Shown here: positions 1 through 64,000 of the stretch, one piece after another
How positions within the stretch are numbered: the stretch's first letter is position 1
Layout: every line of letters begins with the position of its first letter
Assembly (NCBI GenBank): GCA_021820845.1
Contig: JAKADC010000006.1
Span: 62,001 to 126,000 of the forward strand
DNA: 64,000 nt
Source: Pseudomonadota bacterium
Lineage (GTDB): Bacteria > Pseudomonadota > Gammaproteobacteria > Burkholderiales > Thiobacillaceae
Direction: 5' to 3'
Translations under genes and position numbers: made by a program
Notes under the pieces: generated by a model
Told to the model about the DNA's origin: nothing
Database searches by the model: none
What the model saw: only the letters and a program-made list of their open reading frames with translations

Positions 1-18
1 TGTGCCGCCGGCGGGCGC

Positions 19-915
19 TCAGATGGCCCATGTCCATTCCAGCAAGAGGTGGACAATCCATTCGCCGTACGCAGCGCCCGATGCAGCTGCGATCCCGGCC
101 ATGGCGGCCAGCAGCGCGGCCACGGCCGTGTCACCGTGCCGGAGCCACCCGTGCGCCCCATCGCTGTCCGGCAAGGGTGCCAGGAGCCTGGCGACGCGCG
201 TTTGAAGCGATCGTGCATCGCCAAGGAGGGGGGCATCGACGGGCGAGAGCCAGCGCGGTGCTTGTGGTCCGAGGGGCGAGGAAGCAAGGCGGGCGGTGGT
301 CACAACGGCCGCCGCGAGATCGATGCCGGACGCCCCGCGGCTGCGTGCCTCGTCGTCGCGGGCGCATTCCAGGATCTCGAGCCAAGTGTCGAGGCGTTCG
401 CGCGCCCAGGGCCAGGGCCACTGCAGGTCCGTCGCCATCTGGGCGAGCCAGATGCGCAGGGGATCGCGATGCCTCACATGGGCCTGCTCGTGTTCCCACG
501 CCGCGCGGATCTGCCCCTCGTCCAACGCCCGGGCGAGGAATGGGGAAAACAGGATGTGGGGTCGCCAGAGTCCGGTGCTACAGATCGGGAGCTCCGCGGG
601 TTGGCGCAGGATGGCCCAGGCGGCTCTGAGCGCCGCGCGCAGTGCGATCAGCGCGAAGGGCAGGCATGCCGCAACCAGCATGCCGGGATCGGCACGGTCA
701 TGCACGGGATCGGATTCCTGCAGCGCCCAGCCGCAAAGCCAGGCGGCGACCAGCAGAGCGGGAACGATGGGCAGCCACAATTGCAGCCACGCGCGGCGCT
801 CGGCGATTTGCGGGGCTTCGCCAGGGCACTGCCGGCGTGGCATCAGCGCAAACGGTTGCACGGCCAAGCCGCCGAGCAAGAGCAGCAATACCGTCAGCAG
901 CGTTTCACGACCCAT
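19..915 (-). CDS. M56-family membrane metalloprotease (BlaR1-like, no sensor domain)
   Basis: A 298-residue protein with hydrophobic segments near residues 5-25, 45-65 and 80-100 and a last one at the C-terminus. The zinc-protease motif HEQAH sits at about residues 142-146. M56 proteases are partners of BlaI repressors and relay a signal by cleaving the repressor. The extracellular penicillin-binding domain of BlaR1 is absent, since the chain ends after the last membrane segment, so the signal is unknown. The ATG at 915 overlaps the end of the BlaI gene, so the two are co-transcribed. No beta-lactamase gene is adjacent, so a beta-lactam role should not be assumed. Confidence 0.8.
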   Translation of the reverse strand: MGRETLLTVLLLLLGGLAVQPFALMPRRQCPGEAPQIAERRAWLQLWLPIVPALLVAAWLCGWALQESDPVHDRADPGMLVAACLPFALIALRAALRAAWAILRQPAELPICSTGLWRPHILFSPFLARALDEGQIRAAWEHEQAHVRHRDPLRIWLAQMATDLQWPWPWARERLDTWLEILECARDDEARSRGASGIDLAAAVVTTARLASSPLGPQAPRWLSPVDAPLLGDARSLQTRVARLLAPLPDSDGAHGWLRHGDTAVAALLAAMAGIAAASGAAYGEWIVHLLLEWTWAI

Positions 916-1300
916 GCCCTGGACTCCTTTTGCTCTGGATGGCGCGCTCGAGCGCGTCGAGCAGCTCGGGATCGATATCGCTGACGGCATCGACCAGCGC
1001 TGCCACTGCGGCATGGGGGACCGGCCCGAGAAAGCGGCTCATCAGCTGCCGGGCCCGAACGCGCTCCACCTCGCGCCGGTCCACCTTGGGGCTGTAGACA
1101 TAGGCATTGCCCTCGCGGCGGCGTGCAATCAGCCCCTTGTCCCGCAAACGATCGACCACCTTTGCGGTCGTCGTGTAGACGTTGCCGGCCGGGACCCCTA
1201 GCCGTTCGTGCAGCTCACGCACGGATGCCGTGCGAAGTTCCCAGAGGAGGGTGAGCACCGCAAACTCCAGGTCGTCAGCGGGGGGGCGAAAATTGACCAT
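905..1300 (-). CDS. BlaI/MecI/CopY-family transcriptional repressor
   Basis: A 131-residue winged-helix repressor. Its N-terminus reads LEFAVLTLLWELRTASVREL and is followed by a recognition-helix region with NVYTTTAKVVDRL, as in BlaI and MecI. These proteins bind TAC/GTA dyads as dimers and are inactivated by M56 proteolysis. The start at 1300 (MVNFRPP) is preferred over an upstream one because family proteins begin there. A perfect dyad lies 11 bp upstream, which implies autorepression. The gene is translationally coupled to the M56 protease by a short overlap. Confidence 0.88.
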   Translation of the reverse strand: MVNFRPPADDLEFAVLTLLWELRTASVRELHERLGVPAGNVYTTTAKVVDRLRDKGLIARRREGNAYVYSPKVDRREVERVRARQLMSRFLGPVPHAAVAALVDAVSDIDPELLDALERAIQSKRSPGHGS

Positions 1301-1310
1301 GATTTTAGAG

Positions 1311-1326
1311 TACGACCGATGTCGTA
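1311..1326. promoter_or_regulatory. BlaI-type operator
   Basis: Perfect inverted repeat TACGAC-cgat-GTCGTA located 11-26 bp upstream of the blaI-like start codon. The TAC...GTA dyad form is that of BlaI/MecI operators, so autoregulation of the repressor-protease pair is likely. I saw no second copy of this dyad elsewhere in the window, so the locus may control only itself here. Confidence 0.75.
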
Positions 1327-1552
1327 GTTTTTCAACCGTTGCGGGCCTGGCGGGCACTCCGTCTTGGCTTCTTCGGCCGAAGCTGCCAGTTGCGTCCAGA
1401 GCCGGGGCCGCCTGCTATAGGCGGGTAACCGGTCGGTTATCTCCAAGAATCTCGCGAATGACTGCTCCGAGTGCGACTGGATTCACGACAAAGGCCACGC
1501 TCACCGGTTCGTCCCGCGTTGAACGCTTGTGTCCTGCTGGACTCGCTGCGCA

Positions 1553-1585
1553 GCAACGCCGGGGCAACGCCGGGGCAACGCCGGA
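1553..1585. repeat. Three tandem 11-bp repeats in an intergenic gap
   Basis: The unit gcaacgccggg occurs three times head to tail, the last copy ending in a. It lies in the gap 1327-1620 between the blaI operator and the end of the DedA-PAP2 gene. I recognise nothing else in that gap and found no convincing gene. Confidence 0.7.
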
Positions 1586-1620
1586 GGCGAATAGGAAGGT
1601 CCTAGATCCTGGTCAAGAAC

Positions 1621-3657
1621 TCATGGCCCGGCAGCGATAAGCAACGTGTCTCCATTCCAGTTGCGACCATTCCCCTCAACTTCTTCCGCCATCCCAACGT
1701 TTCGCTTCACGATCCGCTCACGAAACCCGGCTACAGCGGGGTGCAGCAGCGCGAGCGCTTCGCTGTAGCCGTCGGTCGTTCCGGGAAAGCTTATCAGGGG
1801 GAGTCGCGCGAGGCGCTGCCGCGCGACGGTGCCCTCCCATAGGGGCGCCCCGGAGGGTTCCAGCGCAACGGCGGTCGGCCACATGCGCAGAATGAACTGT
1901 TCGCCCGGATGCATCCTGGGGTCGCCGGCATGGACCATGACCAGCACCTCGGAACGGCCATCATGAATTTGCGGCAGCACGGGAAGCCGACCAATGGGAG
2001 CATGCGGCAGAAGCCAGTGCAGAGCGCTACTCGGCGAAAGCGCCAGGGGCACGTGCCACCCCTGCGAGGAAAGCGCCTGCTTCAAGACATCCAAGCGTCC
2101 CGCCCACTGGATATTCAATGGCTGCACCATTTCGCCTTGCAGGTCCAGGCGATACGCGGGCACTTGCGACCCCGAGTCCCACCAGGCCTGTTCGCTGACG
2201 TGCTGAGCCGAGACTTTCACGACGTAGCGGTCGAGGTCCGCCGCAAGCCGATCGTGGATGTGCCAAGTCGCTGCACTTAGAAGCGCCACGAGGCCGATAA
2301 CCGGCAGCCCGGGAATGGGGGCATCGCTTCCGACATGACGTGCGTGGGCAATCGCCAGCACCGCAACCCACGCTGTCCCTAATCCGATTCCCGCGATGAC
2401 GTCGGCCAGCCAATGCGCACCAAGGTAGAGGCGCGAGAACGCGATTCCGCTGACCAGCATGACCACCAACGCGTAAGGAATCCAGCGCGTGCGCGCCGAC
2501 AGGCTGCGGGCGCTCAGCACCGCCAGGAACCCATAAATCACCGTGCTCAGCGTGGTATGACCGCTCGGAAAACTGTAAGCGTCCGCCCCGGTATAGAGAG
2601 CGACAGGCCGGGGAAAGTGCAGCGTCATTTTCAGCGAGATGACCGCGAGCGCACCGAATCCAGCAGCGGCCAGCCAGTACCGTGCATCGCGCCACGCACG
2701 TTTCCAGGCTAGCCAGGCGAGCACTGCGAGAAAAACCGGGATGACCACGGCAGCGTCTCCCATCTCGGTCAGGGCCGTCATGATCAGGTCGCCGGCGGGC
2801 GTGCGCAGCCCCTGCAGAAGGTGAAACAACGATTGCCCCGCGTAGACCAAGGGGTCCAGGCCCACGATGTCTTCGAGGACGCCAAAGAACAACCAGCCCG
2901 ACCCAATCAAAAGCACGAGCCATGCCAGCAACGGTCGAGAAACCGGGCGTTCCGGATCCAGCAGGTCGCCGATCAGCCAGGCGAGTCGAGGATGGCCTTG
3001 GCTCCAGCTCATCGCCGTGGCCGCCCAGGCGTTGGCGCGGGGCGCAAGCCAACGGTAAAGCGAATGTGCGCCCCAAGCGATGATCCAGGCGAACGCGAGA
3101 AGCGCACCTAGCCCAAGCGTCAGCCGGCCGGCAACCTGGCCGGCCAGCGCGAGCGAGGCGCCGAAGGCCATTCCCGGGATCAGATGGGCCGGCGCCCAGG
3201 CGAGTGCCGAGAGCGCGTTATAGGTATAAAAGCGCCTCGGCGACATACCCAGCATCCCGGCTACGACGGGCACGACAGGCCTTACGGGGCCGACGAAGCG
3301 CGCCAGCAAGATGCTCTTGCCCCCGTGGCGCGTGAAGAACGCTTCGCCACGTTCCAGCAACTCCGGATGGGCGCGAACGAAGCGAAGGCGTGTGAATCGG
3401 TGCGCATAGCGGTGTCCAATCCAGTAGCTCACGCCGTCGCCGACGATCGCGCCTCCGACAGCCCAACACAGCGTGCTCCAAAAAGGGAGCGCACCGACGC
3501 CCACGAGCGCACCGGCACCCAGCATCACGAGCGCACCGGGGACGACCAGGCCGACGAATGCCAAAGACTCCGCACAGGCGACCAGGGCAACCAGCAGTCC
3601 GGCAAGCGCGGGATGGCTCCCTGTCCAATGAACCAAGCCCAGGACGATGTTCGTCAC
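1621..3657 (-). CDS. DedA / PAP2 phosphatase / LssY-C three-domain membrane protein
   Basis: A 678-residue fusion. Residues 1 to about 210 form a DedA (SNARE-associated) membrane domain with the conserved FVGPVRPVVPVVAG stretch. Residues about 240-440 are a PAP2 lipid-phosphatase domain with all three motifs: K-x6-RP (KMTLHFPRP), PSGH and SR-x5-H-x3-D. Residues about 460-678 are a soluble LssY C-terminal domain. DedA proteins are lipid transporters and PAP2 enzymes hydrolyse lipid phosphates or diphosphates, so undecaprenyl or phospholipid recycling at the inner membrane is likely. Translation starts at a GTG preceded by ggagag. The stop is 320 bp from blaI and the gene appears monocistronic. 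Confidence 0.85.
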   Translation of the reverse strand: MTNIVLGLVHWTGSHPALAGLLVALVACAESLAFVGLVVPGALVMLGAGALVGVGALPFWSTLCWAVGGAIVGDGVSYWIGHRYAHRFTRLRFVRAHPELLERGEAFFTRHGGKSILLARFVGPVRPVVPVVAGMLGMSPRRFYTYNALSALAWAPAHLIPGMAFGASLALAGQVAGRLTLGLGALLAFAWIIAWGAHSLYRWLAPRANAWAATAMSWSQGHPRLAWLIGDLLDPERPVSRPLLAWLVLLIGSGWLFFGVLEDIVGLDPLVYAGQSLFHLLQGLRTPAGDLIMTALTEMGDAAVVIPVFLAVLAWLAWKRAWRDARYWLAAAGFGALAVISLKMTLHFPRPVALYTGADAYSFPSGHTTLSTVIYGFLAVLSARSLSARTRWIPYALVVMLVSGIAFSRLYLGAHWLADVIAGIGLGTAWVAVLAIAHARHVGSDAPIPGLPVIGLVALLSAATWHIHDRLAADLDRYVVKVSAQHVSEQAWWDSGSQVPAYRLDLQGEMVQPLNIQWAGRLDVLKQALSSQGWHVPLALSPSSALHWLLPHAPIGRLPVLPQIHDGRSEVLVMVHAGDPRMHPGEQFILRMWPTAVALEPSGAPLWEGTVARQRLARLPLISFPGTTDGYSEALALLHPAVAGFRERIVKRNVGMAEEVEGNGRNWNGDTLLIAAGP

Positions 3658-3856
3658 AGACTCTCCGTCGCGATCATGGAAGGAAGAAGGAGATCAAGGA
3701 GTCAGCATTCTACTTGGGCGGGTGCATGGGGTTGCCGGCTGGTGGTCCTTGATCGAGGCGATAGCGTACGCCGCATCATGTGGCGTAAGGCCCCCCGATT
3801 GACGACTCCTCTTCGGCAAGCAGCCATCGCACCGGGTCCGCCTTTGATCTGCGTGT

Positions 3857-4465
3857 TCATTCCCGTGACCAGCCGCGACGGATCAGGCTCGCACACGCCT
3901 TCCGGTAAATCGGTTGCAGGAACCCCATCAAGGGCTCGGCGATCCGCCCCTCGATACGGCGCACGAACCCTGCGCTGAGCACGCCAACGAGCAAAGCCCC
4001 CAGCATGTCGGCCGGAAAATGCACGCCGAGATAGATGCGCGCCCAAGCCACCGGAAGCCCGAGCAGGGCCAGGCTCCAGCCCGCCAACCTTGTTTTTTGG
4101 TGCAACGCGAGGCTGATTGCGATGGCCCAGATCAGGGTCAGGTGATCGCTTGGGAATGAGCTGTCCTGGGCATGCTTGATCAATGTCCGACCGATGCCGG
4201 CTTCGAACGGTCGTGGGTGATACCACACAAGGCCGATGATTTGGTTGAGCAGGAGCCCGGCAAGGCCGGCAACGGCCGCGCCGAGCAGGACCTTCCTGAT
4301 TGCCATGGAGCCGCGCAGCCAGCCAAGCACGAGCCACAGCGGCACCAGCCAGATCGCGCCCTCCGCGAGCAGGCGCGCAACGTCCACTGTCATGGGCGAG
4401 GCGTGCGGGCCCGCATTCAGCAGCAGAAAGATCACTTCATTCAGATGCTCCATCGGCATTCCCAT
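3857..4465 (-). CDS. PAP2-family undecaprenyl-diphosphatase (BcrC-like)
   Basis: A 202-residue membrane protein with BcrC-type motifs: RPF, then SFPSDH, then a C-terminal ARIYLGVHFPAD box. These enzymes remove the terminal phosphate of undecaprenyl diphosphate to recycle the cell-wall carrier lipid. The start at 4465 has an aggaa ribosome site 8 nt upstream; internal ATGs at codons 3 and 5 are possible alternatives. It follows the large DedA-PAP2 fusion on the same strand with a 199-bp gap in which I see no gene, so two carrier-lipid phosphatases lie side by side. Confidence 0.82.
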   Translation of the reverse strand: MGMPMEHLNEVIFLLLNAGPHASPMTVDVARLLAEGAIWLVPLWLVLGWLRGSMAIRKVLLGAAVAGLAGLLLNQIIGLVWYHPRPFEAGIGRTLIKHAQDSSFPSDHLTLIWAIAISLALHQKTRLAGWSLALLGLPVAWARIYLGVHFPADMLGALLVGVLSAGFVRRIEGRIAEPLMGFLQPIYRKACASLIRRGWSRE

Positions 4466-4550
4466 TCCATTTCCTGTACCCCGATTACCCTCGCCAAGTT
4501 CGCGCCTGCGGCGCGGATCGTCGACGCCCCTTCGTTCCGCATGGGCACTG

Positions 4551-5108
4551 TCACTTTTCCCTTCGGTCCAACTTTTGACTCACGCTCCAACGCCGCCGCA
4601 GGCGCCAGAACATCGCCAGCCCGAGCAGGCCGGGCACGCCGAACGCGACGGGCAGGACGCGCTTGGATTCGACCACCGGCTTGCGCCGGACGTGAAAGTC
4701 GAGGAATGGGCTGGTGATGATGTGCGGCGTGTCGCGCTCGACGGCGCTGATCACGACCCGAAAATCACCCGCCTGAATCAGGCGCATCGGCCATGCCACG
4801 GTGATCTGCTCTCCCGGCGCGAGAATGGCCCGCGTCACCGCCTTGTGGGCGCTCCAGTCCTCCAGATCGACCGGCTGCTCGTGGCCTGGATCCACCTGGA
4901 CCAGGCTGATCCATGCCACGATTCCCTGCGCGGGTGTTTGGCCGGTGTTGCGGATGGCGCTCACGAAGTTCAGGTGGTCGCCCATCTGCGGCGTCGCCGG
5001 ATTGGATGGCTGCGCGGACAGGCTGATGTCCAGCGGATCCGCCGCCCGCGCGCTCGCGGCGGCGAGTATCAGCAGGCATGCAAAAAGCCAAACCGGGATA
5101 CTTTTCAT
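4551..5108 (-). CDS. Secreted, membrane-anchored CARDB/BatD-like protein, ABC-exporter partner
   Basis: A 185-residue protein with a signal peptide ending near ASARA-AD, an Ig-like adhesion (CARDB/NEW3-type) domain at about residues 25-140 and a C-terminal transmembrane helix followed by basic residues. It is third in an operon after the ABC ATPase and permease. Its aggagg ribosome site abuts the permease stop, which favours the ATG at 5108 over a GTG one codon earlier. It probably presents an extracytoplasmic domain working with the exporter. The exact role is unknown. Confidence 0.6.
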   Translation of the reverse strand: MKSIPVWLFACLLILAAASARAADPLDISLSAQPSNPATPQMGDHLNFVSAIRNTGQTPAQGIVAWISLVQVDPGHEQPVDLEDWSAHKAVTRAILAPGEQITVAWPMRLIQAGDFRVVISAVERDTPHIITSPFLDFHVRRKPVVESKRVLPVAFGVPGLLGLAMFWRLRRRWSVSQKLDRREK

Positions 5109-5117
5109 CACGGCCTC

Positions 5118-5870
5118 CTAGATCTCGACCGTGCGCACGCTGCGCCCGGCGAACCACAACGTGAGTATGAGCCAGACCAGGGTGACGGCGAACCGTCCCA
5201 GCTGCATGGAGAACGGCTGTGAATCGATGACGACGCTGTCGAAGCTGTTGACCGCCGCCGAGAACGGGTTGACGGTATCGAACGCCTTCCCGATTGTGCT
5301 CTGCCGCAGGCCCGGGCCGAGCAGCAGGGGGCTCGCGAGCAGCATGAGGGCGATCAAGGCTGTTATTAGGGCGGCCCGCACGTTGCCGAAGCGCGCCGAC
5401 AGGCCAAGCGAGAAAAATCCGAAGCCGAGCACAACCGGCGTGCCCAGGAGCGCCAGGTACACGACAGCCTCCACCAGGTTCTGTCCGCTGCTGCCGACTG
5501 CCCACAGGTAGGGTAGACTGAGAAAATAGGTCACGACCCAGGCTACCGCCTGGCCGCCCATCTTGCCGAATACGATGTCGCCGGTGGAAACCGGCGTCAG
5601 CAGCAAGGGCACGAGACTGCCGCGCTCTCTTTCGCCGGCGATGGCATCGCTGCCCAGCACTACCGCGAGCAGCGCGCCCAGGGCCGTGATGGTGCCCATG
5701 ACCATGTACACCACCTGCGCGTTGTCCAGTAGGCTCAGTTCGGTGTTGCTGACGAAGAGCAGGCTGAAGACCGATAGGATTACGCTCAAGGCCAGCAACC
5801 AGGCCAGCCCGCGCCCGCTCTTGAGCAACTCCCCGCTTTCCTTGCGCGCAATCAGGCCAATGCTTGTCAT
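5118..5870 (-). CDS. ABC-2 type exporter permease
   Basis: A 250-residue protein with about six transmembrane helices and the cytosolic GERERGSL segment typical of NosY/ABC-2 permeases, just before LLLTPVSTGDIVFGK. It would form the membrane channel of an exporter with the ATPase encoded directly upstream; the ATPase stop and the permease ATG overlap as ATGA. No periplasmic nitrous-oxide reductase genes are nearby, so a NosFY role is not supported. The substrate is unknown. Confidence 0.85.
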   Translation of the reverse strand: MTSIGLIARKESGELLKSGRGLAWLLALSVILSVFSLLFVSNTELSLLDNAQVVYMVMGTITALGALLAVVLGSDAIAGERERGSLVPLLLTPVSTGDIVFGKMGGQAVAWVVTYFLSLPYLWAVGSSGQNLVEAVVYLALLGTPVVLGFGFFSLGLSARFGNVRAALITALIALMLLASPLLLGPGLRQSTIGKAFDTVNPFSAAVNSFDSVVIDSQPFSMQLGRFAVTLVWLILTLWFAGRSVRTVEI

Positions 5871-6784
5871 GCTGCAGCCTCCGTGGTCGTCAGATTGAGA
5901 TAAAGGTCCTCCAGGCCGCCGCCTTCCCTGTGGATTTCGCTGACGGCCCAGCCGGCGTCGAGGAGCTCCCGCCACGCATCCTGCGGGGATGTCCCGGAGC
6001 CGATGTCCAGGCGCCACCACTGGCCTTCCTGGGCAACGACCCGGATCCCATGCGCGAACTCGGTCCGGAGCGGAGGTGCGAGTAGCCGCAAGCGGTAGCG
6101 CATGCCCGCTGCCGGCCCGCCAGCCAGCAGTTCGGACAGGCTTCCTTCGACCACGGTCTTGCCCTGATGAAGGATGCCGATACGCGTGCAGAGGCGATCG
6201 ACGTCGTCGAGAAGATGGGTACACAGGAGAACGCCCACCCCGCTTTCCCGCGTCAGGCCCAGGAGCACGTCGTGAATCTCGCGTCGCCCACGGGGATCGA
6301 GGCCGTTCGTCGGCTCGTCGAGCACCAGAAGCTTGGGGCGATTGAGCAGCGCGCGCGCCAGCCCCAGACGTTGTTTCATTCCACGCGAGTAGGTGCCGAT
6401 GGGGTCCGCATTCTTGGCATCCAGGCCGACCTGTGCCAGTTGCAACTGGATCTCACCTACGGCGAGCGCGCGGTCATACAGCTCGGCGAACCACCGCAGG
6501 TAGTCCTGCGCATTCATCCAGTCATAGAAGCCCGCCTGCTCGGGGAGCACGCCGATCTGGCGGTGCACTTCCCGACGCTGTGTCCATGGGTCCATCTCCA
6601 GCACGGAGACGTGGCCGGAGGAGGCCTGCCGCAGCCCGTTCAACACGGACATGGTCGTGCTCTTGCCTGCCCCGTTGGGGCCCAGGAGCCCATAGATGTC
6701 TCCCGGCTGCATGTGCAGGTTCACACCAGCCAGGATGAGGCGTTGGTGCAGTGACAACTCCAATCCATCGATCTCGATCAACAT
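5867..6784 (-). CDS. ABC transporter ATP-binding protein
   Basis: A 305-residue ATPase with Walker A (GPNGAGKST, about residues 35-43), a signature YSRGMKQRL, Walker B LLVLDEPTNGLDP and the H-switch in LLCTH. The C-terminal 80 residues form the accessory domain common to CcmA/NatA-type exporters. The start at 6784 is chosen because the protein then begins at the family N-terminus and gaaggg lies just upstream. First gene of an ATPase-permease-CARDB operon. Confidence 0.9.
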   Translation of the reverse strand: MLIEIDGLELSLHQRLILAGVNLHMQPGDIYGLLGPNGAGKSTTMSVLNGLRQASSGHVSVLEMDPWTQRREVHRQIGVLPEQAGFYDWMNAQDYLRWFAELYDRALAVGEIQLQLAQVGLDAKNADPIGTYSRGMKQRLGLARALLNRPKLLVLDEPTNGLDPRGRREIHDVLLGLTRESGVGVLLCTHLLDDVDRLCTRIGILHQGKTVVEGSLSELLAGGPAAGMRYRLRLLAPPLRTEFAHGIRVVAQEGQWWRLDIGSGTSPQDAWRELLDAGWAVSEIHREGGGLEDLYLNLTTTEAAA

Positions 6785-6865
6785 CTTTGTTCCCTTCGGG
6801 ACTTGCCAGAGAGGTTCACGCGGCGGCATGGTGGGACCAGGCACATGCCTGGTCCTGCGCGGCGC

Positions 6866-7105
6866 CTACTTCGTCATTTCCTCTTTTTTCTCCTGGGTGC
6901 GCGTTTCCTTGCGCTCTTCCTTCTTGTTTTCCTTGCGTTCCTCCTTCTTTTCCGCCTTCTGGGTTTCCTTCACGTGGCGCACCGGCTTGTGTTTGGCCGG
7001 CGCCGCATGCTCAGTGGCCGGCGCCGTCGTGTCTGCAGCGAATGCGGGCAGGCCAGAAACCGCGAGAATTCCGGCGAGGAGGGCAAGCAGAGATTTGGTC
7101 TTCAT
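6866..7105 (-). CDS. Small secreted Lys/Glu-rich protein
   Basis: A 79-residue protein with a clear signal peptide (cut near PAFA-AD) followed by a mature part made almost only of Lys, Glu, Arg, Thr and Gln, with repeated KKEERKE-like units. That composition predicts a highly charged, disordered or single-helix peptide in the periplasm. I recognise no family. It lies between the ABC operon and the divergent COG4705 gene. The signal peptide argues that it is a real gene rather than low-complexity noise. Confidence 0.6.
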   Translation of the reverse strand: MKTKSLLALLAGILAVSGLPAFAADTTAPATEHAAPAKHKPVRHVKETQKAEKKEERKENKKEERKETRTQEKKEEMTK

Positions 7106-7367
7106 GTCGATTCCTTTCGCAAAAGGCGCGTGGATATTCGCGCAGTTGGAAGCGTATCCGTTGAAAGTTAGGCCGGAATTAGGCAAACAGTGAACCTGCC
7201 TGGGATAAGCGCTTGAGCGCGTCCAAGCGAAAATGACCGTTGTGTGGGCGACGTGCACACTTCAGTTTTTGCACCGGCTAACTCTCGCCTAATTCTCGAT
7301 CGCTATCTTGGCCCTCACGCGAATGTTCGCGTGTTCAAGCTTTTTCGCATTTCCGGAGAGCGCACAC

Positions 7368-8153
7368 ATGAACGACATGCCGGCGGCCGCAGGGCGGGAC
7401 CTGCTCAACAAGGTGCCCGAGGCCATCCTGTTTTTCTGGGTCATCAAGATCCTGGCCACGACGGTGGGTGAGACCGCCGCCGATTTCCTGAATTTCGATC
7501 TCAATTTCGGCCTGACCGGAACTTCGTTCGTGATGGCCGGCCTCCTGGCGGTTTCGCTCGCTGCCCAGTTGCGCGCGAAGCGCTATGTGCCTTGGCTCTA
7601 TTGGCTGACGGTCGTCCTGATCAGCGTCGTCGGCACCCTGATCACGGACAATCTGACCGACCACTTCGGGGTGCCGCTGGGTGTGACGACGGCTGCTTTC
7701 AGCCTGGCCCTGCTTGCAACCTTCGCGATCTGGTACGCGAAGGAGCGGACGCTGTCGATCCACAGCATCCGTACGCGCAGCCGGGAACTTTACTACTGGG
7801 CTGCCATACTGTTCACCTTTGCATTGGGCACAGCAGCCGGGGACCTGTTCACAGAGCGTCTGAATCTCGGCTACGCTCATTCGGCGCTGCTGTTCGGCGG
7901 GCTGATCGCGGCGGTGACGTTGGGCTACTACGCGCTCAGGGCCAACGCGGTGCTGGCGTTCTGGCTTGCCTACATCCTGACCCGGCCGCTGGGCGCCGCG
8001 TGCGGCGACTATCTGTCGCAGCCGATGGCGAATGGAGGGTTGGGCCTGGGCACGGTGCAGACCAGCCTGCTGTTCCTGGCCGCCATTTCCGGCCTGGTGT
8101 TCTACCTCACCCTGGCCCGCAGGGATTCGACCGAACAAAGGAGTGCGCAATGA
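7368..8153 (+). CDS. COG4705-type membrane protein, copy A
   Basis: A 261-residue, multi-helix protein of the uncharacterised COG4705 family. It contains four copies of W-x9-G-x4-D, each inside a membrane segment: KILATTVGETAAD, VLISVVGTLITD, LFTFALGTAAGD and ILTRPLGAACGD. The start at 7368 has ggag 10 nt upstream. It overlaps copy B by ATGA, and a response regulator and histidine kinase follow, suggesting one operon. Charged residues at fixed places in four helices suggest a pseudo-symmetric transporter or channel, but no function is established. Confidence 0.8.
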   Translation: MNDMPAAAGRDLLNKVPEAILFFWVIKILATTVGETAADFLNFDLNFGLTGTSFVMAGLLAVSLAAQLRAKRYVPWLYWLTVVLISVVGTLITDNLTDHFGVPLGVTTAAFSLALLATFAIWYAKERTLSIHSIRTRSRELYYWAAILFTFALGTAAGDLFTERLNLGYAHSALLFGGLIAAVTLGYYALRANAVLAFWLAYILTRPLGAACGDYLSQPMANGGLGLGTVQTSLLFLAAISGLVFYLTLARRDSTEQRSAQ

Positions 8154-8908
8154 ACCTCACAACCGAAGAAGCCCTGAGCAAGGTTCCGGAAGTCACGCTC
8201 GCCTTCTGGATCATCAAGATCCTCGCGACCACGCTCGGCGAAACAGGTGGTGACGCACTGTCCATGTCGATGAACCTCGGCTATCTGCTGAGCACCGGGA
8301 TCTTCGCGGCCGTCTTCCTCGCGGCGGTGATCGTCCAGATTCGCGCCAGGCGGTTCCACCCCGTGATCTACTGGACCACGATCATCGCAACGACCACAGT
8401 CGGCACGACGCTCGCCGACTTCGCCGACCGCTCGCTCGGCATTGGCTACGCCGGCGGCGCGACGCTGCTGTTCGGCCTGCTGATGGCATCGCTGGCCGTC
8501 TGGTACCGCACGCTGGGCTCCGTTTCGATCGACACCGTCGGATCGCCTAGGTCCGAACTGTTCTACTGGATGACGATCATGTTCTCGCAGACGCTCGGAA
8601 CGGCCCTCGGCGACTGGACGGCCGACAGCGCTGGTCTCGGCTACGAAGGCGGTGCGCTCGTGTTCGGCGTGCTGCTGGCGCTGATCGCCGCGGCATACTA
8701 CAGGACGAAGATTTCCCGCACCGTGCTGTTCTGGGCTGCGTTCATCCTGACGCGGCCGTTGGGCGCCGTGGTGGGCGATCTGCTGGACAAGCCCGTGCAC
8801 GCCGGCGGACTGGACCTCAGCCGGTTCGGTGCCTCGGCCGTGTTGCTGTCGGCGATCGTGTTTTTCGTCGCGGTTTTCCGGCAACGTCCGGCCAGGCTGA
8901 GCCACTGA
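8150..8908 (+). CDS. COG4705-type membrane protein, copy B
   Basis: A 252-residue paralogue of the preceding gene with the same four motifs at W20-G30-D35, W75-G85-D90, W140-G150-D155 and W195-G205-D210, in each case W, nine residues, G, four residues, D. Two repeats end in a shared GIGYAGGA/GLGYEGGA turn. It is much closer to the copy at 53127 than to its neighbour at 7368, so a duplication between the two loci is likely. The ribosome site aaggag lies inside the end of copy A. Confidence 0.85.
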   Translation: MNLTTEEALSKVPEVTLAFWIIKILATTLGETGGDALSMSMNLGYLLSTGIFAAVFLAAVIVQIRARRFHPVIYWTTIIATTTVGTTLADFADRSLGIGYAGGATLLFGLLMASLAVWYRTLGSVSIDTVGSPRSELFYWMTIMFSQTLGTALGDWTADSAGLGYEGGALVFGVLLALIAAAYYRTKISRTVLFWAAFILTRPLGAVVGDLLDKPVHAGGLDLSRFGASAVLLSAIVFFVAVFRQRPARLSH

Positions 8909-8936
8909 ACGATGCGGGCAGAAACGAAGGGCGAGC

Positions 8937-9599
8937 ATGCGCATCCTGCTGGTTGAAGACGACCCGATGATCGGCGAGGCGGTTGCGACGGCCTTGAAGG
9001 ATGCCGCCTACGCCGTCGATTGGGTGCGCGACGGCAGGACGGCTTCGCACGTCCTCGAGGCGTCCGAGCATCAGGCCGTGCTGCTCGACCTCGGTCTGCC
9101 GGGGCGCGACGGCCTGGAGGTCCTGCGCCGCCTGCGCGAGGGGGACCGCAGGCTTCCGGTCATCATCGTCACTGCACGCGACGGCGTCGACGACCGCATC
9201 CAGGGGCTCGATCTGGGCGCGGACGATTATCTGGTCAAGCCCTTCGACGTCAACGAACTGCTCGCGCGCATGCGTGCCGTGATCCGCCGCCAGGGCGGCC
9301 AGGCGGCGCCGATCCTCGGCAACGGCCGCGTCAGCCTCGATCCGGCTACCCGCGAGGCGGTCTGCGGCGACCGCGCGGTGACGCTCAGCGCGCGAGAGTT
9401 TGCGCTCCTGCAGGCCCTGCTGCTGCGGCCCGGTGCGATCCTGACGCGGTCCGAACTGGAAGAACGAATCTACGGCTGGAACGAGGAGGTCGAGAGCAAC
9501 GCCGTGGATTTTCTGATCCACGGCGTTCGCCGCAAGCTCGGCCAGGACGTGATCAAGAACGTGCGCGGCGCCGGCTGGCGCGTGGACAAGGCGTCGTGA
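8937..9599 (+). CDS. OmpR/PhoB-family response regulator (QseB/PmrA-like)
   Basis: A 220-residue regulator. The receiver domain (1-120) has the acidic pair D8-D9, the phospho-acceptor D51 in LLDLGLPGRDG and the lysine of DDYLVKPF. The C-terminal winged helix (about 125-218) ends RGAGWRVDK, as in the QseB/PmrA group. It lies 28 bp after the second COG4705 gene and overlaps the kinase gene by GTGA, so the pair is one signalling unit that probably controls or senses through the COG4705 proteins. Confidence 0.92.
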   Translation: MRILLVEDDPMIGEAVATALKDAAYAVDWVRDGRTASHVLEASEHQAVLLDLGLPGRDGLEVLRRLREGDRRLPVIIVTARDGVDDRIQGLDLGADDYLVKPFDVNELLARMRAVIRRQGGQAAPILGNGRVSLDPATREAVCGDRAVTLSAREFALLQALLLRPGAILTRSELEERIYGWNEEVESNAVDFLIHGVRRKLGQDVIKNVRGAGWRVDKAS

Positions 9600-10900
9600 G
9601 CCGTTCGCTGCAGCGCCACCTGTCGAAGATGCTGGCCGTGGCCGTCCTGGCCTGCGGCGTGATCGCGACCGCGGTCGCCTTCTATTTCGCCTATGCCGAG
9701 GCGCAGGAATTCCAGGACGATGCCTTGCGGCAGATCGCCGCGCTGAGCGCCGGCGGCGCATCAGACATCCGGCAGCTCGATGCAGCCAGCAAGAGTGTCG
9801 AAGACCCCGAGTCGAGAATCCGCGTGGTCCGTCTTCCCGACGGGCCACGTCCGGTGTGGTTGCCGTCGGACATCGCACCAGGTCTTCACACGCTCGCCGG
9901 AGGCGGTGGGCAGGAGGCAATGCGGGTGTTTGTTCGCGATACCGGACATGGCGGTCGTCTCGCCGTCGCGCAGTCGACCGACAGCCGCAACGAGATCGCG
10001 CTCAACAGCGCGCTGCGTACGCTGATCCCGCTGTTGTTGTTGCTGCCGCTGCTGATCGGGCTGATCGCGTTCATTGTGCGCGGCGAATTCGGGCCCATCC
10101 GGCGGCTTGCAGAGGAACTCGACAGGCAGTCGGCCGAACGCCCGACGTTGCTGCCCCGGCATGACCTGCCGGACGAAATCGCGCCTTTCGTCGACGCCAT
10201 CAACCGGCTCCTTGCGCGTGTCGACACGATGATCGCCGAGCAGCGCCGGTTCGTCGCCGACGCCGCGCATGAATTGCGCACGCCGCTCACGGCGCTTGCG
10301 CTCCAGGCGCAGAACCTCGCTCAGGCAACGTCTCCGGCCGACATGCGCGAGCGCCTGGTCCCCCTCCAGGCGGGAGTCGAGCGGGCGCGCAGGCTGACCG
10401 TGCAGCTGCTCGATCTGGCGCGGCTCCAGGCCAGCGAAGCGGCATGGGCCGACGTCGACGTGCAGGCATTTGCACGCGAGCTGATCGCCGAATTCCATCC
10501 CGTGGCCGAGGCGGCTGGAATCGACCTGGGCATGGAGGACGCCGGATTGAAGTCGATGCGGAACGATCCGCGGGCGCTCGGTCTGATCATCCGCAATGCG
10601 CTGGAAAACGCCCTCAAGTACACGCCGCGTGGCGGCGAAGTGACGCTGCGTTTGCGGCGCGATGGCAACCAGGCCCTGGTCGAGGTGGCCGATACCGGCC
10701 CGGGCATTCCCGAGACGGAACTGCAGCATGCCTTCGATGCCTTCCATCGGCTGTCAACCGGGGGGGAAGGCAGCGGTCTGGGGCTGGCGATCGCGCGGGA
10801 AGCCGCAGTCCAGTTGGGGGGGGCGGTGAGCCTCCGGAATCGGGACGATCGGGCCGGGCTGGTGTTTTGCTACGCGCAGCCTCTTGAACCAAGCGACTAG
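9596..10900 (+). CDS. Sensor histidine kinase (QseC-like)
   Basis: A 434-residue membrane kinase starting at a GTG that overlaps the regulator stop. It has a transmembrane helix at about residues 12-32, a periplasmic sensor of about 110 residues, a second helix near 145-165, a HAMP-like linker, the H-box AAHELRTPL with the phospho-histidine at residue 225, the N-box NALENALKY and the ATP lid motifs DTGPGIP and GSGLGLAIA. It phosphorylates the adjacent OmpR-type regulator. The signal is unknown. Confidence 0.9.
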   Translation: MSRSLQRHLSKMLAVAVLACGVIATAVAFYFAYAEAQEFQDDALRQIAALSAGGASDIRQLDAASKSVEDPESRIRVVRLPDGPRPVWLPSDIAPGLHTLAGGGGQEAMRVFVRDTGHGGRLAVAQSTDSRNEIALNSALRTLIPLLLLLPLLIGLIAFIVRGEFGPIRRLAEELDRQSAERPTLLPRHDLPDEIAPFVDAINRLLARVDTMIAEQRRFVADAAHELRTPLTALALQAQNLAQATSPADMRERLVPLQAGVERARRLTVQLLDLARLQASEAAWADVDVQAFARELIAEFHPVAEAAGIDLGMEDAGLKSMRNDPRALGLIIRNALENALKYTPRGGEVTLRLRRDGNQALVEVADTGPGIPETELQHAFDAFHRLSTGGEGSGLGLAIAREAAVQLGGAVSLRNRDDRAGLVFCYAQPLEPSD

Positions 10901-11457
10901 GTGGTTTGCAGTTTCCACGGTGGCTGGGTTGACCGACGATTCGTCAGCGATTTTGCTTCGCCTGGCGGCTGATCACAGCGTATCCAACTGAGTGCCGGCT
11001 CGCCATATGACCAGCCCTCCGTTTGAGTTGCCCCGGCGTCGCGCCCTCTGCCCAAGGGGGCGTTCAGACACGCCATCAATCCCCTGCACGGATAACCTAG
11101 TTTCTGTCCGGGCAGGTAAGCGGCAAGTCGGCATTGCACGGCCTTTCACAGGGCGTAGCGTCTCAGCGTCGGAAACCTGTACGACACCGGCCGTTCAATT
11201 GAGCCATCGCCAGCGACGGCATTGGCCGGGGATCGGAAGTCGGCCGAAGCCGTCATTTGGTAGTTGATCTCGCAGCGTCTGGTATCGGCCAGATTACTGA
11301 CATTCGGCGCACAAGCTTGTGGCCAGGAACCCTGCAACATAAGGCGCTCAATTCCGCCGAACTCAAATCCATCGGCCTTATCAGACGTAGGTGAGCATCT
11401 TCTTCAAAGGCACACCCAATTCACCGTGACCAACAAAATGCTCAGAAAACCATCTAA
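10901..11457. other. Non-coding gap, no gene recognised
   Basis: About 560 bp between the kinase gene and the DUF3761 gene. Only short reading frames occur on either strand; none has a good ribosome site, a recognisable motif or a signal peptide. Base composition is less GC-rich than in the neighbouring genes. It may be decayed coding sequence, but I cannot name a source. Confidence 0.5.
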
Positions 11458-11479
11458 GCTGAGCGTCAGCCGGCTCAGC
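11458..11479. repeat. Small inverted repeat upstream of the DUF3761 gene
   Basis: Arms GCTGAGC and GCTCAGC with an 8-nt loop, ending 32 bp before the start codon. It could be an operator or a 5-prime leader hairpin. No T-run follows, so it is not an obvious terminator. Confidence 0.35.
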
Positions 11480-11511
11480 CGGTGTTCACACTAACCTTAA
11501 CGGAGGAACTG

Positions 11512-11952
11512 ATGAAATTCTTGCTCGCATTCATGACCGTCGTCGCTGGCGTCTTCGCCTCAACCGTGGCGCTCGCGCAAGCACCGGCCGGCTCGACCGG
11601 CATGTGCAACGACGGGTCATACACAACCAACGCGACCAAGAAAGGCGCATGTGCCGGACACAAGGGTGTGAAGGATTGGTATGGCGCCCCCGCAGCCAAG
11701 CCGGCCGCCGCAGCACCCGCGCCGGCCGCCACGGCACCGGCGAAGGCCGCGACCAAGCCTGCCGCTGCCAAGGCATCACCCGCCACGGGAGGCGGTTCCG
11801 GCCAAGTATGGGTGAACGCGGAAAGCAAGGTCTATCATTGCCCTGGAACCCGCTACTATGGCAAGACCAAGCAGGGTCAGTACATGACCGAAGCCGCGGC
11901 CAAGGCGGCTGGCAACCGCCCTGACCATGGGAAGGGCTGCGCCGCCAAGTGA
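11512..11952 (+). CDS. Secreted DUF3761-domain protein
   Basis: A 146-residue protein with a signal peptide cut near ALA-QA, an N-terminal DUF3761 stretch (CNDGSYTTNATKKGACAGHK), an Ala/Pro/Lys-rich linker at about residues 62-95, and a C-terminal module with KVYHCPGTRYYGKTKQG and a last Cys. The start has cggagg 7 nt upstream. The two Cys-containing modules joined by a flexible linker look like surface or periplasmic binding modules. The function is unknown and the gene appears monocistronic. Confidence 0.75.
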   Translation: MKFLLAFMTVVAGVFASTVALAQAPAGSTGMCNDGSYTTNATKKGACAGHKGVKDWYGAPAAKPAAAAPAPAATAPAKAATKPAAAKASPATGGGSGQVWVNAESKVYHCPGTRYYGKTKQGQYMTEAAAKAAGNRPDHGKGCAAK

Positions 11953-12024
11953 TCCATTTTCGGCCTGCCCCCCACTAGCTAGGCAGCCCGGACCTCCTTC
12001 TTCGAGCGATCGAAGAGGGAGCTT

Positions 12025-12441
12025 CTATCCGAACAGCTTGCTCTTCAGCAGTTCAAGTCCTGTGGACATGAGGTCGCTCCCCTCTGGAACGCTGCCATTG
12101 GGCGTGAGCTTATCCACGATCTGCGGTAAAAACTCGGCAAGCTTCCCCGAGGCCTCCTCGGGACTGATCCCCAGCTTGCCGGCGATTTGACTGACTTGCT
12201 CGCTACCGAGAATGCTCTGTATCTGCTCGGAAGAGATAGGCAGGTTCTGGCCCGTCGAAACCCATGAATTGATGACCTCGCCCAAACCGCCTTTCTGGAA
12301 GGATTGGACGAGTCCGGACAGCCCCCCGGTCTCCGGGTTGTTGACCAGATGCATGATGTTGCCGAGAAGCGAGCTCTCACCTTCGGCTGCCGCGCCTGCG
12401 GAGCCGCCCATTGCGCCAGCGATTTGATCAAGTAGGCCCAT
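12025..12441 (-). CDS. YidB-family protein (DUF937)
   Basis: A 138-residue protein starting MGLLDQIAG, with the DUF937 core GGLSGLVQSFQKGGLGEVINSWV and QIAGKLGISPEEAS. The family is widespread and of unknown biochemical function. The start at 12441 matches family N-termini and is preceded by aagga. It converges with the DUF3761 gene across a 72-bp gap. Confidence 0.85.
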   Translation of the reverse strand: MGLLDQIAGAMGGSAGAAAEGESSLLGNIMHLVNNPETGGLSGLVQSFQKGGLGEVINSWVSTGQNLPISSEQIQSILGSEQVSQIAGKLGISPEEASGKLAEFLPQIVDKLTPNGSVPEGSDLMSTGLELLKSKLFG

Positions 12442-12639
12442 TTCAGTCCTTTCGTGAGAGTTTTTTGAAACACTAGGGATCAATAGTTTTTGAATATAGG
12501 TCATCGGATGCCCGCTGCGATCATAGGAGCTTTCAGTTTCCCGGGGCGCGGCTGGCTGCCCGCCAATCCAGACGGCCGTGCGATCTCGGCAGAACGAATT
12601 CCTTGGCTGGATTGGCGAAACCAGCGCTCAGGCTGCGAT

Positions 12640-12780
12640 GCGCGCCGGACGGTATTCAAGCCGACGCTCTTGCTCTCCTTGCTCATGTTCAAGCCCTCGG
12701 CATAAACGAATTCGACATCGGTCATGCCGATGAAGCCGAGGAAGTTGCGCACGTACGTGCGGAAAATCCATCTTGGAAAC
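12640..12780 (-). pseudogene. azoR (FMN-dependent NADH-azoreductase) C-terminal remnant
   Basis: On the minus strand this stretch encodes YVRNFLGFIGMTDVEFVYAE followed by GLNM, which is the conserved C-terminal part of AzoR-type azoreductases. The rest of the enzyme (about 150 N-terminal residues with the FMN site) is missing, and the reading frame runs into unrelated sequence on both sides within 12501-12809. I read it as the surviving end of a deleted azoR gene. The rest of the gap 12442-12892 holds nothing I recognise. Confidence 0.65.
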
Positions 12781-12892
12781 ATCCTTTCGCAGTTGGGGTA
12801 TTCGCCCAAGCCTGTGCTGTTACAGGCTACGGGCGGGAGGATTGTGGCGCGGAATCAAACCAGGTTCTTGCCCATCCATTTTTCGGTTCGCA

Positions 12893-14053
12893 TCAGAACG
12901 TTGGAAGCGCAGGCTCGTCGTTGGCGGTGACGGCCATGCCCTCGATTTCGACCAGCCATTCCGGCCGGCATACCGCGGCCTGGACGATGACGGCCGGCAG
13001 GTCCGGATAGCGCTCGCGCAGATAGCCCTCGACCGCGTGAAAGTCGGCCGGGTCGCGCAGATAGACGATGAGGTGCTGCATGTCGTCGAAACACGCGTTC
13101 CCCGAGCGCAGCAGGGCATCGACATTTTCGACTGCGCGGTCAAGTTGCCTGAGCACGTTCCCGACGTGGAGCACCTCGCCCCGGGCGTCGATGCTCGCCG
13201 TTCCCGAGATGAAGTGGTGCGCACGGTCGGCATAGGCGATGCGCGTGCCCCGCTCGAAGGTCACGTTGTAATCCTTGGTCGGGCACAGGCGGCTGAAGTC
13301 ATTGAGGAACGAGCGCTGTCCCGGAGCAAGGTCGAGGTTCGAATAGGCGTCCATGGACACGACGTCGAACGGGTGGGCGCACGCGCCTTCGATTCCCGTG
13401 GAGGAGATATAGAACGTGTCGCGGGTGAGCCCATGGCGGTCGAACAGCGCCCGCCGGCTGTCGACCATGTCCTGATAGAAGACGTCCACGCCCTTCATGT
13501 AGATCCAGGTCCTGACGCAGTGGTCGGCGAGACGGCCGCCCTGGGCGGTGATGGTGCCGATCAGATCGTTGAAGATGTTGCGGGTTTGTCCCGCCGCATT
13601 GGTGGACAGATCGCGTGCGCCTTCGCAGAGCCGCGTGCTCCAGAGGTGGCGCGACCCGTTCTTGCTCACCAGCACGTGCCTGGGCGACAAGCGTTGTTTC
13701 ACGGGCCTGTCCGGGCCTTCGACGTGATAGGCGAGCAGGGCGATCTTCGACGCAGGCAGGGGCTGTTGCTGGACGATCGAGACCGCGACCGGATTGTCCG
13801 CGGCGTCGCGCACAAGATCGGTTTCGCACAGCATGGGGACCTGGTTGACCGCATCGCTGAGGAAAATCCGCCTGAACATGGCCGTTTCAGGAGCAAGGCC
13901 CAAGGCTTCCCGGGCTTCCGCATAGCGCGCCTGGACGAGCCTGACCTGTTCTTCCAGGCCAAGCGTATGAGGCGCGTCTACGGAGACGAAATGCTCCGAG
14001 CCCCCCGTTGCACCGTGGAAGCTCTTGTATGCAATCCCGCTATTGCCGCTCAT
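12893..14053 (-). CDS. Tandem RidA/YjgF-fold protein, possibly chorismatase-like
   Basis: A 386-residue protein. Residues about 260-386 are a clear RidA domain (GTASIDARGEVLHVGNV, VENVDALL, DMQHLIVYLRD, VIVQAAVCRPEWLVEIEG). The N-terminal half also looks YjgF-like (LSTNAAGQTRNIFNDLIG, VRTWIYMKGVD). Double-YjgF architecture occurs in chorismatases such as FkbO/Hyg5 and XanB2 and in uncharacterised Rid-like proteins. I cannot decide between chorismate hydrolysis and imine hydrolysis from sequence alone. No aryl-polyene or xanthomonadin genes are adjacent. Single gene, opposite to pilA. Confidence 0.6.
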   Translation of the reverse strand: MSGNSGIAYKSFHGATGGSEHFVSVDAPHTLGLEEQVRLVQARYAEAREALGLAPETAMFRRIFLSDAVNQVPMLCETDLVRDAADNPVAVSIVQQQPLPASKIALLAYHVEGPDRPVKQRLSPRHVLVSKNGSRHLWSTRLCEGARDLSTNAAGQTRNIFNDLIGTITAQGGRLADHCVRTWIYMKGVDVFYQDMVDSRRALFDRHGLTRDTFYISSTGIEGACAHPFDVVSMDAYSNLDLAPGQRSFLNDFSRLCPTKDYNVTFERGTRIAYADRAHHFISGTASIDARGEVLHVGNVLRQLDRAVENVDALLRSGNACFDDMQHLIVYLRDPADFHAVEGYLRERYPDLPAVIVQAAVCRPEWLVEIEGMAVTANDEPALPTF

Positions 14054-14163
14054 GGTCGTGCGCTGTCTTTTCCGGTAGAAGAGAACCGGATCGTATTGTC
14101 CACATAAAAGCGGGTATTGAAAACGGCTAAATTGGCACCCAGGCCAACGACGTGACGAAAAAT

Positions 14164-14189
14164 GTCAGGTGCTGTCAGGCCGGGTCAGG
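14164..14189. promoter_or_regulatory. Phased gtcagg repeats, candidate PilR enhancer site
   Basis: Three direct copies of gtcagg start at 14164, 14174 and 14184, exactly 10 bp apart, so they face one side of the helix. They lie 130-160 bp upstream of the sigma54 promoter of pilA, where an enhancer-binding activator such as PilR would sit; PilR sites in Pseudomonas contain a TGTC core. No other clear gene between them and pilA. Confidence 0.55.
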
Positions 14190-14320
14190 TTAAGGCGCCT
14201 CGGTTCTGGAAAGAAGCAACGCCGGGCACCGCGCAAGAAAACGCGCAGGACGGCCGGAAACGCACGCGGGCGGGCTTTGCAGAGGACGGGTCGTGCAAAA
14301 ACGTGGCCCGCTCCTAAAGT

Positions 14321-14336
14321 TGGCACGGCACCTGCT
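14321..14336 (+). promoter_or_regulatory. Sigma54 promoter of pilA
   Basis: TGGCACggcaccTGCT, with GG at 14322-14323 and GC at 14334-14335, exactly the 10-nt spacing of -24/-12 promoters. It lies 61 bp upstream of the pilA start. RpoN-dependent transcription is the rule for type IV pilin genes. Confidence 0.82.
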
Positions 14337-14396
14337 CGTTAAAGCTCCAGACACGGGAGGAACGTGTTCTGTTGCCCAATCAAAGGAGATTTTCAA

Positions 14397-14825
14397 ATGC
14401 GTAAAGTTCAACAAGGTTTCACCCTCATCGAACTGATGATTGTCGTTGCGATCATCGGTATTCTGGCCGCGATCGCGATTCCGGCGTATCAGGATTACAC
14501 GGCACGTGCCCAGGCTTCGGAAGGCTTCACCCTCCTCGACGGGCTGAAGACCCCTATTACCGAAGCCGTTAGTGGCCAAGGCCTGGCGGGTGGCTGTGTT
14601 GGCCCTGCGAACGCCGTTCTCGCAGGTAAATATGTCAGCGGGACTACTTTCACCGTGAACGGCACCACTTGCGCGATTCAAGTGACCTATGTGACGACCG
14701 CGAGCCCCAAGATTAGCGGTGCAACGGCAACCATGAGTTATGATTCTGCCGCTGCGGCTGGCACTAATCCTTGGACTTGCAGCACCACGCTGCCCGCTGG
14801 CGTGAAGCCGGCTTCCTGCCCCTAA
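14397..14825 (+). CDS. pilA: Type IV pilin
   Basis: A 142-residue prepilin with a short leader MRKVQQG cleaved before Phe, the key Glu at mature position 5, and the invariant hydrophobic helix ([20 protein letters not shown]). Two C-terminal cysteines in WTCSTT and PASC form the usual D-region disulfide loop; two more (GGC and TTC) lie in the globular head. The start has aaaggag upstream. A sigma54 promoter precedes it and a strong terminator follows, so it is monocistronic. It is the major structural subunit for twitching, adhesion or DNA uptake. Confidence 0.93.
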
Positions 14826-14864
14826 AGGCGCGGACCTATGGCTTGATTCGTCAAGCCGCAACTG

Positions 14865-14892
14865 AAAAGAGCCTCCTTCGGGAGGCTTTTTC
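14865..14892 (+). terminator. Intrinsic terminator of pilA
   Basis: Hairpin gcctcc-ttcg-ggaggc flanked by aaaaga upstream and tttttc downstream, a UUCG-type tetraloop with a U-run, 40 bp after the pilin stop. The following bases to 15043 hold no recognisable gene. Confidence 0.9.
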
Positions 14893-15043
14893 ATTTGAGA
14901 GCAGGAAAAGGTAATCGTGTCTGACTCCATTTCTTTGGCCCCATTTCTTTATCGTTCACGCGATGATCGCGCCCACGAGGCAGCGAGGTCGGGTCGGATA
15001 GTTGTCGGGTGCGGTGCCGGGAACGGGGTGGCTGCGTGGCGCC

Positions 15044-15476
15044 TCAGCCGAGGGTCGCCACCAACGCAAACACAACACCCGGTGAAAAGCCCCGTCCCTG
15101 CAGGAACCGGATCTGGCGGGCCTTTTCGTTCGCGTCTGCGGGCGGTGTGCCGAATTTCTTTAGCCAAACCTCGCGCGCGCGCTCGAGTTCGCCGTCGCGG
15201 TTCGCATTCAGCACGTCCCCGATGACGGCGTCGTTGACACCGCGCTGACGCAGGTCGTAGGCGAGCTTGACGCTCCCCGCCCGCGCGCGATGATCGGCGA
15301 CCCAGCTTTCGGCAAACCGCCGGTCCGACAACCAATTCTTCTGCTCGAATTCATCAAGTAGCGGGGTGATCTCTTCCGGCAAAAAACCCGCAAGCTCGAG
15401 CTTGCGGGCCAGTTCGAAGCGGCTGTGCTCCCGCCGCGCCAGGAGGCGCAGCGCGCGCTCGCGCAGCTCGCCGGGC

Positions 15477-15502
<26 letters not shown>
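15044..15502 (-). CDS. recX: Regulatory protein RecX
   Basis: A 152-residue RecX with the repeated three-helix modules ([42 protein letters not shown]). RecX binds RecA filaments and dampens recombination and co-protease activity. The gene starts inside the last 26 bp of recA on the same strand, the usual translational coupling of recA-recX. Confidence 0.92.
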
Positions 15503-16529
<1,027 letters not shown>

Positions 16530-16588
16530 CTTGTCTCTCCTGGTGGTTAGCGGTGAACGGGCAGGCGGCGATGCGTCTGCATGGCCGA

Positions 16589-16617
16589 AATGTAGGCGAT
16601 ACATTCATGCATGTCAA
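16589..16617 (-). promoter_or_regulatory. recA sigma70 promoter with overlapping dyad
   Basis: On the minus strand TTGACA (16617-16612), 17 bp, TACATT (16594-16589). The -10 overlaps a perfect inverted repeat ATGTA-ggcga-TACAT at 16590-16604. Its TGTA-N5-TACA core resembles a LexA box one base short, but no canonical CTGT-N8-ACAG site is present, so the repressor is uncertain. Confidence 0.65.
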
Positions 16618-16656
16618 TAAAAAATATCACCTATGTATAAAAGACGACATGACAGA

Positions 16657-16684
16657 TTGTATCCGGCCGATGCCGGCCTATAAT
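16657..16684 (+). promoter_or_regulatory. Sigma70 promoter of the WYL gene with spacer palindrome
   Basis: TTGTAT at 16657-16662, 16 bp, TATAAT at 16679-16684, giving a start about 20 bp before the WYL gene. The spacer contains CCGGC-cgat-GCCGG (16663-16676), well placed as an operator, perhaps for the WYL protein itself. Confidence 0.55.
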
Positions 16685-16712
16685 CCGGCGCAATGGCTCG
16701 AGCGGAGGAGCG

Positions 16713-17609
16713 ATGATTACAAAGGAAAAAATGCGCCTCGACCTGAAATGGGCGACGCGCCAGCGGCTGCAATACATCGAGATCATGGCCTGGTACGCCG
16801 GGGTGGTGACGCGCAGCGACGTCGCCCGTGCCTTCGGCCTGTCGGACCCGGCCGCGACCAAGGATCTCAAGCTCTACGGCGACCTGGCCCCGGGCAATCT
16901 CGTCTACCATCACGGCGTGTTCGGCTTCGTTCCGGCGGCGGGCTTTGCGGCGGCGTTCGCCGACCTCGCGCCCGCCGCCGTGCTGCCGGTCATCGCCGCG
17001 AACCTGGCGGTGGCCAACGGGCCGTACGGCGACGCGCTCGTGTACGGCCTGCCGACCGCGTCGCTGCCCCTGCCGGCGCGCCTGCCCGGCCCGCACACCC
17101 TGGCCCAGATCACCCGCGCGATTTACCGCCGGCGCAAGTTGCGCGTCGGCTACCGCTCCCTGTCGGGGCGCGAGAGCGGGACGGAGCGGTCGCTCGAACC
17201 TCACACGCTGGTCAATACGGGACTGCGCTGGCACGTGCGGGCATATAGCGAGGACACCTGCGACTTTCGCGACTTCGTGCTGTCGCGCGTGATGACGGCC
17301 GAATGCCTGGAGGCGCCCGCCGAATCCGGCGAACAGTACGACGATGACTGGGTGGAGTCGGTGAATCTCCGGCTTGCGCCGCACGGCGGGCTCGATGCCG
17401 CCAGGCGCGAGAGCCTGCTGCTGGATTACGGCGCGAGCGGCGAGGTCATCGAGGTGAACGTGCGCCGGGCGCTGCTGGGCTATGTGTTGCAGCGGCTGGC
17501 CGTCGACACGACGCCCGGCCATACGCTGGACCCGAACGCCTACCAGTTGATGCTGCTGAACCGCGACGAGATCGAGCCGTTCGCGGCGTGGGCGTTCCGC
17601 GAGCGGTAA
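16713..17609 (+). CDS. WYL-domain transcriptional regulator (BrxR/CapW-like layout)
   Basis: A 298-residue regulator: N-terminal winged helix at about residues 1-75 (RQRLQYIEIMAWYAGVVTRSDV), WYL domain at about 130-215 (VGYRSLSGRES, LVNTGLRWHVRAYSEDT, FRDFVLSRV) and a C-terminal extension. WYL domains bind nucleic-acid or nucleotide ligands, and proteins with this layout regulate DNA-damage or phage-defence genes. It is transcribed away from recA, and no defence operon follows it. The ribosome site ggagga is 4-9 nt upstream of ATG 16713. Confidence 0.85.
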   Translation: MITKEKMRLDLKWATRQRLQYIEIMAWYAGVVTRSDVARAFGLSDPAATKDLKLYGDLAPGNLVYHHGVFGFVPAAGFAAAFADLAPAAVLPVIAANLAVANGPYGDALVYGLPTASLPLPARLPGPHTLAQITRAIYRRRKLRVGYRSLSGRESGTERSLEPHTLVNTGLRWHVRAYSEDTCDFRDFVLSRVMTAECLEAPAESGEQYDDDWVESVNLRLAPHGGLDAARRESLLLDYGASGEVIEVNVRRALLGYVLQRLAVDTTPGHTLDPNAYQLMLLNRDEIEPFAAWAFRER

Positions 17610-17630
17610 GCGGGACGCGAGGTCTGTCGC

Positions 17631-18128
17631 CTACCCGATCAATTCGATGAGTCCGCGCAGCGCGGCCGCCACTGCACGCGAGCGGATTTCCTCGCGGTCG
17701 CCGTCGAGCCGGCAGGTGGACGACATGACGGTGCCGTCCGCCAGCGCCCAGCCGTAGCACACGAGGCCGACCGGCTTTTCCCGGGTGCCGCCGCCGGGGC
17801 CCGCGATGCCGGAAACGGCGAGGGCCGCCTGCGCGTGGCTGTGCTTGAGCGCGCCGGCCGCCATCGCCGCGGCCGTCTGCTCGGAAACCGCGCCGTGGGC
17901 GGCGAGGGTGTCTTCCGGCACGCCGAGCATCTCCACCTTGGCGGCGTTGGCGTAGGTGATGAAGCCGCGCTCGTACCAGTGCGAACTGCCGGGCAGCGAG
18001 GTGAGCAATTCCCCGATCCAGCCGCCGGTGCACGATTCGGCGGTGGCGAGCATCCAGCCGCGCGCGCGCAGCCTGTCGGCGACTTCCGTCGCAAGTTGAT
18101 GCAGTTCTTCGTCGCTTACACGTGCCAT
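17631..18128 (-). CDS. pncC: Nicotinamide-nucleotide amidase (CinA C-terminal domain family)
   Basis: A 165-residue stand-alone CinA-C domain with the conserved TAESCTGGWIGELLTSLPGSS, FITYANAAKVEMLGV and VSGIAGPGGGT motifs. PncC deamidates NMN to nicotinate mononucleotide in pyridine-nucleotide salvage. It overlaps pgpA by 13 bp and ends the ribE-to-pncC operon. The longer in-frame upstream stretch matches only pgpA read in another frame and is not used. Confidence 0.92.
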   Translation of the reverse strand: MARVSDEELHQLATEVADRLRARGWMLATAESCTGGWIGELLTSLPGSSHWYERGFITYANAAKVEMLGVPEDTLAAHGAVSEQTAAAMAAGALKHSHAQAALAVSGIAGPGGGTREKPVGLVCYGWALADGTVMSSTCRLDGDREEIRSRAVAAALRGLIELIG

Positions 18129-18595
18129 TGCAGTCCCTTGATGACGGCGATGGCATAGCCCGCCGCCAGAAGATCGTCGAACATCACACCGAAGCCGTTT
18201 TTGAGATGCGCGTCGGCGAGCCGGATCGGCCAAGGTTTCAGGATATCGAACAGACGGAACAGTGCAAAGGCCAGCGCGATCCACGGCCAGCCGGGCGGCG
18301 AAAAAAGCAGCACCAGCGCGAAGGCGACGATCTCGTCCCACACCATGCCGCCGTGGTCGGCGACACCGAGCGCCCGGCCGGTGCGGCCGCAGGCCCAGAC
18401 GCCAAGCGCAAAGGCGGCGATCAGCAGAACGAGGCGGGCGGGCAGGGCGGATGCGACGGCGGCGACCAGCCAGAACAGCGGCAAGCCGAGCAGCGTGCCG
18501 ACCGTGCCGGGCGCCTTCGGCGCAAGGCCGCTGCCGAAGCCGAACGCGATCAGGTGCGTCGGATGCGCGAGAAGGAATTTGAAATCAGGGCGCAA
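18116..18595 (-). CDS. pgpA: Phosphatidylglycerophosphatase A
   Basis: A 159-residue membrane enzyme with the PgpA signature (FGFGSGLAPKAPGTVGTLLG) and HGGMVWDEIVAF. It dephosphorylates phosphatidylglycerophosphate to phosphatidylglycerol. No ATG fits: the frame opens with TTG at 18595, inside the end of thiL, just ahead of the conserved FLLAHPTHLIAFG segment, so a TTG start is proposed. Confidence 0.9.
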   Translation of the reverse strand: MRPDFKFLLAHPTHLIAFGFGSGLAPKAPGTVGTLLGLPLFWLVAAVASALPARLVLLIAAFALGVWACGRTGRALGVADHGGMVWDEIVAFALVLLFSPPGWPWIALAFALFRLFDILKPWPIRLADAHLKNGFGVMFDDLLAAGYAIAVIKGLQWHV

Positions 18596-19553
18596 AGTGG
18601 TCGTATCCCGTGCGTTCGATCGACAGCGCCCGGCCGTCGGCGTCGACGACGGTGAGGCCGGGCTCGGCGGTGATATGGCCGATGCGCGTCACCGCGACGC
18701 CTGCCGATTCGGCAGCCGCCTCCACCGCATCGCGCCTGTCGGCGGGTGCGGTGAAGCAGAGTTCGTAGTCGTCGCCGCCCGCGAGGATGCAGTCGCGTGC
18801 CACCGCTTCATGCAGATAGGTCTGCGCCACCGGCAGCGTCGGCAGCGCCGCGAATTCGAGGCGGGCGCCGAGCGGGTTCGTGCCGGTGCGCGAGCGGTCC
18901 AGGATATGTCCGAGGTCGCCCAGGAGCCCGTCCGAAATGTCGATCGCGCTGGTGGCGATGCCGCGCAGCGCGATGCCGAGCGCGACGCGGGGCGTCGGCA
19001 GGTAGAGCGCGGGCAACACCTTGGCGGCGTCGATCTGCTCCATGAAGAGCCGCCCCTGTCGATACGCGAGCGCCAGCGCCGCCGACCCGATCACGCCCGA
19101 AACCCAGACGTCGTCGCCGGGCTGCGCGCCGTCGCGCCGCAGCGCCTGTCCCGGCGGCACCTCGCCCATGACCGTAATGCTGATCGTCAGCGCCCCCCGG
19201 GTGGTGTCGCCGCCGACCAGTTCGACGCCATGCAGATCGGCCATGCGGAAAAAACCGCGCGCGAACGCGGTGAGCCAGGCATCGTTTTCTTCGGGAAGCG
19301 CGATGGCAAGCGTCGCCCAGCGCGGCGTCGCGCCCATCGCGGCGAGATCGGACAGGTTCACCGCGAGCGACTTGTGGCCGATGCCGGCGGGGCCGTCCTG
19401 CGGCGAGAAATGCCGGCCCTCGAGCAGCATGTCGGTCGACACCGCGAGTTGCATGCCCGGCGTCGGCGCCAGCAGGGCACAGTCGTCGCCGACCCCCAGC
19501 ACCGCGCCGGGGGCGGCGCGCGTAAAGTGGCGGGCGATGAGGTCGAATTCCAT
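18585..19553 (-). CDS. thiL: Thiamine-monophosphate kinase
   Basis: A 322-residue ThiL with GVGDDCALL, the metal-binding STDMLLEGRHF, NLSDLAAMGATP, VGGDTT and the SAIDISDGLLGDL motif. It phosphorylates thiamine monophosphate to the active cofactor thiamine diphosphate. It sits between nusB and pgpA on the minus strand, the usual betaproteobacterial order. Confidence 0.95.
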   Translation of the reverse strand: MEFDLIARHFTRAAPGAVLGVGDDCALLAPTPGMQLAVSTDMLLEGRHFSPQDGPAGIGHKSLAVNLSDLAAMGATPRWATLAIALPEENDAWLTAFARGFFRMADLHGVELVGGDTTRGALTISITVMGEVPPGQALRRDGAQPGDDVWVSGVIGSAALALAYRQGRLFMEQIDAAKVLPALYLPTPRVALGIALRGIATSAIDISDGLLGDLGHILDRSRTGTNPLGARLEFAALPTLPVAQTYLHEAVARDCILAGGDDYELCFTAPADRRDAVEAAAESAGVAVTRIGHITAEPGLTVVDADGRALSIERTGYDHFAP

Positions 19554-19583
19554 GTGAGCGGGCGAGGGCTTTCCGCTGGCGGC

Positions 19584-20036
19584 TCAGTGCTCCCCGCTCA
19601 CGCCCTTCTTCTTCGCGTGCGCGATCTCCACCGCCCGCACGTCCTGCGCGAGCTTGTCGAGCACCCCGTTGATGTACTTGTGGCCGTCGGTTCCGCCGAA
19701 TTTTTTCGCCAGTTCGACGCCCTCGTTGATCGCGACGCGCCATGGCACGTCGGGGCAGTTGAGAAGCTCATACGCGCCGATGAGCAGGATGCCGCGCTCG
19801 ATCGGCGAGAGGTCGGCGAGCGGACGGTCGAGCAGGGGGGCGATGCGCGTGCTCAAGAGATCCTCCTCTTTCAGCACGCCGTAGAGCAGGGTGCGGAAAT
19901 AGTCCTCGTCGGCGCGCTTGAACTGCTCGTCTTCCTTGAGATTGGCCGCGATGAGCGTCACGTCGGCGCCGCCGACGAGCCAGGCATAGACGCCCTGCAG
20001 CGTGAATTCGCGGGCGGTCTTGCGGGAACCGGCCAT
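19584..20036 (-). CDS. nusB: Transcription antitermination factor NusB
   Basis: A 150-residue all-helical NusB with SRKTAREFTLQGVYAW at the N-terminus and the conserved LSPIERGILLIGAYEL and VAINEGVELAKKFGG motifs. With NusE (S10) it binds boxA in rRNA leaders. It lies 1 bp after ribH, the classic rib-nus linkage. Confidence 0.95.
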   Translation of the reverse strand: MAGSRKTAREFTLQGVYAWLVGGADVTLIAANLKEDEQFKRADEDYFRTLLYGVLKEEDLLSTRIAPLLDRPLADLSPIERGILLIGAYELLNCPDVPWRVAINEGVELAKKFGGTDGHKYINGVLDKLAQDVRAVEIAHAKKKGVSGEH

Positions 20037-20037
20037 C

Positions 20038-20505
20038 TCAGAGCCGCTTCAGCAGATTGGCCATTTCCACCGCCACGCGCGAGGCGTCGCGGCCTTTTTC
20101 ATGCATGCGCTTGTGGCCTTGCTCCTCGGTGTCCACGGTCAGGATCGCGTTGGCGATCGGCACGCCGGTTTCCAGCTGCACGTCGAGGATGCCGCGCGAC
20201 GATTCGTTCGAGACCACTTCGAAGTGATACGTGTCGCCGCGCACGACGGCGCCGATGGCGATGAGCGCGTCGTACTTGCCCGACAGCGCCATTTTCTGGA
20301 GCACCAGCGGATGCTCCAGCGCGCCCGGCACGTCCACCAGCAGCACGTCTTCCTTGGCGACGCCGAGGCGGGCCAGTTCGGTCTCGCAGGCGGACAGCAG
20401 GCCTTCGCAGATGTCCTTGTTGAAGCGGCTCATGACGATGCCGATCCTGAGCCCCCTGCCTTGATAGACGGGGTCGAGTTCGGAAATGTCGCTAGCGTTT
20501 CCCAT
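20038..20505 (-). CDS. ribH: 6,7-dimethyl-8-ribityllumazine synthase
   Basis: A 155-residue RibH with [31 protein letters not shown] and [13 protein letters not shown] carrying the catalytic His. It forms lumazine from the butanone phosphate made by RibB and the pyrimidine made by RibD. An in-frame GTDTEEQ-like loop ([12 protein letters not shown]) is also present. Confidence 0.95.
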
Positions 20506-20544
20506 GGGTGTCCTTAATGAATGTTCGTTTCGATCGGATCGAGA

Positions 20545-21630
20545 CTAGGCTTTTTCGGAATAGCCCGTGACTTCCAGCCCGAAGCCGTCCATCGCCGGCA
20601 TCTTGCGCGGGCTGGCCAGCAGCTTCATCTTGCCGACGCCGAGATCGCGCAGGATCTGTGCGCCGATGCCGTAGTCGCGCAGGTCGTACTTGCGCGTGTC
20701 GGCGGGCGCGGGATTGATGCGGGCGAGCAGCGCGTCGGCGGTTTCCGGCCGGTGCAGCAGAACGATCACGCCGGACTGCGACTCGGCGATGCGTTCCATC
20801 GCACCCATGATCGGCCACGAATGGCCGCCGCCGGTGACGTCGAGAAAATCCATCACGCTCAAGGGTTCGTGCACGCGTACCAGGGTCTCGCGGTCGGCGT
20901 GGATTTCGCCCTTGATCAGCGCGAGATGCGTTTCCTTGGCGCATTTGTCGCGGTAGGCGACCAGGCGGAACGCGCCGTAGACGGTCTGGATCAGGCGGTC
21001 GGCGGCGCGCTCGACGAGGCTCTCGGTCTGGTTGCGGTAGTGGATGAGGTCGGCGATGGCGCCGATCTTCAGGCCGTGTTCCTGCGCGAATGGAATCAGG
21101 TCGGGCAGGCGCGCCATCGTGCCGTCGTCCTTGAGGATTTCGCAGATGACGGAAGCCGGTTCCAGACCGGCCAGGCCGACGAGGTCGCAGCCGGCCTCGG
21201 TGTGGCCGGCGCGCACCAGCACGCCGCCGGGCTGCGCGCGCAGGGGAAAGATGTGGCCGGGCTGGATGATGTCGGAGGGCTTCGCGTCCTTCTTGACCGC
21301 GGCGAGGATGGTGACGGCGCGATCGGCGGCGGAAATCCCGGTGGTCACGCCCTCGGCCGCCTCGATCGATACGGTGAAGGCGGTGCCGTGCGGCGTCTGG
21401 TTGTCGCTCACCATCTGCTTGAGGCCGAGCTGGCGGCAGCGGGCGTCGCTCAGCGTGAGGCAGATCAGCCCGCGCCCGTACTTGGTCATGAAGTTGATCG
21501 CTTCCGGCGTGACGTGCTCGGCGGCCATCACGAGGTCGCCCTCGTTTTCGCGGTCTTCCTCGTCGACAAGCACGACCATGCGGCCGGCCTTGAGTTCTTC
21601 GATAATTTCCAGCGTGGAGGCGAGGCTCAT
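20545..21630 (-). CDS. ribB: 3,4-dihydroxy-2-butanone-4-phosphate synthase with degenerate GTP cyclohydrolase II-like domain
   Basis: A 361-residue RibBA-shaped protein. Residues 1-205 are an intact RibB domain with DEEDRENEGDLVMAAEH and RAGHTEAGCDLV. In the C-terminal half, where active RibA has RVHSECLTGD and a zinc CDC motif, this protein has RVHEPLSVMDFLD and no Cys cluster, so GTP cyclohydrolase II activity is unlikely. This matches the RibBX-type arrangement. A separate ribA must lie outside the window. Coupled to ribE by a TGATG overlap. Confidence 0.88.
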   Translation of the reverse strand: MSLASTLEIIEELKAGRMVVLVDEEDRENEGDLVMAAEHVTPEAINFMTKYGRGLICLTLSDARCRQLGLKQMVSDNQTPHGTAFTVSIEAAEGVTTGISAADRAVTILAAVKKDAKPSDIIQPGHIFPLRAQPGGVLVRAGHTEAGCDLVGLAGLEPASVICEILKDDGTMARLPDLIPFAQEHGLKIGAIADLIHYRNQTESLVERAADRLIQTVYGAFRLVAYRDKCAKETHLALIKGEIHADRETLVRVHEPLSVMDFLDVTGGGHSWPIMGAMERIAESQSGVIVLLHRPETADALLARINPAPADTRKYDLRDYGIGAQILRDLGVGKMKLLASPRKMPAMDGFGLEVTGYSEKA

Positions 21631-22235
21631 CAGTCTTTGTCCGGGCTATGGGTGAATTGCATCATGCGTTCGACGTAGCGTGCGATCATGTCGACTTCCA
21701 GATTGACGCGGGCGGCCGGCTGCAGGTGCTTGAGCGTCGTCATCGCGAGCGTGTGCGGGATCAGGTTCAGCGCGAAGCGCGTGCCGTCGACCCGGTTGAC
21801 CGTCAGCGATACGCCGTTCACCGTGATCGAGCCCTTGCGGATGATGTAGCGCGCGAGTTCTGCCGGCGCGTCGATTTCCAGCAGGTGCGATTCGCCCGCC
21901 TGCGCGAAGCGATGCACCGTGCCGACGCCGTCGACGTGCCCGGAGACCAGATGCCCGCCCAGCCGGTCCGCGAGGCGCAGGGCCTTCTCCAGGTTGACCT
22001 CGGCGCTCGGCACGAAGCCCGCCGTGACGCGCAGGGTTTCGGCCGAGACGTCGACCGTGAAGCTGTCGCCGCTCATCGCGACGGCGGTCAGGCAGACGCC
22101 GTTGACCGCGATGCTGTCGCCGAGGGCGACGTCGGAGAAATCCAGCCCGCCGCCGAGGATGACCATGCGCGCGTCGGCGCCGCGTGCCTCATATTCGTGG
22201 ATGCGGCCGACGGATTGGATGATGCCAGTGAACAT
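21630..22235 (-). CDS. ribE: Riboflavin synthase (alpha chain)
   Basis: A 201-residue, two-barrel riboflavin synthase: MFTGIIQSVG, a first barrel with DSIAVNGVCLT and a second with GSITVNGVSLTV. It dismutates two lumazines to riboflavin. It is first in the minus-strand run to pncC. I looked for an FMN riboswitch in the 172-bp leader and found none of its conserved boxes. Confidence 0.95.
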   Translation of the reverse strand: MFTGIIQSVGRIHEYEARGADARMVILGGGLDFSDVALGDSIAVNGVCLTAVAMSGDSFTVDVSAETLRVTAGFVPSAEVNLEKALRLADRLGGHLVSGHVDGVGTVHRFAQAGESHLLEIDAPAELARYIIRKGSITVNGVSLTVNRVDGTRFALNLIPHTLAMTTLKHLQPAARVNLEVDMIARYVERMMQFTHSPDKD

Positions 22236-22370
22236 GCGTGTAAAGGCCAGCGGGTAAGACCCGGCATTGTAGGCGTTTAGGCGGAACCGGTGAACCCCGC
22301 CGCGCCCGGAAGGACCGGAATGCCCGCGATCCGGAACGGGTTATATAGGATAAGCGGGTCTTGAAGTTGT

Positions 22371-22376
22371 TATAAT
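22371..22376 (+). promoter_or_regulatory. Candidate -10 element for the NPD-ubiUVT operon
   Basis: A consensus TATAAT 32 bp upstream of the first gene of the operon. No good -35 is visible at 16-18 bp upstream, so an activator may be needed. No FNR-type TTGAT-N4-ATCAA site was seen. The same 22236-22407 gap must also hold the ribE promoter. Confidence 0.4.
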
Positions 22377-22407
22377 GGCCCGATTGTTCAAGCGTCGAAG
22401 GACCGGC

Positions 22408-23610
22408 ATGACGATGTCCCCCACATTTGCCATTCGCGGCCATGCCCTGTTGCCCGTGGTGCAGGGGGGCATGGGGGTGGGCGTGTCGGCGCACCGGCTC
22501 GCCGGCGCGGTCGCGCGCGCGGGCGCGATGGGCACGATCGCGAGCATCGACCTGCGCCACCATCACGCCGACCTCTGCGAGCAGGCGAAGCATTGCCGCG
22601 ACAAGGACGCGCTCAACCGCCTGAACCTGATTGCGCTCGACCGCGAGATCAAGTCGGCGCTTGCGATCGCGGGCGGCCGCGGGCTGGTCGCCGTCAACGT
22701 CATGAAGGCGGTGGAGGCGTATCCCGAGTATGTCCGCCAGGCCTGCGCTTCCGGCGCGCAGGCGATCGTGATGGGCGCGGGCCTGCCGCTCGAACTGCCC
22801 GAACTCGCCGAGGGCTATCCCGACGTCGCGCTGATCCCGATCCTCTCCGATGCGCGCGGCGTCGCGATCGTTCTCAAGAAGTGGGCGCGCTTGAAGAAAT
22901 CCGGAAGCGGCGGGCGGCTGCCCGATGCCATCGTGATCGAGCATCCGCGTTACGCAGGCGGCCACCTCGGCGCGCCGGACGCTTCCGATCTGGCCAACGC
23001 GCGCTTCGACTTTGCGGAAGTGCTGCCCGCGATCTTCAAGGTGTTCGACGACATGGGCATCCGCCGCGGGCAGATTCCGATCATCGTCGGCGGCGGCATC
23101 AACAGCCATGAAAAGCTGCGGGCCGCGCTGGCGCTGGGCGCCTCCGCGGTGCAGGCCGGCACGCCGTTCGCCGTCACCGCCGAGGGCGACGCGCATCCCG
23201 ATTTCAAGCGCGTGCTGCTCGACGCGAAACCCGAGGACATCGTCACCTTCATGAGCGTCGCCGGCCTGCCGGCGCGCGCGGTGAAGACCCCCTGGCTCGC
23301 GAACTATCTCAAACGGGAATTCAAACTGAAGAGCGTGGCCAAGGCCGATCCCAACCGCTGCGCCATCGGCCTGCACTGCCTGACGCAATGCGGCTTGCGC
23401 GACGGCCTCGCGAAGGCGGGGCAATTCTGCATCGACTCGCAGCTCGTCGCTGCGCTGAAAGGCGACGTCAGCAAGGGCCTCTTCTTTCGCGGCTCGGAAC
23501 CGCTGCCTTTCGGCAACGAGATCCGGACCGTGCGGGAATTGATCGGCTATCTGCTCACCGGCATCCGCTCCGCCCGGATGCCGCAGGAACTGGCGGCTTC
23601 GGCGGCATGA
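22408..23610 (+). CDS. NPD/nitronate monooxygenase-family FMN flavoprotein, copy 1
   Basis: A 400-residue TIM-barrel flavoprotein with VVQGGMGVGVSAHRLAGAVA at the N-terminus, the flavin-binding IVGGGINSHE and GASAVQAGTPFAVT loops, and a Cys-rich tail (CAIGLHCLTQCGLRDG) that simple nitronate monooxygenases lack. Family members oxidise nitronates or reduce enoyl-type substrates; the true substrate is unknown. Start 22408 has gaagga upstream. First gene of a six-gene operon, coupled to the next by ATGA. A divergent paralogue is at 28356. Confidence 0.8.
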   Translation: MTMSPTFAIRGHALLPVVQGGMGVGVSAHRLAGAVARAGAMGTIASIDLRHHHADLCEQAKHCRDKDALNRLNLIALDREIKSALAIAGGRGLVAVNVMKAVEAYPEYVRQACASGAQAIVMGAGLPLELPELAEGYPDVALIPILSDARGVAIVLKKWARLKKSGSGGRLPDAIVIEHPRYAGGHLGAPDASDLANARFDFAEVLPAIFKVFDDMGIRRGQIPIIVGGGINSHEKLRAALALGASAVQAGTPFAVTAEGDAHPDFKRVLLDAKPEDIVTFMSVAGLPARAVKTPWLANYLKREFKLKSVAKADPNRCAIGLHCLTQCGLRDGLAKAGQFCIDSQLVAALKGDVSKGLFFRGSEPLPFGNEIRTVRELIGYLLTGIRSARMPQELAASAA

Positions 23611-24557
23611 GCGCGCTCAGCGACCGCGTCCATACCTTCGGCCGGGCCATGCTCGCGCGGCACGGCGAACGGGTGCACAAGGTCGCGCTCGACGCCGGCT
23701 TCACCTGCCCCAATCGCGACGGCAGCAAGGGCGTCGGCGGCTGCACCTTCTGCAACAACAAATCCTTCGCGCCCGGTGCGCGCGACCCCGCCCCGCTCGC
23801 GGCGCAGTTCGACCGTGCCCGCAGCCGCATCGGAAGCCGGACTGGCGCGCGGCGTTTCATCGCCTATTTCCAGGCCTACACCAACACCTATGCCCACGTC
23901 GACGAACTGCGCGCGCTCTACGACGCCGCGCTGGCGACGCCCGACGTGATGGGGCTGGCGATCGGCACGCGGCCCGACTGCGTGCCGCCGCCGGTGCTCG
24001 ATCTGCTCGCGGAATACCGCGAGCGCGGCCACGAGGTATGGCTGGAACTCGGCCTGCAGTCGTCGTTCGACGCGACGCTCGCGCGCGTGAACCGTGGCCA
24101 CGGCTTCGCCGAATACAAGGAGGCGACGCGCGCGGCGCGCGGGCGCGGCATCCCGGTGTGCTGCCATCTCATCGTCGGTCTGCCGGGCGAGGACGCATCG
24201 CACAGCCACGTCAGCCTCGACCGCGTCCTCGACGTCGGGGTGGACGGCCTCAAACTGCATCCGCTGCATGTGGTGAAGCACACGCGGCTCGCCATCGAAT
24301 GGAAGCGCGGCGAATACCAGCCCCTCGCCGAGGCGGACTACACGCGCATCGCGGCCGACCTGATCGAGCGCACGCCGTGGGAAGTCGTCTACCACCGCGT
24401 CACCGGCACGGCCCCGGCGGACATGCTGCTGGCGCCCGCGTGGTGCGCCAAGAAATGGGACGTGCTGAACGGCATCGCCGACGAACTCGCCAGACGCGGC
24501 AGCCGGCAGGGTTCGCGCGTCGGCCAAACCTGGAAGGAGGAACAACATGTCGCTTGA
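23607..24557 (+). CDS. TIGR01212-family radical SAM protein (YhcC-like)
   Basis: A 316-residue radical SAM enzyme with CPNRDGSKGVGGCTFCNN as the Fe-S cluster region, FIAYFQAYTNTYA, ELGLQSSFDATLARVNRGH and HLIVGLPGE. E. coli YhcC belongs to this family, which has no assigned reaction. Its position between the NPD flavoprotein and ubiU suggests a role linked to anaerobic metabolism; this is inference. Confidence 0.88.
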   Translation: MSALSDRVHTFGRAMLARHGERVHKVALDAGFTCPNRDGSKGVGGCTFCNNKSFAPGARDPAPLAAQFDRARSRIGSRTGARRFIAYFQAYTNTYAHVDELRALYDAALATPDVMGLAIGTRPDCVPPPVLDLLAEYRERGHEVWLELGLQSSFDATLARVNRGHGFAEYKEATRAARGRGIPVCCHLIVGLPGEDASHSHVSLDRVLDVGVDGLKLHPLHVVKHTRLAIEWKRGEYQPLAEADYTRIAADLIERTPWEVVYHRVTGTAPADMLLAPAWCAKKWDVLNGIADELARRGSRQGSRVGQTWKEEQHVA

Positions 24558-25548
24558 TCTGGTCTGCCCGGCGGGCAGCCTGGTGTCACTCAAGGCCGCC
24601 GTCGACAACGGCGCCGACGCGGTCTACATGGGCTTTCGCGACAACACCAACGCGCGCGCCTTCCCGGGCCTCAACTTCGACGAGGCGCAGGCGGCGGAGG
24701 GGCTGCGCTACGCGCACGATCGCGGGCGCCGGGTGCTGCTCGCGCTCAACACCTATCCCGAGCCCGAGAGCTGGAGCCGCTGGACCGGCGCGGTCGACGC
24801 GGCGGCGAGGCTGGGCATGGACGCGGTGATCCTCGCCGATGCCGGGCTGATGCGCTATGCGGTGAAGCATCACCCCAAGCTCAGGCTGCATCTGTCGGTA
24901 CAAGGTTCGGCCACCAGCTACGAGGCGGTGAATTTCTACCGCGAGCACTTCGGCATCCAGCGCGCCGTGCTGCCGCGCGTGCTGTCGCTGCCGCAGGTGG
25001 AAAACGTCGTGAAGCACACCGACGCCGAGATCGAACTGTTCGGCTTCGGCGGCCTGTGCGTGATGGTGGAGGGGCGCTGCCTGCTCTCCTCGTACTGCAC
25101 CGGCGAATCGCCCAACTCGGCGGGCGTGTGCTCGCCGGCGAAAGCGGTGCAGTGGAAGGACACGCCGACCGGGCTCGAGTCGCGCCTCAACGGCGTGCTG
25201 CTCGACCGCTACGGCAAGGACGAGAAGGCCGGCTATCCGACGCTGTGCAAGGGCCGCTTCGACGTCGCCGGCGAGACCTATTACGCGATCGAGGAGCCGA
25301 CGAGCCTCAACACCCTCGATCTGCTGCCCGAGATGCAGAAGATCGGCATCGCGGCCATCAAGATCGAAGGCCGTCAGCGCAGCCCCGCCTACGTCGCCCA
25401 GGTGACGAAAGTTTGGCGCGCGGCCATCGACGCGGTCAGGAAGAACGCCGACACCTTCCAGCCGACGCCCGCCTGGCAGGCGGAACTCAACAAGCTGTCG
25501 GAAGGGCAGAGCCACACGCTCGGCGCCTATCATCGTCCCTGGAAATGA
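24547..25548 (+). CDS. ubiU: O2-independent ubiquinone biosynthesis protein UbiU
   Basis: A 333-residue peptidase-U32-type protein. Cys171, Cys178, Cys195 and Cys234 fall at the spacing of the four [4Fe-4S] ligands of E. coli UbiU (169, 176, 193, 232). UbiU and UbiV form a complex that hydroxylates ubiquinone precursors without oxygen, using prephenate as the oxygen donor. The gene overlaps the radical SAM gene by 11 bp and has aaggagg before the ATG. Confidence 0.93.
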   Translation: MSLDLVCPAGSLVSLKAAVDNGADAVYMGFRDNTNARAFPGLNFDEAQAAEGLRYAHDRGRRVLLALNTYPEPESWSRWTGAVDAAARLGMDAVILADAGLMRYAVKHHPKLRLHLSVQGSATSYEAVNFYREHFGIQRAVLPRVLSLPQVENVVKHTDAEIELFGFGGLCVMVEGRCLLSSYCTGESPNSAGVCSPAKAVQWKDTPTGLESRLNGVLLDRYGKDEKAGYPTLCKGRFDVAGETYYAIEEPTSLNTLDLLPEMQKIGIAAIKIEGRQRSPAYVAQVTKVWRAAIDAVRKNADTFQPTPAWQAELNKLSEGQSHTLGAYHRPWK

Positions 25549-25555
25549 GCCCGCC

Positions 25556-26449
25556 ATGAACCTGAGTCTCGGCCCCCTCCTGTACTACTGGTCGCGCGAC
25601 GATGTGCTGGCCTTCTACGGCGAAGCCGCGAACTGGCCGGTGGCGCGCGTGCACCTGGGCGAAAGCGTGTGCTCGCGCCGTCATCTGCTGCGCCTTCCCG
25701 ACTGGCTGGCGCTGGCGGAGCAGCTTGCCGCCGCCGGCAAGGAGGTGGTGCTCTCCACCCAGACGCTGATCGAATCGGAATCGGATCTCAAGACCTTGCG
25801 CAAGATCGTCAGCGATGGCCGATTCCGGGTCGAAGCGAACGAGTGGGGCGCGGTGCGCCTGCTGTCGGAAGCGGGCGTGCCCTTCGTCGCCGGCCCCACG
25901 CTGAATGTCTACAACCCCGAGACCCTCGCGGTGCTTGCGGACCTCGGCGCGACGCGCTGGCTGCCGCCGGTCGAGATGTCGCACGCGACGCTCGCCGCCT
26001 TGCTCCAACGCGCACCGGCCGGCATCGAGACCGAGGTGTTCGCCTACGGCCGGCTGCCGCTGGCCTATTCCGCGCGCTGCTTCACCGCGCGCCACTACAA
26101 CCTGCCGAAGGACGATTGCCAGTTCCGCTGTCTCGACCACCCCGACGGACTCGCGCTCTCGACGCGGGAAGGCGCGCCCTTCCTCACCCTCAACGGCATC
26201 CAGACGCAATCGGCCGGCGTGTACAACCTGATCGGCGAGATCCCCGCGCTGCGCGAACTCGGCATCGCCAGCCTGCGCCTGTCGCCCCAGTCGCGCCACA
26301 TGGGGCGCGCGGTCGAAGCCTTCCGGGCGGCGCTCGCGGGCGAAGACGGCGCGGCCGACCGTCTGGCGCGGGTCATGCCCGGCCCCCCGGTCGACGGCTA
26401 CTGGCACGGCCGCGCAGGCCTGGAATACGGGGGAGGACAGCCGTGCTGA
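25556..26449 (+). CDS. ubiV: O2-independent ubiquinone biosynthesis protein UbiV
   Basis: A 297-residue U32-type protein, partner of UbiU. Cys39 (ESVCSRRH) and the triad in ARCFTARHYNLPKDDCQFRC match the cluster ligands of E. coli UbiV. It lies 7 bp after ubiU and overlaps the QueD-like gene by 7 bp. Confidence 0.93.
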   Translation: MNLSLGPLLYYWSRDDVLAFYGEAANWPVARVHLGESVCSRRHLLRLPDWLALAEQLAAAGKEVVLSTQTLIESESDLKTLRKIVSDGRFRVEANEWGAVRLLSEAGVPFVAGPTLNVYNPETLAVLADLGATRWLPPVEMSHATLAALLQRAPAGIETEVFAYGRLPLAYSARCFTARHYNLPKDDCQFRCLDHPDGLALSTREGAPFLTLNGIQTQSAGVYNLIGEIPALRELGIASLRLSPQSRHMGRAVEAFRAALAGEDGAADRLARVMPGPPVDGYWHGRAGLEYGGGQPC

Positions 26450-26919
26450 TCACGCGCCGGCTGGAATTCGACGCCGGTCACCGCGTGCCGAGCCACGCCA
26501 GCCAGTGCCGTCATCTGCACGGCCATCGCTATGCGCTCGAGATCACCCTCTCCGGCGAGATCATCCGCACCGAAGGCGCGGCGGAAGAGGGCATGGTGAT
26601 GGACTTTTCCGAAGTGAAAGCCATCGCCAACCGGGTGCTGGTCGACCGGTGGGACCATGCCTTCCTGGCCTATCAGGACGATCGCAAGGTGGTGGAGTTT
26701 CTGGCGACGCTGCCCGGCCACAAGACCGTCGTCCTGCCGGTGGTGCCGACCGCCGAGAACCTCGCGGCCGAGGCGTTCCGCGTACTCGACGTCGCCTACC
26801 GCGACACCTACGGCAACCAGCTCAGGCTGCACCGCGTGCGGCTTTATGAAACCCCCAACAACTGGGCCGACGCCGAACGCCCGGGAACAGCCCCTTCAGG
26901 AGCCGAGCCATCATGCTGA
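26443..26919 (+). CDS. QueD-like 6-carboxy-tetrahydropterin / 6-pyruvoyl-tetrahydropterin synthase homologue
   Basis: A 158-residue T-fold enzyme with zinc-binding His residues in FDAGHRV and HLHGH, the catalytic Cys of SQCRHLHGH, and a C-terminal LYET. It starts at GTG 26443 with ggggagg upstream; no ATG fits. The family makes the pterin precursor of queuosine (QueD) or tetrahydrobiopterin. Its place between ubiV and ubiT, with overlaps on both sides, is unexpected and suggests a shared regulation or a pterin link to this operon. Confidence 0.82.
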   Translation: MLITRRLEFDAGHRVPSHASQCRHLHGHRYALEITLSGEIIRTEGAAEEGMVMDFSEVKAIANRVLVDRWDHAFLAYQDDRKVVEFLATLPGHKTVVLPVVPTAENLAAEAFRVLDVAYRDTYGNQLRLHRVRLYETPNNWADAERPGTAPSGAEPSC

Positions 26920-27365
26920 ACCTTGCCCTTTCTCCGCGCGTTGCCAACGTGGTTTCCCGCTTGCCCGTCGCGCCGCCCAGCCTCGCGTTCTGCGCCGTGG
27001 CCAACCGGCTGCTGTGGCCCGCGCTGCAAACGCTCGAGTGGCAGCCGCTGGTCGGCCGGCGCTACGCCATTCGCGTGAAGGACCTCGGCCTCAGCCTGCG
27101 CTTCACCGTGAAAGCGACGGGCTTCGCGCCGGACGGCGGGTCGCCCGACCTCACCATCAGCGCGACGGCCCGCGATTTTCTGCTGCTGCTCGGCCGCCGC
27201 GAAGACCCCGACACGCTTTTCTTCAGCCGCCGCCTGGTGAGCGAGGGCGACACCGAACTCGGCCTCATCGTCAAGAACCTGCTCGACGCCCTCGATCCCG
27301 AGGCAGTGCTGAACCGGCTTCCCGCGCCCCTGGCGCGGCTGGCGCAGCGCTTGATGGCGGCCTAG
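26913..27365 (+). CDS. ubiT: Ubiquinone anaerobic biosynthesis accessory factor UbiT (SCP2 domain)
   Basis: A 150-residue SCP2-domain protein: PSLAFCAVANRLLWPAL, then a lipid-binding core (GRRYAIRVKDLGLSLRF, DTLFFSRRLVSEGDTELGL) ending in the usual helix with LDPEAVLNRLP. UbiT holds the lipid intermediates for UbiU/UbiV. It completes the UbiT/U/V set and ends the operon; EamA converges 16 bp later. Confidence 0.92.
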   Translation: MLNLALSPRVANVVSRLPVAPPSLAFCAVANRLLWPALQTLEWQPLVGRRYAIRVKDLGLSLRFTVKATGFAPDGGSPDLTISATARDFLLLLGRREDPDTLFFSRRLVSEGDTELGLIVKNLLDALDPEAVLNRLPAPLARLAQRLMAA

Positions 27366-27381
27366 CCGCGGCCGGGCTGCC

Positions 27382-28290
27382 CTAGCGGACACGGGCAGGC
27401 TCGCGCCGGCTCGCTATCCAGCCGAGCAGCGAAAGGAGCGCAAGGCCGCCGCCGATCAGCCCGATGCCGGAAACCTCCGGCACGGTGAAAGCCTCCCCCA
27501 GCAGCAGGCGTGACGAGAGGATCGCCACGACCGGCGTGCCGAGCACTGAAAGGCTTGCCTCCCAGGCCGGGACGCGGTCGAGGATGTAGATCCACAGCCA
27601 CCAGCACAGCGCCGTGCTGCCGATCGCCATGAACGCCAGGATGCCCATGTAGTGCGGCGTCCAGTCGGTCGACCGCTCGGGCACCAGCACCGCCAGGATG
27701 ACCAGCGGCACCGAACCCAGCACCATCTGCCACGCCGTCAGGGCGAACAGATCGACTTCGCGGCGAGCCCGCAGGCGCTTGATCAGGATGGTCCCGATCG
27801 CCCACGAAAGGGCGGCCATGATTCCCAGGAACTTGCTGAAGAGGCTCGTGTGCATGTTCCATGGCTCGATGATGAGCATGAGTCCCGCGAGCGTGCTCGC
27901 CGCCGCGAACCATTGCGGGCCGCGAATGCGTTCGCCCAGCAGCGGCCACGCCATCAGCAGGGTCCAGATCGGCATGGTGAAGATCAGCACGGCGGTTTTC
28001 CCCGGACCGCCTTCGACCAGGGCCCAGGTCTGGAACGCCATGAATCCGGTCACCTGGGCGAGGCCGATGGCCAGCGTTTCCCACGGGGCGACGAGGGAAA
28101 CGCGCCGCCCCGAAAGCTTGAGGACTAGGAAAAGCGACAACGCGCCGCCGACGCAGCGTTCGGCGACGAAGGCGAAGGGCGGCGCGTAGGACAGCGCCTG
28201 TTTGGCGAGCACCCAGGTGTAGCCCCAGATGAGCGAGAGCACCACCAGCGCGATCGCCGGCGTCCAGCGATTGATCGGACTTGAAGGCAT
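27382..28290 (-). CDS. EamA/DMT-superfamily transporter
   Basis: A 302-residue inner-membrane protein with ten predicted helices in two EamA halves (LSLIWGYTWVLAKQAL; ALSWAIGTILIKR). Family members export amino acids or other metabolites; the substrate cannot be deduced. The start at 28290 directly precedes the first helix. Single gene, opposite to the ubi operon. Confidence 0.88.
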   Translation of the reverse strand: MPSSPINRWTPAIALVVLSLIWGYTWVLAKQALSYAPPFAFVAERCVGGALSLFLVLKLSGRRVSLVAPWETLAIGLAQVTGFMAFQTWALVEGGPGKTAVLIFTMPIWTLLMAWPLLGERIRGPQWFAAASTLAGLMLIIEPWNMHTSLFSKFLGIMAALSWAIGTILIKRLRARREVDLFALTAWQMVLGSVPLVILAVLVPERSTDWTPHYMGILAFMAIGSTALCWWLWIYILDRVPAWEASLSVLGTPVVAILSSRLLLGEAFTVPEVSGIGLIGGGLALLSLLGWIASRREPARVR

Positions 28291-28355
28291 CGAATCAGGG
28301 CTTCGGGGGAAATCGCGGCAACGGGCGGTTCGTGCCCGCCGCCGGGCATTCGTGC

Positions 28356-29600
28356 TCAGTCCGGCAGCGCAATCTTCTGGTTGACGCTGAACTGATAGTC
28401 GCGGAAGACATGCTCCGCGGTGAGCAAGCGGTAGCTGCCGTCCGTCGCGCGGCGCGTCGTGTCCTTCAGGCGCCAGGCGGTCTGGCCGCAGGTCCAGATG
28501 TCGAAGTTGCGCATGTGCGTGCACAGGCACGTCTTCTCCGTGACCTTCACCTTCTTCGCGTCCGGGTGCAGTTCCACCTGGCGGTTGTAGGCATCGATGT
28601 AGGCGCAGCGGCCGTTGGCGTCGAGCAGGTAGCCGTAGGCCTCGCAGTTGGGGCGGATGCCCGCGCCGATGCCGGGGCTGCCTTTCAGCATGCGCATCGG
28701 GTAGCCGGTCGGCGAGATCGTGTTGACCTCGATGTCGTCCTCGCTCGCCTTGAAGTATTCCTGCTTGACCTTGTCCGGGAGGCCGCATTCCTGGGTGACG
28801 GTGAAGCGCGTCGCCACCTGGACGGCCGCCGCGCCCTGTTCGAGGAAGGCCGAGGCATCGCTGCCGGTGAAGATGCCGCCGGCCGCGATCACCGGAATCT
28901 CGAGGTGCTCGGACTTGAGGTAGGCCAGCACTTCGGCGACCAGCGTTGCGAGATCGTATTTCGCCCAGTCCATGCCGAAGCCGAGGTGCCCGCCGGCGAG
29001 CGGGCCTTCCACCACGATGTAATCGGGCAGGCGTTGCAGGCGCGCGTTCTTGCGCAGGAACATCGCCAGCGCGCGCGGCGACGAAACGATGATGCCGAGC
29101 TTGGCGTCGCGGAAGCGCGGGTGATCCTCGATCAGCGCGAACGAGCCCAGATGCAGGCCGGCGGAAAGCGTGATGCCGTCGATGCCGGCATCGAGCGCGG
29201 CGGACAGGCGCATGCGCAGCGTCTCGCGCGGCGCGTTCATGGTCAGCTTCTCCATGCAGTTGATGAAGATCATGCCGTCGCCGCGCTTGGCCTCCATGGT
29301 CCGGCCGACGTGGTAGCGCGTGGCCTCCTCGAGCACCGCGAGGTTGAAGTGCACGCTGGACTTGTCGCTGCTGGCGGCGTTCGTCTTGTACTTCTTCAGT
29401 TTTTCGCTGACGAACTTGGTGTCGAAGCGCCGGTCGGACACGGTCTGCACCATGGCGTCGGAGATATGGCCGATGCCGCCGAGCCGTGCGACCTCGAGCG
29501 CCAGCTCGGCGGTTGAAATATCCACACCCATCCCGCCGATGACGATCGGCACCAGTTCCTTTCCGCCGAGTTGCAGGCGGAAATCATCCACGCGTTTCAT
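28356..29600 (-). CDS. NPD/nitronate monooxygenase-family flavoprotein, copy 2
   Basis: A 414-residue TIM-barrel flavoprotein: VIGGMGVDISTAELALEVA, VEGPLAGGHLGF, VIAAGGIFTGSDASAFLEQGAAAVQVATRF. The C-terminal 80 residues carry a conserved Cys-bearing extension (EKTCLCTHMRN, WTCGQTAWRLKD). It is a distant paralogue of the 22408 gene. The start MKRVDDF at 29600 has aagga upstream. A flavin-dependent oxidoreductase of unknown substrate. The gap 29601-29830 before the next promoter shows no gene. Confidence 0.82.
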   Translation of the reverse strand: MKRVDDFRLQLGGKELVPIVIGGMGVDISTAELALEVARLGGIGHISDAMVQTVSDRRFDTKFVSEKLKKYKTNAASSDKSSVHFNLAVLEEATRYHVGRTMEAKRGDGMIFINCMEKLTMNAPRETLRMRLSAALDAGIDGITLSAGLHLGSFALIEDHPRFRDAKLGIIVSSPRALAMFLRKNARLQRLPDYIVVEGPLAGGHLGFGMDWAKYDLATLVAEVLAYLKSEHLEIPVIAAGGIFTGSDASAFLEQGAAAVQVATRFTVTQECGLPDKVKQEYFKASEDDIEVNTISPTGYPMRMLKGSPGIGAGIRPNCEAYGYLLDANGRCAYIDAYNRQVELHPDAKKVKVTEKTCLCTHMRNFDIWTCGQTAWRLKDTTRRATDGSYRLLTAEHVFRDYQFSVNQKIALPD

Positions 29601-29830
29601 TCTGATCCTTGTTAATTGTCGTTGACAGGGCCGAGCCATGCTTGGCGCCCTGCGCCGTGCCCCGCATTGCATTCGGTAAGGCGCCCTGAAGCGCCCGGCA
29701 GGCCCGCCCGCTCGAGCGGGCGGCGATCGTTGCTTGATTTAGTGGAATTGTATCCGGACACCGCGCGGATGACATCGAATGGCGTGCCGCGACGCTTCGA
29801 AAAAGGGGGCGGACGAAGCCGGACGATCCG

Positions 29831-29859
29831 CTTGCGCTGAATCGCGGCATATATATAAT
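29831..29859 (+). promoter_or_regulatory. Sigma70 promoter of the cytochrome-FadL operon
   Basis: TTGCGC at 29831-29836, 17 bp, TATAAT at 29854-29859. The predicted start falls at the beginning of a 26-bp palindrome. Confidence 0.7.
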
Positions 29860-29865
29860 CAACCG

Positions 29866-29891
29866 AACACATGATCAATCGATCATGTGTT
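29866..29891. promoter_or_regulatory. 26-bp palindromic operator
   Basis: Perfect 10-bp arms AACACATGAT and ATCATGTGTT around caatcg, placed at the transcription start of the promoter above and 31 bp before the cytochrome gene. A repressor bound here would block the operon. The TetR-family gene at the end of the same gene run is the obvious candidate. Confidence 0.72.
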
Positions 29892-29922
29892 GTTTCTGCC
29901 CCATTCCGATTTTGGAGAACTC

Positions 29923-30519
29923 ATGAAGAACCCTCTGCTTATGTCCCTGATGCTTGCCTGCGGCCTTGTGTCGTCCGGTTTCGCGCTCGCAGGCTCGCCC
30001 GCGAACCCGACGCCGCCGCCGGCCGAGATGCAGCAAATGATGAAGATGTACACGCCCGAGCTGCGCCAGAAGGTGATGGCGCTGTCGCCCGAGACCAAGG
30101 CCACGCTCCAGAAGCTGCACGCCGGCCATACGCGACGCGCGAAGGAGACGACCCTGCGACAGGTCATGCAGGAAATCCTCTCCGAATACCAGAGCGTCGC
30201 CGCGGCACTGGCGACCGACAACGCGGAACAGGCGGCGGAAGCGGCGCGGCGGCTGGCCAACCACCGCATTCCCAAGGGCGGGCTGTTGCCGTACTTCCCG
30301 CTCGACAAGATCAACGACCGCGATCTGGCGGTGCTCCCGGCGATGAATGCGGTCGTCGAAGGCAGCGCCCTCAAGCTGGCGGACGCGGCGGACGCCGGCG
30401 ACCTGCGCGCGGCGGCGTCCCACATGAGCGACATCATGACCGGATGCGTGGCCTGCCATCAGAAGTTCCGCGGCACGCCCGGCATCTCGGCGAACCTGAT
30501 GACGCCGCTTCCCAGATAG
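29923..30519 (+). CDS. Periplasmic monohaem cytochrome c-type protein
   Basis: A 198-residue secreted protein: signal peptide to about residue 24, helical body, and one haem site CVACH near the C-terminus followed by QKFRG, the layout of cytochrome c-prime-like proteins. It may carry electrons or bind small ligands such as NO. The ribosome site is ggag. First gene of an operon with a FadL porin, 28 bp downstream. Confidence 0.78.
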   Translation: MKNPLLMSLMLACGLVSSGFALAGSPANPTPPPAEMQQMMKMYTPELRQKVMALSPETKATLQKLHAGHTRRAKETTLRQVMQEILSEYQSVAAALATDNAEQAAEAARRLANHRIPKGGLLPYFPLDKINDRDLAVLPAMNAVVEGSALKLADAADAGDLRAAASHMSDIMTGCVACHQKFRGTPGISANLMTPLPR

Positions 30520-30547
30520 ATCCACCCCTGATTGAGGAGACACGAAC

Positions 30548-31699
30548 ATGAAAAAACAACGCACCCTTGCGGCGACGGCCTCGGCGTTCGCTGCCTGTTT
30601 CACGTCCGGCGCCTATGCCACCAACGGCGACCAGATGATCGGTGTCACCGCGACCCAGTGGGGCATGGCCGGTGCCGTCGTCGCCGCCCCGCAGGATGCC
30701 GGCACGATCATGAGCAACCCGGCCGGCCTCGCCGAACTGGGCATGAAGGAAGTCCGCTTCGACATGGGCTTCGGCCTGCTCAATCCGCCCCGCAAGGCCA
30801 ACGGGACGGAGAGCGATTCCGACTATTACCTGATCCCGTCGGGCGCGGTCGCCTTCAACGTCGACGACCGCCTCTACCTCGGCATGGGCATGGCCGGCCT
30901 GTCGGGCATGGGCGTCGATTTCGCCGACATCATGGCCGCCGCCCCGGGCTCGCAGGCCGTGGTCACGACCAAGCAGTTCTACAAGATCGCGCCGGGCTTC
31001 GGCTACAAGATCAGCGACAAGCTGTCCGTCGGCGCCGCGCTCAATCTCGATTACCAGAGCCTCGCCATCCACAACAACAGCTTCACCCTGCCGCAGAACC
31101 AGGTCTACGGGCTGGGCGCGACCGCCGGCCTGATCTACAAGTTCGACGAGCGTTTGCAGCTGGGTGTGTCGTGGGTCAGCAAGCAGTACATGGACGAGTT
31201 CAGATGGAACACCACGGCTGGCGAATACACCATGACCATGGACGCGCCGCAGCAATTCGCCGTCGGCCTGGCGTTCAAGCCGCGCCCGGGCTGGCTGATC
31301 GAGGCCGACGTGAAGTACATCGGCTTCAGCGACGTCCTCGACCGGGTCGCGTTCCAGACGCCGGCCGGACCGACCACGATGAATTTCGGCTGGGACGACC
31401 AGATCGTGTACGCCATCGGGGTGCAGAAGGAGATCAACCCGAAGACCACGGTGCGCATGGGATTCAACTACGGCAAGTCGCCCATCGGCCCGGAAGACGT
31501 CAACAGCAACATCGGCTCGCTGGCCGTGACCGAGAAGCACCTTTCGATCGGCATGACGCGCAAGCTGAGCGACAAGGTATCGGCTTCGCTTTCCTACATG
31601 CACGCCTTCCACAACAGCGTCACCTCGAACGTGGCGCCCTACAACACGATCGAGCTTGAGCAGAACATCGCCAACGTTCAGATCAGCTATCTGTTCTAA
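30548..31699 (+). CDS. FadL/OmpP1-family outer-membrane transporter
   Basis: A 383-residue beta-barrel precursor: signal peptide cut near AYA-TN, the family N-terminal hatch region (GAVVAAPQDAGTIMSNPAGLAEL), alternating beta strands and a final aromatic LF at the C-terminus. FadL proteins pass hydrophobic compounds such as fatty acids or aromatics across the outer membrane. It sits between the cytochrome and a DUF2892 gene. Confidence 0.88.
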   Translation: MKKQRTLAATASAFAACFTSGAYATNGDQMIGVTATQWGMAGAVVAAPQDAGTIMSNPAGLAELGMKEVRFDMGFGLLNPPRKANGTESDSDYYLIPSGAVAFNVDDRLYLGMGMAGLSGMGVDFADIMAAAPGSQAVVTTKQFYKIAPGFGYKISDKLSVGAALNLDYQSLAIHNNSFTLPQNQVYGLGATAGLIYKFDERLQLGVSWVSKQYMDEFRWNTTAGEYTMTMDAPQQFAVGLAFKPRPGWLIEADVKYIGFSDVLDRVAFQTPAGPTTMNFGWDDQIVYAIGVQKEINPKTTVRMGFNYGKSPIGPEDVNSNIGSLAVTEKHLSIGMTRKLSDKVSASLSYMHAFHNSVTSNVAPYNTIELEQNIANVQISYLF

Positions 31700-31711
31700 A
31701 AGGAGAATCTC

Positions 31712-31915
31712 ATGACCGTAGACCGCATCGTTCACCTCGTGGCGGGCCTGGTGGTGCTGATCAGCATCGCCCTGGCCCATTTCGTCAATCCCGCGTGGCT
31801 CTGGCTCACGACGCTCGTCGGCGTCAATCTGGCGCAAAGCGGCGTGACCGGCTTCTGCCCGCTGGCCTTCATGCTCAAGCGGACCGGCGTCAAGGAAGGC
31901 AGCTGCTGTTCCTGA
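31712..31915 (+). CDS. DUF2892 (YgaP-like) small membrane protein
   Basis: A 67-residue protein with two membrane helices (HLVAGLVVLISIALAHF; LWLTTLVGVNLAQSGVTGF) and the typical GFCPLAFMLKRTG motif, ending GSCCS. This is the YgaP membrane module without rhodanese. The ribosome site aaggag is 7 nt upstream. Its exposed cysteine pairs suggest metal or sulfur handling; the function is unknown. Confidence 0.85.
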   Translation: MTVDRIVHLVAGLVVLISIALAHFVNPAWLWLTTLVGVNLAQSGVTGFCPLAFMLKRTGVKEGSCCS

Positions 31916-31988
31916 GGACGCCGCGAGGCAGCACTTTTGGGCGGCGGCGCGGCGCGCTGCCGTCCCCAACCCGACGGTTGCTGGCAGA

Positions 31989-32657
31989 ATGCGTCTGGCT
32001 GGACGCTCGCCGAATGTTCATCTGCTGGAATTGCCCTGGGCAACACACACCGTGGCCGTAAAGAAACGAAAGACCGCCGAAGTCCGCCGCCATGACATCG
32101 TCGAGGCGGCCATGGAAATCATTCGCCATGAAGGCGTCGCCAGCCTCACCACGCGCTCGCTCTCCAAGGCCGTCGGCATCGCGCAGCCGACTCTGTTCCT
32201 GCACTTCGGCAACAAGAGCCATGTCCTGGTCGCGCTGGTCGACACCATCCAGGCGCGGCTGCAGAAGGAGATGGCCGATCTCGGCCTCGACCGGATGAGG
32301 CCGCTCGAACGGCTGCAGGCCGTCATCCGCGCCCACTTGAACTTCATCCAGCAGCAGCCCGGGATTCCGCGCCTGCTGTTTTCGGAAGAACTGCAAAGCG
32401 GCGACCCGATATTCCGCGACCGGATGAACGAGCTGGTGCGCTATTTTCTTCAATTCATCGCCGGGCTGATCAGCGCGGCGCAGGAAGCCGGGGAAATCCG
32501 TGCGGACGTCGTTCCCCAGCAGAACGCCTGCATCCTGATCGCGGCCGTCCAGGGGCTGGCCTTCCGCTGGGTGTTGTCGGACAACCGCTTCGTCCTCGCG
32601 GAACAGGCTGACGCCGTCATCTCGGCGCTGATCTCGGGCTGGGCCCCGCGGGATTAG
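31989..32657 (+). CDS. TetR/AcrR-family transcriptional regulator
   Basis: A 222-residue regulator with the helix-turn-helix LTTRSLSKAVGIAQPTLFLHF and an all-helical ligand domain. The N-terminus is uncertain: ATG 31989 lacks a clear ribosome site, and a GTG at 32052 just before KKRKTAEVRRHDIVEAA would fit the family length better. It lies 73 bp after the DUF2892 gene and probably acts on the palindrome at 29866. Confidence 0.85.
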   Translation: MRLAGRSPNVHLLELPWATHTVAVKKRKTAEVRRHDIVEAAMEIIRHEGVASLTTRSLSKAVGIAQPTLFLHFGNKSHVLVALVDTIQARLQKEMADLGLDRMRPLERLQAVIRAHLNFIQQQPGIPRLLFSEELQSGDPIFRDRMNELVRYFLQFIAGLISAAQEAGEIRADVVPQQNACILIAAVQGLAFRWVLSDNRFVLAEQADAVISALISGWAPRD

Positions 32658-33310
32658 GGCCGGGCCGTCTGCGCGGCCGGAGGCCGGATGCTGCCGGCGG
32701 ACGCCTCGTCCCGGCAGACGACCAGGGCCGGGTCGGCGCCGTGGTCGATCAGGATGCGTTTGACCCGCAGCTGCCACAGGCGGCCGAAAGTCTCTCGCTC
32801 CGCGTCGCTGGCCGTTCCACCGAGCACCTTGGGCATCAGCGCCTGCAGTTCCGGCGGCGAGGGGACGATTTCGGGATGGTAGGCGACCGCGACGCTGGCG
32901 CCCGTGTCGAGCCGGGTGAAGCGAACCTCGGCGCCGGTTCCGGACGCGAACGCCAGCAGGTTGCGGCGGCTGAAACGTCCCGCGAGGCCCTTGAAACCGC
33001 CTTCTCCCGCCGCCCCGGTCAGCATTCCGATCACGGCTGCGATGACGCCGGTGACACCCTCAGCCTGGGGCGTGCCGAGGTCGACCCGCACGCCGCCGCG
33101 CTCCGCGATCGCGCCCGGATAGAGCCGGTCGAGCGCCTTCAGCGTCATCAGGTAGGCGCCCGCGACCGTGGGACAGGAATGCCCGGCGAGTTTGACCACG
33201 TCGAGGTAGCCGTACTCGATGCGGCCACCGCCGGCAGCGCCGAGAAATTCGGCAAGCGGGTCGTACAGGGTGATGCGGGCGACGGCATCGAAAAAGGCGG
33301 GATGGCTCAT
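32654..33310 (-). CDS. FmdE-family protein (formylmethanofuran dehydrogenase subunit E-like)
   Basis: A 218-residue protein with the FmdE core YLDVVKLAGHSCPTVAGAYL, including the conserved His and Cys. The family name comes from methanogens, but no methanofuran genes are present, so the role must differ; bacterial relatives lie beside denitrification and NO genes. It is the last gene of the DUF2249 - NnrS-like - FmdE cassette, joined to the previous gene by an ATGA overlap. Confidence 0.75.
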   Translation of the reverse strand: MSHPAFFDAVARITLYDPLAEFLGAAGGGRIEYGYLDVVKLAGHSCPTVAGAYLMTLKALDRLYPGAIAERGGVRVDLGTPQAEGVTGVIAAVIGMLTGAAGEGGFKGLAGRFSRRNLLAFASGTGAEVRFTRLDTGASVAVAYHPEIVPSPPELQALMPKVLGGTASDAERETFGRLWQLRVKRILIDHGADPALVVCRDEASAGSIRPPAAQTARP

Positions 33311-34434
33311 GGTGTGTGCTCCTTCTGCAAAATCGTGGCGTGGACCAGGGCTGCGACGGCCTGCACGATGAACCATAGCAAGGTCGCCGCGCCGAGCAGC
33401 AGGCCCCATTCGCGTCCGGTTCCCGCCACGGCGCCGCCGATGCAGAACAGCACGGCGCGGACGCCGCCATAGCGGCCGAGCGCGCCGCGCAGGCGCGCGT
33501 GCCAGGCGTTTTGGACGCCGGGACGCAGCCAGACCGGCAAGAGCTGGCTGGCCGCGCCGGTGACCAGCGGCGGCAGGAAGCCGGCGACGTAGATCCACAC
33601 GGGTACCAGACCGACAGGGGAGAGCGCGGCCGCGCCGTAAAGCAGGCTGAGGACGAATCCGGCGAGCGCGGCGGCGAGCAACGGGGCCGCGCCGTGCAAC
33701 CTGAAGACCTCGGTCCGATAAAGCCGCAGCCAGTTCGCTGCAAGGCGCACCGGCGGGATCGCCCACAAGACGGCCCCGACGGCGGCGAGCGGAGCGAACC
33801 ATGCGGCTCCGGCCGCGACCAGCAGGGTGCCGGCGACGGCGAGCGGAAAATCGCGACGGAGTCGCAGGGCCGCGCCCGGATCCGGCTTGCCGGTGACCGT
33901 GGGCATCAACACCGTGAGGGTGCCGAAGGCAGTCATTCCGATGAATCCGAGCGTGTTGAGATGAAGATGCAGGCGCCGCAGGGCCGGCCACTGCTCCGGC
34001 CAGACGGCGCTCGCGAGGATCGCGAGCAGGGCGAACACGAGACACGCCAGCGCAGCCTGGTACCACGCGAGGCCGGGGTGCGGCCGCCCGAGCATGCCGA
34101 TGCGACGCCGCCAGCTCCAGGCCAGCAACGCGGCGGCAGCCGTCGCCGCGACGAATGCGCCCGCGTGACGTCCCCAGGGCATGCCGGGAAGGCTGAGCGC
34201 GGCGACGACCAGAACGCCGCCTGCGAGCGCCAGAACGGGAACCGCGCCCAAGCGGGCGGGCGCGCCGCGCGTGCGCGTCAGCACCGGAATGAAGTGGCCC
34301 ATGGCGCCGAATATCAGCGGCATGGCGCCAACGGCTAGGATCAGATGGAGGACGCTCGCGCGTCCGGCGGCGGGCGAACCGAGGAGCGCGGCGGTGAATG
34401 CCGCCAGGGCGATGAATACCAGCGCCGGCAGCAC
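33307..34434 (-). CDS. NnrS-like multi-spanning membrane protein, cassette 1
   Basis: A 375-residue protein with about eleven hydrophobic helices and His-bearing segments such as FGAMGHFIPVLTR and LHLHLNTLGFIGM, as in NnrS and related haem-copper proteins that protect against nitrosative stress. The start is best read as GTG 34434, 8 bp after the DUF2249 stop. A longer upstream frame is an artefact of the opposite region. A larger relative is in cassette 2 at 36396. Confidence 0.7.
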   Translation of the reverse strand: MLPALVFIALAAFTAALLGSPAAGRASVLHLILAVGAMPLIFGAMGHFIPVLTRTRGAPARLGAVPVLALAGGVLVVAALSLPGMPWGRHAGAFVAATAAAALLAWSWRRRIGMLGRPHPGLAWYQAALACLVFALLAILASAVWPEQWPALRRLHLHLNTLGFIGMTAFGTLTVLMPTVTGKPDPGAALRLRRDFPLAVAGTLLVAAGAAWFAPLAAVGAVLWAIPPVRLAANWLRLYRTEVFRLHGAAPLLAAALAGFVLSLLYGAAALSPVGLVPVWIYVAGFLPPLVTGAASQLLPVWLRPGVQNAWHARLRGALGRYGGVRAVLFCIGGAVAGTGREWGLLLGAATLLWFIVQAVAALVHATILQKEHTP

Positions 34435-34442
34435 CGCGCGAC

Positions 34443-34697
34443 TCAGTTGCGGATGAAGTCGATCACGATTTCGCCCGGTTCGCGGCGCAGGTACTGGATT
34501 TCGACCACTTCGCCGTAGCGATTGCGGAGCTGGTCGAGCAGCGGCAGCGGGTCGTGATCGTTGACGAAGCGCATCCGCTCGCCCGGGGTCAGCGCGTCGA
34601 GCGCGCCGAAGATGGCCGCGTGGCGGAAACGCTTGGCGATTCCACGTGCGTCGAACGGATAGACCTGGTCCTGGCGAAGGTGAAGGTGGGCAGTCAT
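34443..34697 (-). CDS. DUF2249-domain protein, cassette 1
   Basis: An 84-residue protein of the SirA-like DUF2249 fold (FDARGIAKRFRHAAIFGALDAL, GERMRFVNDHDPLPLL). DUF2249 proteins often accompany hemerythrins and NO-related enzymes. First gene of a cassette with an NnrS-like protein and FmdE. An NsrR-like palindrome lies 16 bp upstream of the start. Confidence 0.85.
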   Translation of the reverse strand: MTAHLHLRQDQVYPFDARGIAKRFRHAAIFGALDALTPGERMRFVNDHDPLPLLDQLRNRYGEVVEIQYLRREPGEIVIDFIRN

Positions 34698-34712
34698 GGC
34701 GAGCGTCCTTTA

Positions 34713-34735
34713 AAGAAGTAAATGGAATACATATT
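34713..34735 (-). promoter_or_regulatory. NsrR-like operator upstream of cassette 1
   Basis: On the minus strand AATATGTATTC, one base, then ATTTACTTCTT. Compared with the enterobacterial NsrR consensus (half site AAGATGYATTT and its complement) I count 17 of 22 matches. It directly follows a TATAAT (34738-34733) and precedes the DUF2249 start by 16 bp, ideal for NO-relieved repression. Confidence 0.5.
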
Positions 34736-34838
34736 ATAAACACAGGACACGCATTGTGTGTCTCAACTTTTTTACGCGACGCATTTTTCGTGACGCGGCG
34801 CCCCGCGAGCGACGTCCGAAACTCGCCGCTGCTGCCCG

Positions 34839-35264
34839 CTAAGGTTTGTCGGGATCCAGCTCGTCCGCGCCGGGCACGCGGAAGATGCCTTGCAGGCGGA
34901 GCAGTTCCTCGCGGTGCTGGGCCACCAGCTCGTCGAGCAGCGCGCTTCCCTCGCGCGTCAGATGCACCTCCACCGAGCGGCGGTCCGCGCGTCCGGTACG
35001 GCGCTTCACCAGCCCCAGCTTCTCGCATCGCGAGATCAGCGACACGGCCCCGTGATGGTGCGCCTGAAGCCGCTCCGCCAGCTCGCCGACGGTCGCCCAT
35101 TCGCGGCCGGGAAATCCGCGTATGTGCAGCAGCAGCTGATATTGAAGGTGGGTGATGCCGTGCTCGTGCGTCACTTCTTCGCTGAAGCGCAGGAAGCGGC
35201 GGAGCTGGTAACGGAACTGGGAAAGCGCTTCGATTTCCTTCTTGCTCAGGCGGGTGGCTGTCAT
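34839..35264 (-). CDS. MarR-family transcriptional regulator
   Basis: A 141-residue winged-helix protein with ITHLQYQLLLHIRGFPGREW, recognition helix AERLQAHHHGAVSLISRC, wing KRRTGRADRRSVEVHLT. It is divergent from the yip1-dsrC pair, and a perfect 29-bp palindrome lies between them, so it likely represses itself and those genes. Ligand unknown. The 34736-34838 gap upstream of DUF2249 shows no gene. Confidence 0.88.
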   Translation of the reverse strand: MTATRLSKKEIEALSQFRYQLRRFLRFSEEVTHEHGITHLQYQLLLHIRGFPGREWATVGELAERLQAHHHGAVSLISRCEKLGLVKRRTGRADRRSVEVHLTREGSALLDELVAQHREELLRLQGIFRVPGADELDPDKP

Positions 35265-35288
35265 TTTCTTGATTCGGGAGAGGTACTG

Positions 35289-35317
35289 GACTTTATATCA
35301 CAGTATGATATAAAGTC
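35289..35317. promoter_or_regulatory. Perfect 12-bp-arm palindrome between marR and yip1
   Basis: GACTTTATATCA, five bases, TGATATAAAGTC. It lies 25 bp upstream of the MarR start and 82 bp upstream of the yip1 start, and its TTATAT/TATAAA cores can serve as -10 boxes in both directions. This is the expected form of a MarR operator. Confidence 0.75.
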
Positions 35318-35398
35318 ATCGTGGTCGCCCCGCCGGGAATCGTCGAGGTCTGGTCGGGGCGGCGCGGTTGCAACATGGATTCCGAGAGGAGAGTTCGC

Positions 35399-35968
35399 AT
35401 GAGTATCCTGCATATTCCCAAGCTGTTCACGTCGTCCCACGAAGGGTGGGATGCATTTTCCGAAACCCGGCCGTCGCCGCTTCGGCTCTTCGTCGTGCTG
35501 GCGTTGCCGTGCTCGCTGATCCCGCCGCTGATGCTCGAGTACGCGGGCCACCACGTCGGCGCCGCCATGTTCCCGGATACCCCCGGCATGGCGTGGAGCA
35601 TGGCCGCATTCTTCTTCCTGCTGGCGGAGTGGCTGACGGTGCCTTTCATGGGCTGGGCGATCGCGTCGATCGCGCGCAGCAAGGGGATCGCGACCGACCA
35701 GCACGACGCGTTCGCGCTGGCCGCCGTCGCGCCGATCCCCCTGTGGCTGTCGTCGCTGGTCCTCTTCCACGACCAGATCCTGCTGATCATGGCCGGGCTC
35801 GTCGTCGGTCTGGCCGCCTCGGTGATCCTGATCTTTCGCGGCGTGCAGAACATCCTGAAGGTGCGGGAAGAGCTCGTCGCGATCGATGTCGCCTACACCG
35901 TCACCGCGCTCGGACTTGTCGCCTGGGTGACTCTGGTCATGCTGGGGCTCCTTCCGGTCCTTGCCTGA
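35399..35968 (+). CDS. Yip1-domain membrane protein
   Basis: A 189-residue protein with an N-terminal amphipathic stretch (HIPKLFTSSHEGWDAFS) and five membrane helices, as in bacterial Yip1-family proteins. Start 35399 follows ggagag. It is co-directional with the DsrC-like gene 57 bp downstream. No molecular role is known. Confidence 0.78.
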   Translation: MSILHIPKLFTSSHEGWDAFSETRPSPLRLFVVLALPCSLIPPLMLEYAGHHVGAAMFPDTPGMAWSMAAFFFLLAEWLTVPFMGWAIASIARSKGIATDQHDAFALAAVAPIPLWLSSLVLFHDQILLIMAGLVVGLAASVILIFRGVQNILKVREELVAIDVAYTVTALGLVAWVTLVMLGLLPVLA

Positions 35969-36025
35969 CGCCGTTTTCTGGTCCGCCCGGCGGATCGCGC
36001 CGGGCATTTCTGAGGAGGTTGAACG

Positions 36026-36358
36026 ATGGATGCAGATGTGAAGGTTCCTTTTCCCACCCTCGACGAAGAGGGGTATCTCGTCGAACCCGGTGAGTGGAAC
36101 GAAGCAATCGCGGAGCGGCTCGCGCGATCTGAGAATGTCACGCTCACCGACGCGCACTGGGACGTCATCCGTTTCATGCGCGACTATTACGAAGAACACC
36201 AGATCGCACCCGATGCGCGCTACGTGATCAAGCACCTGTCGAACCGTCTCGGATCCGACGCGCGCAACGCGCTCTTCAGGCTGTTTGCCTACGGCTACGT
36301 CAAGCAGGCATGCAAGATCGCCGGGATGAAGCGCCCGCGCGCGTGGAGCACGGGCTGA
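36026..36358 (+). CDS. DsrC/TusE-family protein lacking the terminal cysteine
   Basis: A 110-residue DsrC-fold protein (FPTLDEEGYLVEPGEWNEAIA; LTDAHWDVIRFMRDYYEEH; APDARYVIKHL). True DsrC has two redox Cys in its C-terminal arm and TusE keeps only the penultimate one. Here the arm reads YVKQACKIAGMKRPRAWSTG: the internal Cys is kept and the terminal one is replaced, the reverse of TusE. Sulfur carriage by trisulfide formation is therefore unlikely, and a regulatory or single-thiol role is possible. Ribosome site gaggagg. Confidence 0.85.
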   Translation: MDADVKVPFPTLDEEGYLVEPGEWNEAIAERLARSENVTLTDAHWDVIRFMRDYYEEHQIAPDARYVIKHLSNRLGSDARNALFRLFAYGYVKQACKIAGMKRPRAWSTG

Positions 36359-36365
36359 CATCCGC

Positions 36366-36390
36366 CGGCCGCCCTGTTCTGGGGCGGCCG
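36366..36390. terminator. Strong hairpin between convergent dsrC-like and NnrS-like genes
   Basis: Perfect 9-bp stem CGGCCGCCC / GGGCGGCCG with a 7-nt loop. No T-run follows. It probably ends transcription from both sides or blocks read-through. Confidence 0.55.
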
Positions 36391-36395
36391 CGCAT

Positions 36396-37676
36396 TCAAC
36401 GATAGCGTCCGCCGTGGCGCGAGAAGCGGCGCACCGCCGTTAACAGATTGATCCCCAGCAGCACCGCCGAGAGCGCCAGCACGAGGCCCGCCGCGCGAAG
36501 CAGGTGCGGCCAGGCGAGCCCCGCCACGACCAGCATGCATGCGACGAGGTGGACCAGGAACTGCAAGCGCGCCCAGCGCGGCGCGATCATGTCCTTCATG
36601 GTGGGAATCGTGCCGGCACGTGCCTGCAGCTGCGCCTGGAGGTGAAACCAGGCGAGGAAGGGCACGATCTTGTAGAGCATGCCGTTCACCACGCTGACCC
36701 CGAATCCCCCGATGAACAGCACACCCAGCGACAAGGGGTAGGCGGTGCTTGCCGCCCAGGCCGGGACGAACTGCGCATACAGCCAGACGAGCACGCACGC
36801 GATCAGGCTCGCCATCCCGAGTCGCCAGAAATCGAGCGTGACGTCGGGCAGCTTGCGGCGGCGGCGGGATTGCAGCCACAGCGTGACGAGCGCGAACACC
36901 AGGATGGCGCCGGCGAGGCCCGCGTCGATCGCGGTCGCGAGGGCGTCGGGCAGGGCCGGCGTCGCGGCATGGAGCAGCAGCAGCGCGAACAGGACGGCCG
37001 CGAGCCAGCGACTCAGCCAGGGCGGATAGGCCGGCGTGATCTGGAACATCGGCACCACCTGGTAGGCGACGCCGATCACCAGCAGCAGCACCCAGCCGAG
37101 CAGACCGAAAGCTGCGTGCGCGCCGGCCCCCGTCTGGATGGCCGCCGGAAGCCGCCCGCCGGCATGCACCAGCGCGAGCACCATCCCCAGCAGCACCGTG
37201 ATGCTGAGTCCGGCGAGGGCGAACCGCATGCCGCTCACCGTCACGCTGGCGACGGCGTGCATGAGCGCGGTGCCGGCCACGCCGAGAAACACGATGAAGC
37301 TGCCGCCGAGCAGAAGGACGGCGACGCCGAACGCCGCCGGCCGGGAAGTGAGGAAGCCCGTCATCAGCGCCGCCGTGCCGGCGACGAGCGAAACGTGAGC
37401 CAGGCCCGCCACGAGCCGGGGCGAGGGCAGGCTTGCACCCGCCACGACCGGCAGCATCTGCATCATCGCCCCCAGCATCGACATGGCGAGAAATCCCAGC
37501 GTGAGCGCGTGGGTGAGGGCGAAGGCCTGCGGCGTCCAGCGCGAAGCCAGCGCGTCGGGCGACGACGCGATCAGGACGGCCGCCGCGAGCAGAAACAGCG
37601 GGGCAGTCAGGAAAAAGCGCAGCGGCGCCGCGAACGGCGGCGCCTGCTCGAAGGAAAGACCGGCAGGTTGTCCCAT
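36396..37676 (-). CDS. NnrS-like multi-spanning membrane protein, cassette 2
   Basis: A 426-residue protein with about twelve hydrophobic helices and His/Met-rich membrane motifs (LTHALTLGFLAMSMLGAMMQ, VAYQVVPMFQITPAYP, MLYKIVPFLAWFHLQ), resembling NnrS and haem-copper-type proteins of NO metabolism. Third in the hemerythrin - DUF2249 - NnrS-like cassette. It is a relative of, but clearly longer than, the protein at 33307. Confidence 0.72.
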   Translation of the reverse strand: MGQPAGLSFEQAPPFAAPLRFFLTAPLFLLAAAVLIASSPDALASRWTPQAFALTHALTLGFLAMSMLGAMMQMLPVVAGASLPSPRLVAGLAHVSLVAGTAALMTGFLTSRPAAFGVAVLLLGGSFIVFLGVAGTALMHAVASVTVSGMRFALAGLSITVLLGMVLALVHAGGRLPAAIQTGAGAHAAFGLLGWVLLLVIGVAYQVVPMFQITPAYPPWLSRWLAAVLFALLLLHAATPALPDALATAIDAGLAGAILVFALVTLWLQSRRRRKLPDVTLDFWRLGMASLIACVLVWLYAQFVPAWAASTAYPLSLGVLFIGGFGVSVVNGMLYKIVPFLAWFHLQAQLQARAGTIPTMKDMIAPRWARLQFLVHLVACMLVVAGLAWPHLLRAAGLVLALSAVLLGINLLTAVRRFSRHGGRYR

Positions 37677-37687
37677 ATGGAAGTGCG

Positions 37688-37930
37688 CTACGCGCTCGCC
37701 TCCGCCTGCCGAATCAGGATGACGTAGCTGCCGTCGGGTTCCATCCGCGTCTCGTGGCGGTAGCCGCGCTCGGCGAGGATGGCGTACAGCGGAAACGGCT
37801 CGCGGTGCAGCAGCATCCGGACGGACTCGCCGGGGCGCAGTTCGTCCAGCGCCTCCATGACCTTTTCCATCGGATCCGGCGGCTCCATCCCGCGGGCGTC
37901 GACGACCCTTTCCCGGGCGGCGGCGCTCAC
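37688..37930 (-). CDS. DUF2249-domain protein, cassette 2
   Basis: An 80-residue SirA-like DUF2249 protein (VVDARGMEPPDPMEKVMEALDEL, RMLLHREPFPLYAIL). It starts at a GTG that overlaps the hemerythrin stop (GTGA), so it is translationally coupled. Paralogue of the protein at 34443. Confidence 0.85.
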   Translation of the reverse strand: MSAAARERVVDARGMEPPDPMEKVMEALDELRPGESVRMLLHREPFPLYAILAERGYRHETRMEPDGSYVILIRQAEASA

Positions 37931-38364
37931 GAGAAGGTTTGCATGGAGCGGATCAGGTCGTCGCGTTCGCCGCTCAACACCTGGTCGGACATGGGGTACA
38001 GCATGTTTTCTTCTTTCAGGTTGTGCTGCTGCATCAGCATGTTGAGCGTTTCCGACAGGCCGAGATAGCCACCGTGGTTGGCCGCCTCGACCGCGCTCGC
38101 CATATTTTGCAGCAGGCTGCGCATCTGTTCGTGTTCCATGCGCATGACCTGGGTCGGTCCCGCGCTCATGCCGGTACGGTTCTCGAAAGCGGGAAACAGC
38201 AGTTCTTCCTCCATCGCCAGATGGTGCGCCAGCGCCGTCCGGAACTGCTCGAAGAGATCGCGGGCGCGCGCCCAGTCCTTTTGCGCCGCCGCCGTTTCGG
38301 CCGAGGCGAACAGGTCGTCGCAGGCACGATGGTCGTTGCCGAGAAAATCCAGAATCGTGCTCAT
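37927..38364 (-). CDS. Hemerythrin HHE-domain protein
   Basis: A 145-residue four-helix protein with the di-iron ligands of the HHE fold: GNDHRACDDLF, HHLAMEEELLFP, MEHEQM and MQQHNLKEENMLYP. Related proteins (YtfE/RIC, DnrN) protect Fe-S clusters from NO or bind O2. The start MSTILDFLGNDH at 38364 matches the family. An NsrR-like site is 14 bp upstream. First gene of cassette 2. Confidence 0.88.
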   Translation of the reverse strand: MSTILDFLGNDHRACDDLFASAETAAAQKDWARARDLFEQFRTALAHHLAMEEELLFPAFENRTGMSAGPTQVMRMEHEQMRSLLQNMASAVEAANHGGYLGLSETLNMLMQQHNLKEENMLYPMSDQVLSGERDDLIRSMQTFS

Positions 38365-38377
38365 GTCATGGCTCCAT

Positions 38378-38400
38378 AAGATGATGAAAAAATACATGTT
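38378..38400 (-). promoter_or_regulatory. NsrR-like operator upstream of the hemerythrin gene
   Basis: On the minus strand AACATGTATTT, one base, TTCATCATCTT. I count 16 of 22 matches to the NsrR consensus, with one near-perfect half site. The position, 14 bp before the start, mirrors the site in front of cassette 1. Confidence 0.48.
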
Positions 38401-38445
38401 TAAGTATATCAGGACTTGCTAACCTGAAATTCTTCTTGACGGATT

Positions 38446-38492
38446 CACAAGATGTCGTAGTCTTAGTCAGACCAATGCACAAGATGTTGTTT
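38446..38492 (+). promoter_or_regulatory. Pair of NrdR-type boxes upstream of nrdD
   Basis: cacaagatgtcgtag (38446-38460) and cacaagatgttgttt (38478-38492) are near-identical and 32 bp apart, three helical turns, the known layout of NrdR operator pairs. The first overlaps the spacer of a likely promoter (TTGACG at 38436-38441), the second lies after the expected start site and ends 14 bp before the nrdD ATG. nrdR is at 43271. Confidence 0.75.
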
Positions 38493-38506
38493 CATAGGAG
38501 GACGGA

Positions 38507-40522
38507 ATGAACTCTGTGATAGCAGGTATGCCGCGCGAAGTCATCAAGCGCGACGGGCAGCGCGCGGCCTTCGACGCCGCGAAGATACGTTCGGCCCTAT
38601 TGCGGGCCGGCCAGGCGAGCGGCGAATTCGGCGCGGACGAGGCGGACTTGCTCACCGCGCAGGTGATGAAGGTCCTGATCCACAGCTTCCGCAATGCGCC
38701 GCCGGACATCGAGCGCATCCAGGACGTGGTCGAGCAGAGCCTGATCGCCGCCAATCACCTCGCGACGGCGCGCGCCTACATCGCCTATCGCGAAAGCCAC
38801 AAGAAGCTGCGCGAGGACCGCAAGACGGTGGTGGACGTGGAAGCGTCGATCAACGAATACCTGTCGCGCCAGGACTGGCGCGTCAACGCCAACGCCAACC
38901 AGGGCTACAGCCTGGGCGGACTGATCCTCAACGTCTCCGGCAAGGTGGTCGCCAACTACTGGCTCAACCACGTCTACTCGCCCGAGCTCGGGGCGGCGCA
39001 TCGCGACGGCTCGATCCACATCCACGATCTCGACATGCTGGCGGGCTACTGCGCCGGCTGGTCGCTGCGCACGCTGCTGCACGAAGGCCTCAACGGCGTG
39101 CCGGGCAAGGTCGAGGCAGGCCCGCCCAAGCACATGTCGTCCGCGGTCGGGCAGATCGTCAACTTCCTCGGCACGCTGCAGAACGAATGGGCCGGCGCGC
39201 AGGCGTTCTCGTCGTTCGATACCTACATGGCGCCGTTCATCCGCCGCGACAACATGAGCTACGGCGAGGTGCGCCAGTGCATCCAGGAGCTGATCTACAA
39301 CCTCAACGTGCCGTCGCGCTGGGGCACGCAGACGCCGTTCACCAACCTGACCTTCGACTGGACCTGCCCTGAGGACCTGCGCGAGCAGATCCCGGTCATC
39401 GCGGGCGAGGAGATGCCGTTTGCCTACGGCGAGTTGCAGGCCGAGATGGACATGATCAACCGTGCCTACATAGAGGTGATGACGACCGGCGACGCGAAGG
39501 GCCGCGTCTTCACGTTCCCCATCCCGACCTACAACATGACGCCCGACTTCCCCTGGGAGTCGGAGAACGCCGGGCGCCTGTTCGCGATGACCGCGCGCTA
39601 CGGCCTGCCGTACTTCCAGAACTTCATCAATTCCGAGATGAAGCCGAACCACATCCGTTCGATGTGCTGCCGCCTGCAGCTCGACCTCAGGGAATTGCTA
39701 AAGCGCGGCAACGGCCTGTTCGGCTCGGCCGAGCAGACCGGCTCGGTCGGCGTGGTGACGGTCAACTGCGCGCGTCTCGGCTACGAGTACAAGGGTGACG
39801 AGGCCGGACTCTTCCGCCGCCTCGACGCGCTGCTCGAGATGGGGCGCAACGGCCTCGAGATCAAGCGCAAGGAAATCCAGCGCCTGATGGACAATGGCTT
39901 GTTCCCCTACACCAAGCGCTACCTCGGCACGCTGCGCAACCACTTCTCGACGCTCGGGGTCAACGGCATCAACGAGATGATCCGCAACTTCACCGCGGAC
40001 GAGCACGACATCACCACCGAATGGGGCCATGCTTTCGCGCTGCGCCTGCTCGACCACATCCGCGCCCGCATCGCGGCGTTCCAGGAAGAGACGGGCCACA
40101 TGTACAACCTGGAAGCGACGCCCGCGGAAGGCACCACTTACCGCTTCGCCAAGGAGGACCGCAAGCGTTACCCGGACATCCTGCAGGCGGGCACCGCCGA
40201 CACGCCGTACTACACCAACTCGTCGCAGCTTCCGGTGGGCTTCACCGACGACGCGTTCGAGGCGCTCGAGCGGCAGGACGACCTGCAGCGCAAATACACC
40301 GGCGGCACCGTCCTGCATCTCTACATGTCCGAGCACATCTCGTCGGCGGAAGCGTGCAAGAAGCTGGTGCGCCGCGCGCTGGAGGGATTCCGGCTGCCCT
40401 ACATCACCATCACGCCGACTTTCTCGATTTGTCCCAAGCATGGCTACCTCGCCGGCGAGCACGAGTTCTGCCCCAAGTGCGACGAGGAAGCCCTGTCCCG
40501 CAAGCGTGCCGTTGCCGCTTAA
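38507..40522 (+). CDS. nrdD: Class III ribonucleotide reductase large chain without glycyl-radical loop
   Basis: A 671-residue NrdD: ATP-cone at about residues 8-100 (VIKRDGQRAAFDAAKIRSAL), the ten-stranded barrel (SIHIHDLDMLAGYCAGW, NLNVPSRWGTQTPFTNLTFD, SMCCRLQLDL) and a C-terminal zinc ribbon (ICPKHGYLAGEHEFCPKC). Normal NrdD continues from the ribbon into RVxGY, the glycyl-radical site; this chain stops 12 residues after the ribbon and has no such motif. The missing loop is encoded by the next gene. It reduces nucleotides to deoxynucleotides without oxygen. Confidence 0.93.
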   Translation: MNSVIAGMPREVIKRDGQRAAFDAAKIRSALLRAGQASGEFGADEADLLTAQVMKVLIHSFRNAPPDIERIQDVVEQSLIAANHLATARAYIAYRESHKKLREDRKTVVDVEASINEYLSRQDWRVNANANQGYSLGGLILNVSGKVVANYWLNHVYSPELGAAHRDGSIHIHDLDMLAGYCAGWSLRTLLHEGLNGVPGKVEAGPPKHMSSAVGQIVNFLGTLQNEWAGAQAFSSFDTYMAPFIRRDNMSYGEVRQCIQELIYNLNVPSRWGTQTPFTNLTFDWTCPEDLREQIPVIAGEEMPFAYGELQAEMDMINRAYIEVMTTGDAKGRVFTFPIPTYNMTPDFPWESENAGRLFAMTARYGLPYFQNFINSEMKPNHIRSMCCRLQLDLRELLKRGNGLFGSAEQTGSVGVVTVNCARLGYEYKGDEAGLFRRLDALLEMGRNGLEIKRKEIQRLMDNGLFPYTKRYLGTLRNHFSTLGVNGINEMIRNFTADEHDITTEWGHAFALRLLDHIRARIAAFQEETGHMYNLEATPAEGTTYRFAKEDRKRYPDILQAGTADTPYYTNSSQLPVGFTDDAFEALERQDDLQRKYTGGTVLHLYMSEHISSAEACKKLVRRALEGFRLPYITITPTFSICPKHGYLAGEHEFCPKCDEEALSRKRAVAA

Positions 40523-40542
40523 CCAACCCAGAGGAGACCGAA

Positions 40543-40728
40543 ATGAATGACATGACCGTGGATCAAGCCGTGATCGCCGTTGCCCTGACCGACGAGGAGC
40601 GCACCCGTTGCGAAGTCTGGACCCGGGTGATGGGCTATCACCGTCCGGTGACCAGCTTCAACAAGGGCAAGCAGGGCGAGCACCGCGAGCGGCGCTTCTT
40701 CGTCGAGGGGCGCTGCCGCCTCGGCTGA
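40543..40728 (+). CDS. Stand-alone glycyl-radical domain of class III ribonucleotide reductase
   Basis: A 61-residue protein whose residues 20-55 read RCEVWTRVMGYHRPVTSFN followed by KGKQGEHRERRFF, the C-terminal loop of NrdD with Gly31 as radical glycine. It has its own gaggag ribosome site and ATG 20 bp after the nrdD stop, so this is a genuine separate gene, not a frameshift. It probably docks into NrdD and is activated by NrdG, whose gene follows after 15 bp. It resembles in principle the detachable radical protein YfiD/GrcA of pyruvate formate-lyase. Confidence 0.88.
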   Translation: MNDMTVDQAVIAVALTDEERTRCEVWTRVMGYHRPVTSFNKGKQGEHRERRFFVEGRCRLG

Positions 40729-40743
40729 CGCGCGACACCGGCC

Positions 40744-41436
40744 ATGACGATTCGCGTGGGCGGCCTGACGCCGCTGTCCACCACTGACTGGCCGGGCATG
40801 CTGGCCGCAGTGGTTTTTTGCCAGGGCTGCCCCTGGCGCTGCGGCTATTGCCACAATCCCGACCTCATCCCCGCGCAGGGCCGCGACGAAATCCCCTGGG
40901 AGGACGTCGTGACGTTCCTGCACCGCCGCCGCGGATTGCTCGACGGCGTGGTGTTTTCGGGCGGCGAGCCGACCCTGCAGGCCGCCCTGCCGGACGCGAT
41001 GCGGGAGGCGCGCTCGCTCGGCTTCAAGGTCGGCCTGCACACGGGGGGCATGTACCCGAAAAAACTCGACGCGGTGCTGCCGCTGGTCGACTGGGTGGGT
41101 CTCGACGTGAAGGCGCCGTTCGCGGACTACCCGCGCATCACCGGCGTGGAAGGCAGCGGCATCCGAGCGCTGGCCGGATTGCAGCGCGTCGTGGAATCCG
41201 GCGTCGACCATGAGATCCGCACGACGGTGCATCCTGCGTTGCTCGACGACGCGGAGGTCGTCGGCCTCGCGCGCGACCTAGCCGGACGTGGGGTCAGGCG
41301 CTATGTGGTCCAGGCTTTCCGCAGCCAGGGTTGCGGCGACGCGGAACTGTGCCTGCGCGCGACGCGCGACCGGCCCCTGCAGCAGGTGGGCGACGAGGTG
41401 TCCGGTCTGTTCGAGGATTTCCGCGTGCGGGCCTAA
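40744..41436 (+). CDS. nrdG: Anaerobic ribonucleotide reductase activating enzyme (radical SAM)
   Basis: A 230-residue radical SAM enzyme with the CPWRCGYC cluster motif, FSGGEPTLQ and a DWVGLDVKAPFADY segment. It generates the glycyl radical, here presumably on the separate 61-residue protein. It is of the longer NrdG type seen with split or NrdD2-like enzymes rather than the short E. coli type; this comparison is from memory. Converges with the methyltransferase gene with a 4-bp overlap. Confidence 0.92.
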   Translation: MTIRVGGLTPLSTTDWPGMLAAVVFCQGCPWRCGYCHNPDLIPAQGRDEIPWEDVVTFLHRRRGLLDGVVFSGGEPTLQAALPDAMREARSLGFKVGLHTGGMYPKKLDAVLPLVDWVGLDVKAPFADYPRITGVEGSGIRALAGLQRVVESGVDHEIRTTVHPALLDDAEVVGLARDLAGRGVRRYVVQAFRSQGCGDAELCLRATRDRPLQQVGDEVSGLFEDFRVRA

Positions 41437-42179
41437 CGCCGACCGACACGGAGGAAAAGCGGCCATTGCAGCCGCCGCGCCGTCTCCGCGTCGCCCCAGC
41501 CGGGCGCCAGTTCGGCCGTCAGCGCCGGCAGCGGGTCGCGTCCCGCCGCGTCCCGGTAACGCTTCACCGCCGACCAGGTCGAGACGTACGCGATCAGGCG
41601 CGGCAGGTTCCACCTCACTTCGATGAAAAAGGTGGGCGCCTCGATTCCGGCGAACGGGAAATCGAGGCCGCGGTAGGCGTCGTCGATCAGTGCGCGCTCG
41701 GGCGGCCACCACGGACCGACGGTTTCGGCATAAAAGCGCTGGAACGCCGCGTCCATGTCGCCCGGCAGCACCATGCGCCCGTAGCCCCACAGGGCGACGA
41801 CCCCGCCGGGTTTGAGCACGCGAACGACCTCGGCGTAAAAGCGCTGCAGGTCGAACCAGTGCGCCGCCTGCGCGACGGTGACGAGGTCGACGCTGCGGTC
41901 CGCCAGTCCGCTCGCCTCGGCGGGGGCCACCCGGTAATCGATCGCGGGATGGGGCCGTGTCTGCCGGATCTGCTCGGCGGACGCGTCGGTGGCGACGACC
42001 CGGCGGAAATGCGGCGCCAGGCCGAGCGCGGCCTGGCCGCTGCCGGTGGCGCAGTCCCATGCGGTATCGCGCATCGGGCACAAGCAGGCGAGCCAGGCGA
42101 ACAGCGCAGCCGGATAGTCCGGGCGGTAGGCGGCGTAGCGATCGGACGCCGACGAGAAATGGTCCTTGAAGCCGCTCAT
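41433..42179 (-). CDS. Class I SAM-dependent methyltransferase
   Basis: A 248-residue methyltransferase with FSSASDRYAAYRPDYPAALF, motif I WDCATGSGQAALGL, motif II VDLVTVAQAAHWFD and LKPGGVVALWGYG. This is the eukaryote-shared Tmt/UbiE-like type 11 group; the substrate is unknown. The ATG overlaps the ribD stop, so it is the last gene of glyA-nrdR-ribD-methyltransferase. Confidence 0.87.
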   Translation of the reverse strand: MSGFKDHFSSASDRYAAYRPDYPAALFAWLACLCPMRDTAWDCATGSGQAALGLAPHFRRVVATDASAEQIRQTRPHPAIDYRVAPAEASGLADRSVDLVTVAQAAHWFDLQRFYAEVVRVLKPGGVVALWGYGRMVLPGDMDAAFQRFYAETVGPWWPPERALIDDAYRGLDFPFAGIEAPTFFIEVRWNLPRLIAYVSTWSAVKRYRDAAGRDPLPALTAELAPGWGDAETARRLQWPLFLRVGRR

Positions 42180-43264
42180 GACGGCAACAGCGTCAGCCGC
42201 AGGTCCCCGCCGAGTTGCCGCGCGTCGGCCAGATGGAATCGCGACGCCGCGCCCAGCGAAGTGAGCGCCGCATGCGCGAACAGTCCGCGCGCGACATCAC
42301 CCACCGCCATCGGCGCCATGTAGGCCACCCACTCGTCGACCAGGCCGGCAGCGAGCAGCGCGCCGTTGAGCGCGGCACCGGCTTCGACGTGCAGTTCGTT
42401 GACGCCCCGCTGCGCCAGCCGCGTGAGCAGCGCGGTGAGGTCCACGCGGCCGTCCGCCGCCGGCAACACGATCACTTCCGCGCCCGCCTGTTCGAGCGCC
42501 GAGCGCCTGTCCGGATCGGCATGGCTGCATGCGATCAACGCGGGAAGGATCGCCGCGTCCGCGGGCGTGCGCAAGGCGGAATCGACAACGACACGCAGCG
42601 GCTGGCGGCCGATGTCGATGTCGCGGACGTTCATCCGCGGGTCGTCGGCGAGCACGGTGCCGCTGCCGGTCAGGATGGCGCAGGCGCGCGCGCGCAGCCG
42701 CTGCACGTCGGCGCGCGCGGCGTCGCCGGTGATCCACTGCGACGCGCCGTTCGCGAGCGCGGTCTTGCCGTCCAGCGTCGAGGCGGTCTTCAGCCGCACC
42801 CACGGACGCTGCCGCGTCATGCGCGAAACGAAACCCGGATTGAGCGCGCGCGCCTCGGCCTCCATCAGGCCGACTTCGGCCTGGATGCCCGCCAGCGTCA
42901 GCATCGCGATGCCGCCGCCCGCGACCAGCGGATTCGGGTCCTTCATTGCCGCCACCACGCGCGCCACGCCCGCATTGATCAGCGCTTCGGCGCACGGCGG
43001 GGTACGGCCGTGATGCGAACAGGGCTCGAGCGTGACGTAGACGGTGGCGCCGCGCGCTGCATCGCCGGCCGCGTGAAGCGCATGGATTTCCGCGTGTGGC
43101 GTGCCGGCGCGCTGATGCCAGCCTTCGCCGACGACGCGTCCGTCCTTGACGATGACGCAGCCGACGCGCGGATTGGGGGTGGTGGTGTAGAGGCCGCGCG
43201 CGGCGAGTTGCAGCGCGCGGGCCATGTGCTGATGATCGGCAGCGGAATAGCGGGCGGTGGGCAC
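42176..43264 (-). CDS. ribD: Bifunctional diaminohydroxyphosphoribosylaminopyrimidine deaminase / 5-amino-6-(5-phosphoribosylamino)uracil reductase
   Basis: A 362-residue RibD. The deaminase half (1-145) has the zinc motifs HAEIHALHAAG and EPCSHHGRTPPC; the reductase half begins RPWVRLKTASTLDGKTA. It catalyses steps 2 and 3 of riboflavin synthesis. It lies 6 bp after nrdR, a common pairing in proteobacteria, and far from the other rib genes at 20-22 kb. Confidence 0.95.
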   Translation of the reverse strand: MPTARYSAADHQHMARALQLAARGLYTTTPNPRVGCVIVKDGRVVGEGWHQRAGTPHAEIHALHAAGDAARGATVYVTLEPCSHHGRTPPCAEALINAGVARVVAAMKDPNPLVAGGGIAMLTLAGIQAEVGLMEAEARALNPGFVSRMTRQRPWVRLKTASTLDGKTALANGASQWITGDAARADVQRLRARACAILTGSGTVLADDPRMNVRDIDIGRQPLRVVVDSALRTPADAAILPALIACSHADPDRRSALEQAGAEVIVLPAADGRVDLTALLTRLAQRGVNELHVEAGAALNGALLAAGLVDEWVAYMAPMAVGDVARGLFAHAALTSLGAASRFHLADARQLGGDLRLTLLPS

Positions 43265-43270
43265 GGCGGA

Positions 43271-43753
43271 CTATTCGAAGAGGTCGTCCACGCCCTGGGG
43301 CGACGCGCGTTCGAGGTCCTGCAGCATCTCGCGGAAATCGTCCGGGTCCTGGAAGCTCTTGTATACCGAGGCGAAGCGGATGTAGGCGATCTTGTCGAGC
43401 TTCTTCAGTTCGTGCATCACCAGTTCGCCGACTTCCCGCGCGGGCACTTCGCGCGCGCCGCGGGTGAGCAGCAACTGACGGATGCGGTCGACCGCGGCAT
43501 CGACCAGTTCGGTGGAAACCGGGCGCTTGTGCAGCGCGCGGCGAAAGCCTTCGCGCAGCTTGGCCTCGGAAAAATCCTCGCGCGTGCCGTTGCTCTTGAC
43601 GATCTGCGGTGGCCGCAGCTCGGCCGTCTCCCACGTCGTGAAGCGCTTGTCGCACTGCGTGCAGCGGCGGCGCCTGCGGATCGCGTCGCCCGCCTCGTTG
43701 ACGCGGGAGTCGATGACCTGGGTGTCGAGGGAACCGCAGAAGGGACACTTCAT
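43271..43753 (-). CDS. nrdR: Transcriptional repressor NrdR
   Basis: A 160-residue NrdR: zinc ribbon [17 protein letters not shown] ... [10 protein letters not shown], then an ATP-cone ([23 protein letters not shown]) sensing ATP/dATP. It represses ribonucleotide reductase genes through paired boxes; such a pair lies in front of nrdD in this window. The start at 43753 gives the standard length. The gap 43754-43918 to glyA contains atgtac/gtacat repeats of unknown meaning. Confidence 0.95.
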
Positions 43754-43918
43754 GAAACCCCCTGTAAACCTACTGCGCTTGCCAGCTTGAACGCGGGCAG
43801 TGCTCGGAATCCTCATGTACTTCTATGTACATTCCGGTTCCTGCGCGCTGGCCGCGTCCAATCTGGCTGCGCTCGCTACGGTTTCCAGAGGATTTCATCC
43901 GGTTCGCCCGTTGTTGCC

Positions 43919-45163
43919 TCAACCGTAGACCGGGAACTTCGCCGTCAGCTTCGCCACTTCGCCCCTGACTCGCGCGATCACCGCCTCATCCGTCGGCGCG
44001 TCAAGCACGTCGGCGATCAGGTGGGCGAGCTGCTCGGCTTCGAGCTCCTTGAAGCCGCGCGTGGTCATCGCCGGGGTGCCGATGCGGATGCCGCTGGTGA
44101 CGAAGGGCTTCTGTGGGTCGTTGGGGATGGCGTTCTTGTTGACCGTGATGTGGGCGCGGCCGAGCAGGGCTTCGGCCTCCTTGCCGGTGAGGTTCTTGGC
44201 GCGCAGGTCGACCAGGAAGACGTGGCTCTCGGTGCGGCCGGAGATGATCCTGAGGCCGCGCTCGACCAGTACCTTGCACATCACCAGCGCGTTGTCGATG
44301 ACCTGTTCCTGGTAGAGCTTGAACTCCTTGCCCGACGCTTCCTTGAATGCGACCGCCTTGCCGGCGATGACGTGCATCAGCGGGCCGCCCTGCAGGCCGG
44401 GGAAGATCGCCGAGTTGATCGCCTTTTCGTGTTCGGCCTTCATCAGGATGATGCCGCCGCGCGGGCCCCGCAGCGTCTTGTGCGTCGTCGACGTGACGAC
44501 GTCGGCGTGCGGCACCGGGTTGGGGTAGAGGCCCGCCGCAATCAGGCCGGCGTAATGCGCCATATCCACCATGAAGATCGCGCCGATTTCCTTGGCGATC
44601 CTGGCGAAGCGCGCGAAGTCGATCCGGAGCGCATAGGCCGAGGCGCCGGCGATGATCAGCTTGGGTTTGTGTTCGCGCGCCAGCGCTTCCATCTTCTCGT
44701 AGTCGATCTCTTCCTTTTCGTTGAGGCCGTAGGCGACGACGTTGAACCACTTGCCGCTCATGTTGAGCGCCATGCCGTGGGTGAGGTGGCCGCCCTCGGC
44801 GAGGCTCATGCCCATGATGGTGTCGCCGGGCTTGAGGAAGGCCATGAACACCGCCTGGTTGGCCTGCGAGCCGGAATTCGGCTGCACGTTGGCGGCTTCG
44901 GCGCCGAACAGCGCCTTCACGCGGTCGATGGCAAGCTGCTCGACGATGTCGACGTATTCGCAGCCACCGTAGTAGCGCTTGCCGGGATAGCCCTCGGCGT
45001 ACTTGTTGGTGAGTTGCGATCCCTGCGCCTGCATCACCGCCGGGCTGGTGTAGTTTTCCGACGCGATCAGTTCGATGTGATCCTGCTGGCGCTGGTCTTC
45101 TTTCTGGATCGCCGCCCACAGGTCGGGGTCGGTCTTGGCAAGGGTGTCTTGGCGGTTGAACAT
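43919..45163 (-). CDS. glyA: Serine hydroxymethyltransferase
   Basis: A 414-residue PLP enzyme with [13 protein letters not shown], the Schiff-base lysine in [13 protein letters not shown], and [11 protein letters not shown]. It converts serine and tetrahydrofolate to glycine and methylene-THF. The start MFNRQDTL at 45163 matches the family; upstream in-frame Met residues do not. First gene of the glyA-nrdR-ribD run. Confidence 0.96.
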
Positions 45164-45253
45164 GGCGGAGAGGCAGGGCTTGGAAAACGCGCATTTTAAC
45201 ACGCGGCGCCTGGGGCTGCGGCTCGTATAATCCGCCAAAACGAGGCGAATCCC

Positions 45254-46327
45254 ATGCAAAGACGAGACTTCCTGGCGGGTGCCGGCGCGGCTGCCTTATT
45301 GCCGGCGGCAGGGGCCCGGGCCGCCGGTTTTCCGGCTGTCCGCTGGCGGATGGCGTCGAGCTTTCCCAAGAGCCTCGACACCATCTACGGCGTGTCCGAG
45401 ACCTTCGCCCATCGCGTCGCCGCACTGACCGGCGGCCAGTTCCAGGTCCGCGTGTTCGCCGCCGGCGAGCTCGTGCCCGGCCTGCAGGTACTCGATGCGG
45501 TCGGCAACGGCACCGCCGAATGCGGCCACTCGGCGGGCTACTACTACGTCGGCAAGAATCTCGCGCTGGCCTTCGACTGCGCGGTGCCCTTCGGCCTCAC
45601 CGCGCGCCAGCAGAACGCGTGGATGTACGCGGGCGGCGGCCTCGAGGCGCTGCGCGCGCTCTACGCAAAATACAACGTCGTGCAGTTTCCCGGCGGCAAT
45701 ACCGGCACCCAGATGGGCGGCTGGTTCAGGAAGCCGATCAAGTCGCTGGCCGACCTTCGGGGCCTGAAAATGCGCATTCCCGGCATCGGCGGCCGGATCA
45801 TGGCGAAGCTCGGTGCCGTGCCGCAGACGCTGCCCGGCAGCGACATCTACCCCGCGCTCGAACGCGGCGCGATCGACGCCGCCGAATGGGTCGGCCCGTA
45901 CGACGACGAGAAGCTCGGCTTCCACAGGATCGCGCGGCATTACTACTATCCCGGCTGGTGGGAAGGCGGGCCGCAGCTGAGTTTTTACGTCAACCGCGCG
46001 AGCTGGATCGCGCTGCCCGAGGCGTATCGCCAAGCCTTCGAAGTTGCCAGTGCCGAGGCCAACCAGCTGATGCTCGCGCAATACGACGCGAGGAATTCGC
46101 CCGCGCTGCTGCGCCTGGTGGGGCAGGGCGTCCAGCTGCACGCCTTTCCCAAGGACGTGATGCTCGCGGCGCGCCGGGCCACCTTCGAGCTGTACGAGTC
46201 GGAAGCGAAGACCAATCCCGACTTCGCCGCGATCTACCGCCCGTGGAAGGCCTTCCGCGATACCGAGTTCCAGTGGTTCAAGGTCGCCGAGGCGGCGTAC
46301 CAAAACTTCAATTACTTCGTAAAATGA
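45254..46327 (+). CDS. TRAP-transporter solute-binding protein (DctP family)
   Basis: A 357-residue periplasmic binding protein with a twin-arginine-type signal (QRRDFLAG), the TRAP core [16 protein letters not shown], the substrate-arginine region [13 protein letters not shown] and [12 protein letters not shown]. It matches the 2-oxo-acid-type DctP subgroup that ends NFNYF. No TRAP membrane subunits are adjacent, so it is an orphan in this window. A TATAAT box at 45226-45231 may be its promoter. Confidence 0.87.
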
Positions 46328-46383
46328 GTCCGATTGCCCAGACCCGGCTGGACTCCTGGTCATAAGAGAAATCCGAGGCACCC

Positions 46384-47007
46384 ATGAACACGCTCGATCG
46401 GCTCATCACCACCTTCGATCTCGGCCTGCGCACCGTCTTCGCCAGCCCGCACGCGGGCCGCCCGTATCCGGCCACCGTCCGGGACGGCGACATGAGCGAT
46501 GCCGAAAAAGCGCAGGCTGCCGCGCTGATGCGCGTCAACCACGTCGGCGAGGTCTGCGCCCAGGCGCTCTACGCCGGCCAGGCGCTCACGGCGAAAAACC
46601 AGGGCGTGCGCGCCGAACTCGAACAGGCCGCGCGCGAAGAAACCGACCACCTCGCATGGTGCGAGCAGCGCATCGACGAACTCGGCGGCCGCAAGAGCCT
46701 GCTCAATCCGTTGTGGTTCGGCGGCGCGCTCGGAATCGGGGCGCTCGCCGGCCTTCTCGGAGACAAATGGAATCTCGGCTTTCTCGCCGAAACCGAGCGC
46801 CAGGTCGGCGCACATCTCGAGGGACATTTGCGCAAACTGCCGGAAGCCGATGCCAGAAGTCGCGCGGTGGTCGAGCAGATGAGGATCGATGAAGCGGGGC
46901 ACGCCCAGACAGCGGTCGATCACGGCGCCGCGCCGTTGCCGATTCCGGTGAAGATGGCGATGCGTTTTGCCGCGGACGTGATGCGGCAGACGGCGCGCCG
47001 CATTTAG
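46384..47007 (+). CDS. coq7: Di-iron demethoxyubiquinone hydroxylase
   Basis: A 207-residue Coq7-type hydroxylase with the di-iron ligands in [22 protein letters not shown] and [12 protein letters not shown]. It performs the last ring hydroxylation of ubiquinone using O2. The organism thus holds both this aerobic enzyme and the anaerobic UbiT/U/V set at 24-27 kb. A terminator hairpin follows. Confidence 0.93.
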
Positions 47008-47025
47008 CGAGCCGTCGGCTGCGCG

Positions 47026-47063
47026 GCGCCGGGCCGCCGCAAGGGCCGACGCCGGCCCGGCGC
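47026..47063 (+). terminator. Terminator hairpin after coq7
   Basis: Perfect 11-bp stem GCGCCGGGCCG / CGGCCCGGCGC with a 16-nt loop, followed by ggttt. It separates coq7 from the aroG leader. Confidence 0.6.
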
Positions 47064-47066
47064 GGT

Positions 47067-47096
47067 TTGCCGGCGGCGCCCCGGTTTTGGTAGACT
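47067..47096 (+). promoter_or_regulatory. Candidate promoter of the aroG leader
   Basis: TTGCCG (47067-47072), 18 bp, TAGACT (47091-47096). The start would be at about 47102-47104, so the leader-peptide ATG at 47104 would be at or next to the 5-prime end of the RNA; no ribosome site precedes it. The promoter is weakly supported. Confidence 0.4.
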
Positions 47097-47103
47097 GCTG
47101 CGC

Positions 47104-47172
47104 ATGACTCGTGCCGAAACGTTCTTCTTTAGCCGCTTTTATCCCACGCCGCAGGCGGTCGGGAGGCGCTGA
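47104..47172 (+). CDS. Phe/Tyr-rich leader peptide of the aroG attenuator
   Basis: A 22-codon frame whose codons 7-13 encode FFFSRFY (three Phe, then Phe-Tyr) in front of a terminator and a DAHP synthase gene. Leader peptides rich in the end-product amino acid time ribosome stalling in attenuation, as in pheL. Stalling when charged tRNA-Phe or tRNA-Tyr is scarce would free the downstream segment that forms the antiterminator. Confidence 0.72.
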   Translation: MTRAETFFFSRFYPTPQAVGRR

Positions 47173-47221
47173 GACGAGCAGCAACGCCTTACGAAACCGC
47201 CAGCCCGCTGGCGGTTTTTTT
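47147..47221 (+). promoter_or_regulatory. Attenuator: antiterminator segments and intrinsic terminator
   Basis: Terminator: AAACCGCCAG (47194-47203), loop cccg, CTGGCGGTTT (47208-47217) with a T-run to 47221. Upstream ggcggt (47154-47159) can pair with accgcc (47196-47201) of the terminator arm, and can also pair with cgcc (47147-47150). A ribosome stalled on the Phe/Tyr codons would cover the first segment and favour the antiterminator. This is the classic 1:2 / 2:3 / 3:4 layout. Confidence 0.75.
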
Positions 47222-47264
47222 GTTTAAGCCGCAGCCGGGCACACACTCAAACCGGAGCCTGAAC

Positions 47265-48341
47265 ATGTCTGCCACCCGAACCGACGACACCCGCATCGAG
47301 CAAAGCGGCGAACTGCTCGCCCCGATGCAGGTCATGCGCGAATTGCGCGCCAGCGAAACCGTGCTGGAGCGCGTCGCGCGCGCCCGCGGCGCGATCCACG
47401 ACGTGCTGCGCGGCGCGGACGACCGCATGTTCGTCGTCGTCGGCCCGTGCTCCATCCACGATCCGGCGGCCGCGCTCGACTATGCGAAGAAGCTCAAGCC
47501 GCTGGCGGACGAACTGTCGCACGACCTCGTCATCGTGATGCGCGTGTACTTCGAGAAGCCGCGCACGACGGTCGGCTGGAAAGGGCTGATCAACGATCCG
47601 CATCTGGACGAGAGCTTCGACATCAACGAGGGCTTGCGGCTCGCGCGCAAGCTGCTGCTCGACATCAACGAAATCGGCCTGCCCTGCGCGACCGAGTTCC
47701 TCGACCTGGTCTCGCCGCAATACATCGCCGACCTGGTGAGCTGGGGCGCGATCGGCGCACGCACCACCGAATCGCAGTCGCATCGCCAGCTGGCCTCGGG
47801 GCTCTCTTGCCCGGTGGGCTTCAAGAACGGCACCGACGGCAGTCTCAGGATCGCGGTCGACGCGATCAAGGCAGCGGCCGCGCGCCACCATTTCATTTCG
47901 GTCACCAAGTCGGGCCACGTCGGCGTATTCAGCACGTCGGGCAACGAGGATACGCATGTGATCCTGCGCGGCGGCAAGGCGCCGAACTACGACGCGGCGA
48001 GCGTCAACCTGGCGTGCGGGGAACTCGCCGCCGCCGGCCTGCGCCAGCAGCTGATGATCGACTTTTCGCACGCCAATTCGAGCAAGCAGTACCAGCGCCA
48101 GATCGACGTCGCCGCCGACGTCGCGGCGCAGGTGGCGGGTGGCGACACGCGCATCATCGGCGCGATGGTCGAAAGCCACATCAATCCCGGCCGCCAGGAC
48201 CTCGTCGCGGGGCAGCCGCTGGAATACGCAAAGTCGATCACCGACGCCTGCATCGGCTGGGACGACACGGTTCCGCTGCTGCGGATGCTGGCCGATGCCG
48301 TGGCAAAACGTCGGCTGACCGTTCCCGAGGATGAGGATTAA
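47265..48341 (+). CDS. aroG: 3-deoxy-7-phosphoheptulonate (DAHP) synthase, class I
   Basis: A 358-residue AroF/AroG/AroH-type enzyme with VVGPCSIHDPAAALDYA, VMRVYFEKPRTTVGWKGL, GARTTESQSHRQLASGLSCP, VGFKNGTDG and MIDFSHANSSKQY. It condenses PEP and erythrose-4-phosphate at the entry to aromatic amino-acid synthesis. The start at 47265 has cggag upstream; the frame can be read 5-prime into the terminator but that is not used. Expression appears attenuated by Phe/Tyr supply. aroF is an equally valid symbol. Confidence 0.94.
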   Translation: MSATRTDDTRIEQSGELLAPMQVMRELRASETVLERVARARGAIHDVLRGADDRMFVVVGPCSIHDPAAALDYAKKLKPLADELSHDLVIVMRVYFEKPRTTVGWKGLINDPHLDESFDINEGLRLARKLLLDINEIGLPCATEFLDLVSPQYIADLVSWGAIGARTTESQSHRQLASGLSCPVGFKNGTDGSLRIAVDAIKAAAARHHFISVTKSGHVGVFSTSGNEDTHVILRGGKAPNYDAASVNLACGELAAAGLRQQLMIDFSHANSSKQYQRQIDVAADVAAQVAGGDTRIIGAMVESHINPGRQDLVAGQPLEYAKSITDACIGWDDTVPLLRMLADAVAKRRLTVPEDED

Positions 48342-48365
48342 AGGCATTTCCGGGTTAAAATGCAT

Positions 48366-48464
48366 GCGGCGGGCCTCCCCGCATGGCTAAGTCGTGAATC
48401 GGGTCAGGTCCGGAAGGAAGCAGCCCCAGCGACCGATGCCAGTGCCGGGGTTCTGGCTCGCCGC
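48366..48464 (+). ncRNA. ffs: Signal recognition particle RNA (4.5S type)
   Basis: The invariant apical loop ggtcaggtccggaaggaag and cagcc (48402-48425) is present, the internal loop partner is conserved, and the ends pair as gcggcg (48366-48371) with cgccgc (48459-48464). A TAAAAT box at 48356-48361 can serve as -10. It binds Ffh for co-translational membrane targeting. Confidence 0.95.
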
Positions 48465-48513
48465 TTCAATCAAGCTGTCTACAATCCAGGTGTCTATTTT
48501 CTTGGGCATCGGG

Positions 48514-49044
48514 ATGAAAAGATAGCTTGCCGCTTTATTGGTCGCCGGCTTGGGGCCGGGCTCTTCCAGCCGCGCCGACAACGGAATCGCGATCATCGGT
48601 GGCTGGGGCGACGATTCGACCAGCATGGCGCAGGTCAGCGTGACGCATCACTGGGACCGCACATGGTTCAATCGCGGCAACTGGTTCCTGGGCGGCTACT
48701 GGGAAGCATCGGTGGGCCGCTGGCACAGCAGCGACGCAGGCGGCAAGGGCATCTGGGATGTCGGCTTTGCGCCGGTATTCCGCTTCCAGTCCGAATCCGG
48801 CAGCGTGAAGCCCTACGTGGAAGGCGCGATCGGCCTCCATCTCATCAGCGACACCCACGTGAACGCCGACCGCGACATGGGTAGCGCCTTCCAGTTCGGC
48901 GATCATCTGGGCGTCGGGCTGGTCTTCGGCGACAGGGGTCAGCTCGATCTGGGCTACCGCTTCCAGCACCTGTCCAACGCCGTCATCAAGTCGCCCAACG
49001 ACGGCATCGATTTCCAGGAGATCCGCCTCGCCTGCCACTTTTGA
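48514..49044 (+). pseudogene. pagL: pagL (lipid A 3-O-deacylase) with in-frame amber codon
   Basis: From ATG 48514 the frame reads M-K-R-stop and then continues, without frameshift, as a signal peptide (LAALLVAGLGPGSSSRA) and a complete PagL barrel: GRWHSSD, and the active-site region YRFQHLSNAVIKSPNDG, ending in F. The TAG is at 48523-48525. Without it the protein would be about 176 residues, normal for PagL. A TTG at 48538 could restart translation, but with a signal peptide lacking positive charges. Either a nonsense mutant, an amber-suppressed gene or a sequencing error. It would modify lipid A in the outer membrane. Confidence 0.72.
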
Positions 49045-49103
49045 CGGTTGAATGGCTGGACGGGCCGGTCGGCGCGGTCCGCCGCTCTGATAAAATCGGC
49101 CGG

Positions 49104-50810
49104 ATGACTGACCTGTTCGGCGAATCCTCCTCACCGGCCGTGGCCCTGGCCCGCAAATGGCGTCCGCGCGCGTTCGCCGACCTCAAGGGGCAGGAACACG
49201 TCGTCCAGGCCCTCTCGAATGCGCTCACCCAGGGCCGTCTGCATCACGCCTATCTGCTGACCGGCACGCGCGGGGTCGGCAAGACCACGCTGGCGCGCAT
49301 TCTCGCCAAGTGCCTCAACTGCGAGACCGGCGTCACCGCGACGCCGTGCGGCGTCTGTTCGGCATGCACCCAGATCGATGCCGGCCGCTTCGTCGACCTG
49401 CTGGAACTCGACGCCGCGTCGAACACCGGCGTCGACAACATGCGCGAGGTGCTCGACAACGCGCAGTACGCGCCGACGGTGGGACGCTACAAGGTCTACA
49501 TCATCGACGAAGTGCACATGCTGTCGAAGCCGGCGTTCAACTCCATGCTGAAGACGCTGGAAGAGCCGCCCGCGCACGTGAAGTTCATCCTCGCGACCAC
49601 CGATCCGCAGAAGATTCCGGTGACGGTGCTCTCGCGCTGCCTGCAGTTCAATCTGAAGCCGATGCCGCCCGCGCTCGTGGCAAAGCACCTCGGCGAGGTG
49701 CTGGCGCAGGAGCAGGTGGCCTGCGAACCGGCGGCACTGAACCTGCTGGCACGCGCCGCGGCCGGCAGCATGCGCGACGCCCTGTCCTTGACGGACCAGG
49801 CGATCGCCTACGGCGGCGGCGCGGTCGAGGCCGTGGCAGTCGAAGCGATGCTCGGCACGGTGCGGCGCGACTACCTGTTCGATCTGCTCGACGCGCTCGC
49901 CGCGCACGACGGCGACGCGCTGATGACGCAGGCACGCACGCTCGCCGAACGTGGCATCGCCTTCGACGCGGCGCTGCAGGATTTCGGCAGCCTGCTTACC
50001 CAGCTGGCGCTGTGGCTGCATGCGCCGGACGCGGCCGAGCCGGGCGTCGACGCCGAGCGCATGCAGGCCGCCGCCGCACGGCTCGACGCCGAAACCGTGC
50101 AGCTGTACTACCAGATCGCGCTGAACGGCCGCCGTGACTTGCCATATGCGCCGGACGAGCTGTCGGGCTTCAGCATGACGCTGCTGCGCATGCTGGCCTT
50201 CGCGCCGGCGGGAGTCGCCGCCGATCGTCCGGCGGCAGGACGGCCGGCGCCCGCCGCGCGCACTGCGTCGGCAGCGCCGCATGTCGCGGCAGCACCGCAT
50301 GTCGCGGCGGCGCCGGATGTGCCGCCCGCAGCGGCCCCTGCGCCGCCTGCCGAGCCCGCACCCCCGGAATATCTCGCGCCCGCCGCTTCCCCCGCGGTCG
50401 CCCGCGAACCCGGCCCGCGCCAGGGCTGGGACTGGTTGAAAGTCGTATCCGAGCTGCGCCTGGGCGGCATGGCGAAGATGCTCGCCGACCACTGCGAGCT
50501 CGTGTCGCAGACGGGCGATGCGGTGAGTTTGCGGGTCGGCGAGGGGCACAAGCATTTGCTGGACCGCGCCTACCAGGACCGGCTGGTGGCTGCGCTGCGC
50601 GAGCGCCACGGTGCTGCCCTCGACGTGACGTTCGAGATCGGCGCCGCGGCGGAACGGACGCCGCAGCAGGTTCGCACCCGCATCAAGGAAGCGCGCCAGG
50701 CCGAGGCCGTGGCGGCGATCGAGTCCGACCCATTCGTGCGTGAGCTGATCGACCAGTTCGGCGGCCAGATCGACGCATCCACCATACAGCCATTAGGAGA
50801 ATCGACATGA
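49104..50810 (+). CDS. dnaX: DNA polymerase III subunit gamma/tau
   Basis: A 568-residue clamp-loader ATPase: Walker [10 protein letters not shown], zinc module CLNCETG ... CGVCSAC, Walker [12 protein letters not shown] sensor ([11 protein letters not shown]), an Ala/Pro linker at about residues 375-440 and a C-terminal tau domain. I see no A-rich slippery heptamer for a programmed frameshift, so a gamma form is not evident. Coupled to ybaB by ATGA; dnaX-ybaB-recR is a standard operon. Confidence 0.95.
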
Positions 50811-51133
50811 TCAAGGGCGGCATCGGCAACATGATGAAGCAGGTCCAGCAGATGCAGGAGAACATGGCCAAGATGCAGGCCAAGCTGGCCGAAATCGAAG
50901 TCGAGGGGCAGAGCGGCGCCGGCATGGTCAAGGTGGTCATGACCTGCAAGTACGACGTGCGCCGCGTCACCATCGATCCGAGCCTGATGAGCGACGACAA
51001 GGAAATGCTGGAAGACCTCGTGGCTGCCGCGATGAACGACGCGGCGCGCAAGGTCGAGTCGACGGTGCAGGAGAAGATGGGCAGCGTCACCGCGGGCCTG
51101 CCGATCCCGCCGGGCATGAAGATGCCGTTCTGA
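50807..51133 (+). CDS. ybaB: YbaB/EbfC nucleoid-associated protein
   Basis: A 108-residue protein with the typical N-terminal [21 protein letters not shown] helix, VTCK-like [16 protein letters not shown] core and [14 protein letters not shown] end. It binds DNA as a dimer. Central gene of dnaX-ybaB-recR. Confidence 0.95.
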
Positions 51134-51149
51134 TCGGGTCGAGGCCGCG

Positions 51150-51743
51150 ATGCAGCCTGCCGCGCTGGAAAACCTGATCGGCGCCCTGCGGGTGCTGCCG
51201 GGCGTCGGGCCCAAGTCGGCGGCACGCATGGCGTACCACCTGCTGCAGCGCGACCGCCGCGGCGCCGAGCAGCTCGCTGCCGCGCTCAATCATGCCCTGA
51301 CGCACCTGCACCACTGCCGCCTGTGCAACAACTTTTCCGAGGCGGAAGTGTGCGAGGTGTGCGCGAGCCCGCGCCGCGACCGGCGCCAGCTGGCGGTCGT
51401 CGAGATGCCGGCCGACTTCAACATGATGGAAGCCACGCAAAGCTACAGCGGACTGTATTTCGTCCTGATGGGACGCTTGAGTCCCCTCGACGGCATCGGC
51501 CCGCGCGAGATCCATCTCGATCGGCTGATTGCGCGTGCGACGGACGGCGTCGTCGAGGAAGTGATCCTCGCGACCAATTTCACGCCGGAAGGCGAGGCCA
51601 CCGCGCACACCATCGGCGAACTGCTGAAGGCACGCGGCCTCAAGGTGAGCCGGCTGGCGCGCGGCGTCCCGGTGGGCGGCGAACTGGAATACGTCGACAG
51701 CGGCACACTCGCGCAGGCCGTTCGCGACAGGCGAACCGTTTGA
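51150..51743 (+). CDS. recR: Recombination protein RecR
   Basis: A 197-residue RecR with a helix-hairpin-helix ([13 protein letters not shown]), the zinc motif [16 protein letters not shown] and a Toprim domain ([13 protein letters not shown]). It loads RecA at gaps with RecF/RecO. Last of its operon. Confidence 0.96.
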
Positions 51744-51775
51744 TGCAGCGCAACAGGCGCGCTGTCTGAGACAAC

Positions 51776-51792
51776 GCGGGCTGTGCGCCCGC
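51776..51792. terminator. Hairpin between recR and the convergent DUF1345 gene
   Basis: GCGGGC-tgtgc-GCCCGC immediately after the DUF1345 stop and 33 bp after the recR stop. No long T-run, so a moderate call. Confidence 0.45.
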
Positions 51793-51793
51793 C

Positions 51794-52474
51794 CTAGCCG
51801 AGTGCGCTGGCGACGAGGTTGATCGTCAGCGCCAGCACCAGCAGATTGAATGCGAACGACACCAGACCGTGGGCCAGCACCAGCCGGCGCATCGCCGTCG
51901 TGGTGATCGCGACATCCGCCACCTGCGAGGTCATGCCGATGACCGCGGCGAAATACGCGAAATCGACGTAGCGCGGCGCCGTGCCGGGAAACGCCAGTCC
52001 GCCCGCCTCCTTGCCCGCGTGCCGGCGGTAGTAATGGCGCGCATAGCGCAGCGCGAACAGGGTCTGGATCAGCAGCCAGGTCGACGCCAGTGCGCCGAGA
52101 GCGAGACCGATATGCAAATCGCGCACCATTCCGGTTGCCGTCCTGGCGGCGTCGGTGACCAGCAGCACGCCTATCAGGCTGACCCATGACGCTGCCGTCA
52201 GTGCGCCGTACAGTGCCGTTGCGCCCGGGTCTTCGCTGGAAGCGCGCAGTCGGGTCTGGTCGGTGTCGAGCCGTCCCACGCCCCACCACACGAGGAGCAG
52301 ATACATCAGGCTGCCGGCTAGCCATCCGGCCAGCAAGCGCGTTTCCCACACGTCCGCATAGGTCGGCGCGGCGGCGAGTGCGCCGAGAACCAGCGCAAGC
52401 GACAGCCTGTGCCAGGCGCGCAGGCGGGCGACGGGGTGGAGCTCACGATGCGGATAGGGCAGCAAAAATTTCAT
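51794..52474 (-). CDS. DUF1345 membrane protein
   Basis: A 226-residue protein with six membrane helices and the DUF1345 motifs LVWWGVGRLDTDQTR, TLFALRYARHYYR and FAYFAAVIGMTSQVAD. The function is unknown. The ATG at 52474 overlaps the DedA stop, so the two are coupled. Confidence 0.85.
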   Translation of the reverse strand: MKFLLPYPHRELHPVARLRAWHRLSLALVLGALAAAPTYADVWETRLLAGWLAGSLMYLLLVWWGVGRLDTDQTRLRASSEDPGATALYGALTAASWVSLIGVLLVTDAARTATGMVRDLHIGLALGALASTWLLIQTLFALRYARHYYRRHAGKEAGGLAFPGTAPRYVDFAYFAAVIGMTSQVADVAITTTAMRRLVLAHGLVSFAFNLLVLALTINLVASALG

Positions 52475-53022
52475 GATCGACGCAGATGCAGAAAGCCGCG
52501 AAAGGCGAGCAGGGCGACGGCCAGGCCGAGCATAACCCAGTGCTCGACCCGGTGCAGCACACCCAGATAGGTGCTCAGGAACGCGCCGGACAGGTAGCCG
52601 ATGCCTCCCACCAGCGGGGCCCACAGTGCGGCGGAAACGAGATTGAGCCAGAAAAAGCGCCAGCGGGCGACGTTGCTCAGCCCGACGGCCACGGGCAGCG
52701 CGATGCGCAGCCCCCACATGAACCGCATCACGAGAATGACGGCCGCCGGATGCCGCCGGACGAGATCGAGCGCGCGGCTGACTTTCGCGCGCAGGGACGG
52801 CCGGCGCCGCAGCAGCGTTTGTCCATGGCGATGTCCGAGCCAGAAGAAGAACTGGTCGCCGGCGATCGCGCCCGCCATGGCGACGCCCGTGACCGCGGCA
52901 AAGTCGAGATAGCCGCGATGCGCCGCGTAGCCGGCCAGCATCAGCACGGTCTCGCCTTCGAGCAGGACGCCGAAGAAGACGGCGGCGTAGCCATAATGCG
53001 TGACGAGCGCGGCAATATCCAT
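52471..53022 (-). CDS. DedA-family membrane protein
   Basis: A 183-residue DedA/SNARE-associated protein with YAAVFFGVLLEGETVLMLAG, GDQFFFWLGHRHG, and the conserved membrane arginines in MRFMWGLRIALPVAVG. DedA proteins flip or recycle membrane lipids. Divergent from the third COG4705 gene. Confidence 0.88.
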   Translation of the reverse strand: MDIAALVTHYGYAAVFFGVLLEGETVLMLAGYAAHRGYLDFAAVTGVAMAGAIAGDQFFFWLGHRHGQTLLRRRPSLRAKVSRALDLVRRHPAAVILVMRFMWGLRIALPVAVGLSNVARWRFFWLNLVSAALWAPLVGGIGYLSGAFLSTYLGVLHRVEHWVMLGLAVALLAFRGFLHLRRS

Positions 53023-53126
53023 GAATGGATTGTAGAGCGGACCGCGTGAACCGAACGCGACCGCGCGCGTCTCATACGGGCGGTCGCGCCACGCGGCCAG
53101 CGTTTCACCCGACTCAAGGAGCGAGA

Positions 53127-53888
53127 ATGGACCAAACTGCAGAGCATTCCCTGAGCAAGGTGCCGGAAGTGACGCTGATGTTCTGGATCATCAAGATCGC
53201 CGCAACGACGCTCGGCGAAACCGGCGGCGACGCCGTCTCGATGTCGATGAATCTCGGGTATCTCCTCAGCACCTTTGTTTTCGCGGCAATTTTTCTCGTG
53301 ATGGTGGCCGCGCAGGTCAAGGTCGACCGCTTCAATCCCTGGCTGTACTGGACGACCATCATTGCGACGACGACCGTGGGGACGACGCTCGCCGACTTCG
53401 CCGACCGTTCGCTGGGAATCGGTTACGCCGGCGGCGCGTCGGTCCTGTTTGCCTTGTTGCTGGCGTCGCTCGTGCTCTGGCACCGGACGCTCGGCTCGGT
53501 TTCCGTCGACAGCATCCGCTCGCCCAGGGCCGAGATGTTTTACTGGATCACGATCATGTTCTCGCAGACGCTGGGCACCGCGGCGGGCGACTGGACCGCG
53601 GATACGGCCGGGCTGGGCTATGCCGGGGGCGCCATCGTTTTCGGCGTTCTCCTGGGCGCGGTCGTCGCGGCGTATTTCTGGACGAGAATCTCGAGAACGC
53701 TGCTTTTCTGGGCGGCGTTCGTTCTGACGCGTCCGCTGGGCGCCGTCGTCGGCGATTTCCTCGACAAGCCGGTCAGTGCGGGTGGCCAGGCGCTGAGCCG
53801 TTACTCGGCTTCGGCGGCGATCATCGCGTTCATCCTGACCTGCATCCTGGTTTTCCCCCAGCGCGCGGCGAAAACACGCGGGACGTGA
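53127..53888 (+). CDS. COG4705-type membrane protein, copy C
   Basis: A 253-residue protein very close to copy B at 8150 (shared FWIIKI-ATTLGETGGDA-SMSMNLGYLLST and IATTTVGTTLADFADRS). All four W-x9-G-x4-D repeats are present. The start at 53127 has aaggag upstream. Unlike copies A and B it has no two-component system beside it. Confidence 0.85.
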   Translation: MDQTAEHSLSKVPEVTLMFWIIKIAATTLGETGGDAVSMSMNLGYLLSTFVFAAIFLVMVAAQVKVDRFNPWLYWTTIIATTTVGTTLADFADRSLGIGYAGGASVLFALLLASLVLWHRTLGSVSVDSIRSPRAEMFYWITIMFSQTLGTAAGDWTADTAGLGYAGGAIVFGVLLGAVVAAYFWTRISRTLLFWAAFVLTRPLGAVVGDFLDKPVSAGGQALSRYSASAAIIAFILTCILVFPQRAAKTRGT

Positions 53889-53947
53889 CCTCGCGCGGCC
53901 CGTCGCGGCGCGCCAGCCATCCGCCTGAAGCCCGTTCTCGTGGATAA

Positions 53948-55366
<1,419 letters not shown>

Positions 55367-55400
55367 GCCGGGCCGATGCGGTCCGGCGATTGGAGCTCAC

Positions 55401-56243
55401 ATGTCCGAATATGCACTCGACATAGACCTCGCCGATTTCACGCAACACGTCATCGAGGAATCGAAGCGGCGACCGGTGGTGGTCGATTTCTGGGCGCCCT
55501 GGTGCGGCCCGTGCAAGTCGCTGAAGCCGATCCTCGAAAAGCTCGCGGCCGAATACGGCGGCAAGTTCCTGCTCGCCAAGATCAATTCGGACGAGAACCA
55601 GGAGCTTGCGGCGCGCTACGGCGTGCGCGGGATCCCCAGCGTCAAGGCCTTCGTCAACGGCGAGCTGGTCGACGAGTTTTCCGGCGCATTGCCGGAAGGC
55701 GAGGTGCGGGCGTTCCTCGATCGCCTGGTTCCCGGCCCCGCCGATGAATTGAGCCGGCAGGCGGCGGCTGTGCGCGCCGCGGGCGATGCGGCCGGCGCGC
55801 TGGAACTGCTGGCCGAGGCCTCGAGGATGGATCCGGGCCATATCGGCGTGCGGCTCGACGCGGCGGAAATCATGCTCGACCTGAACGAGGCCGACGAGGC
55901 GCGTCGCCTGCTCGGCGGCGTGCCGGACGACGCCGATCCGCGCGTGCCGGCCTTGAAGGCCCGCCTGCAATTCATGGGCGTGACCGGCGAGGACGAGGCC
56001 GCGCTGAGCGCGCGGGTGGCGGCGAACGAGAATGACCTGGACGCCCGGCTGAAGCTTGCCAACCTCCTGGTCGCCGCCGGCCAATACGAAGCGGGCATGG
56101 ACCAGCTGCTGGAAATCGTCCGGCGCGATCGCGCCTTCGAGGACGACATCGGGCGCAAGACGTTGCTGTCGGTGTTCAACCTGCTGGGCGGAGGCGAACT
56201 GGTGAGCCGCTACCGCCGCCTGCTGGCCAGCGCGCTGAACTGA
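55401..56243 (+). CDS. cnoX: Thioredoxin-fold co-chaperone with TPR domain (CnoX/YbbN-like)
   Basis: A 280-residue protein: thioredoxin domain at about 1-108 with an intact WCGPC site, then helical repeats (about 115-280) ending FNLLGGGELVSRYRRLL. E. coli CnoX has SQHC and lacks reductase activity; the CGPC here suggests a redox-active form. It protects unfolding proteins under oxidative stress. It lies 34 bp after purB. Confidence 0.88.
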   Translation: MSEYALDIDLADFTQHVIEESKRRPVVVDFWAPWCGPCKSLKPILEKLAAEYGGKFLLAKINSDENQELAARYGVRGIPSVKAFVNGELVDEFSGALPEGEVRAFLDRLVPGPADELSRQAAAVRAAGDAAGALELLAEASRMDPGHIGVRLDAAEIMLDLNEADEARRLLGGVPDDADPRVPALKARLQFMGVTGEDEAALSARVAANENDLDARLKLANLLVAAGQYEAGMDQLLEIVRRDRAFEDDIGRKTLLSVFNLLGGGELVSRYRRLLASALN

Positions 56244-56251
56244 GCGGCGGT

Positions 56252-56812
56252 TCAGTCGATCGCCTGGTAGCGCACCGCGACGATCTCCACCTCACGCCGT
56301 CCTTCGGGCGTCTGCACACTGACCATGTCGCCTTCGCGCGCCTTCAGCAGCGCGCGCGCCATCGGCGAGATCCAGGCGATGCGGCCACGTCCGGCATCGG
56401 CTTCGTCGATACCGACGATGGCGTAGGTGGATTCATGGCCGTCCCGATCGGCAACGGTGACGGTGGCGCCGAAGAAAACCTGGTCGGTGTCCTCACGCGC
56501 GGCGGGGTCGACGACTTCGGCGTGTTCGAGGCGCCGCGAGAGGAAACGGATGCGCCGGTCGACCTCGCGCAGGCGTTTCTTGCCGTAGATGTAGTCGCCG
56601 TTTTCTGAGCGGTCGCCGTTGCCCGCCGCCCAGCTGATCGTCTCCACCAGCTTCGGGCGCTCGACCTTCCACAGCTGGTTGAACTCCGCATCGAGCCGCG
56701 CGTAGCCCGCGGGCGTCATGTAATTCTTAGACCCGGCGGGCAGCGCCGGCGCGGCGAAGTCGTCCTCGTCGGCGTCCGCCGTATCGGTTTCCTTGACGAA
56801 TGCTTTATTCAT
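56252..56812 (-). CDS. greB: Transcription elongation factor GreB
   Basis: A 186-residue Gre factor: N-terminal coiled coil (MTPAGYARLDAEFNQLWKVERPKL, GDRSENGDYIYGKKRLREVDRRI) and a C-terminal FKBP-like domain. The ENGDYIYGKKRL motif is of GreB type. A 35-residue acidic N-terminal extension precedes it. It rescues backtracked RNA polymerase. Convergent with cnoX, 8 bp apart. Confidence 0.92.
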   Translation of the reverse strand: MNKAFVKETDTADADEDDFAAPALPAGSKNYMTPAGYARLDAEFNQLWKVERPKLVETISWAAGNGDRSENGDYIYGKKRLREVDRRIRFLSRRLEHAEVVDPAAREDTDQVFFGATVTVADRDGHESTYAIVGIDEADAGRGRIAWISPMARALLKAREGDMVSVQTPEGRREVEIVAVRYQAID

Positions 56813-56845
56813 TTTGCATAAGACACCCTTCGGCAAGCGCCTCGT

Positions 56846-57046
56846 TCATCGCCCCAGCAGATGGACCAGCAGCGAGAGCGCGAGCGACGTGAGAATGACG
56901 CTGGCGAAGGGGAAGTAGAATGTGCCCCGTTTATGCCGGATCCGGACGTCGCCCGGCAGCCGGCCGAGCCCGAGGCGCTCCAGCCAGGGCGTGAGCAGGC
57001 CCAGCACCAAGAGTGCCAGAACGAGTGTCACCAGCCATTTGATCAT
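56846..57046 (-). CDS. DUF2905 small membrane protein
   Basis: A 66-residue protein with two helices around GRLPGDVRIRHKRGTFYFPF, the DUF2905 core. Function unknown. It lies 33 bp upstream of greB on the same strand and 16 bp from the divergent tcdA start. Confidence 0.88.
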   Translation of the reverse strand: MIKWLVTLVLALLVLGLLTPWLERLGLGRLPGDVRIRHKRGTFYFPFASVILTSLALSLLVHLLGR

Positions 57047-57062
57047 GTGGGGATTTTAGCCG

Positions 57063-57797
57063 ATGGATGCAGCACTGCCGCCGCAATTCGAACGCACCCG
57101 GATCCTGCTCGATGCCGATGAGCAGGCACGGCTTGCCCGTGCACACGTCCTGGTGGCGGGGCTCGGCGGCGTCGGATCGTATTGCGCGGAGGCACTGGCG
57201 CGTGCAGGAGTCGGGAAGCTCGTGCTCATCGACCACGACGTCGTCGCCGTGTCGAACATCAATCGCCAGTTGCCCGCGCTGCTCTCCACCGTCGGGCAGC
57301 CGAAAGCCGAACTGATGGCCGCGCGCATCCGCGACATCAACCCGGCGTGCGAACTCACCGTCGTCCGGGAATTCCTGATTCCCGAGACGGTGGCCGACAT
57401 CGTGCCGGCCGACGCCGACTTCGTCGTCGACTGCATCGACTCGCTCAACTGCAAGGTCGCGCTGGTCGCCAGCAGCGTCGAGCGCGGCCTCAAGGTCGCG
57501 TCCAGCATGGGTGCCGGCAACAAGCTCGACCCCACCCGCATCCGCATCGCAGACATTTCGAAGACCGAGATGTGTCCGCTTGCTTCGGTGATGCGCAAGC
57601 GGCTCAGGAAGCGTGGCATCACACAAGGCGTGCTGACCGTGTTCTCCGACGAGCCGGGACGCGCGCCGCTGCCGCCGCAGCCCGTCGAGGGGCGCGGCCG
57701 CGACCGCGCGGTTAACGGAACCATCAGCTACATGCCGCCGCTGTTCGGGCTGATGCTGGCAGGCGCGGTGGTGCAGCGACTGATCGCGCAGCCCTAG
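57063..57797 (+). CDS. tcdA: tRNA threonylcarbamoyladenosine dehydratase
   Basis: A 244-residue E1-like (ThiF/MoeB) enzyme with GLGGVGSYCAEALARAG, the adenylation segment SNINRQLPAL and DFVVDCIDSLNCK, and ISKTEMCPLASVMRKRLRK, typical of TcdA/CsdL. It cyclises t6A to ct6A at tRNA position 37 using ATP. The start is 16 bp from the divergent DUF2905 gene. Confidence 0.92.
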   Translation: MDAALPPQFERTRILLDADEQARLARAHVLVAGLGGVGSYCAEALARAGVGKLVLIDHDVVAVSNINRQLPALLSTVGQPKAELMAARIRDINPACELTVVREFLIPETVADIVPADADFVVDCIDSLNCKVALVASSVERGLKVASSMGAGNKLDPTRIRIADISKTEMCPLASVMRKRLRKRGITQGVLTVFSDEPGRAPLPPQPVEGRGRDRAVNGTISYMPPLFGLMLAGAVVQRLIAQP

Positions 57798-57821
57798 CCC
57801 GCTTCGGCAATCGCGCGAGCG

Positions 57822-58025
57822 CTATTGCTGCGTCGCGTCGTCGATCTGCTTGCGCTGTGCCTGGGCCGCGGCCGTCACCTGGCCGTCGACCGCCCGCGCT
57901 TTCTCGATCGCCTGGATCTGCGCTTGAAACGCCGGATTGGGCTCGGAGGCGGTTTTTGGATGCGGCGCTGGGCCGCCGTCGCAGGCGGTCAGGATCAGCG
58001 CAAGCGGAATCAGGGTCCATTTCAT
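57822..58025 (-). CDS. Small lipoprotein
   Basis: A 67-residue protein with a lipobox LTAC at about residues 14-17 after a short signal MKWTLIPLALI. The mature part is about 50 residues of Ala/Gln/Lys with a helical heptad look (QAQIQAIEKARAVDGQV). No family recognised. It may be a small envelope lipoprotein. Lies between tcdA and the divergent ELM1-like gene. Confidence 0.7.
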   Translation of the reverse strand: MKWTLIPLALILTACDGGPAPHPKTASEPNPAFQAQIQAIEKARAVDGQVTAAAQAQRKQIDDATQQ

Positions 58026-58184
58026 CGTGCGGTCTCCGGTCGCCCGGCGCATGCCGGCAGGGCCCAAGTTTACTCCGGGCCCGGGTCGCCGGACGGGAAA
58101 ATCCTCCGCGCCGCGCGCGATCGGGCGCGCGGCTTCACGTACCATAGCGCGAAATCTTTTGGACACTCACGCGGATCGCACGCA

Positions 58185-59141
58185 ATGCAAGCCAAGACCT
58201 GTTGGGTTCTGACCGTCGGCATACCGGGCATGGACAACCAGTCCATCGGTCTGGCCCATGCGCTGGGGCTGGAGGTGGTGCAGAAACGCATCGAGCCCGT
58301 CGCGCCCTGGAAGCACCTGCCGCCGCAGCTTTGGCTCGCGCCGCTGCGTTTTCTGGGTCCGAACAGCGACGCCTTCGAACCGCCCTGGCCGGACGTCGTC
58401 ATCGGCACGGGACGGCTGACGGTCGCCGTCGCACTGGCGATCAAGCGCGCCAGCGGCGGCCGCACGTTCAATATCCGCATCCAGGACCCGCACGCCGCGT
58501 ACGACGAATTCGATGCGATCGTCACGCCGCGGCATGACCGGTGCGACCGCCCCAACGTCATCGCCACGCTGGGCGGCCTGCACACGATCACCCCCGACCG
58601 TATTCGCGAGGCCGGTGCGCGTTTCGCGGAAAAGTTCGCCTACCTGCCGCATCCGCGCGTGGCGGTGCTGGTCGGCGGCACCAACAAATGCTATCGGCTC
58701 ACGCCCGAGATTGGACGCACGCTGGGAAGGCAGCTGGCGGCGCTTTCGCAATCGACCGGGGCGGGCATCCTGCTCACGCCGTCGCGACGCACCGGAGCCG
58801 ACGTCGAGGCCGCGCTGCGCGACGCGTTGGCGGATAGCCCGGCGTACATCTGGGATGGCGCAGGCGAGAATCCGTATCTCGCCTATCTTGCGCTCGCCGA
58901 CTACATCGTGGTGACGGCGGATTCGGTCAACATGGTCTCGGAGGCCGCGGCCACGGGCAAGCCCGTTTTCGTGGTGGAACTGGAAGGCGGCTCCCGGAAG
59001 TTCCGGCTGTTTCACGAGGCCATGCGCGCCGGCGGATACACGCGGCCGTTCACCGGGAAACTCGAAAGCTGGAGCTATCCGCCGCTCGACGATCTCGGCA
59101 GCGTGGCGCGCGAGATCCGCACGCGCCTGGCGGCGTACTGA
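58185..59141 (+). CDS. ELM1-family protein (mitochondrial-fission ELM1-like glycosyltransferase fold)
   Basis: A 318-residue protein with TVGIPGMDNQSIGLAHALG, IGTGRLTVAVALAIKR, IQDPHAAYDEFDAIVTPRHD and VVTADSVNMVSEAAATGKPVFV, the bacterial ELM1 family with a GT-B-like fold. Its role in bacteria is unknown, though relatives often lie with lipopolysaccharide genes. Start 58185 is preceded by no strong ribosome site, but upstream Met codons would extend it past family length. Confidence 0.85.
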   Translation: MQAKTCWVLTVGIPGMDNQSIGLAHALGLEVVQKRIEPVAPWKHLPPQLWLAPLRFLGPNSDAFEPPWPDVVIGTGRLTVAVALAIKRASGGRTFNIRIQDPHAAYDEFDAIVTPRHDRCDRPNVIATLGGLHTITPDRIREAGARFAEKFAYLPHPRVAVLVGGTNKCYRLTPEIGRTLGRQLAALSQSTGAGILLTPSRRTGADVEAALRDALADSPAYIWDGAGENPYLAYLALADYIVVTADSVNMVSEAAATGKPVFVVELEGGSRKFRLFHEAMRAGGYTRPFTGKLESWSYPPLDDLGSVAREIRTRLAAY

Positions 59142-59186
59142 CCGTGCACGCCTGCGCGTTCGGCGGGGTCGATCCTCGACCGGGCG

Positions 59187-59735
59187 TCAGGATTCATCCA
59201 GCAGCCCTGTCGGCAAGCCGTCGATGCTGACCCGGTTTTTCTCACGCCAGTAGTCGACCAGGCCCTGCACGCCCTTTTTTTCCGCCCAGCGCGCGAGCGT
59301 CTCGCGCTCGCCGCGATAGGTATACAGCGGTACGGCGTAGCCGCACGAGGTCTGCACCGATTCGATATCGAGCACGATGATCTGGCGCTCGGCGGGCAGC
59401 GCGGGAAAGTGGCGGCGGAACTCATCCCATTCGGCGTCCTGGCGGTGCACGGCGCGGCCGTGTCCATACAGGCGCAGGATCAGCGGATCGGCTTCGAAAC
59501 TGCACCACATCATCGTCATGCGCCCGTCGTGTGCCAGATGCGCGGCGGTCTCGTTGCCGCTGCCGGTGAGGTCGAGGTAGGCGACGCGCCGGCTCGAGAG
59601 CACGCGCAGGCTGTCCATGCCTTTGGGCGACAGGTTGAGGCGGCCGACCGCCGTTCCCGTTGCGGTGAAAAAAATCTTCTGCCCGGCGATGAAGGCGCGA
59701 TGTTTTTCTTCGATTTCGGGGTAGAAGCGTGCCAT
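59187..59735 (-). CDS. Pyridoxamine 5-phosphate oxidase-family flavin-binding protein
   Basis: A 182-residue split-barrel protein: FYPEIEEKHRAFIAGQKIFF, NLSPKGMDSLRVL, YLDLTGSGNETAAHLAHDGRM. This subgroup binds FMN or haem and is not the true PdxH. Coupled to the LON-domain gene by TGATG; third in ubiX-LON-PNPOx. Confidence 0.85.
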   Translation of the reverse strand: MARFYPEIEEKHRAFIAGQKIFFTATGTAVGRLNLSPKGMDSLRVLSSRRVAYLDLTGSGNETAAHLAHDGRMTMMWCSFEADPLILRLYGHGRAVHRQDAEWDEFRRHFPALPAERQIIVLDIESVQTSCGYAVPLYTYRGERETLARWAEKKGVQGLVDYWREKNRVSIDGLPTGLLDES

Positions 59736-60325
59736 CAGTTGATCTGCTTTCTGATGAAGCCGGTGAGGATGCGCAGGCGCGTGACGCTGTCGTTCAGTTC
59801 GAGCAGGTCCTGCTTGATCGAGAGCTTGAGCGGCAACACTTCGGACAGCCGGTAGCCGACCCATGCGGCGTTGCCGAAATCGTGCGGCGTCGGAAAATGT
59901 CCCGCGCCGTGGTCGTCGATGATGTGGCGCAGGATCTCGGCGGCGAGCTCGAGCTCGCGCGGCACCGGCGTCGCAGGGTCGGCGCTGACATCGTCCACGT
60001 CTCCGATCAGGAGGCCGTCGGGCTCGGTGCGGATGGCGCGAATGACGAACCGTTCCTGCGCTCGCGTCTGGATATGCAGGATGCCGGTCTCGGGCATGTC
60101 CCATTCGGTGACGGTCACGCGGGTGCCGACCGTGTAGGGCACCGCCGGCGCGCCGGTTTCGCTGCCTTCGCGGATGCCGCACACGCCGAACGGTGTGCCG
60201 TCGGCGATGGCCCGTTTGATCATCTCCAGGTAGCGCTGCTCGAAGATCCGGAGCGGCAGGCATCCGCCAGGAAATACCAGGGTGTTGAGCGGAAACAGCG
60301 GAAGCGGGTATCGCGTGCCGCTCAC
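59735..60325 (-). CDS. LON peptidase N-terminal (substrate-binding) domain protein
   Basis: A 196-residue stand-alone LON-N domain ([44 protein letters not shown]). No protease or ATPase domain follows. GTG start at 60325 overlaps the ubiX stop (GTGA). Such proteins are widespread and of unknown target. Confidence 0.87.
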
Positions 60326-60939
60326 CGCTCCTCGCCCCAGCGCGCCATCAGCGTATGCCCGACGCCCAACTGGTCGAGAATGCGCGCGACGATGAAGTCG
60401 ACGATGTCCTCGACGGTCTGCGGACGATGATAAAAACCGGGGTTGGCCGGCAGGATCACCGCGTTCATCTTCGCCAGCGCCAGCATGTTTTCGAGGTGGA
60501 GCGCGGAGAACGGCGCCTCGCGCGGCACGACGATGAGCATCCTCCGCTCTTTCAGCATCACGTCGGCGGCGCGTTCGATCAGGTTGTCGGAGAGGCCGTG
60601 CGCGATCGCGGCGAGCGTCCCCATCGAGCACGGGCAGACCACCATCGCGTCCGCCGGGTTGGAACCCGATGCAACCGGCGCGTTCCAGTCCTCGCGGCCG
60701 AATACGCGCAACTGCCCGTCCCGCGCACCCAGGCTTTCGGAAAGCTGTCGTTCCAGGTCGCCCGCACGCGCGGGCAGCGTCACGCCGAGCTCCTGCTTGG
60801 CAACGATGTGCGCGGCCTGCGACACCAGCAGATAAACCTGCAGGTCGGCGGCCAGCAGGCATTCGAGCAGGCGCAGGCCATAGGCCATGCCGGATGCGCC
60901 GGACAGCGCGAGGGTGACGGTTTTCAGGGAAGGGTGCAT
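60322..60939 (-). CDS. ubiX: Flavin prenyltransferase UbiX
   Basis: A 205-residue flavoprotein with [48 protein letters not shown] and [17 protein letters not shown]. It makes prenylated FMN for the UbiD decarboxylase of ubiquinone synthesis. First gene of the trio on the minus strand. The 77-bp gap to 61016 holds no gene. Confidence 0.93.
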
Positions 60940-61016
60940 GGCCCGGATTGTCGCCCGGATGCCGCCAATAATCTACCGCGCCACGGCGGGGCGGAGGCCG
61001 CTGCGGTTCGGAATCC

Positions 61017-61622
61017 TTATGGGCTTTGGCGGCAGGCCGGTTCCTGCGTGCCGCCCGCCCCCGGCTCGCAGCCGCTCGCAACCATTCCTGGCGGCCATCC
61101 CTGGTCCGACGCGGGGGCGGCAAGCATGCGCGCCACGATGAGGCCGTTGACCGTTCCGAACACCAGCGCGGCGGCGGCGAAAACGGGCGACAGCTTGATC
61201 AGCGAGGCGGCGGGCAGCAGCCAGATGCCGACGAGCGCGAGTTGTCCGCCGATGTGGCCGAACGCCGCCAGCACCGACAGGCTGACCGGGCCGAAATGGC
61301 GCGGGGGCAGGTGGCGAGCCACCGCCAGGACCGACAGGCTGACGAAGGCGCCGGACGCCGACAGCCAGAAACCCGGCGCGAACAGGCTGCCGAGCAGCAG
61401 CCCGCCGGCGAGCACGCGCAGGCCCGACACCCAGGCGGCCGCGCGCCAGCCGTATTGCAGCAGCACCAGCAGGATGACGATGTTGGCGAGTCCCGGTTTC
61501 ACCCCGGGAATCGGGCTAGGCAGCGCGGCTTCGGCGAGCGTGAGGCCGATCGCCAACGCGGCCAGCCGCGCGATGCGGCGGTCGTCGTCATGGATCGGAA
61601 GTTCAATAGCCGAGCGTGTCAT
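61017..61622 (-). CDS. Gx-transporter family protein (heptaprenyl-diphosphate synthase component I-like)
   Basis: A 201-residue protein with five hydrophobic helices. ALPSPIPGVKPGLANIVILLVLLQYGW and FGHIGGQLALVGIWLL are the Gx-transporter hallmarks. The family is linked to quinone and Rnf-type genes; the substrate is unknown. It overlaps the NusG-domain-II gene by 20 bp. The 30-residue C-terminal tail is unlike the family and may be an extension. Confidence 0.83.
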   Translation of the reverse strand: MTRSAIELPIHDDDRRIARLAALAIGLTLAEAALPSPIPGVKPGLANIVILLVLLQYGWRAAAWVSGLRVLAGGLLLGSLFAPGFWLSASGAFVSLSVLAVARHLPPRHFGPVSLSVLAAFGHIGGQLALVGIWLLPAASLIKLSPVFAAAALVFGTVNGLIVARMLAAPASDQGWPPGMVASGCEPGAGGTQEPACRQSP

Positions 61623-61968
61623 ACGCGGTGGTCCGGCCGCGAATTTCGAGGCTGACCTGATTGGGGAGGCAGAGCGCGGCCTGGCCGGATTGCGTCAGCC
61701 ACCCCTGCTTGACGCAGAGCTGGCGCGGCGACGGGTCGCGCGCGATGCGGGCGCGGCCCGGCTGGATTTCGATGTGCGTCGTGCCGAGCGGTCCGCCGAC
61801 GGCAAAGGTCCGGGCCTGGGCCAGCGACGCGGTTTCCACGATCTGGCCGGCGGCGCGGATGACGACCGTGTCGCCATGCTTGCCGCCCCAGGCCCAGAGG
61901 GTCAATGCGATGACGAGGCTGCCGCTGGTCAGCAGCACGCCTAGGTCGCCCGCGCGCAGCCCGGCCAT
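61603..61968 (-). CDS. NusG domain II-containing membrane-anchored protein
   Basis: A 121-residue protein: one N-terminal helix (AGDLGVLLTSGSLVIALTLWAW) then a beta-barrel like NusG domain II (GGPLGTTHIEIQPGRARIARDPSPRQLCVKQGWL). It usually accompanies the Gx-transporter gene, as here. The ATG at 61968 overlaps the rapZ stop as TGATG and is preferred to a TTG one codon earlier. Confidence 0.85.
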   Translation of the reverse strand: MAGLRAGDLGVLLTSGSLVIALTLWAWGGKHGDTVVIRAAGQIVETASLAQARTFAVGGPLGTTHIEIQPGRARIARDPSPRQLCVKQGWLTQSGQAALCLPNQVSLEIRGRTTAYDTLGY

Positions 61969-62804
61969 CAACTGAGCCCCCGGTGCCGCACCAGCACCTG
62001 CTCGCGTTCACGGAACGCGGCGGCCAGCGTTTCCGCGAAATACACGCTGCGGTGCCGGCCGCCGGTGCAGCCGATGGCGACGGTCAGATAGGCGCGGTGG
62101 TCGCGTATGAAGCACGGCAGCCAGTTTTCCACGAAGCCGCGGATGTCGGCGAGGAGCGCCATCGCATTGGGGCTGTCTTCGAGGAAGGCCTTCACCGGCT
62201 GGTCGCAGCCGGTGAGCGGGCGCAGTTCCGCCACATAGTGCGGATTGGGCAGGCAGCGCACGTCGAACACCAGATCGGCGTCGAGCGGGATGCCGTGCTT
62301 GAAGCCGAACGATTCAAACAGCAGCGTGATGCGCGACCGGTCCTGGCCGATCAGATCCTTGATCCACAGGCGCAGCGCGGCGACGGAGAGATCGCTCGTG
62401 TCGATGCGGTGCGCCAGCGGCGCGATGTCGGCCAGCATCTCGCGTTCGAGCTGGATCGCCTCCTGCAGCGAGACCGTGTCGCCGGAGAGCGGGTGGCGGC
62501 GCCGCGTTTCGGAAAAGCGCTGGACCAGCGTCAGCGTCTTGGCTTCGAGGAAAACGACCCGCAGGTCCGCGCCTTGGTCGCGCAGCGCCTCCGCGATCTG
62601 CGGCAGGTGCGCGAAGCTTGCGCTGCTGCGGGCGTCGATCGCGATCGCGATGCGCGTTTGCCCTTCCTGCCTCAGGTAGTCCACGAGCGGTTGCAGCATG
62701 GCGAGGGGAAGATTGTCGACACAGTAGTAGCCGACGTCTTCGAGCACCGCGATGGCGATGCTCTTGCCCGAACCCGACAAACCCGATACGAGGACGATCT
62801 GCAT
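61968..62804 (-). CDS. rapZ: RNase adapter / nucleotide-binding protein RapZ
   Basis: A 278-residue P-loop protein: Walker [23 protein letters not shown] and [16 protein letters not shown]. In E. coli RapZ guides RNase E to the GlmZ RNA in amino-sugar control. Next to hprK and ptsN as in most betaproteobacteria. TGATG overlap with hprK. Confidence 0.95.
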
Positions 62805-63757
62805 CAGCTTTCCCCGTCGATGGCGGCCTGCTGGCGCTTGATGAACTGCTCGACCGGATTGATGCCGCGGCTCTTGAGGATATGGTTGCGCACCGCGACC
62901 TCGACCAGCACCGCGAGGTTGCGGCCCGCCGCGACCGGGATGCGCACCTTGGGGATGGCGACGCCAAGGATGGTCTCGGTCGACGCCACCATGTCGAGGC
63001 GGTTGAGGCCGACTTCGCCAATCTCCTCGGGATGCACCAGTTCGACGATCAGCCTGAGGTTCTTTTGCAGCTTCACGGCCGTTTCGCCGAACAGGAAACG
63101 GATGTTGAGAATGCCGAGGCCGCGCACCTCGAGGAAGTCGCGCAGGAGCACCGGACAGTTGCCCTCGAGCGTGTCCGGCGCGACGTGCTTGAGCTCGACG
63201 ATGTCGTCCGCCACCAGGCGGTGGCCGCGCGTGACCAGTTCGAGTGCCAGTTCGCTCTTGCCGACGCCGGCATCGCCCTTGATCAGGACGCCCATGCCCA
63301 GCACTTCTAGAAACACGCCGTGCCGCGAGGTCGTCTCGGCCAGGCTTTGCGTGAGGTAATGCCCCAGATAGGACATCAGGGCCGGACTGGCGAGGGTCGA
63401 GGTGAAAAGAGGCGTCCCGGTGCGCTCGGCCGCCTCGCACAGAAGCGGCGGGGCGGCTTCGCCGTTGGAAATGACGACGGCGGCGAGCTCGTTCGAAAAC
63501 AGGTGGTCGATGGAATCCTGGAGGGCGGAATGCGCCAGGCTCCGCAGATAGTCCATTTCGGCGCACCCCAGCACCTGCACGCGGTTGGGGTGAACGAAAT
63601 TCATATGCCCGATGAGCGCGAGCGCCGGCTTCTGGACGGTTTCGGACGACAGCGAGCGTTCGCCGCCGCGACGCCCGGCCACCCACTCGAGGCTCAGCTG
63701 TTCCGCGAGGTCGCGGAACATGGCCTCGACAGAGACGTGCTTGATCTTTTCGTCCAT
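62804..63757 (-). CDS. hprK: HPr kinase/phosphorylase
   Basis: A 317-residue enzyme with Walker [11 protein letters not shown] at about residue 160, the HPrK signature [17 protein letters not shown], and GHRLVADD. It phosphorylates HPr or NPr on Ser in response to ATP. In a PTS-poor betaproteobacterium it most likely serves the nitrogen-type PTS with ptsN upstream. Confidence 0.95.
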
Positions 63758-63773
63758 GCGCGCGCCCGACCGC

Positions 63774-64000
63774 TCAGCTGGACCAGGATTCGAGCACGGC
63801 GATCAGCTCGGGAGGCGTCGCGGCCGCCAGCATCCTGGCGCGCATCGCCTCGTCGCCGAACAGCTGGGCGAGTTCACCCAGAATCTGCAGGTGCTGTTCG
63901 TTCGCGTCCTGGGGAACGAGCAGGATGAAACACAGGGTCACTGGCCGGTTGTCCGGCGCGTCGAACTCGAGCGGGCTCTGCAGCCGGTAGAAGGCCCCGG
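63774..64000 (-). CDS. ptsN: PTS IIA (nitrogen regulatory) protein PtsN, C-terminal part
   Basis: The frame open at the window edge gives 75 residues including LEFDAPDNRPVTLCFILLVP, HLQILGELAQLFGDEAMRA and a final ESWSS before TGA. This is the C-terminal half of EIIA-Ntr. The phospho-histidine region lies outside the window. It precedes hprK by 16 bp on the same strand, so ptsN-hprK-rapZ is an operon. Partial by window truncation. Confidence 0.9.
   Translation of the reverse strand, partial: GAFYRLQSPLEFDAPDNRPVTLCFILLVPQDANEQHLQILGELAQLFGDEAMRARMLAAATPPELIAVLESWSS

Follow-up and report, generated by a model that had tools for sequence, protein, structure and literature searches.

Predicted NsrR-type operators before two DUF2249/NnrS-like cassettes of a Thiobacillus genome, and a possible hand-over between NsrR paralogues

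Introduction

NsrR is an Rrf2-family repressor with an NO-sensitive Fe–S cluster, and the YtfE/RIC proteins, which are di-iron Fe–S repair proteins, are among its targets in enterobacteria. Thiobacillus, the genus of the genome studied here and of its close relatives, comprises sulfur-oxidising denitrifiers. The protein family DUF2249, which features throughout this work, we take to be COG4309. Control by NsrR of COG4309, nnrS, norB, hmp and nirK in proteobacteria was predicted in 2005 (Rodionov et al. 2005, PMC1274295), and the available part of that text links COG4309 to norB and lists nnrS, norB and COG4309 in the NsrR regulons of beta-proteobacteria. These beta- and gamma-proteobacterial regulons share with the system described below the operator type (gATGyAT-N5-ATrCATc), the repressor family and the kinds of target, and because nnrS, norB and COG4309 were already placed under NsrR, the regulatory logic as such is known. 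The same part of the text mentions T. denitrificans for DNR and holds no mention of the present cassettes, of a hemerythrin as NsrR target, of an FmdE-like gene or of a pair of NsrR paralogues that alternate on one operator (PMC1274295). Independently of NsrR, DUF2249 genes of a haloarchaeon are induced during denitrification (PMC11218638).

The DNA analysed (the window) is a stretch of 64 kb, positions 62,001–126,000 of the forward strand of contig JAKADC010000006.1 in assembly GCA_021820845.1. An original prediction made from its sequence described two gene cassettes, each preceded by an NsrR-like palindrome, as parallel NO-response modules under one repressor encoded elsewhere, and proposed as checks a search for nsrR and a site model from close relatives. 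Here we report that both palindromes are very probably operators of a single NsrR-like protein, and that this protein may have replaced an earlier, local paralogue.

Methods

Candidate sites were scored as matches out of 22 to the consensus AAGATGYATTTNAAATRCATCTT and with a matrix trained on 20 operators from other genomes, all adjoining nsrR, qNor (quinol-type NO reductase), hmp or nirK-like genes and with both cassettes left out of the training set. As the training sites were chosen by their likeness to the NsrR consensus, the matrix restates the same motif more sharply and cannot serve as a separate line of evidence. Genome-wide statements refer to the 2.85 Mb genome and are based on pattern searches and selected stretches. 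The genus sample consists of 36 Thiobacillus genomes including this one, several of them incomplete, and given their relatedness these do not count as independent observations.

Results and Discussion

Both palindromes lie where the original prediction had put them, and their scores of 17/22 (site 1) and 16/22 (site 2) were reproduced (Table 1). Nowhere else in the window is 16/22 reached; in 60 dinucleotide shuffles of the whole window such places occur at 0.07 per 64 kb, and none of the shuffles contains a place at 17/22. In local shuffles the best observed consensus score was equalled in 0 of 3000 cases for site 1 and in 19 of 3000 for site 2, and when both upstream regions, which are A+T-richer, were shuffled and scored with the matrix, 0 of 5000 and 7 of 5000, respectively, were as good. 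The matrix ranks site 1 first (26.4) and site 2 second (23.3) in the window, followed by a place at 15.5, against a peak score of 7.8 (sd 2.8) in shuffled windows. A pattern derived from the two sites themselves returns both within the three best-scoring places of the genome, which is partly circular and serves as a rank check only. Both are imperfect palindromes of the gATGyAT-N5-ATrCATc type, matrix-supported, conserved and located at a promoter, and as predicted NsrR-type operators both are beyond chance.

Table 1. Predicted operators, promoter element and genes discussed in the text (window coordinates, except for the repressor gene).
Feature	Position	Strand	Evidence
FmdE-like protein, last gene of cassette 1, 218 aa	32654..33310	-	PF02663 20.8 bits, cut-off 22.9 (E 4.2e-4)
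NnrS-like 12-helix membrane protein, cassette 1, 379 aa	33307..34446	-	PF05940 E 4.5e-4, below cut-off
DUF2249 protein, first gene of cassette 1, 84 aa	34443..34697	-	PF10006 94.5 bits
NsrR-type operator 1 (predicted), site 1	34713..34735	-	AATATGTATTCCATTTACTTCTT; 17/22 to consensus
-10 box TATAAT of DUF2249 promoter	34733..34738	-	invariant in 15 genomes
MarR-family gene upstream of cassette 1	34839..35264	-	PF12802 50.2 bits; type A synteny
Second NnrS-like membrane protein, cassette 2, 426 aa	36396..37676	-	heme-copper oxidase (HCO) subunit I fold; no Pfam match
Second DUF2249 protein, cassette 2, 80 aa	37688..37930	-	PF10006 74.3 bits; also TusA 40.2 bits
Hemerythrin-domain protein, first gene of cassette 2, 145 aa	37927..38364	-	PF01814 85 bits
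NsrR-type operator 2 (predicted), site 2	38378..38400	-	AACATGTATTTTTTCATCATCTT; 16/22 to consensus
NsrR1 gene	G000:C20:207373-207846 (another contig than the window)		PF02082 126.2 bits, cut-off 30

The final three bases of a perfect TATAAT box upstream of the DUF2249 gene fall within site 1, and site 2 lies directly downstream of a TATACT -10 box upstream of the hemerythrin gene; both are placed so that a bound repressor would prevent transcription from starting. The distances between site and start codon, given in the original prediction as 14–16 bp, are in fact 15 bp for site 1 (start at 34697) and 13 bp for site 2 (start at 38364). The DUF2249 gene of cassette 1 is present in 15 of the 36 Thiobacillus genomes, and conservation in close relatives, on which the original prediction had made itself depend, is complete for site 1: it is kept in all 15, always overlapping the TATAAT box, with TATAATATGYATTCCATTTACWTCTT or a close variant about 36 bp upstream of the DUF2249 start. 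Across these 15 promoters the modal base has a mean frequency of 0.50 over the 70 bp upstream; this rises to 1.0 in TATAAT, is 0.89 in the 20 operator bases that follow it and falls to 0.66 beyond the operator. For site 2 conservation is partial, the site being clear in 9 of 20 orthologous promoters of the genus (G000, G005, G008, G013, G016, G020, G024, G028 and G030), weaker in a tenth (G034) and either missing or degraded in the remaining half or so. Most hemerythrin–DUF2249–NnrS loci of other families carry no site of at least 16/22 near the operon, so NsrR control of cassette 2 would not be general outside Thiobacillus.

As to the cassette proteins, the labels "NnrS-like" and "FmdE" of the original prediction correspond to Pfam matches that are below threshold or missing; the FmdE-like gene occupies the same position in the gene order of relatives. 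The cassette 2 hemerythrin shares its domain with YtfE/RIC, and RIC is its best NCBIfam match, but at 41.7 bits against a cut-off of 204.7 bits, and with 145 residues against the 216 positions of the RIC model, it is a hemerythrin of another kind. The membrane proteins resemble NnrS (PF05940) in being polytopic, of a predicted heme-protein type and encoded in putatively NO-responsive operons; the cassette 1 protein reaches 20.1 bits against a PF05940 gathering cut-off of 28, a Pfam search gives no PF05940 match for the cassette 2 protein, and what relates either of them to NnrS is the heme-copper-oxidase fold alone. The model of the cassette 1 protein (pLDDT 85) finds with Foldseek almost exclusively HCO subunit I (probability 1.00, TM ~0.7), and that of the cassette 2 protein (pLDDT 91) aligns with cbb3 CcoN at Z 34.5 over 393 residues and with cNOR at Z 31.9. 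In these models both proteins are of the 12-helix heme-copper-oxidase subunit I fold. Catalytic heme-copper oxidases have six His ligands for two hemes and CuB; strictly conserved in the cassette 2 family are only His56, His187 and His345, and we infer a heme-binding, non-oxidase role for the NnrS-like proteins. The hhalign match between the two is weak (probability 60%), and no relation is seen to the membrane protein of the third cassette described below.

Three Rrf2 proteins are found in the genome, namely IscR (on contig C1), an NsrR-like protein that we call NsrR1 (C20) and one more (C7). NsrR1 has NsrR as its best NCBIfam family, where it scores 131.8 bits (cut-off 182 bits) with RirA close behind at 122.4; among solved structures it is nearest to NsrR 5n07. 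In NsrR of S. coelicolor three Cys and Asp8 ligate the cluster; the three Cys of AECFDPSGNQCLYSPAC in NsrR1 align with these cluster Cys, and Asp8 is kept. The search for nsrR thus yields an NsrR-like repressor gene, and one divergent from a gene for qNor (NorB_cytochrome_c-like and COX1 domains), with a 16/22 site between the two. This site recurs at the NsrR1–qNor locus in five of six relatives examined, the sixth (G011) having lost both reductase and site. Other NsrR-like genes of the genus adjoin hmp, a nirK-like multicopper oxidase gene or a DUF2249 gene, mostly with a palindrome of the same type. A third cassette, which encodes a DUF59 protein of the Fe–S assembly type, DUF2249, a membrane protein and a hemerythrin, is located on the contig of the window, some 78 kb away from cassette 2; it lies behind AAGATGTATTTCACGTGTATCTT, which scores 19/22. 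The original view of two parallel modules under one repressor encoded elsewhere is supported for this genome, with the correction that such cassettes number three; qNor has a site of the same kind as well. Cytochrome d1 (NirS-type) genes are present, which makes it very likely that the organism produces NO, and full-length Hmp was not found in the genome.

Taken with their placement, these data make it highly probable that both palindromes are operators of NsrR1, through which NO would derepress the cassettes and the NO reductase together. In the mechanism we propose, holo-NsrR1 would, when NO is lacking, sit on the -10/start region and block the DUF2249–NnrS–FmdE and hemerythrin–DUF2249–NnrS operons; NO from endogenous nitrite reduction by the cytochrome cd1-type enzyme would damage the Fe–S cluster, NsrR1 would leave the DNA, and cassettes and NO reductase would be switched on together. 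NsrR1 binding, its NO sensing and the induction are steps that we infer from sequence. The cassette proteins probably bind NO or repair NO-damaged metal centres. For Thiobacillus this amounts to a concrete predicted NO regulon, in which a single repressor would govern an NO reductase and three or more cassettes of metal-centre-type proteins, themselves uncharacterised; it would tie DUF2249, hemerythrin and NnrS-like proteins of the HCO fold to NO at one place, which should help in assigning a function to DUF2249.

Site 2 is where this reading is most readily challenged. It lies in a region of 39% GC, its right half is weak, and because local shuffles of this A+T-rich region reach its score (19/3000 by consensus, 7/5000 by matrix), site 2 alone makes the weaker case. 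Site 1 might then be the only working operator, with site 2 a degenerate or incidental match and the hemerythrin operon under another regulator or an nrdD-facing promoter, and the absence or degradation of site 2 in about half of its 20 genus orthologues, among them G011, which has NsrR1, would agree with this. The strength of site 2, however, comes from conservation. It is near-identical, at the same distance and beside a conserved -10 box in each of the six genomes whose NsrR1–qNor pair is intact, and it holds the second-best matrix score in the 64 kb; we therefore consider a function of site 1 alone unlikely. G008 and G028, both incomplete, keep site 2 with neither NsrR1 nor the paralogue NsrR2 (see below) detected.

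Other readers of the palindromes are less plausible still. Rrf2 operators resemble one another, and with three Rrf2 genes in the genome either IscR or the C7 protein could be imagined to bind, Fe–S status and not NO then being the signal. In relatives, however, operators of this type accompany nsrR-type genes located next to qNor, hmp, a nirK-like gene or DUF2249, while here the C1 protein scores above the IscR cut-off and neither its 3.4 kb locus nor that of the C7 protein has a site above 13/22, which leaves such cross-reading very improbable. We give equally little credence to control of cassette 1 by the adjacent MarR protein in place of NsrR. The marR gene does immediately precede cassette 1 on its strand, and genomes with the same gene arrangement (type A, below) retain it, but a conserved MarR-type palindrome sits before marR itself, in the stretch that separates marR from the divergent Yip1/DsrC genes, with no copy near the DUF2249 promoter, and the NsrR-type site is retained in genomes without marR at cassette 1. 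On this genomic evidence the MarR-family gene probably does not belong to the NO module.

With NsrR1 retained as the likely regulator, the comparison across the genus raises the question of its history. Two arrangements are found. In type A, as here, the NnrS-like gene of cassette 2 is followed downstream by dsrC-yip1-marR and then cassette 1; in type B it is followed by a divergent nsrR gene, encoding NsrR2, and then cassette 1, which in some type B genomes lies further off or on another contig. Among cultured type A strains, T. thioparus DSM 505 carries both site 1 and site 2. In 8 of the 15 genomes that have the DUF2249 gene, nsrR2 is its divergent neighbour, and several of the eight have a second site at the start of nsrR2 itself; the other seven, including this one, have NsrR1 in its place. 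Both proteins together were found in none of the 15, and neither in the 21 Thiobacillus genomes that have no DUF2249 gene, several of these genomes being incomplete. A hand-over would account for this pattern: the DUF2249 promoter would at first have had a divergent repressor gene of its own, nsrR2; the lineage (or lineages) to which the window belongs would then have lost this gene, and NsrR1, a qNor-linked paralogue of about 50% identity, would have taken over a nearly unchanged operator, thereby merging two NO circuits. We regard the chances for and against it as evenly balanced. The apparent hand-over is the novel part of this work and the part that would surprise a specialist, the mutually exclusive pattern of NsrR1 and NsrR2 offering a natural case in which to study repressor replacement on an almost unchanged operator. 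A tree of the cassette 1 NnrS-like protein does not discriminate between one origin and several for the arrangement without nsrR2 (p-AU 0.45 for one clade), and we make no claim as to the number of swaps. A Hydrogenophilaceae locus (L168), which branches outside types A and B in the same tree, has marR, nsrR2 and cassette 1 as neighbours, and this combination of arrangement and branching suggests that type A lost nsrR2 while the operator stayed, with NsrR1 acting on it in trans.

NsrR subtypes and NsrR-type sites beyond the window

Thiobacillus genomes encode at least four NsrR subtypes (loci L216–L227 and L230–L235), and the gene next to nsrR differs by subtype, being qNor, DUF2249, hmp or nirK-like, all of which are NO-related. 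The relative G011 has kept NsrR1, the repressor otherwise divergent from qNor, and has lost both qNor and its operator. The strong site on contig C7 precedes the gene for a PAS/sigma-54 activator; a cluster of multicopper-oxidase and cytochrome c genes is close by, and in relatives nsrR adjoins a nirK-like cluster similar to this one. Behind the third-cassette site on contig C6 the gene order is DUF59, DUF2249, membrane protein, hemerythrin. As for the two further strong palindromes, one sits after soxB and before a 94-aa gene and the other before a dsrC paralogue, both without an obvious NO link.

Further NsrR-type sites in the genome and other motifs in the window. Matrix, trained on 20 operators of other genomes.
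Feature	Position	Locus	Consensus	Matrix
Third-cassette NsrR-type site	G000:C6:22392-22414	L131:8393-8415	19/22	
Strong NsrR-type site	G000:C7:182025-182047	L133	19/22	37.5
Strong NsrR-type palindrome	G000:C6:153309-153331	L132		
Strong NsrR-type palindrome	G000:C1:20876-20898	L135		
TTTATATCACAnnnTGATATAAA palindrome	window 35265-35345			
Two ACAAGATGT-like repeats	window 38401-38506			

Other conserved motifs in the window

The stretch that separates marR from the divergent yip1-dsrC genes contains the conserved palindrome TTTATATCACAnnnTGATATAAA, likewise present in T. thioparus, the Hydrogenophilaceae locus L168 and locus L139; it probably serves a separate unit as its MarR operator. In the nrdD promoter, which faces the hemerythrin gene, there are two ACAAGATGT-like repeats; they are conserved across the genus and appear similar to NrdR boxes.

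Follow-up and report, generated by a model that had tools for sequence, protein, structure and literature searches.

DsrC in the strict sense is recognized by a pair of cysteines in its C-terminal arm (CysB and the penultimate CysA), by the place of its gene as the dsrC of the dsr operon, and by its occurrence with dsrAB. RspA, another protein of the DsrC family, was reportedly proposed by Venceslau et al. in 2014 as a regulator for which the cysteines are not needed. In A. vinosum, sulfur is bound and received by DsrC only at the penultimate cysteine (Cys111), and CysB is dispensable for sulfur binding, according to the available excerpt of that study (PMC3397948). Multiple DsrC-family genes per genome are already known, as stated in the accessible parts of three reports (PMC3368242, for A. 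vinosum; PMC10892978; PMC7787665). Among the phage DsrC sequences counted in the accessible part of another report, one has only the first cysteine (PMC8190135).

The gene described here lies in a 64,000-nucleotide stretch of DNA from a member of the Thiobacillaceae (the window, taken as the whole stretch analysed), and its features are collected in Table 1. It is confirmed to encode a DsrC-fold protein with CysB kept and a tryptophan in the place of CysA, hereafter the W-tail protein. The preliminary description of this DNA had claimed that the internal cysteine is kept and the penultimate one absent, which Cys96 and Trp107 bear out. No description of a Trp-tailed DsrC class was found in the literature searched, one in Venceslau et al. 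2014 being possible.

Table 1. Coordinates of the W-tail gene and its neighbours in the window
Feature	Position	Strand	Evidence or remark
DUF2249 protein	34443..34697	-	PF10006 94.5 bits
Divergent MarR-family regulator, invariant Cys80	34839..35264	-	PF12802 50.2 bits
Putative operator, perfect 12-bp inverted repeat GACTTTATATCA-CAGTA-TGATATAAAGTC	35289..35317	.	between marR and yip1
Yip1-domain membrane protein	35399..35968	+	PF04893 47.5 bits; start inferred from a relative in L327 beginning MSIL
Ribosome-binding site GAGGAGG	36012..36018	+	sequence read directly
W-tail DsrC-family gene, 110 aa	36026..36358	+	PF04358 113.3 bits; TIGR03342 104.2 bits; start codon ATG
Tail codons of the W-tail gene	36311..36358	+
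Cys96 (CysB)	36311-36313	+
Trp107, at the CysA position	36344-36346	+
Stop codon	36356-36358	+
Membrane protein without Pfam match, convergent neighbour	36396..37676	-	kept in most Thiobacillus MarR-type loci
DUF2249/TusA-like protein	37688..37930	-	PF10006 74.3 bits
Hemerythrin-domain protein	37927..38397	-	PF01814 84.6 bits
Anaerobic ribonucleotide reductase nrdD	38507..40522	+	NF006126 1139 bits

The W tail: fold, conservation and spread

Both profile scores of the window protein (Table 1) exceed the curated cut-offs (24.9 bits for PF04358; 53.5 bits for TIGR03342), which makes it a member of the DsrC superfamily. The protein ends in CKIAGMKRPRAWSTG (in fuller form QACKIAGMKRPRAWSTG), while the DsrC of the same genome (L001) ends in QACKIAGLPKPTGCI. 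Eleven residues after the shared cysteine, the genome's own DsrC has a cysteine and the window protein has Trp107, which is followed by STG and leaves two more residues past this point than in DsrC; the CysB and penultimate CysA pair of DsrC in the strict sense is thus lacking. The AlphaFold2 model of the protein, built from 33 sequences, has a mean pLDDT of 83.8, and its best PDB match is 1sau (Z 15.2, rmsd 1.8, 102 aligned), other matches being 2v4j_C, the DsrC bound to DsrAB (Z 14.5), and A. vinosum DsrC 1yx3 (Z 14.0, 39% identity). The fold is that of DsrC, as eight DsrC-family chains were matched at Z 10.3-15.2 and the strong PDB matches were all of this family; the PDB search was also run with Foldseek.

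The W-tail subfamily is defined here by C[KR]IAGM..PR.WSTG at the exact C-terminal end, a pattern to which the window gene conforms. Two peptide patterns taken from the N-terminus, and thus free of selection on the tail, brought up 149 relatives in genome contigs, and the unbiased count of conservation comes from the best 80 of these 149. The tail was conserved in 80/80 of these loci (PRAWSTG in 71, PRGWSTG in seven, and PRSWSTG and PRNWSTG in one each), and in every one Trp takes the place of CysA, exactly 11 residues after CysB. The record titles of the best 80 of 149 name Thiobacillus, Gallionella, Sideroxydans, Hydrogenophilales, Sulfuricella, and Proteobacteria. One of the 80 loci, L092 (8001-8319), carries a W-tail gene whose frame shifts before the tail, the tail itself being intact, and in L323 (461-775) a W-tail gene is interrupted by an in-frame stop, each in a single assembly.

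A DNA pattern of the tail was found in 45/300 genomes of the same order, in 32/369 genomes of the class sample (31/365 outside the order), and in 6/398 genomes of the phylum sample, three of them outside the class. The pattern fixes Cys, the first Gly, Met/Leu, Pro, Trp, the first Ser-codon letters, and the last Gly; for the 155 distinct full-length W-tail genes, the constancy of these positions is therefore partly by construction. These genes vary synonymously at most codons, with an almost constant protein tail; a stop codon immediately following the final Gly, and the Arg after Pro, neither of which is fixed by the pattern, are present in 155/155. The pattern also misses variants (L222, L228, and L244 were found through PF04358 only), and genome G050 was scored W-negative although it carries a W tail (L222). 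A phage origin was rejected, as the W-tail pattern was not found in viral contigs; the matches in phage records were all below 60% identity.

DsrC paralogues and the link to dissimilatory sulfite reductase

The 2.85-Mb genome of the window (G000) has ten PF04358 matches (L001 to L010), nine of them over the cut-off, on contigs C18, C3, C1, C6, C16, C20, and C13, with C-terminal tails of many kinds. The genome's own dsrC (L001) adjoins dsrAB on C18, and the window gene, on C6, is not the dsrC of a dsr operon. L003 is a second W-tail copy, 68% identical and with the same tail; L005 (1134-1481 of L014, G000:C16), placed in a LysR-HPP context, brings the W-tail group in this genome to three members and has lost the tail, ending in CRIAGMRKPLKLMLDV. 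L006, whose tail is GKGGY, is the close upstream neighbour of dsrA and is read in the opposite direction. Across 40 genomes from the order, DsrC-family matches were found in 30/30 with dsrA and 0/10 without, eight of the latter ten (all but G004 and G005) having been covered by the dsrA search.

The fixed tail classes extracted are CKIAGLPKPTGC[IV] (DsrC), two TGCV kinds, GKGGY, FGSV, TKGEH, and the W tail. The window protein had been called the mirror case of TusE, which holds for its cysteine pattern and not otherwise. In the examined genomes, the DsrC superfamily has at least seven tail classes, of which the W tail is one and several others are likewise without CysA. In a tree of 146 rows built from the body only (tail removed), nine tail groups need 12 changes against a shuffled mean of 95; this tree holds 143/232 distinct rows and three PDB fragments, with W rows thinned from 112 to 25 and two rows dropped, and the smallest supported set around the window protein comprises 25 W rows together with four that carry other tails. 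A tail-free tree of 67 rows, which left out long or odd rows (L009, L010, L077, L078, L092, L213, and L251), needs 8 changes for the nine groups, the minimum possible, and places the window protein within a set of 22 W-tail rows and L005 (support 96/87), with four TusE rows outside. By their tail-free sequences, the W-tail proteins are one supported group outside TusE and DsrC, so that the phylogeny of paralogues, called for as a check in the preliminary description, does not put them inside true TusE. TusE identity was also rejected by the equivalog model, on which the window protein scored 82.8 bits against a cut-off of 191, and the protein lacks the penultimate cysteine of TusE. Two DsrC domains, L213 and L251, occur in one open frame of 272 aa at G028:C1:389741-390460, apparently a tandem fusion.

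W-tail proteins occur in many sulfur-oxidising bacteria, and their genes are shown to be nearly restricted to genomes with dissimilatory sulfite reductase. In the order sample, dsrA (TIGR02064) was found in 45/45 W-tail genomes (42 over the cut-off and three as large fragments, E 1e-84 or better) vs. 16/35 pattern-negative genomes (Fisher p 3.5e-9). In the class sample, it was found in 29/31 W-tail genomes (28 over the cut-off and one large fragment) vs. 11/32 pattern-negative ones (p 9e-7), the two remaining W-tail genomes having a short dsrA fragment at a contig end in one and no convincing match in the other. The W-negative genomes were hand-picked, 35/255 pattern-negative genomes in the order, mostly from families of the positives, and 32/337 in the class. 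Occurrence with dsrAB, as for DsrC in the strict sense, is thus common to the W-tail genomes. The W tail is not essential to DsrAB, since dsrA is present in 16/35 and 11/32 of the pattern-negative genomes, of which at least G050 has a W tail (L222).

Only three W-tail loci lie beside dsrAB. In G630 (L319), dsrA and dsrB are followed by the W-tail gene after a 163-nt gap, this being the second dsrA-dsrB pair of the genome; in G354 (L309), the order is a second dsrA, dsrB, a 231-aa ORF, the W-tail gene, and a DUF2249-like ORF. The two genomes are of different families and have two dsrA genes each; canonical dsrC was not found by tblastn in either stretch, and the DsrA of both pairs retains the two Cys motifs of the DsrA of the window's genome (CVGxARC and CxNDC). 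In G132 (L166), the W-tail gene is oriented divergently from the start of a dsr operon in which a canonical dsrC is present. In G014, the dsrA genes on C13 and C59 are interrupted at one common point (profile 1-127 and 160-399), which may reflect an insertion or a shared frameshift.

Genomic contexts and the MarR module

The contexts of W-tail genes were surveyed in 113 distinct loci, drawn from 120. A divergent MarR gene stands just upstream in 37/113; in 20/113, the W-tail gene comes after narI or the FAD oxidoreductase of a narGHJI operon, and 15 of these 20 have nnrS downstream; in 25/113, a LysR gene is divergent, with an HPP-family membrane gene downstream in 17. These three contexts are mutually exclusive, no locus of the 113 having two. 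T. thioparus DSM 505 has one W-tail gene of the window type and a second linked to narGHJI (L021 and L046). The remaining loci comprise 10 with only nnrS or HPP downstream and 21 with none. Outside the order, the 31 loci examined gave seven nar-type matches (one weak) and nine LysR matches (not all adjacent), and the window-type MarR was absent from all 31.

At the genome level, narG over the cut-off was found in 18/45 W-tail genomes vs. 5/16 dsrA-bearing pattern-negative ones (Fisher p 0.76). Nitrate respiration thus forms the background of certain copies without being a condition, and at this level it is not supported as a general role. FNR-type boxes of the strict pattern TTGAN-N4-NTCAA were found neither in the window nor in L011. 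The gene had earlier been assigned to a MarR/NO-linked region, with co-occurrence with marR named as a check; the MarR part of that claim stands for 37/113 loci and not for the narGHJI (0/20) or LysR (0/25) loci, while the nitrogen-oxide link is local and the narG linkage not significant. MarR-specific signalling cannot be the general function, since MarR is absent from the 20 narGHJI and 25 LysR loci.

In the window, marR and the yip1 and W-tail genes (35399-36358, +) diverge across the inverted repeat, and the latter two, with a gap of 57 nt, probably share one transcript. The operator core TATCA-N5-TGATA (at least 9/10 matches) was found in 37/41 distinct marR upstream regions, against a mean of 0.2 and a maximum of 2 in shuffles, and in 0/20 narGHJI and 0/25 LysR loci. 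The only perfect operator copy in the genome is the window site; the further core sites are one with one mismatch and two weaker ones. The one-mismatch site (G000:C16:5452-5468) lies directly before a CLC chloride-channel ORF.

Cys80, within SRCEKLGL, is the only conserved cysteine of this MarR (47/47 sequences) and is also present in the orthologues of L326 and L327. In the comparison of 24/30 aligned loci (three orthologues, namely, the window's own, L326, and L327, and 21 distant homologues), this position is Leu, Ile, or Met in 21/21 of the distant ones. So the MarR regulator, too, has gained an invariant thiol, which is the best support for the earlier idea of a thiol sensor, though in the regulator and confined to one context. 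G037 and G080 have MarR orthologues that are not adjoined by a DsrC-family gene; in G080, a yip1-like gene stands next to marR. The MarR-Yip1-DsrC genes are flanked on both sides by a pair made up of a DUF2249 gene and a gene for a Pfam-less membrane protein (33307-34697 and 36396-37930), and DUF2249-like genes are again found close to W-tail genes in L296, L309, and L143.

Possible functions and comparison with known systems

The carrying step of DsrC, as known from the excerpted A. vinosum study, takes place only at the penultimate cysteine (PMC3397948) and is therefore impossible for a protein without CysA. This supports the earlier view that the gene product is not a sulfur carrier, and control or blockage of the sulfur pathway is the likelier role of the W-tail protein. 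The reading preferred here, though tentatively and at less than even odds, is that of a non-carrier paralogue that may dock on one of the partners of DsrC, with DsrAB as the likeliest, and gate it. With the DsrC body and arm kept, the protein could dock as DsrC does, and the tryptophan, exactly in the position of the CysA that would bring sulfur to the siroheme, would occupy or gate the site with no sulfur delivered. The affinity may be set by a mixed disulfide or persulfide on CysB, and the dose of the protein would be set locally by a Cys-bearing MarR with its own operator, by LysR, or by the nitrate reductase operon. Sulfur oxidation might thereby be turned down, or the enzyme protected, under certain redox or nitrogen-oxide states, the effect being to block, protect, or activate. 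DsrAB is named as the likely partner mainly because three loci adjoin dsr genes. Most loci lie elsewhere, which counts against gating, as do the last three residues of the AlphaFold2 model, whose pLDDT below 50 leaves the tail unplaced; contexts with so many regulators would agree equally well with a role in DNA binding.

A sharper form of the earlier thiol-sensor idea joins the two genes into a pair, in which the lone CysB would exchange sulfur or a disulfide with MarR Cys80 and lift repression. This is unlikely. The invariance of Cys80 in the orthologues, its replacement in the distant homologues, and the coincidence of the only perfect operator with the window site speak for it; the adjacent MarR and operator are, however, absent from the narGHJI and LysR contexts, and in G037 and G080 the MarR orthologue stands without a DsrC-family neighbour.

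In a wider and rather improbable extension of the gating proposal, the DsrC superfamily of sulfur oxidisers would be a set of adaptors with one body and fixed C-terminal codes. The W-tail member, produced on demand through the Cys80 MarR, LysR, or the nitrate operon, would act as a sulfur-inert plug in the channel of DsrAB and would shut down dissimilatory sulfur oxidation or shield the siroheme from nitrite and NO.

Two further readings are doubtful. A Cys-independent DNA-binding regulator of the RspA kind would agree with the helical, partly helix-turn-helix-like body, with contexts rich in regulators, and with weak structural matches to PerR and LexA that rank after those to DsrC; these weak matches (Z 5.1 or less) are within chance range, and the invariant CysB would be superfluous to such a protein. 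A CysB-only sulfur carrier for a partner of the nitrate-respiration genes, about equally doubtful, would account for the invariance of CysB and for the pyridine nucleotide-disulfide oxidoreductase gene directly upstream in the narGHJI context, but it leaves the invariant Trp and the fixed end unexplained and is at odds with the excerpted A. vinosum findings on the penultimate cysteine and the dispensable CysB (PMC3397948). That the gene is a degenerate, frameshifted, or damaged DsrC or an annotation artefact has next to no probability and was rejected, for although CysA is lost, the tail is common to 80/80 of the best 80 of 149 relatives and to the second copy in the genome, varies synonymously at most codons, and is distributed class-wide, so that no frameshift, the event first named as able to overturn the claim, explains it.

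If the W-tail protein does gate DsrAB, it would be a regulator joining dissimilatory sulfur oxidation to nitrate respiration. Surveys can count all DsrC-family genes as carriers, while the tail sorts these genes into classes, one of which is strictly kept yet unable to carry sulfur by the known mechanism.

Among the known systems, RspA is likewise a DsrC-family protein and a proposed regulator, and differs in reportedly having no need of the cysteines, CysB being invariant in the W-tail protein. The MarR-family thiol switches resemble the window MarR in being DNA-binding regulators with a conserved cysteine near the recognition helix; the copper-sensitive cysteine of E. coli MarR would presumably fall about two residues beyond the window MarR cysteine in SRCEKLGL. 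The phage DsrC-like proteins (the dsrC_1 group of SUP05 phages) share the missing second C-terminal cysteine, as described in the available part of the source (PMC4164917). TusE of the E. coli type is also matched by PF04358 and TIGR03342 and has one of the two cysteines only, but it retains the penultimate one, and E. coli TusE (L360) has Thr at the CysB place. DsrC itself (A. vinosum 1yx3; A. fulgidus 1sau) shares with the W-tail protein the fold, CysB with the KIAG motif, and the occurrence with dsrA, whereas the W-tail protein has Trp for CysA followed by STG, stands outside the dsrC role in the dsr operon, forms a separate tree group, and is two residues shorter before the LF motif than the DsrC of its own genome.
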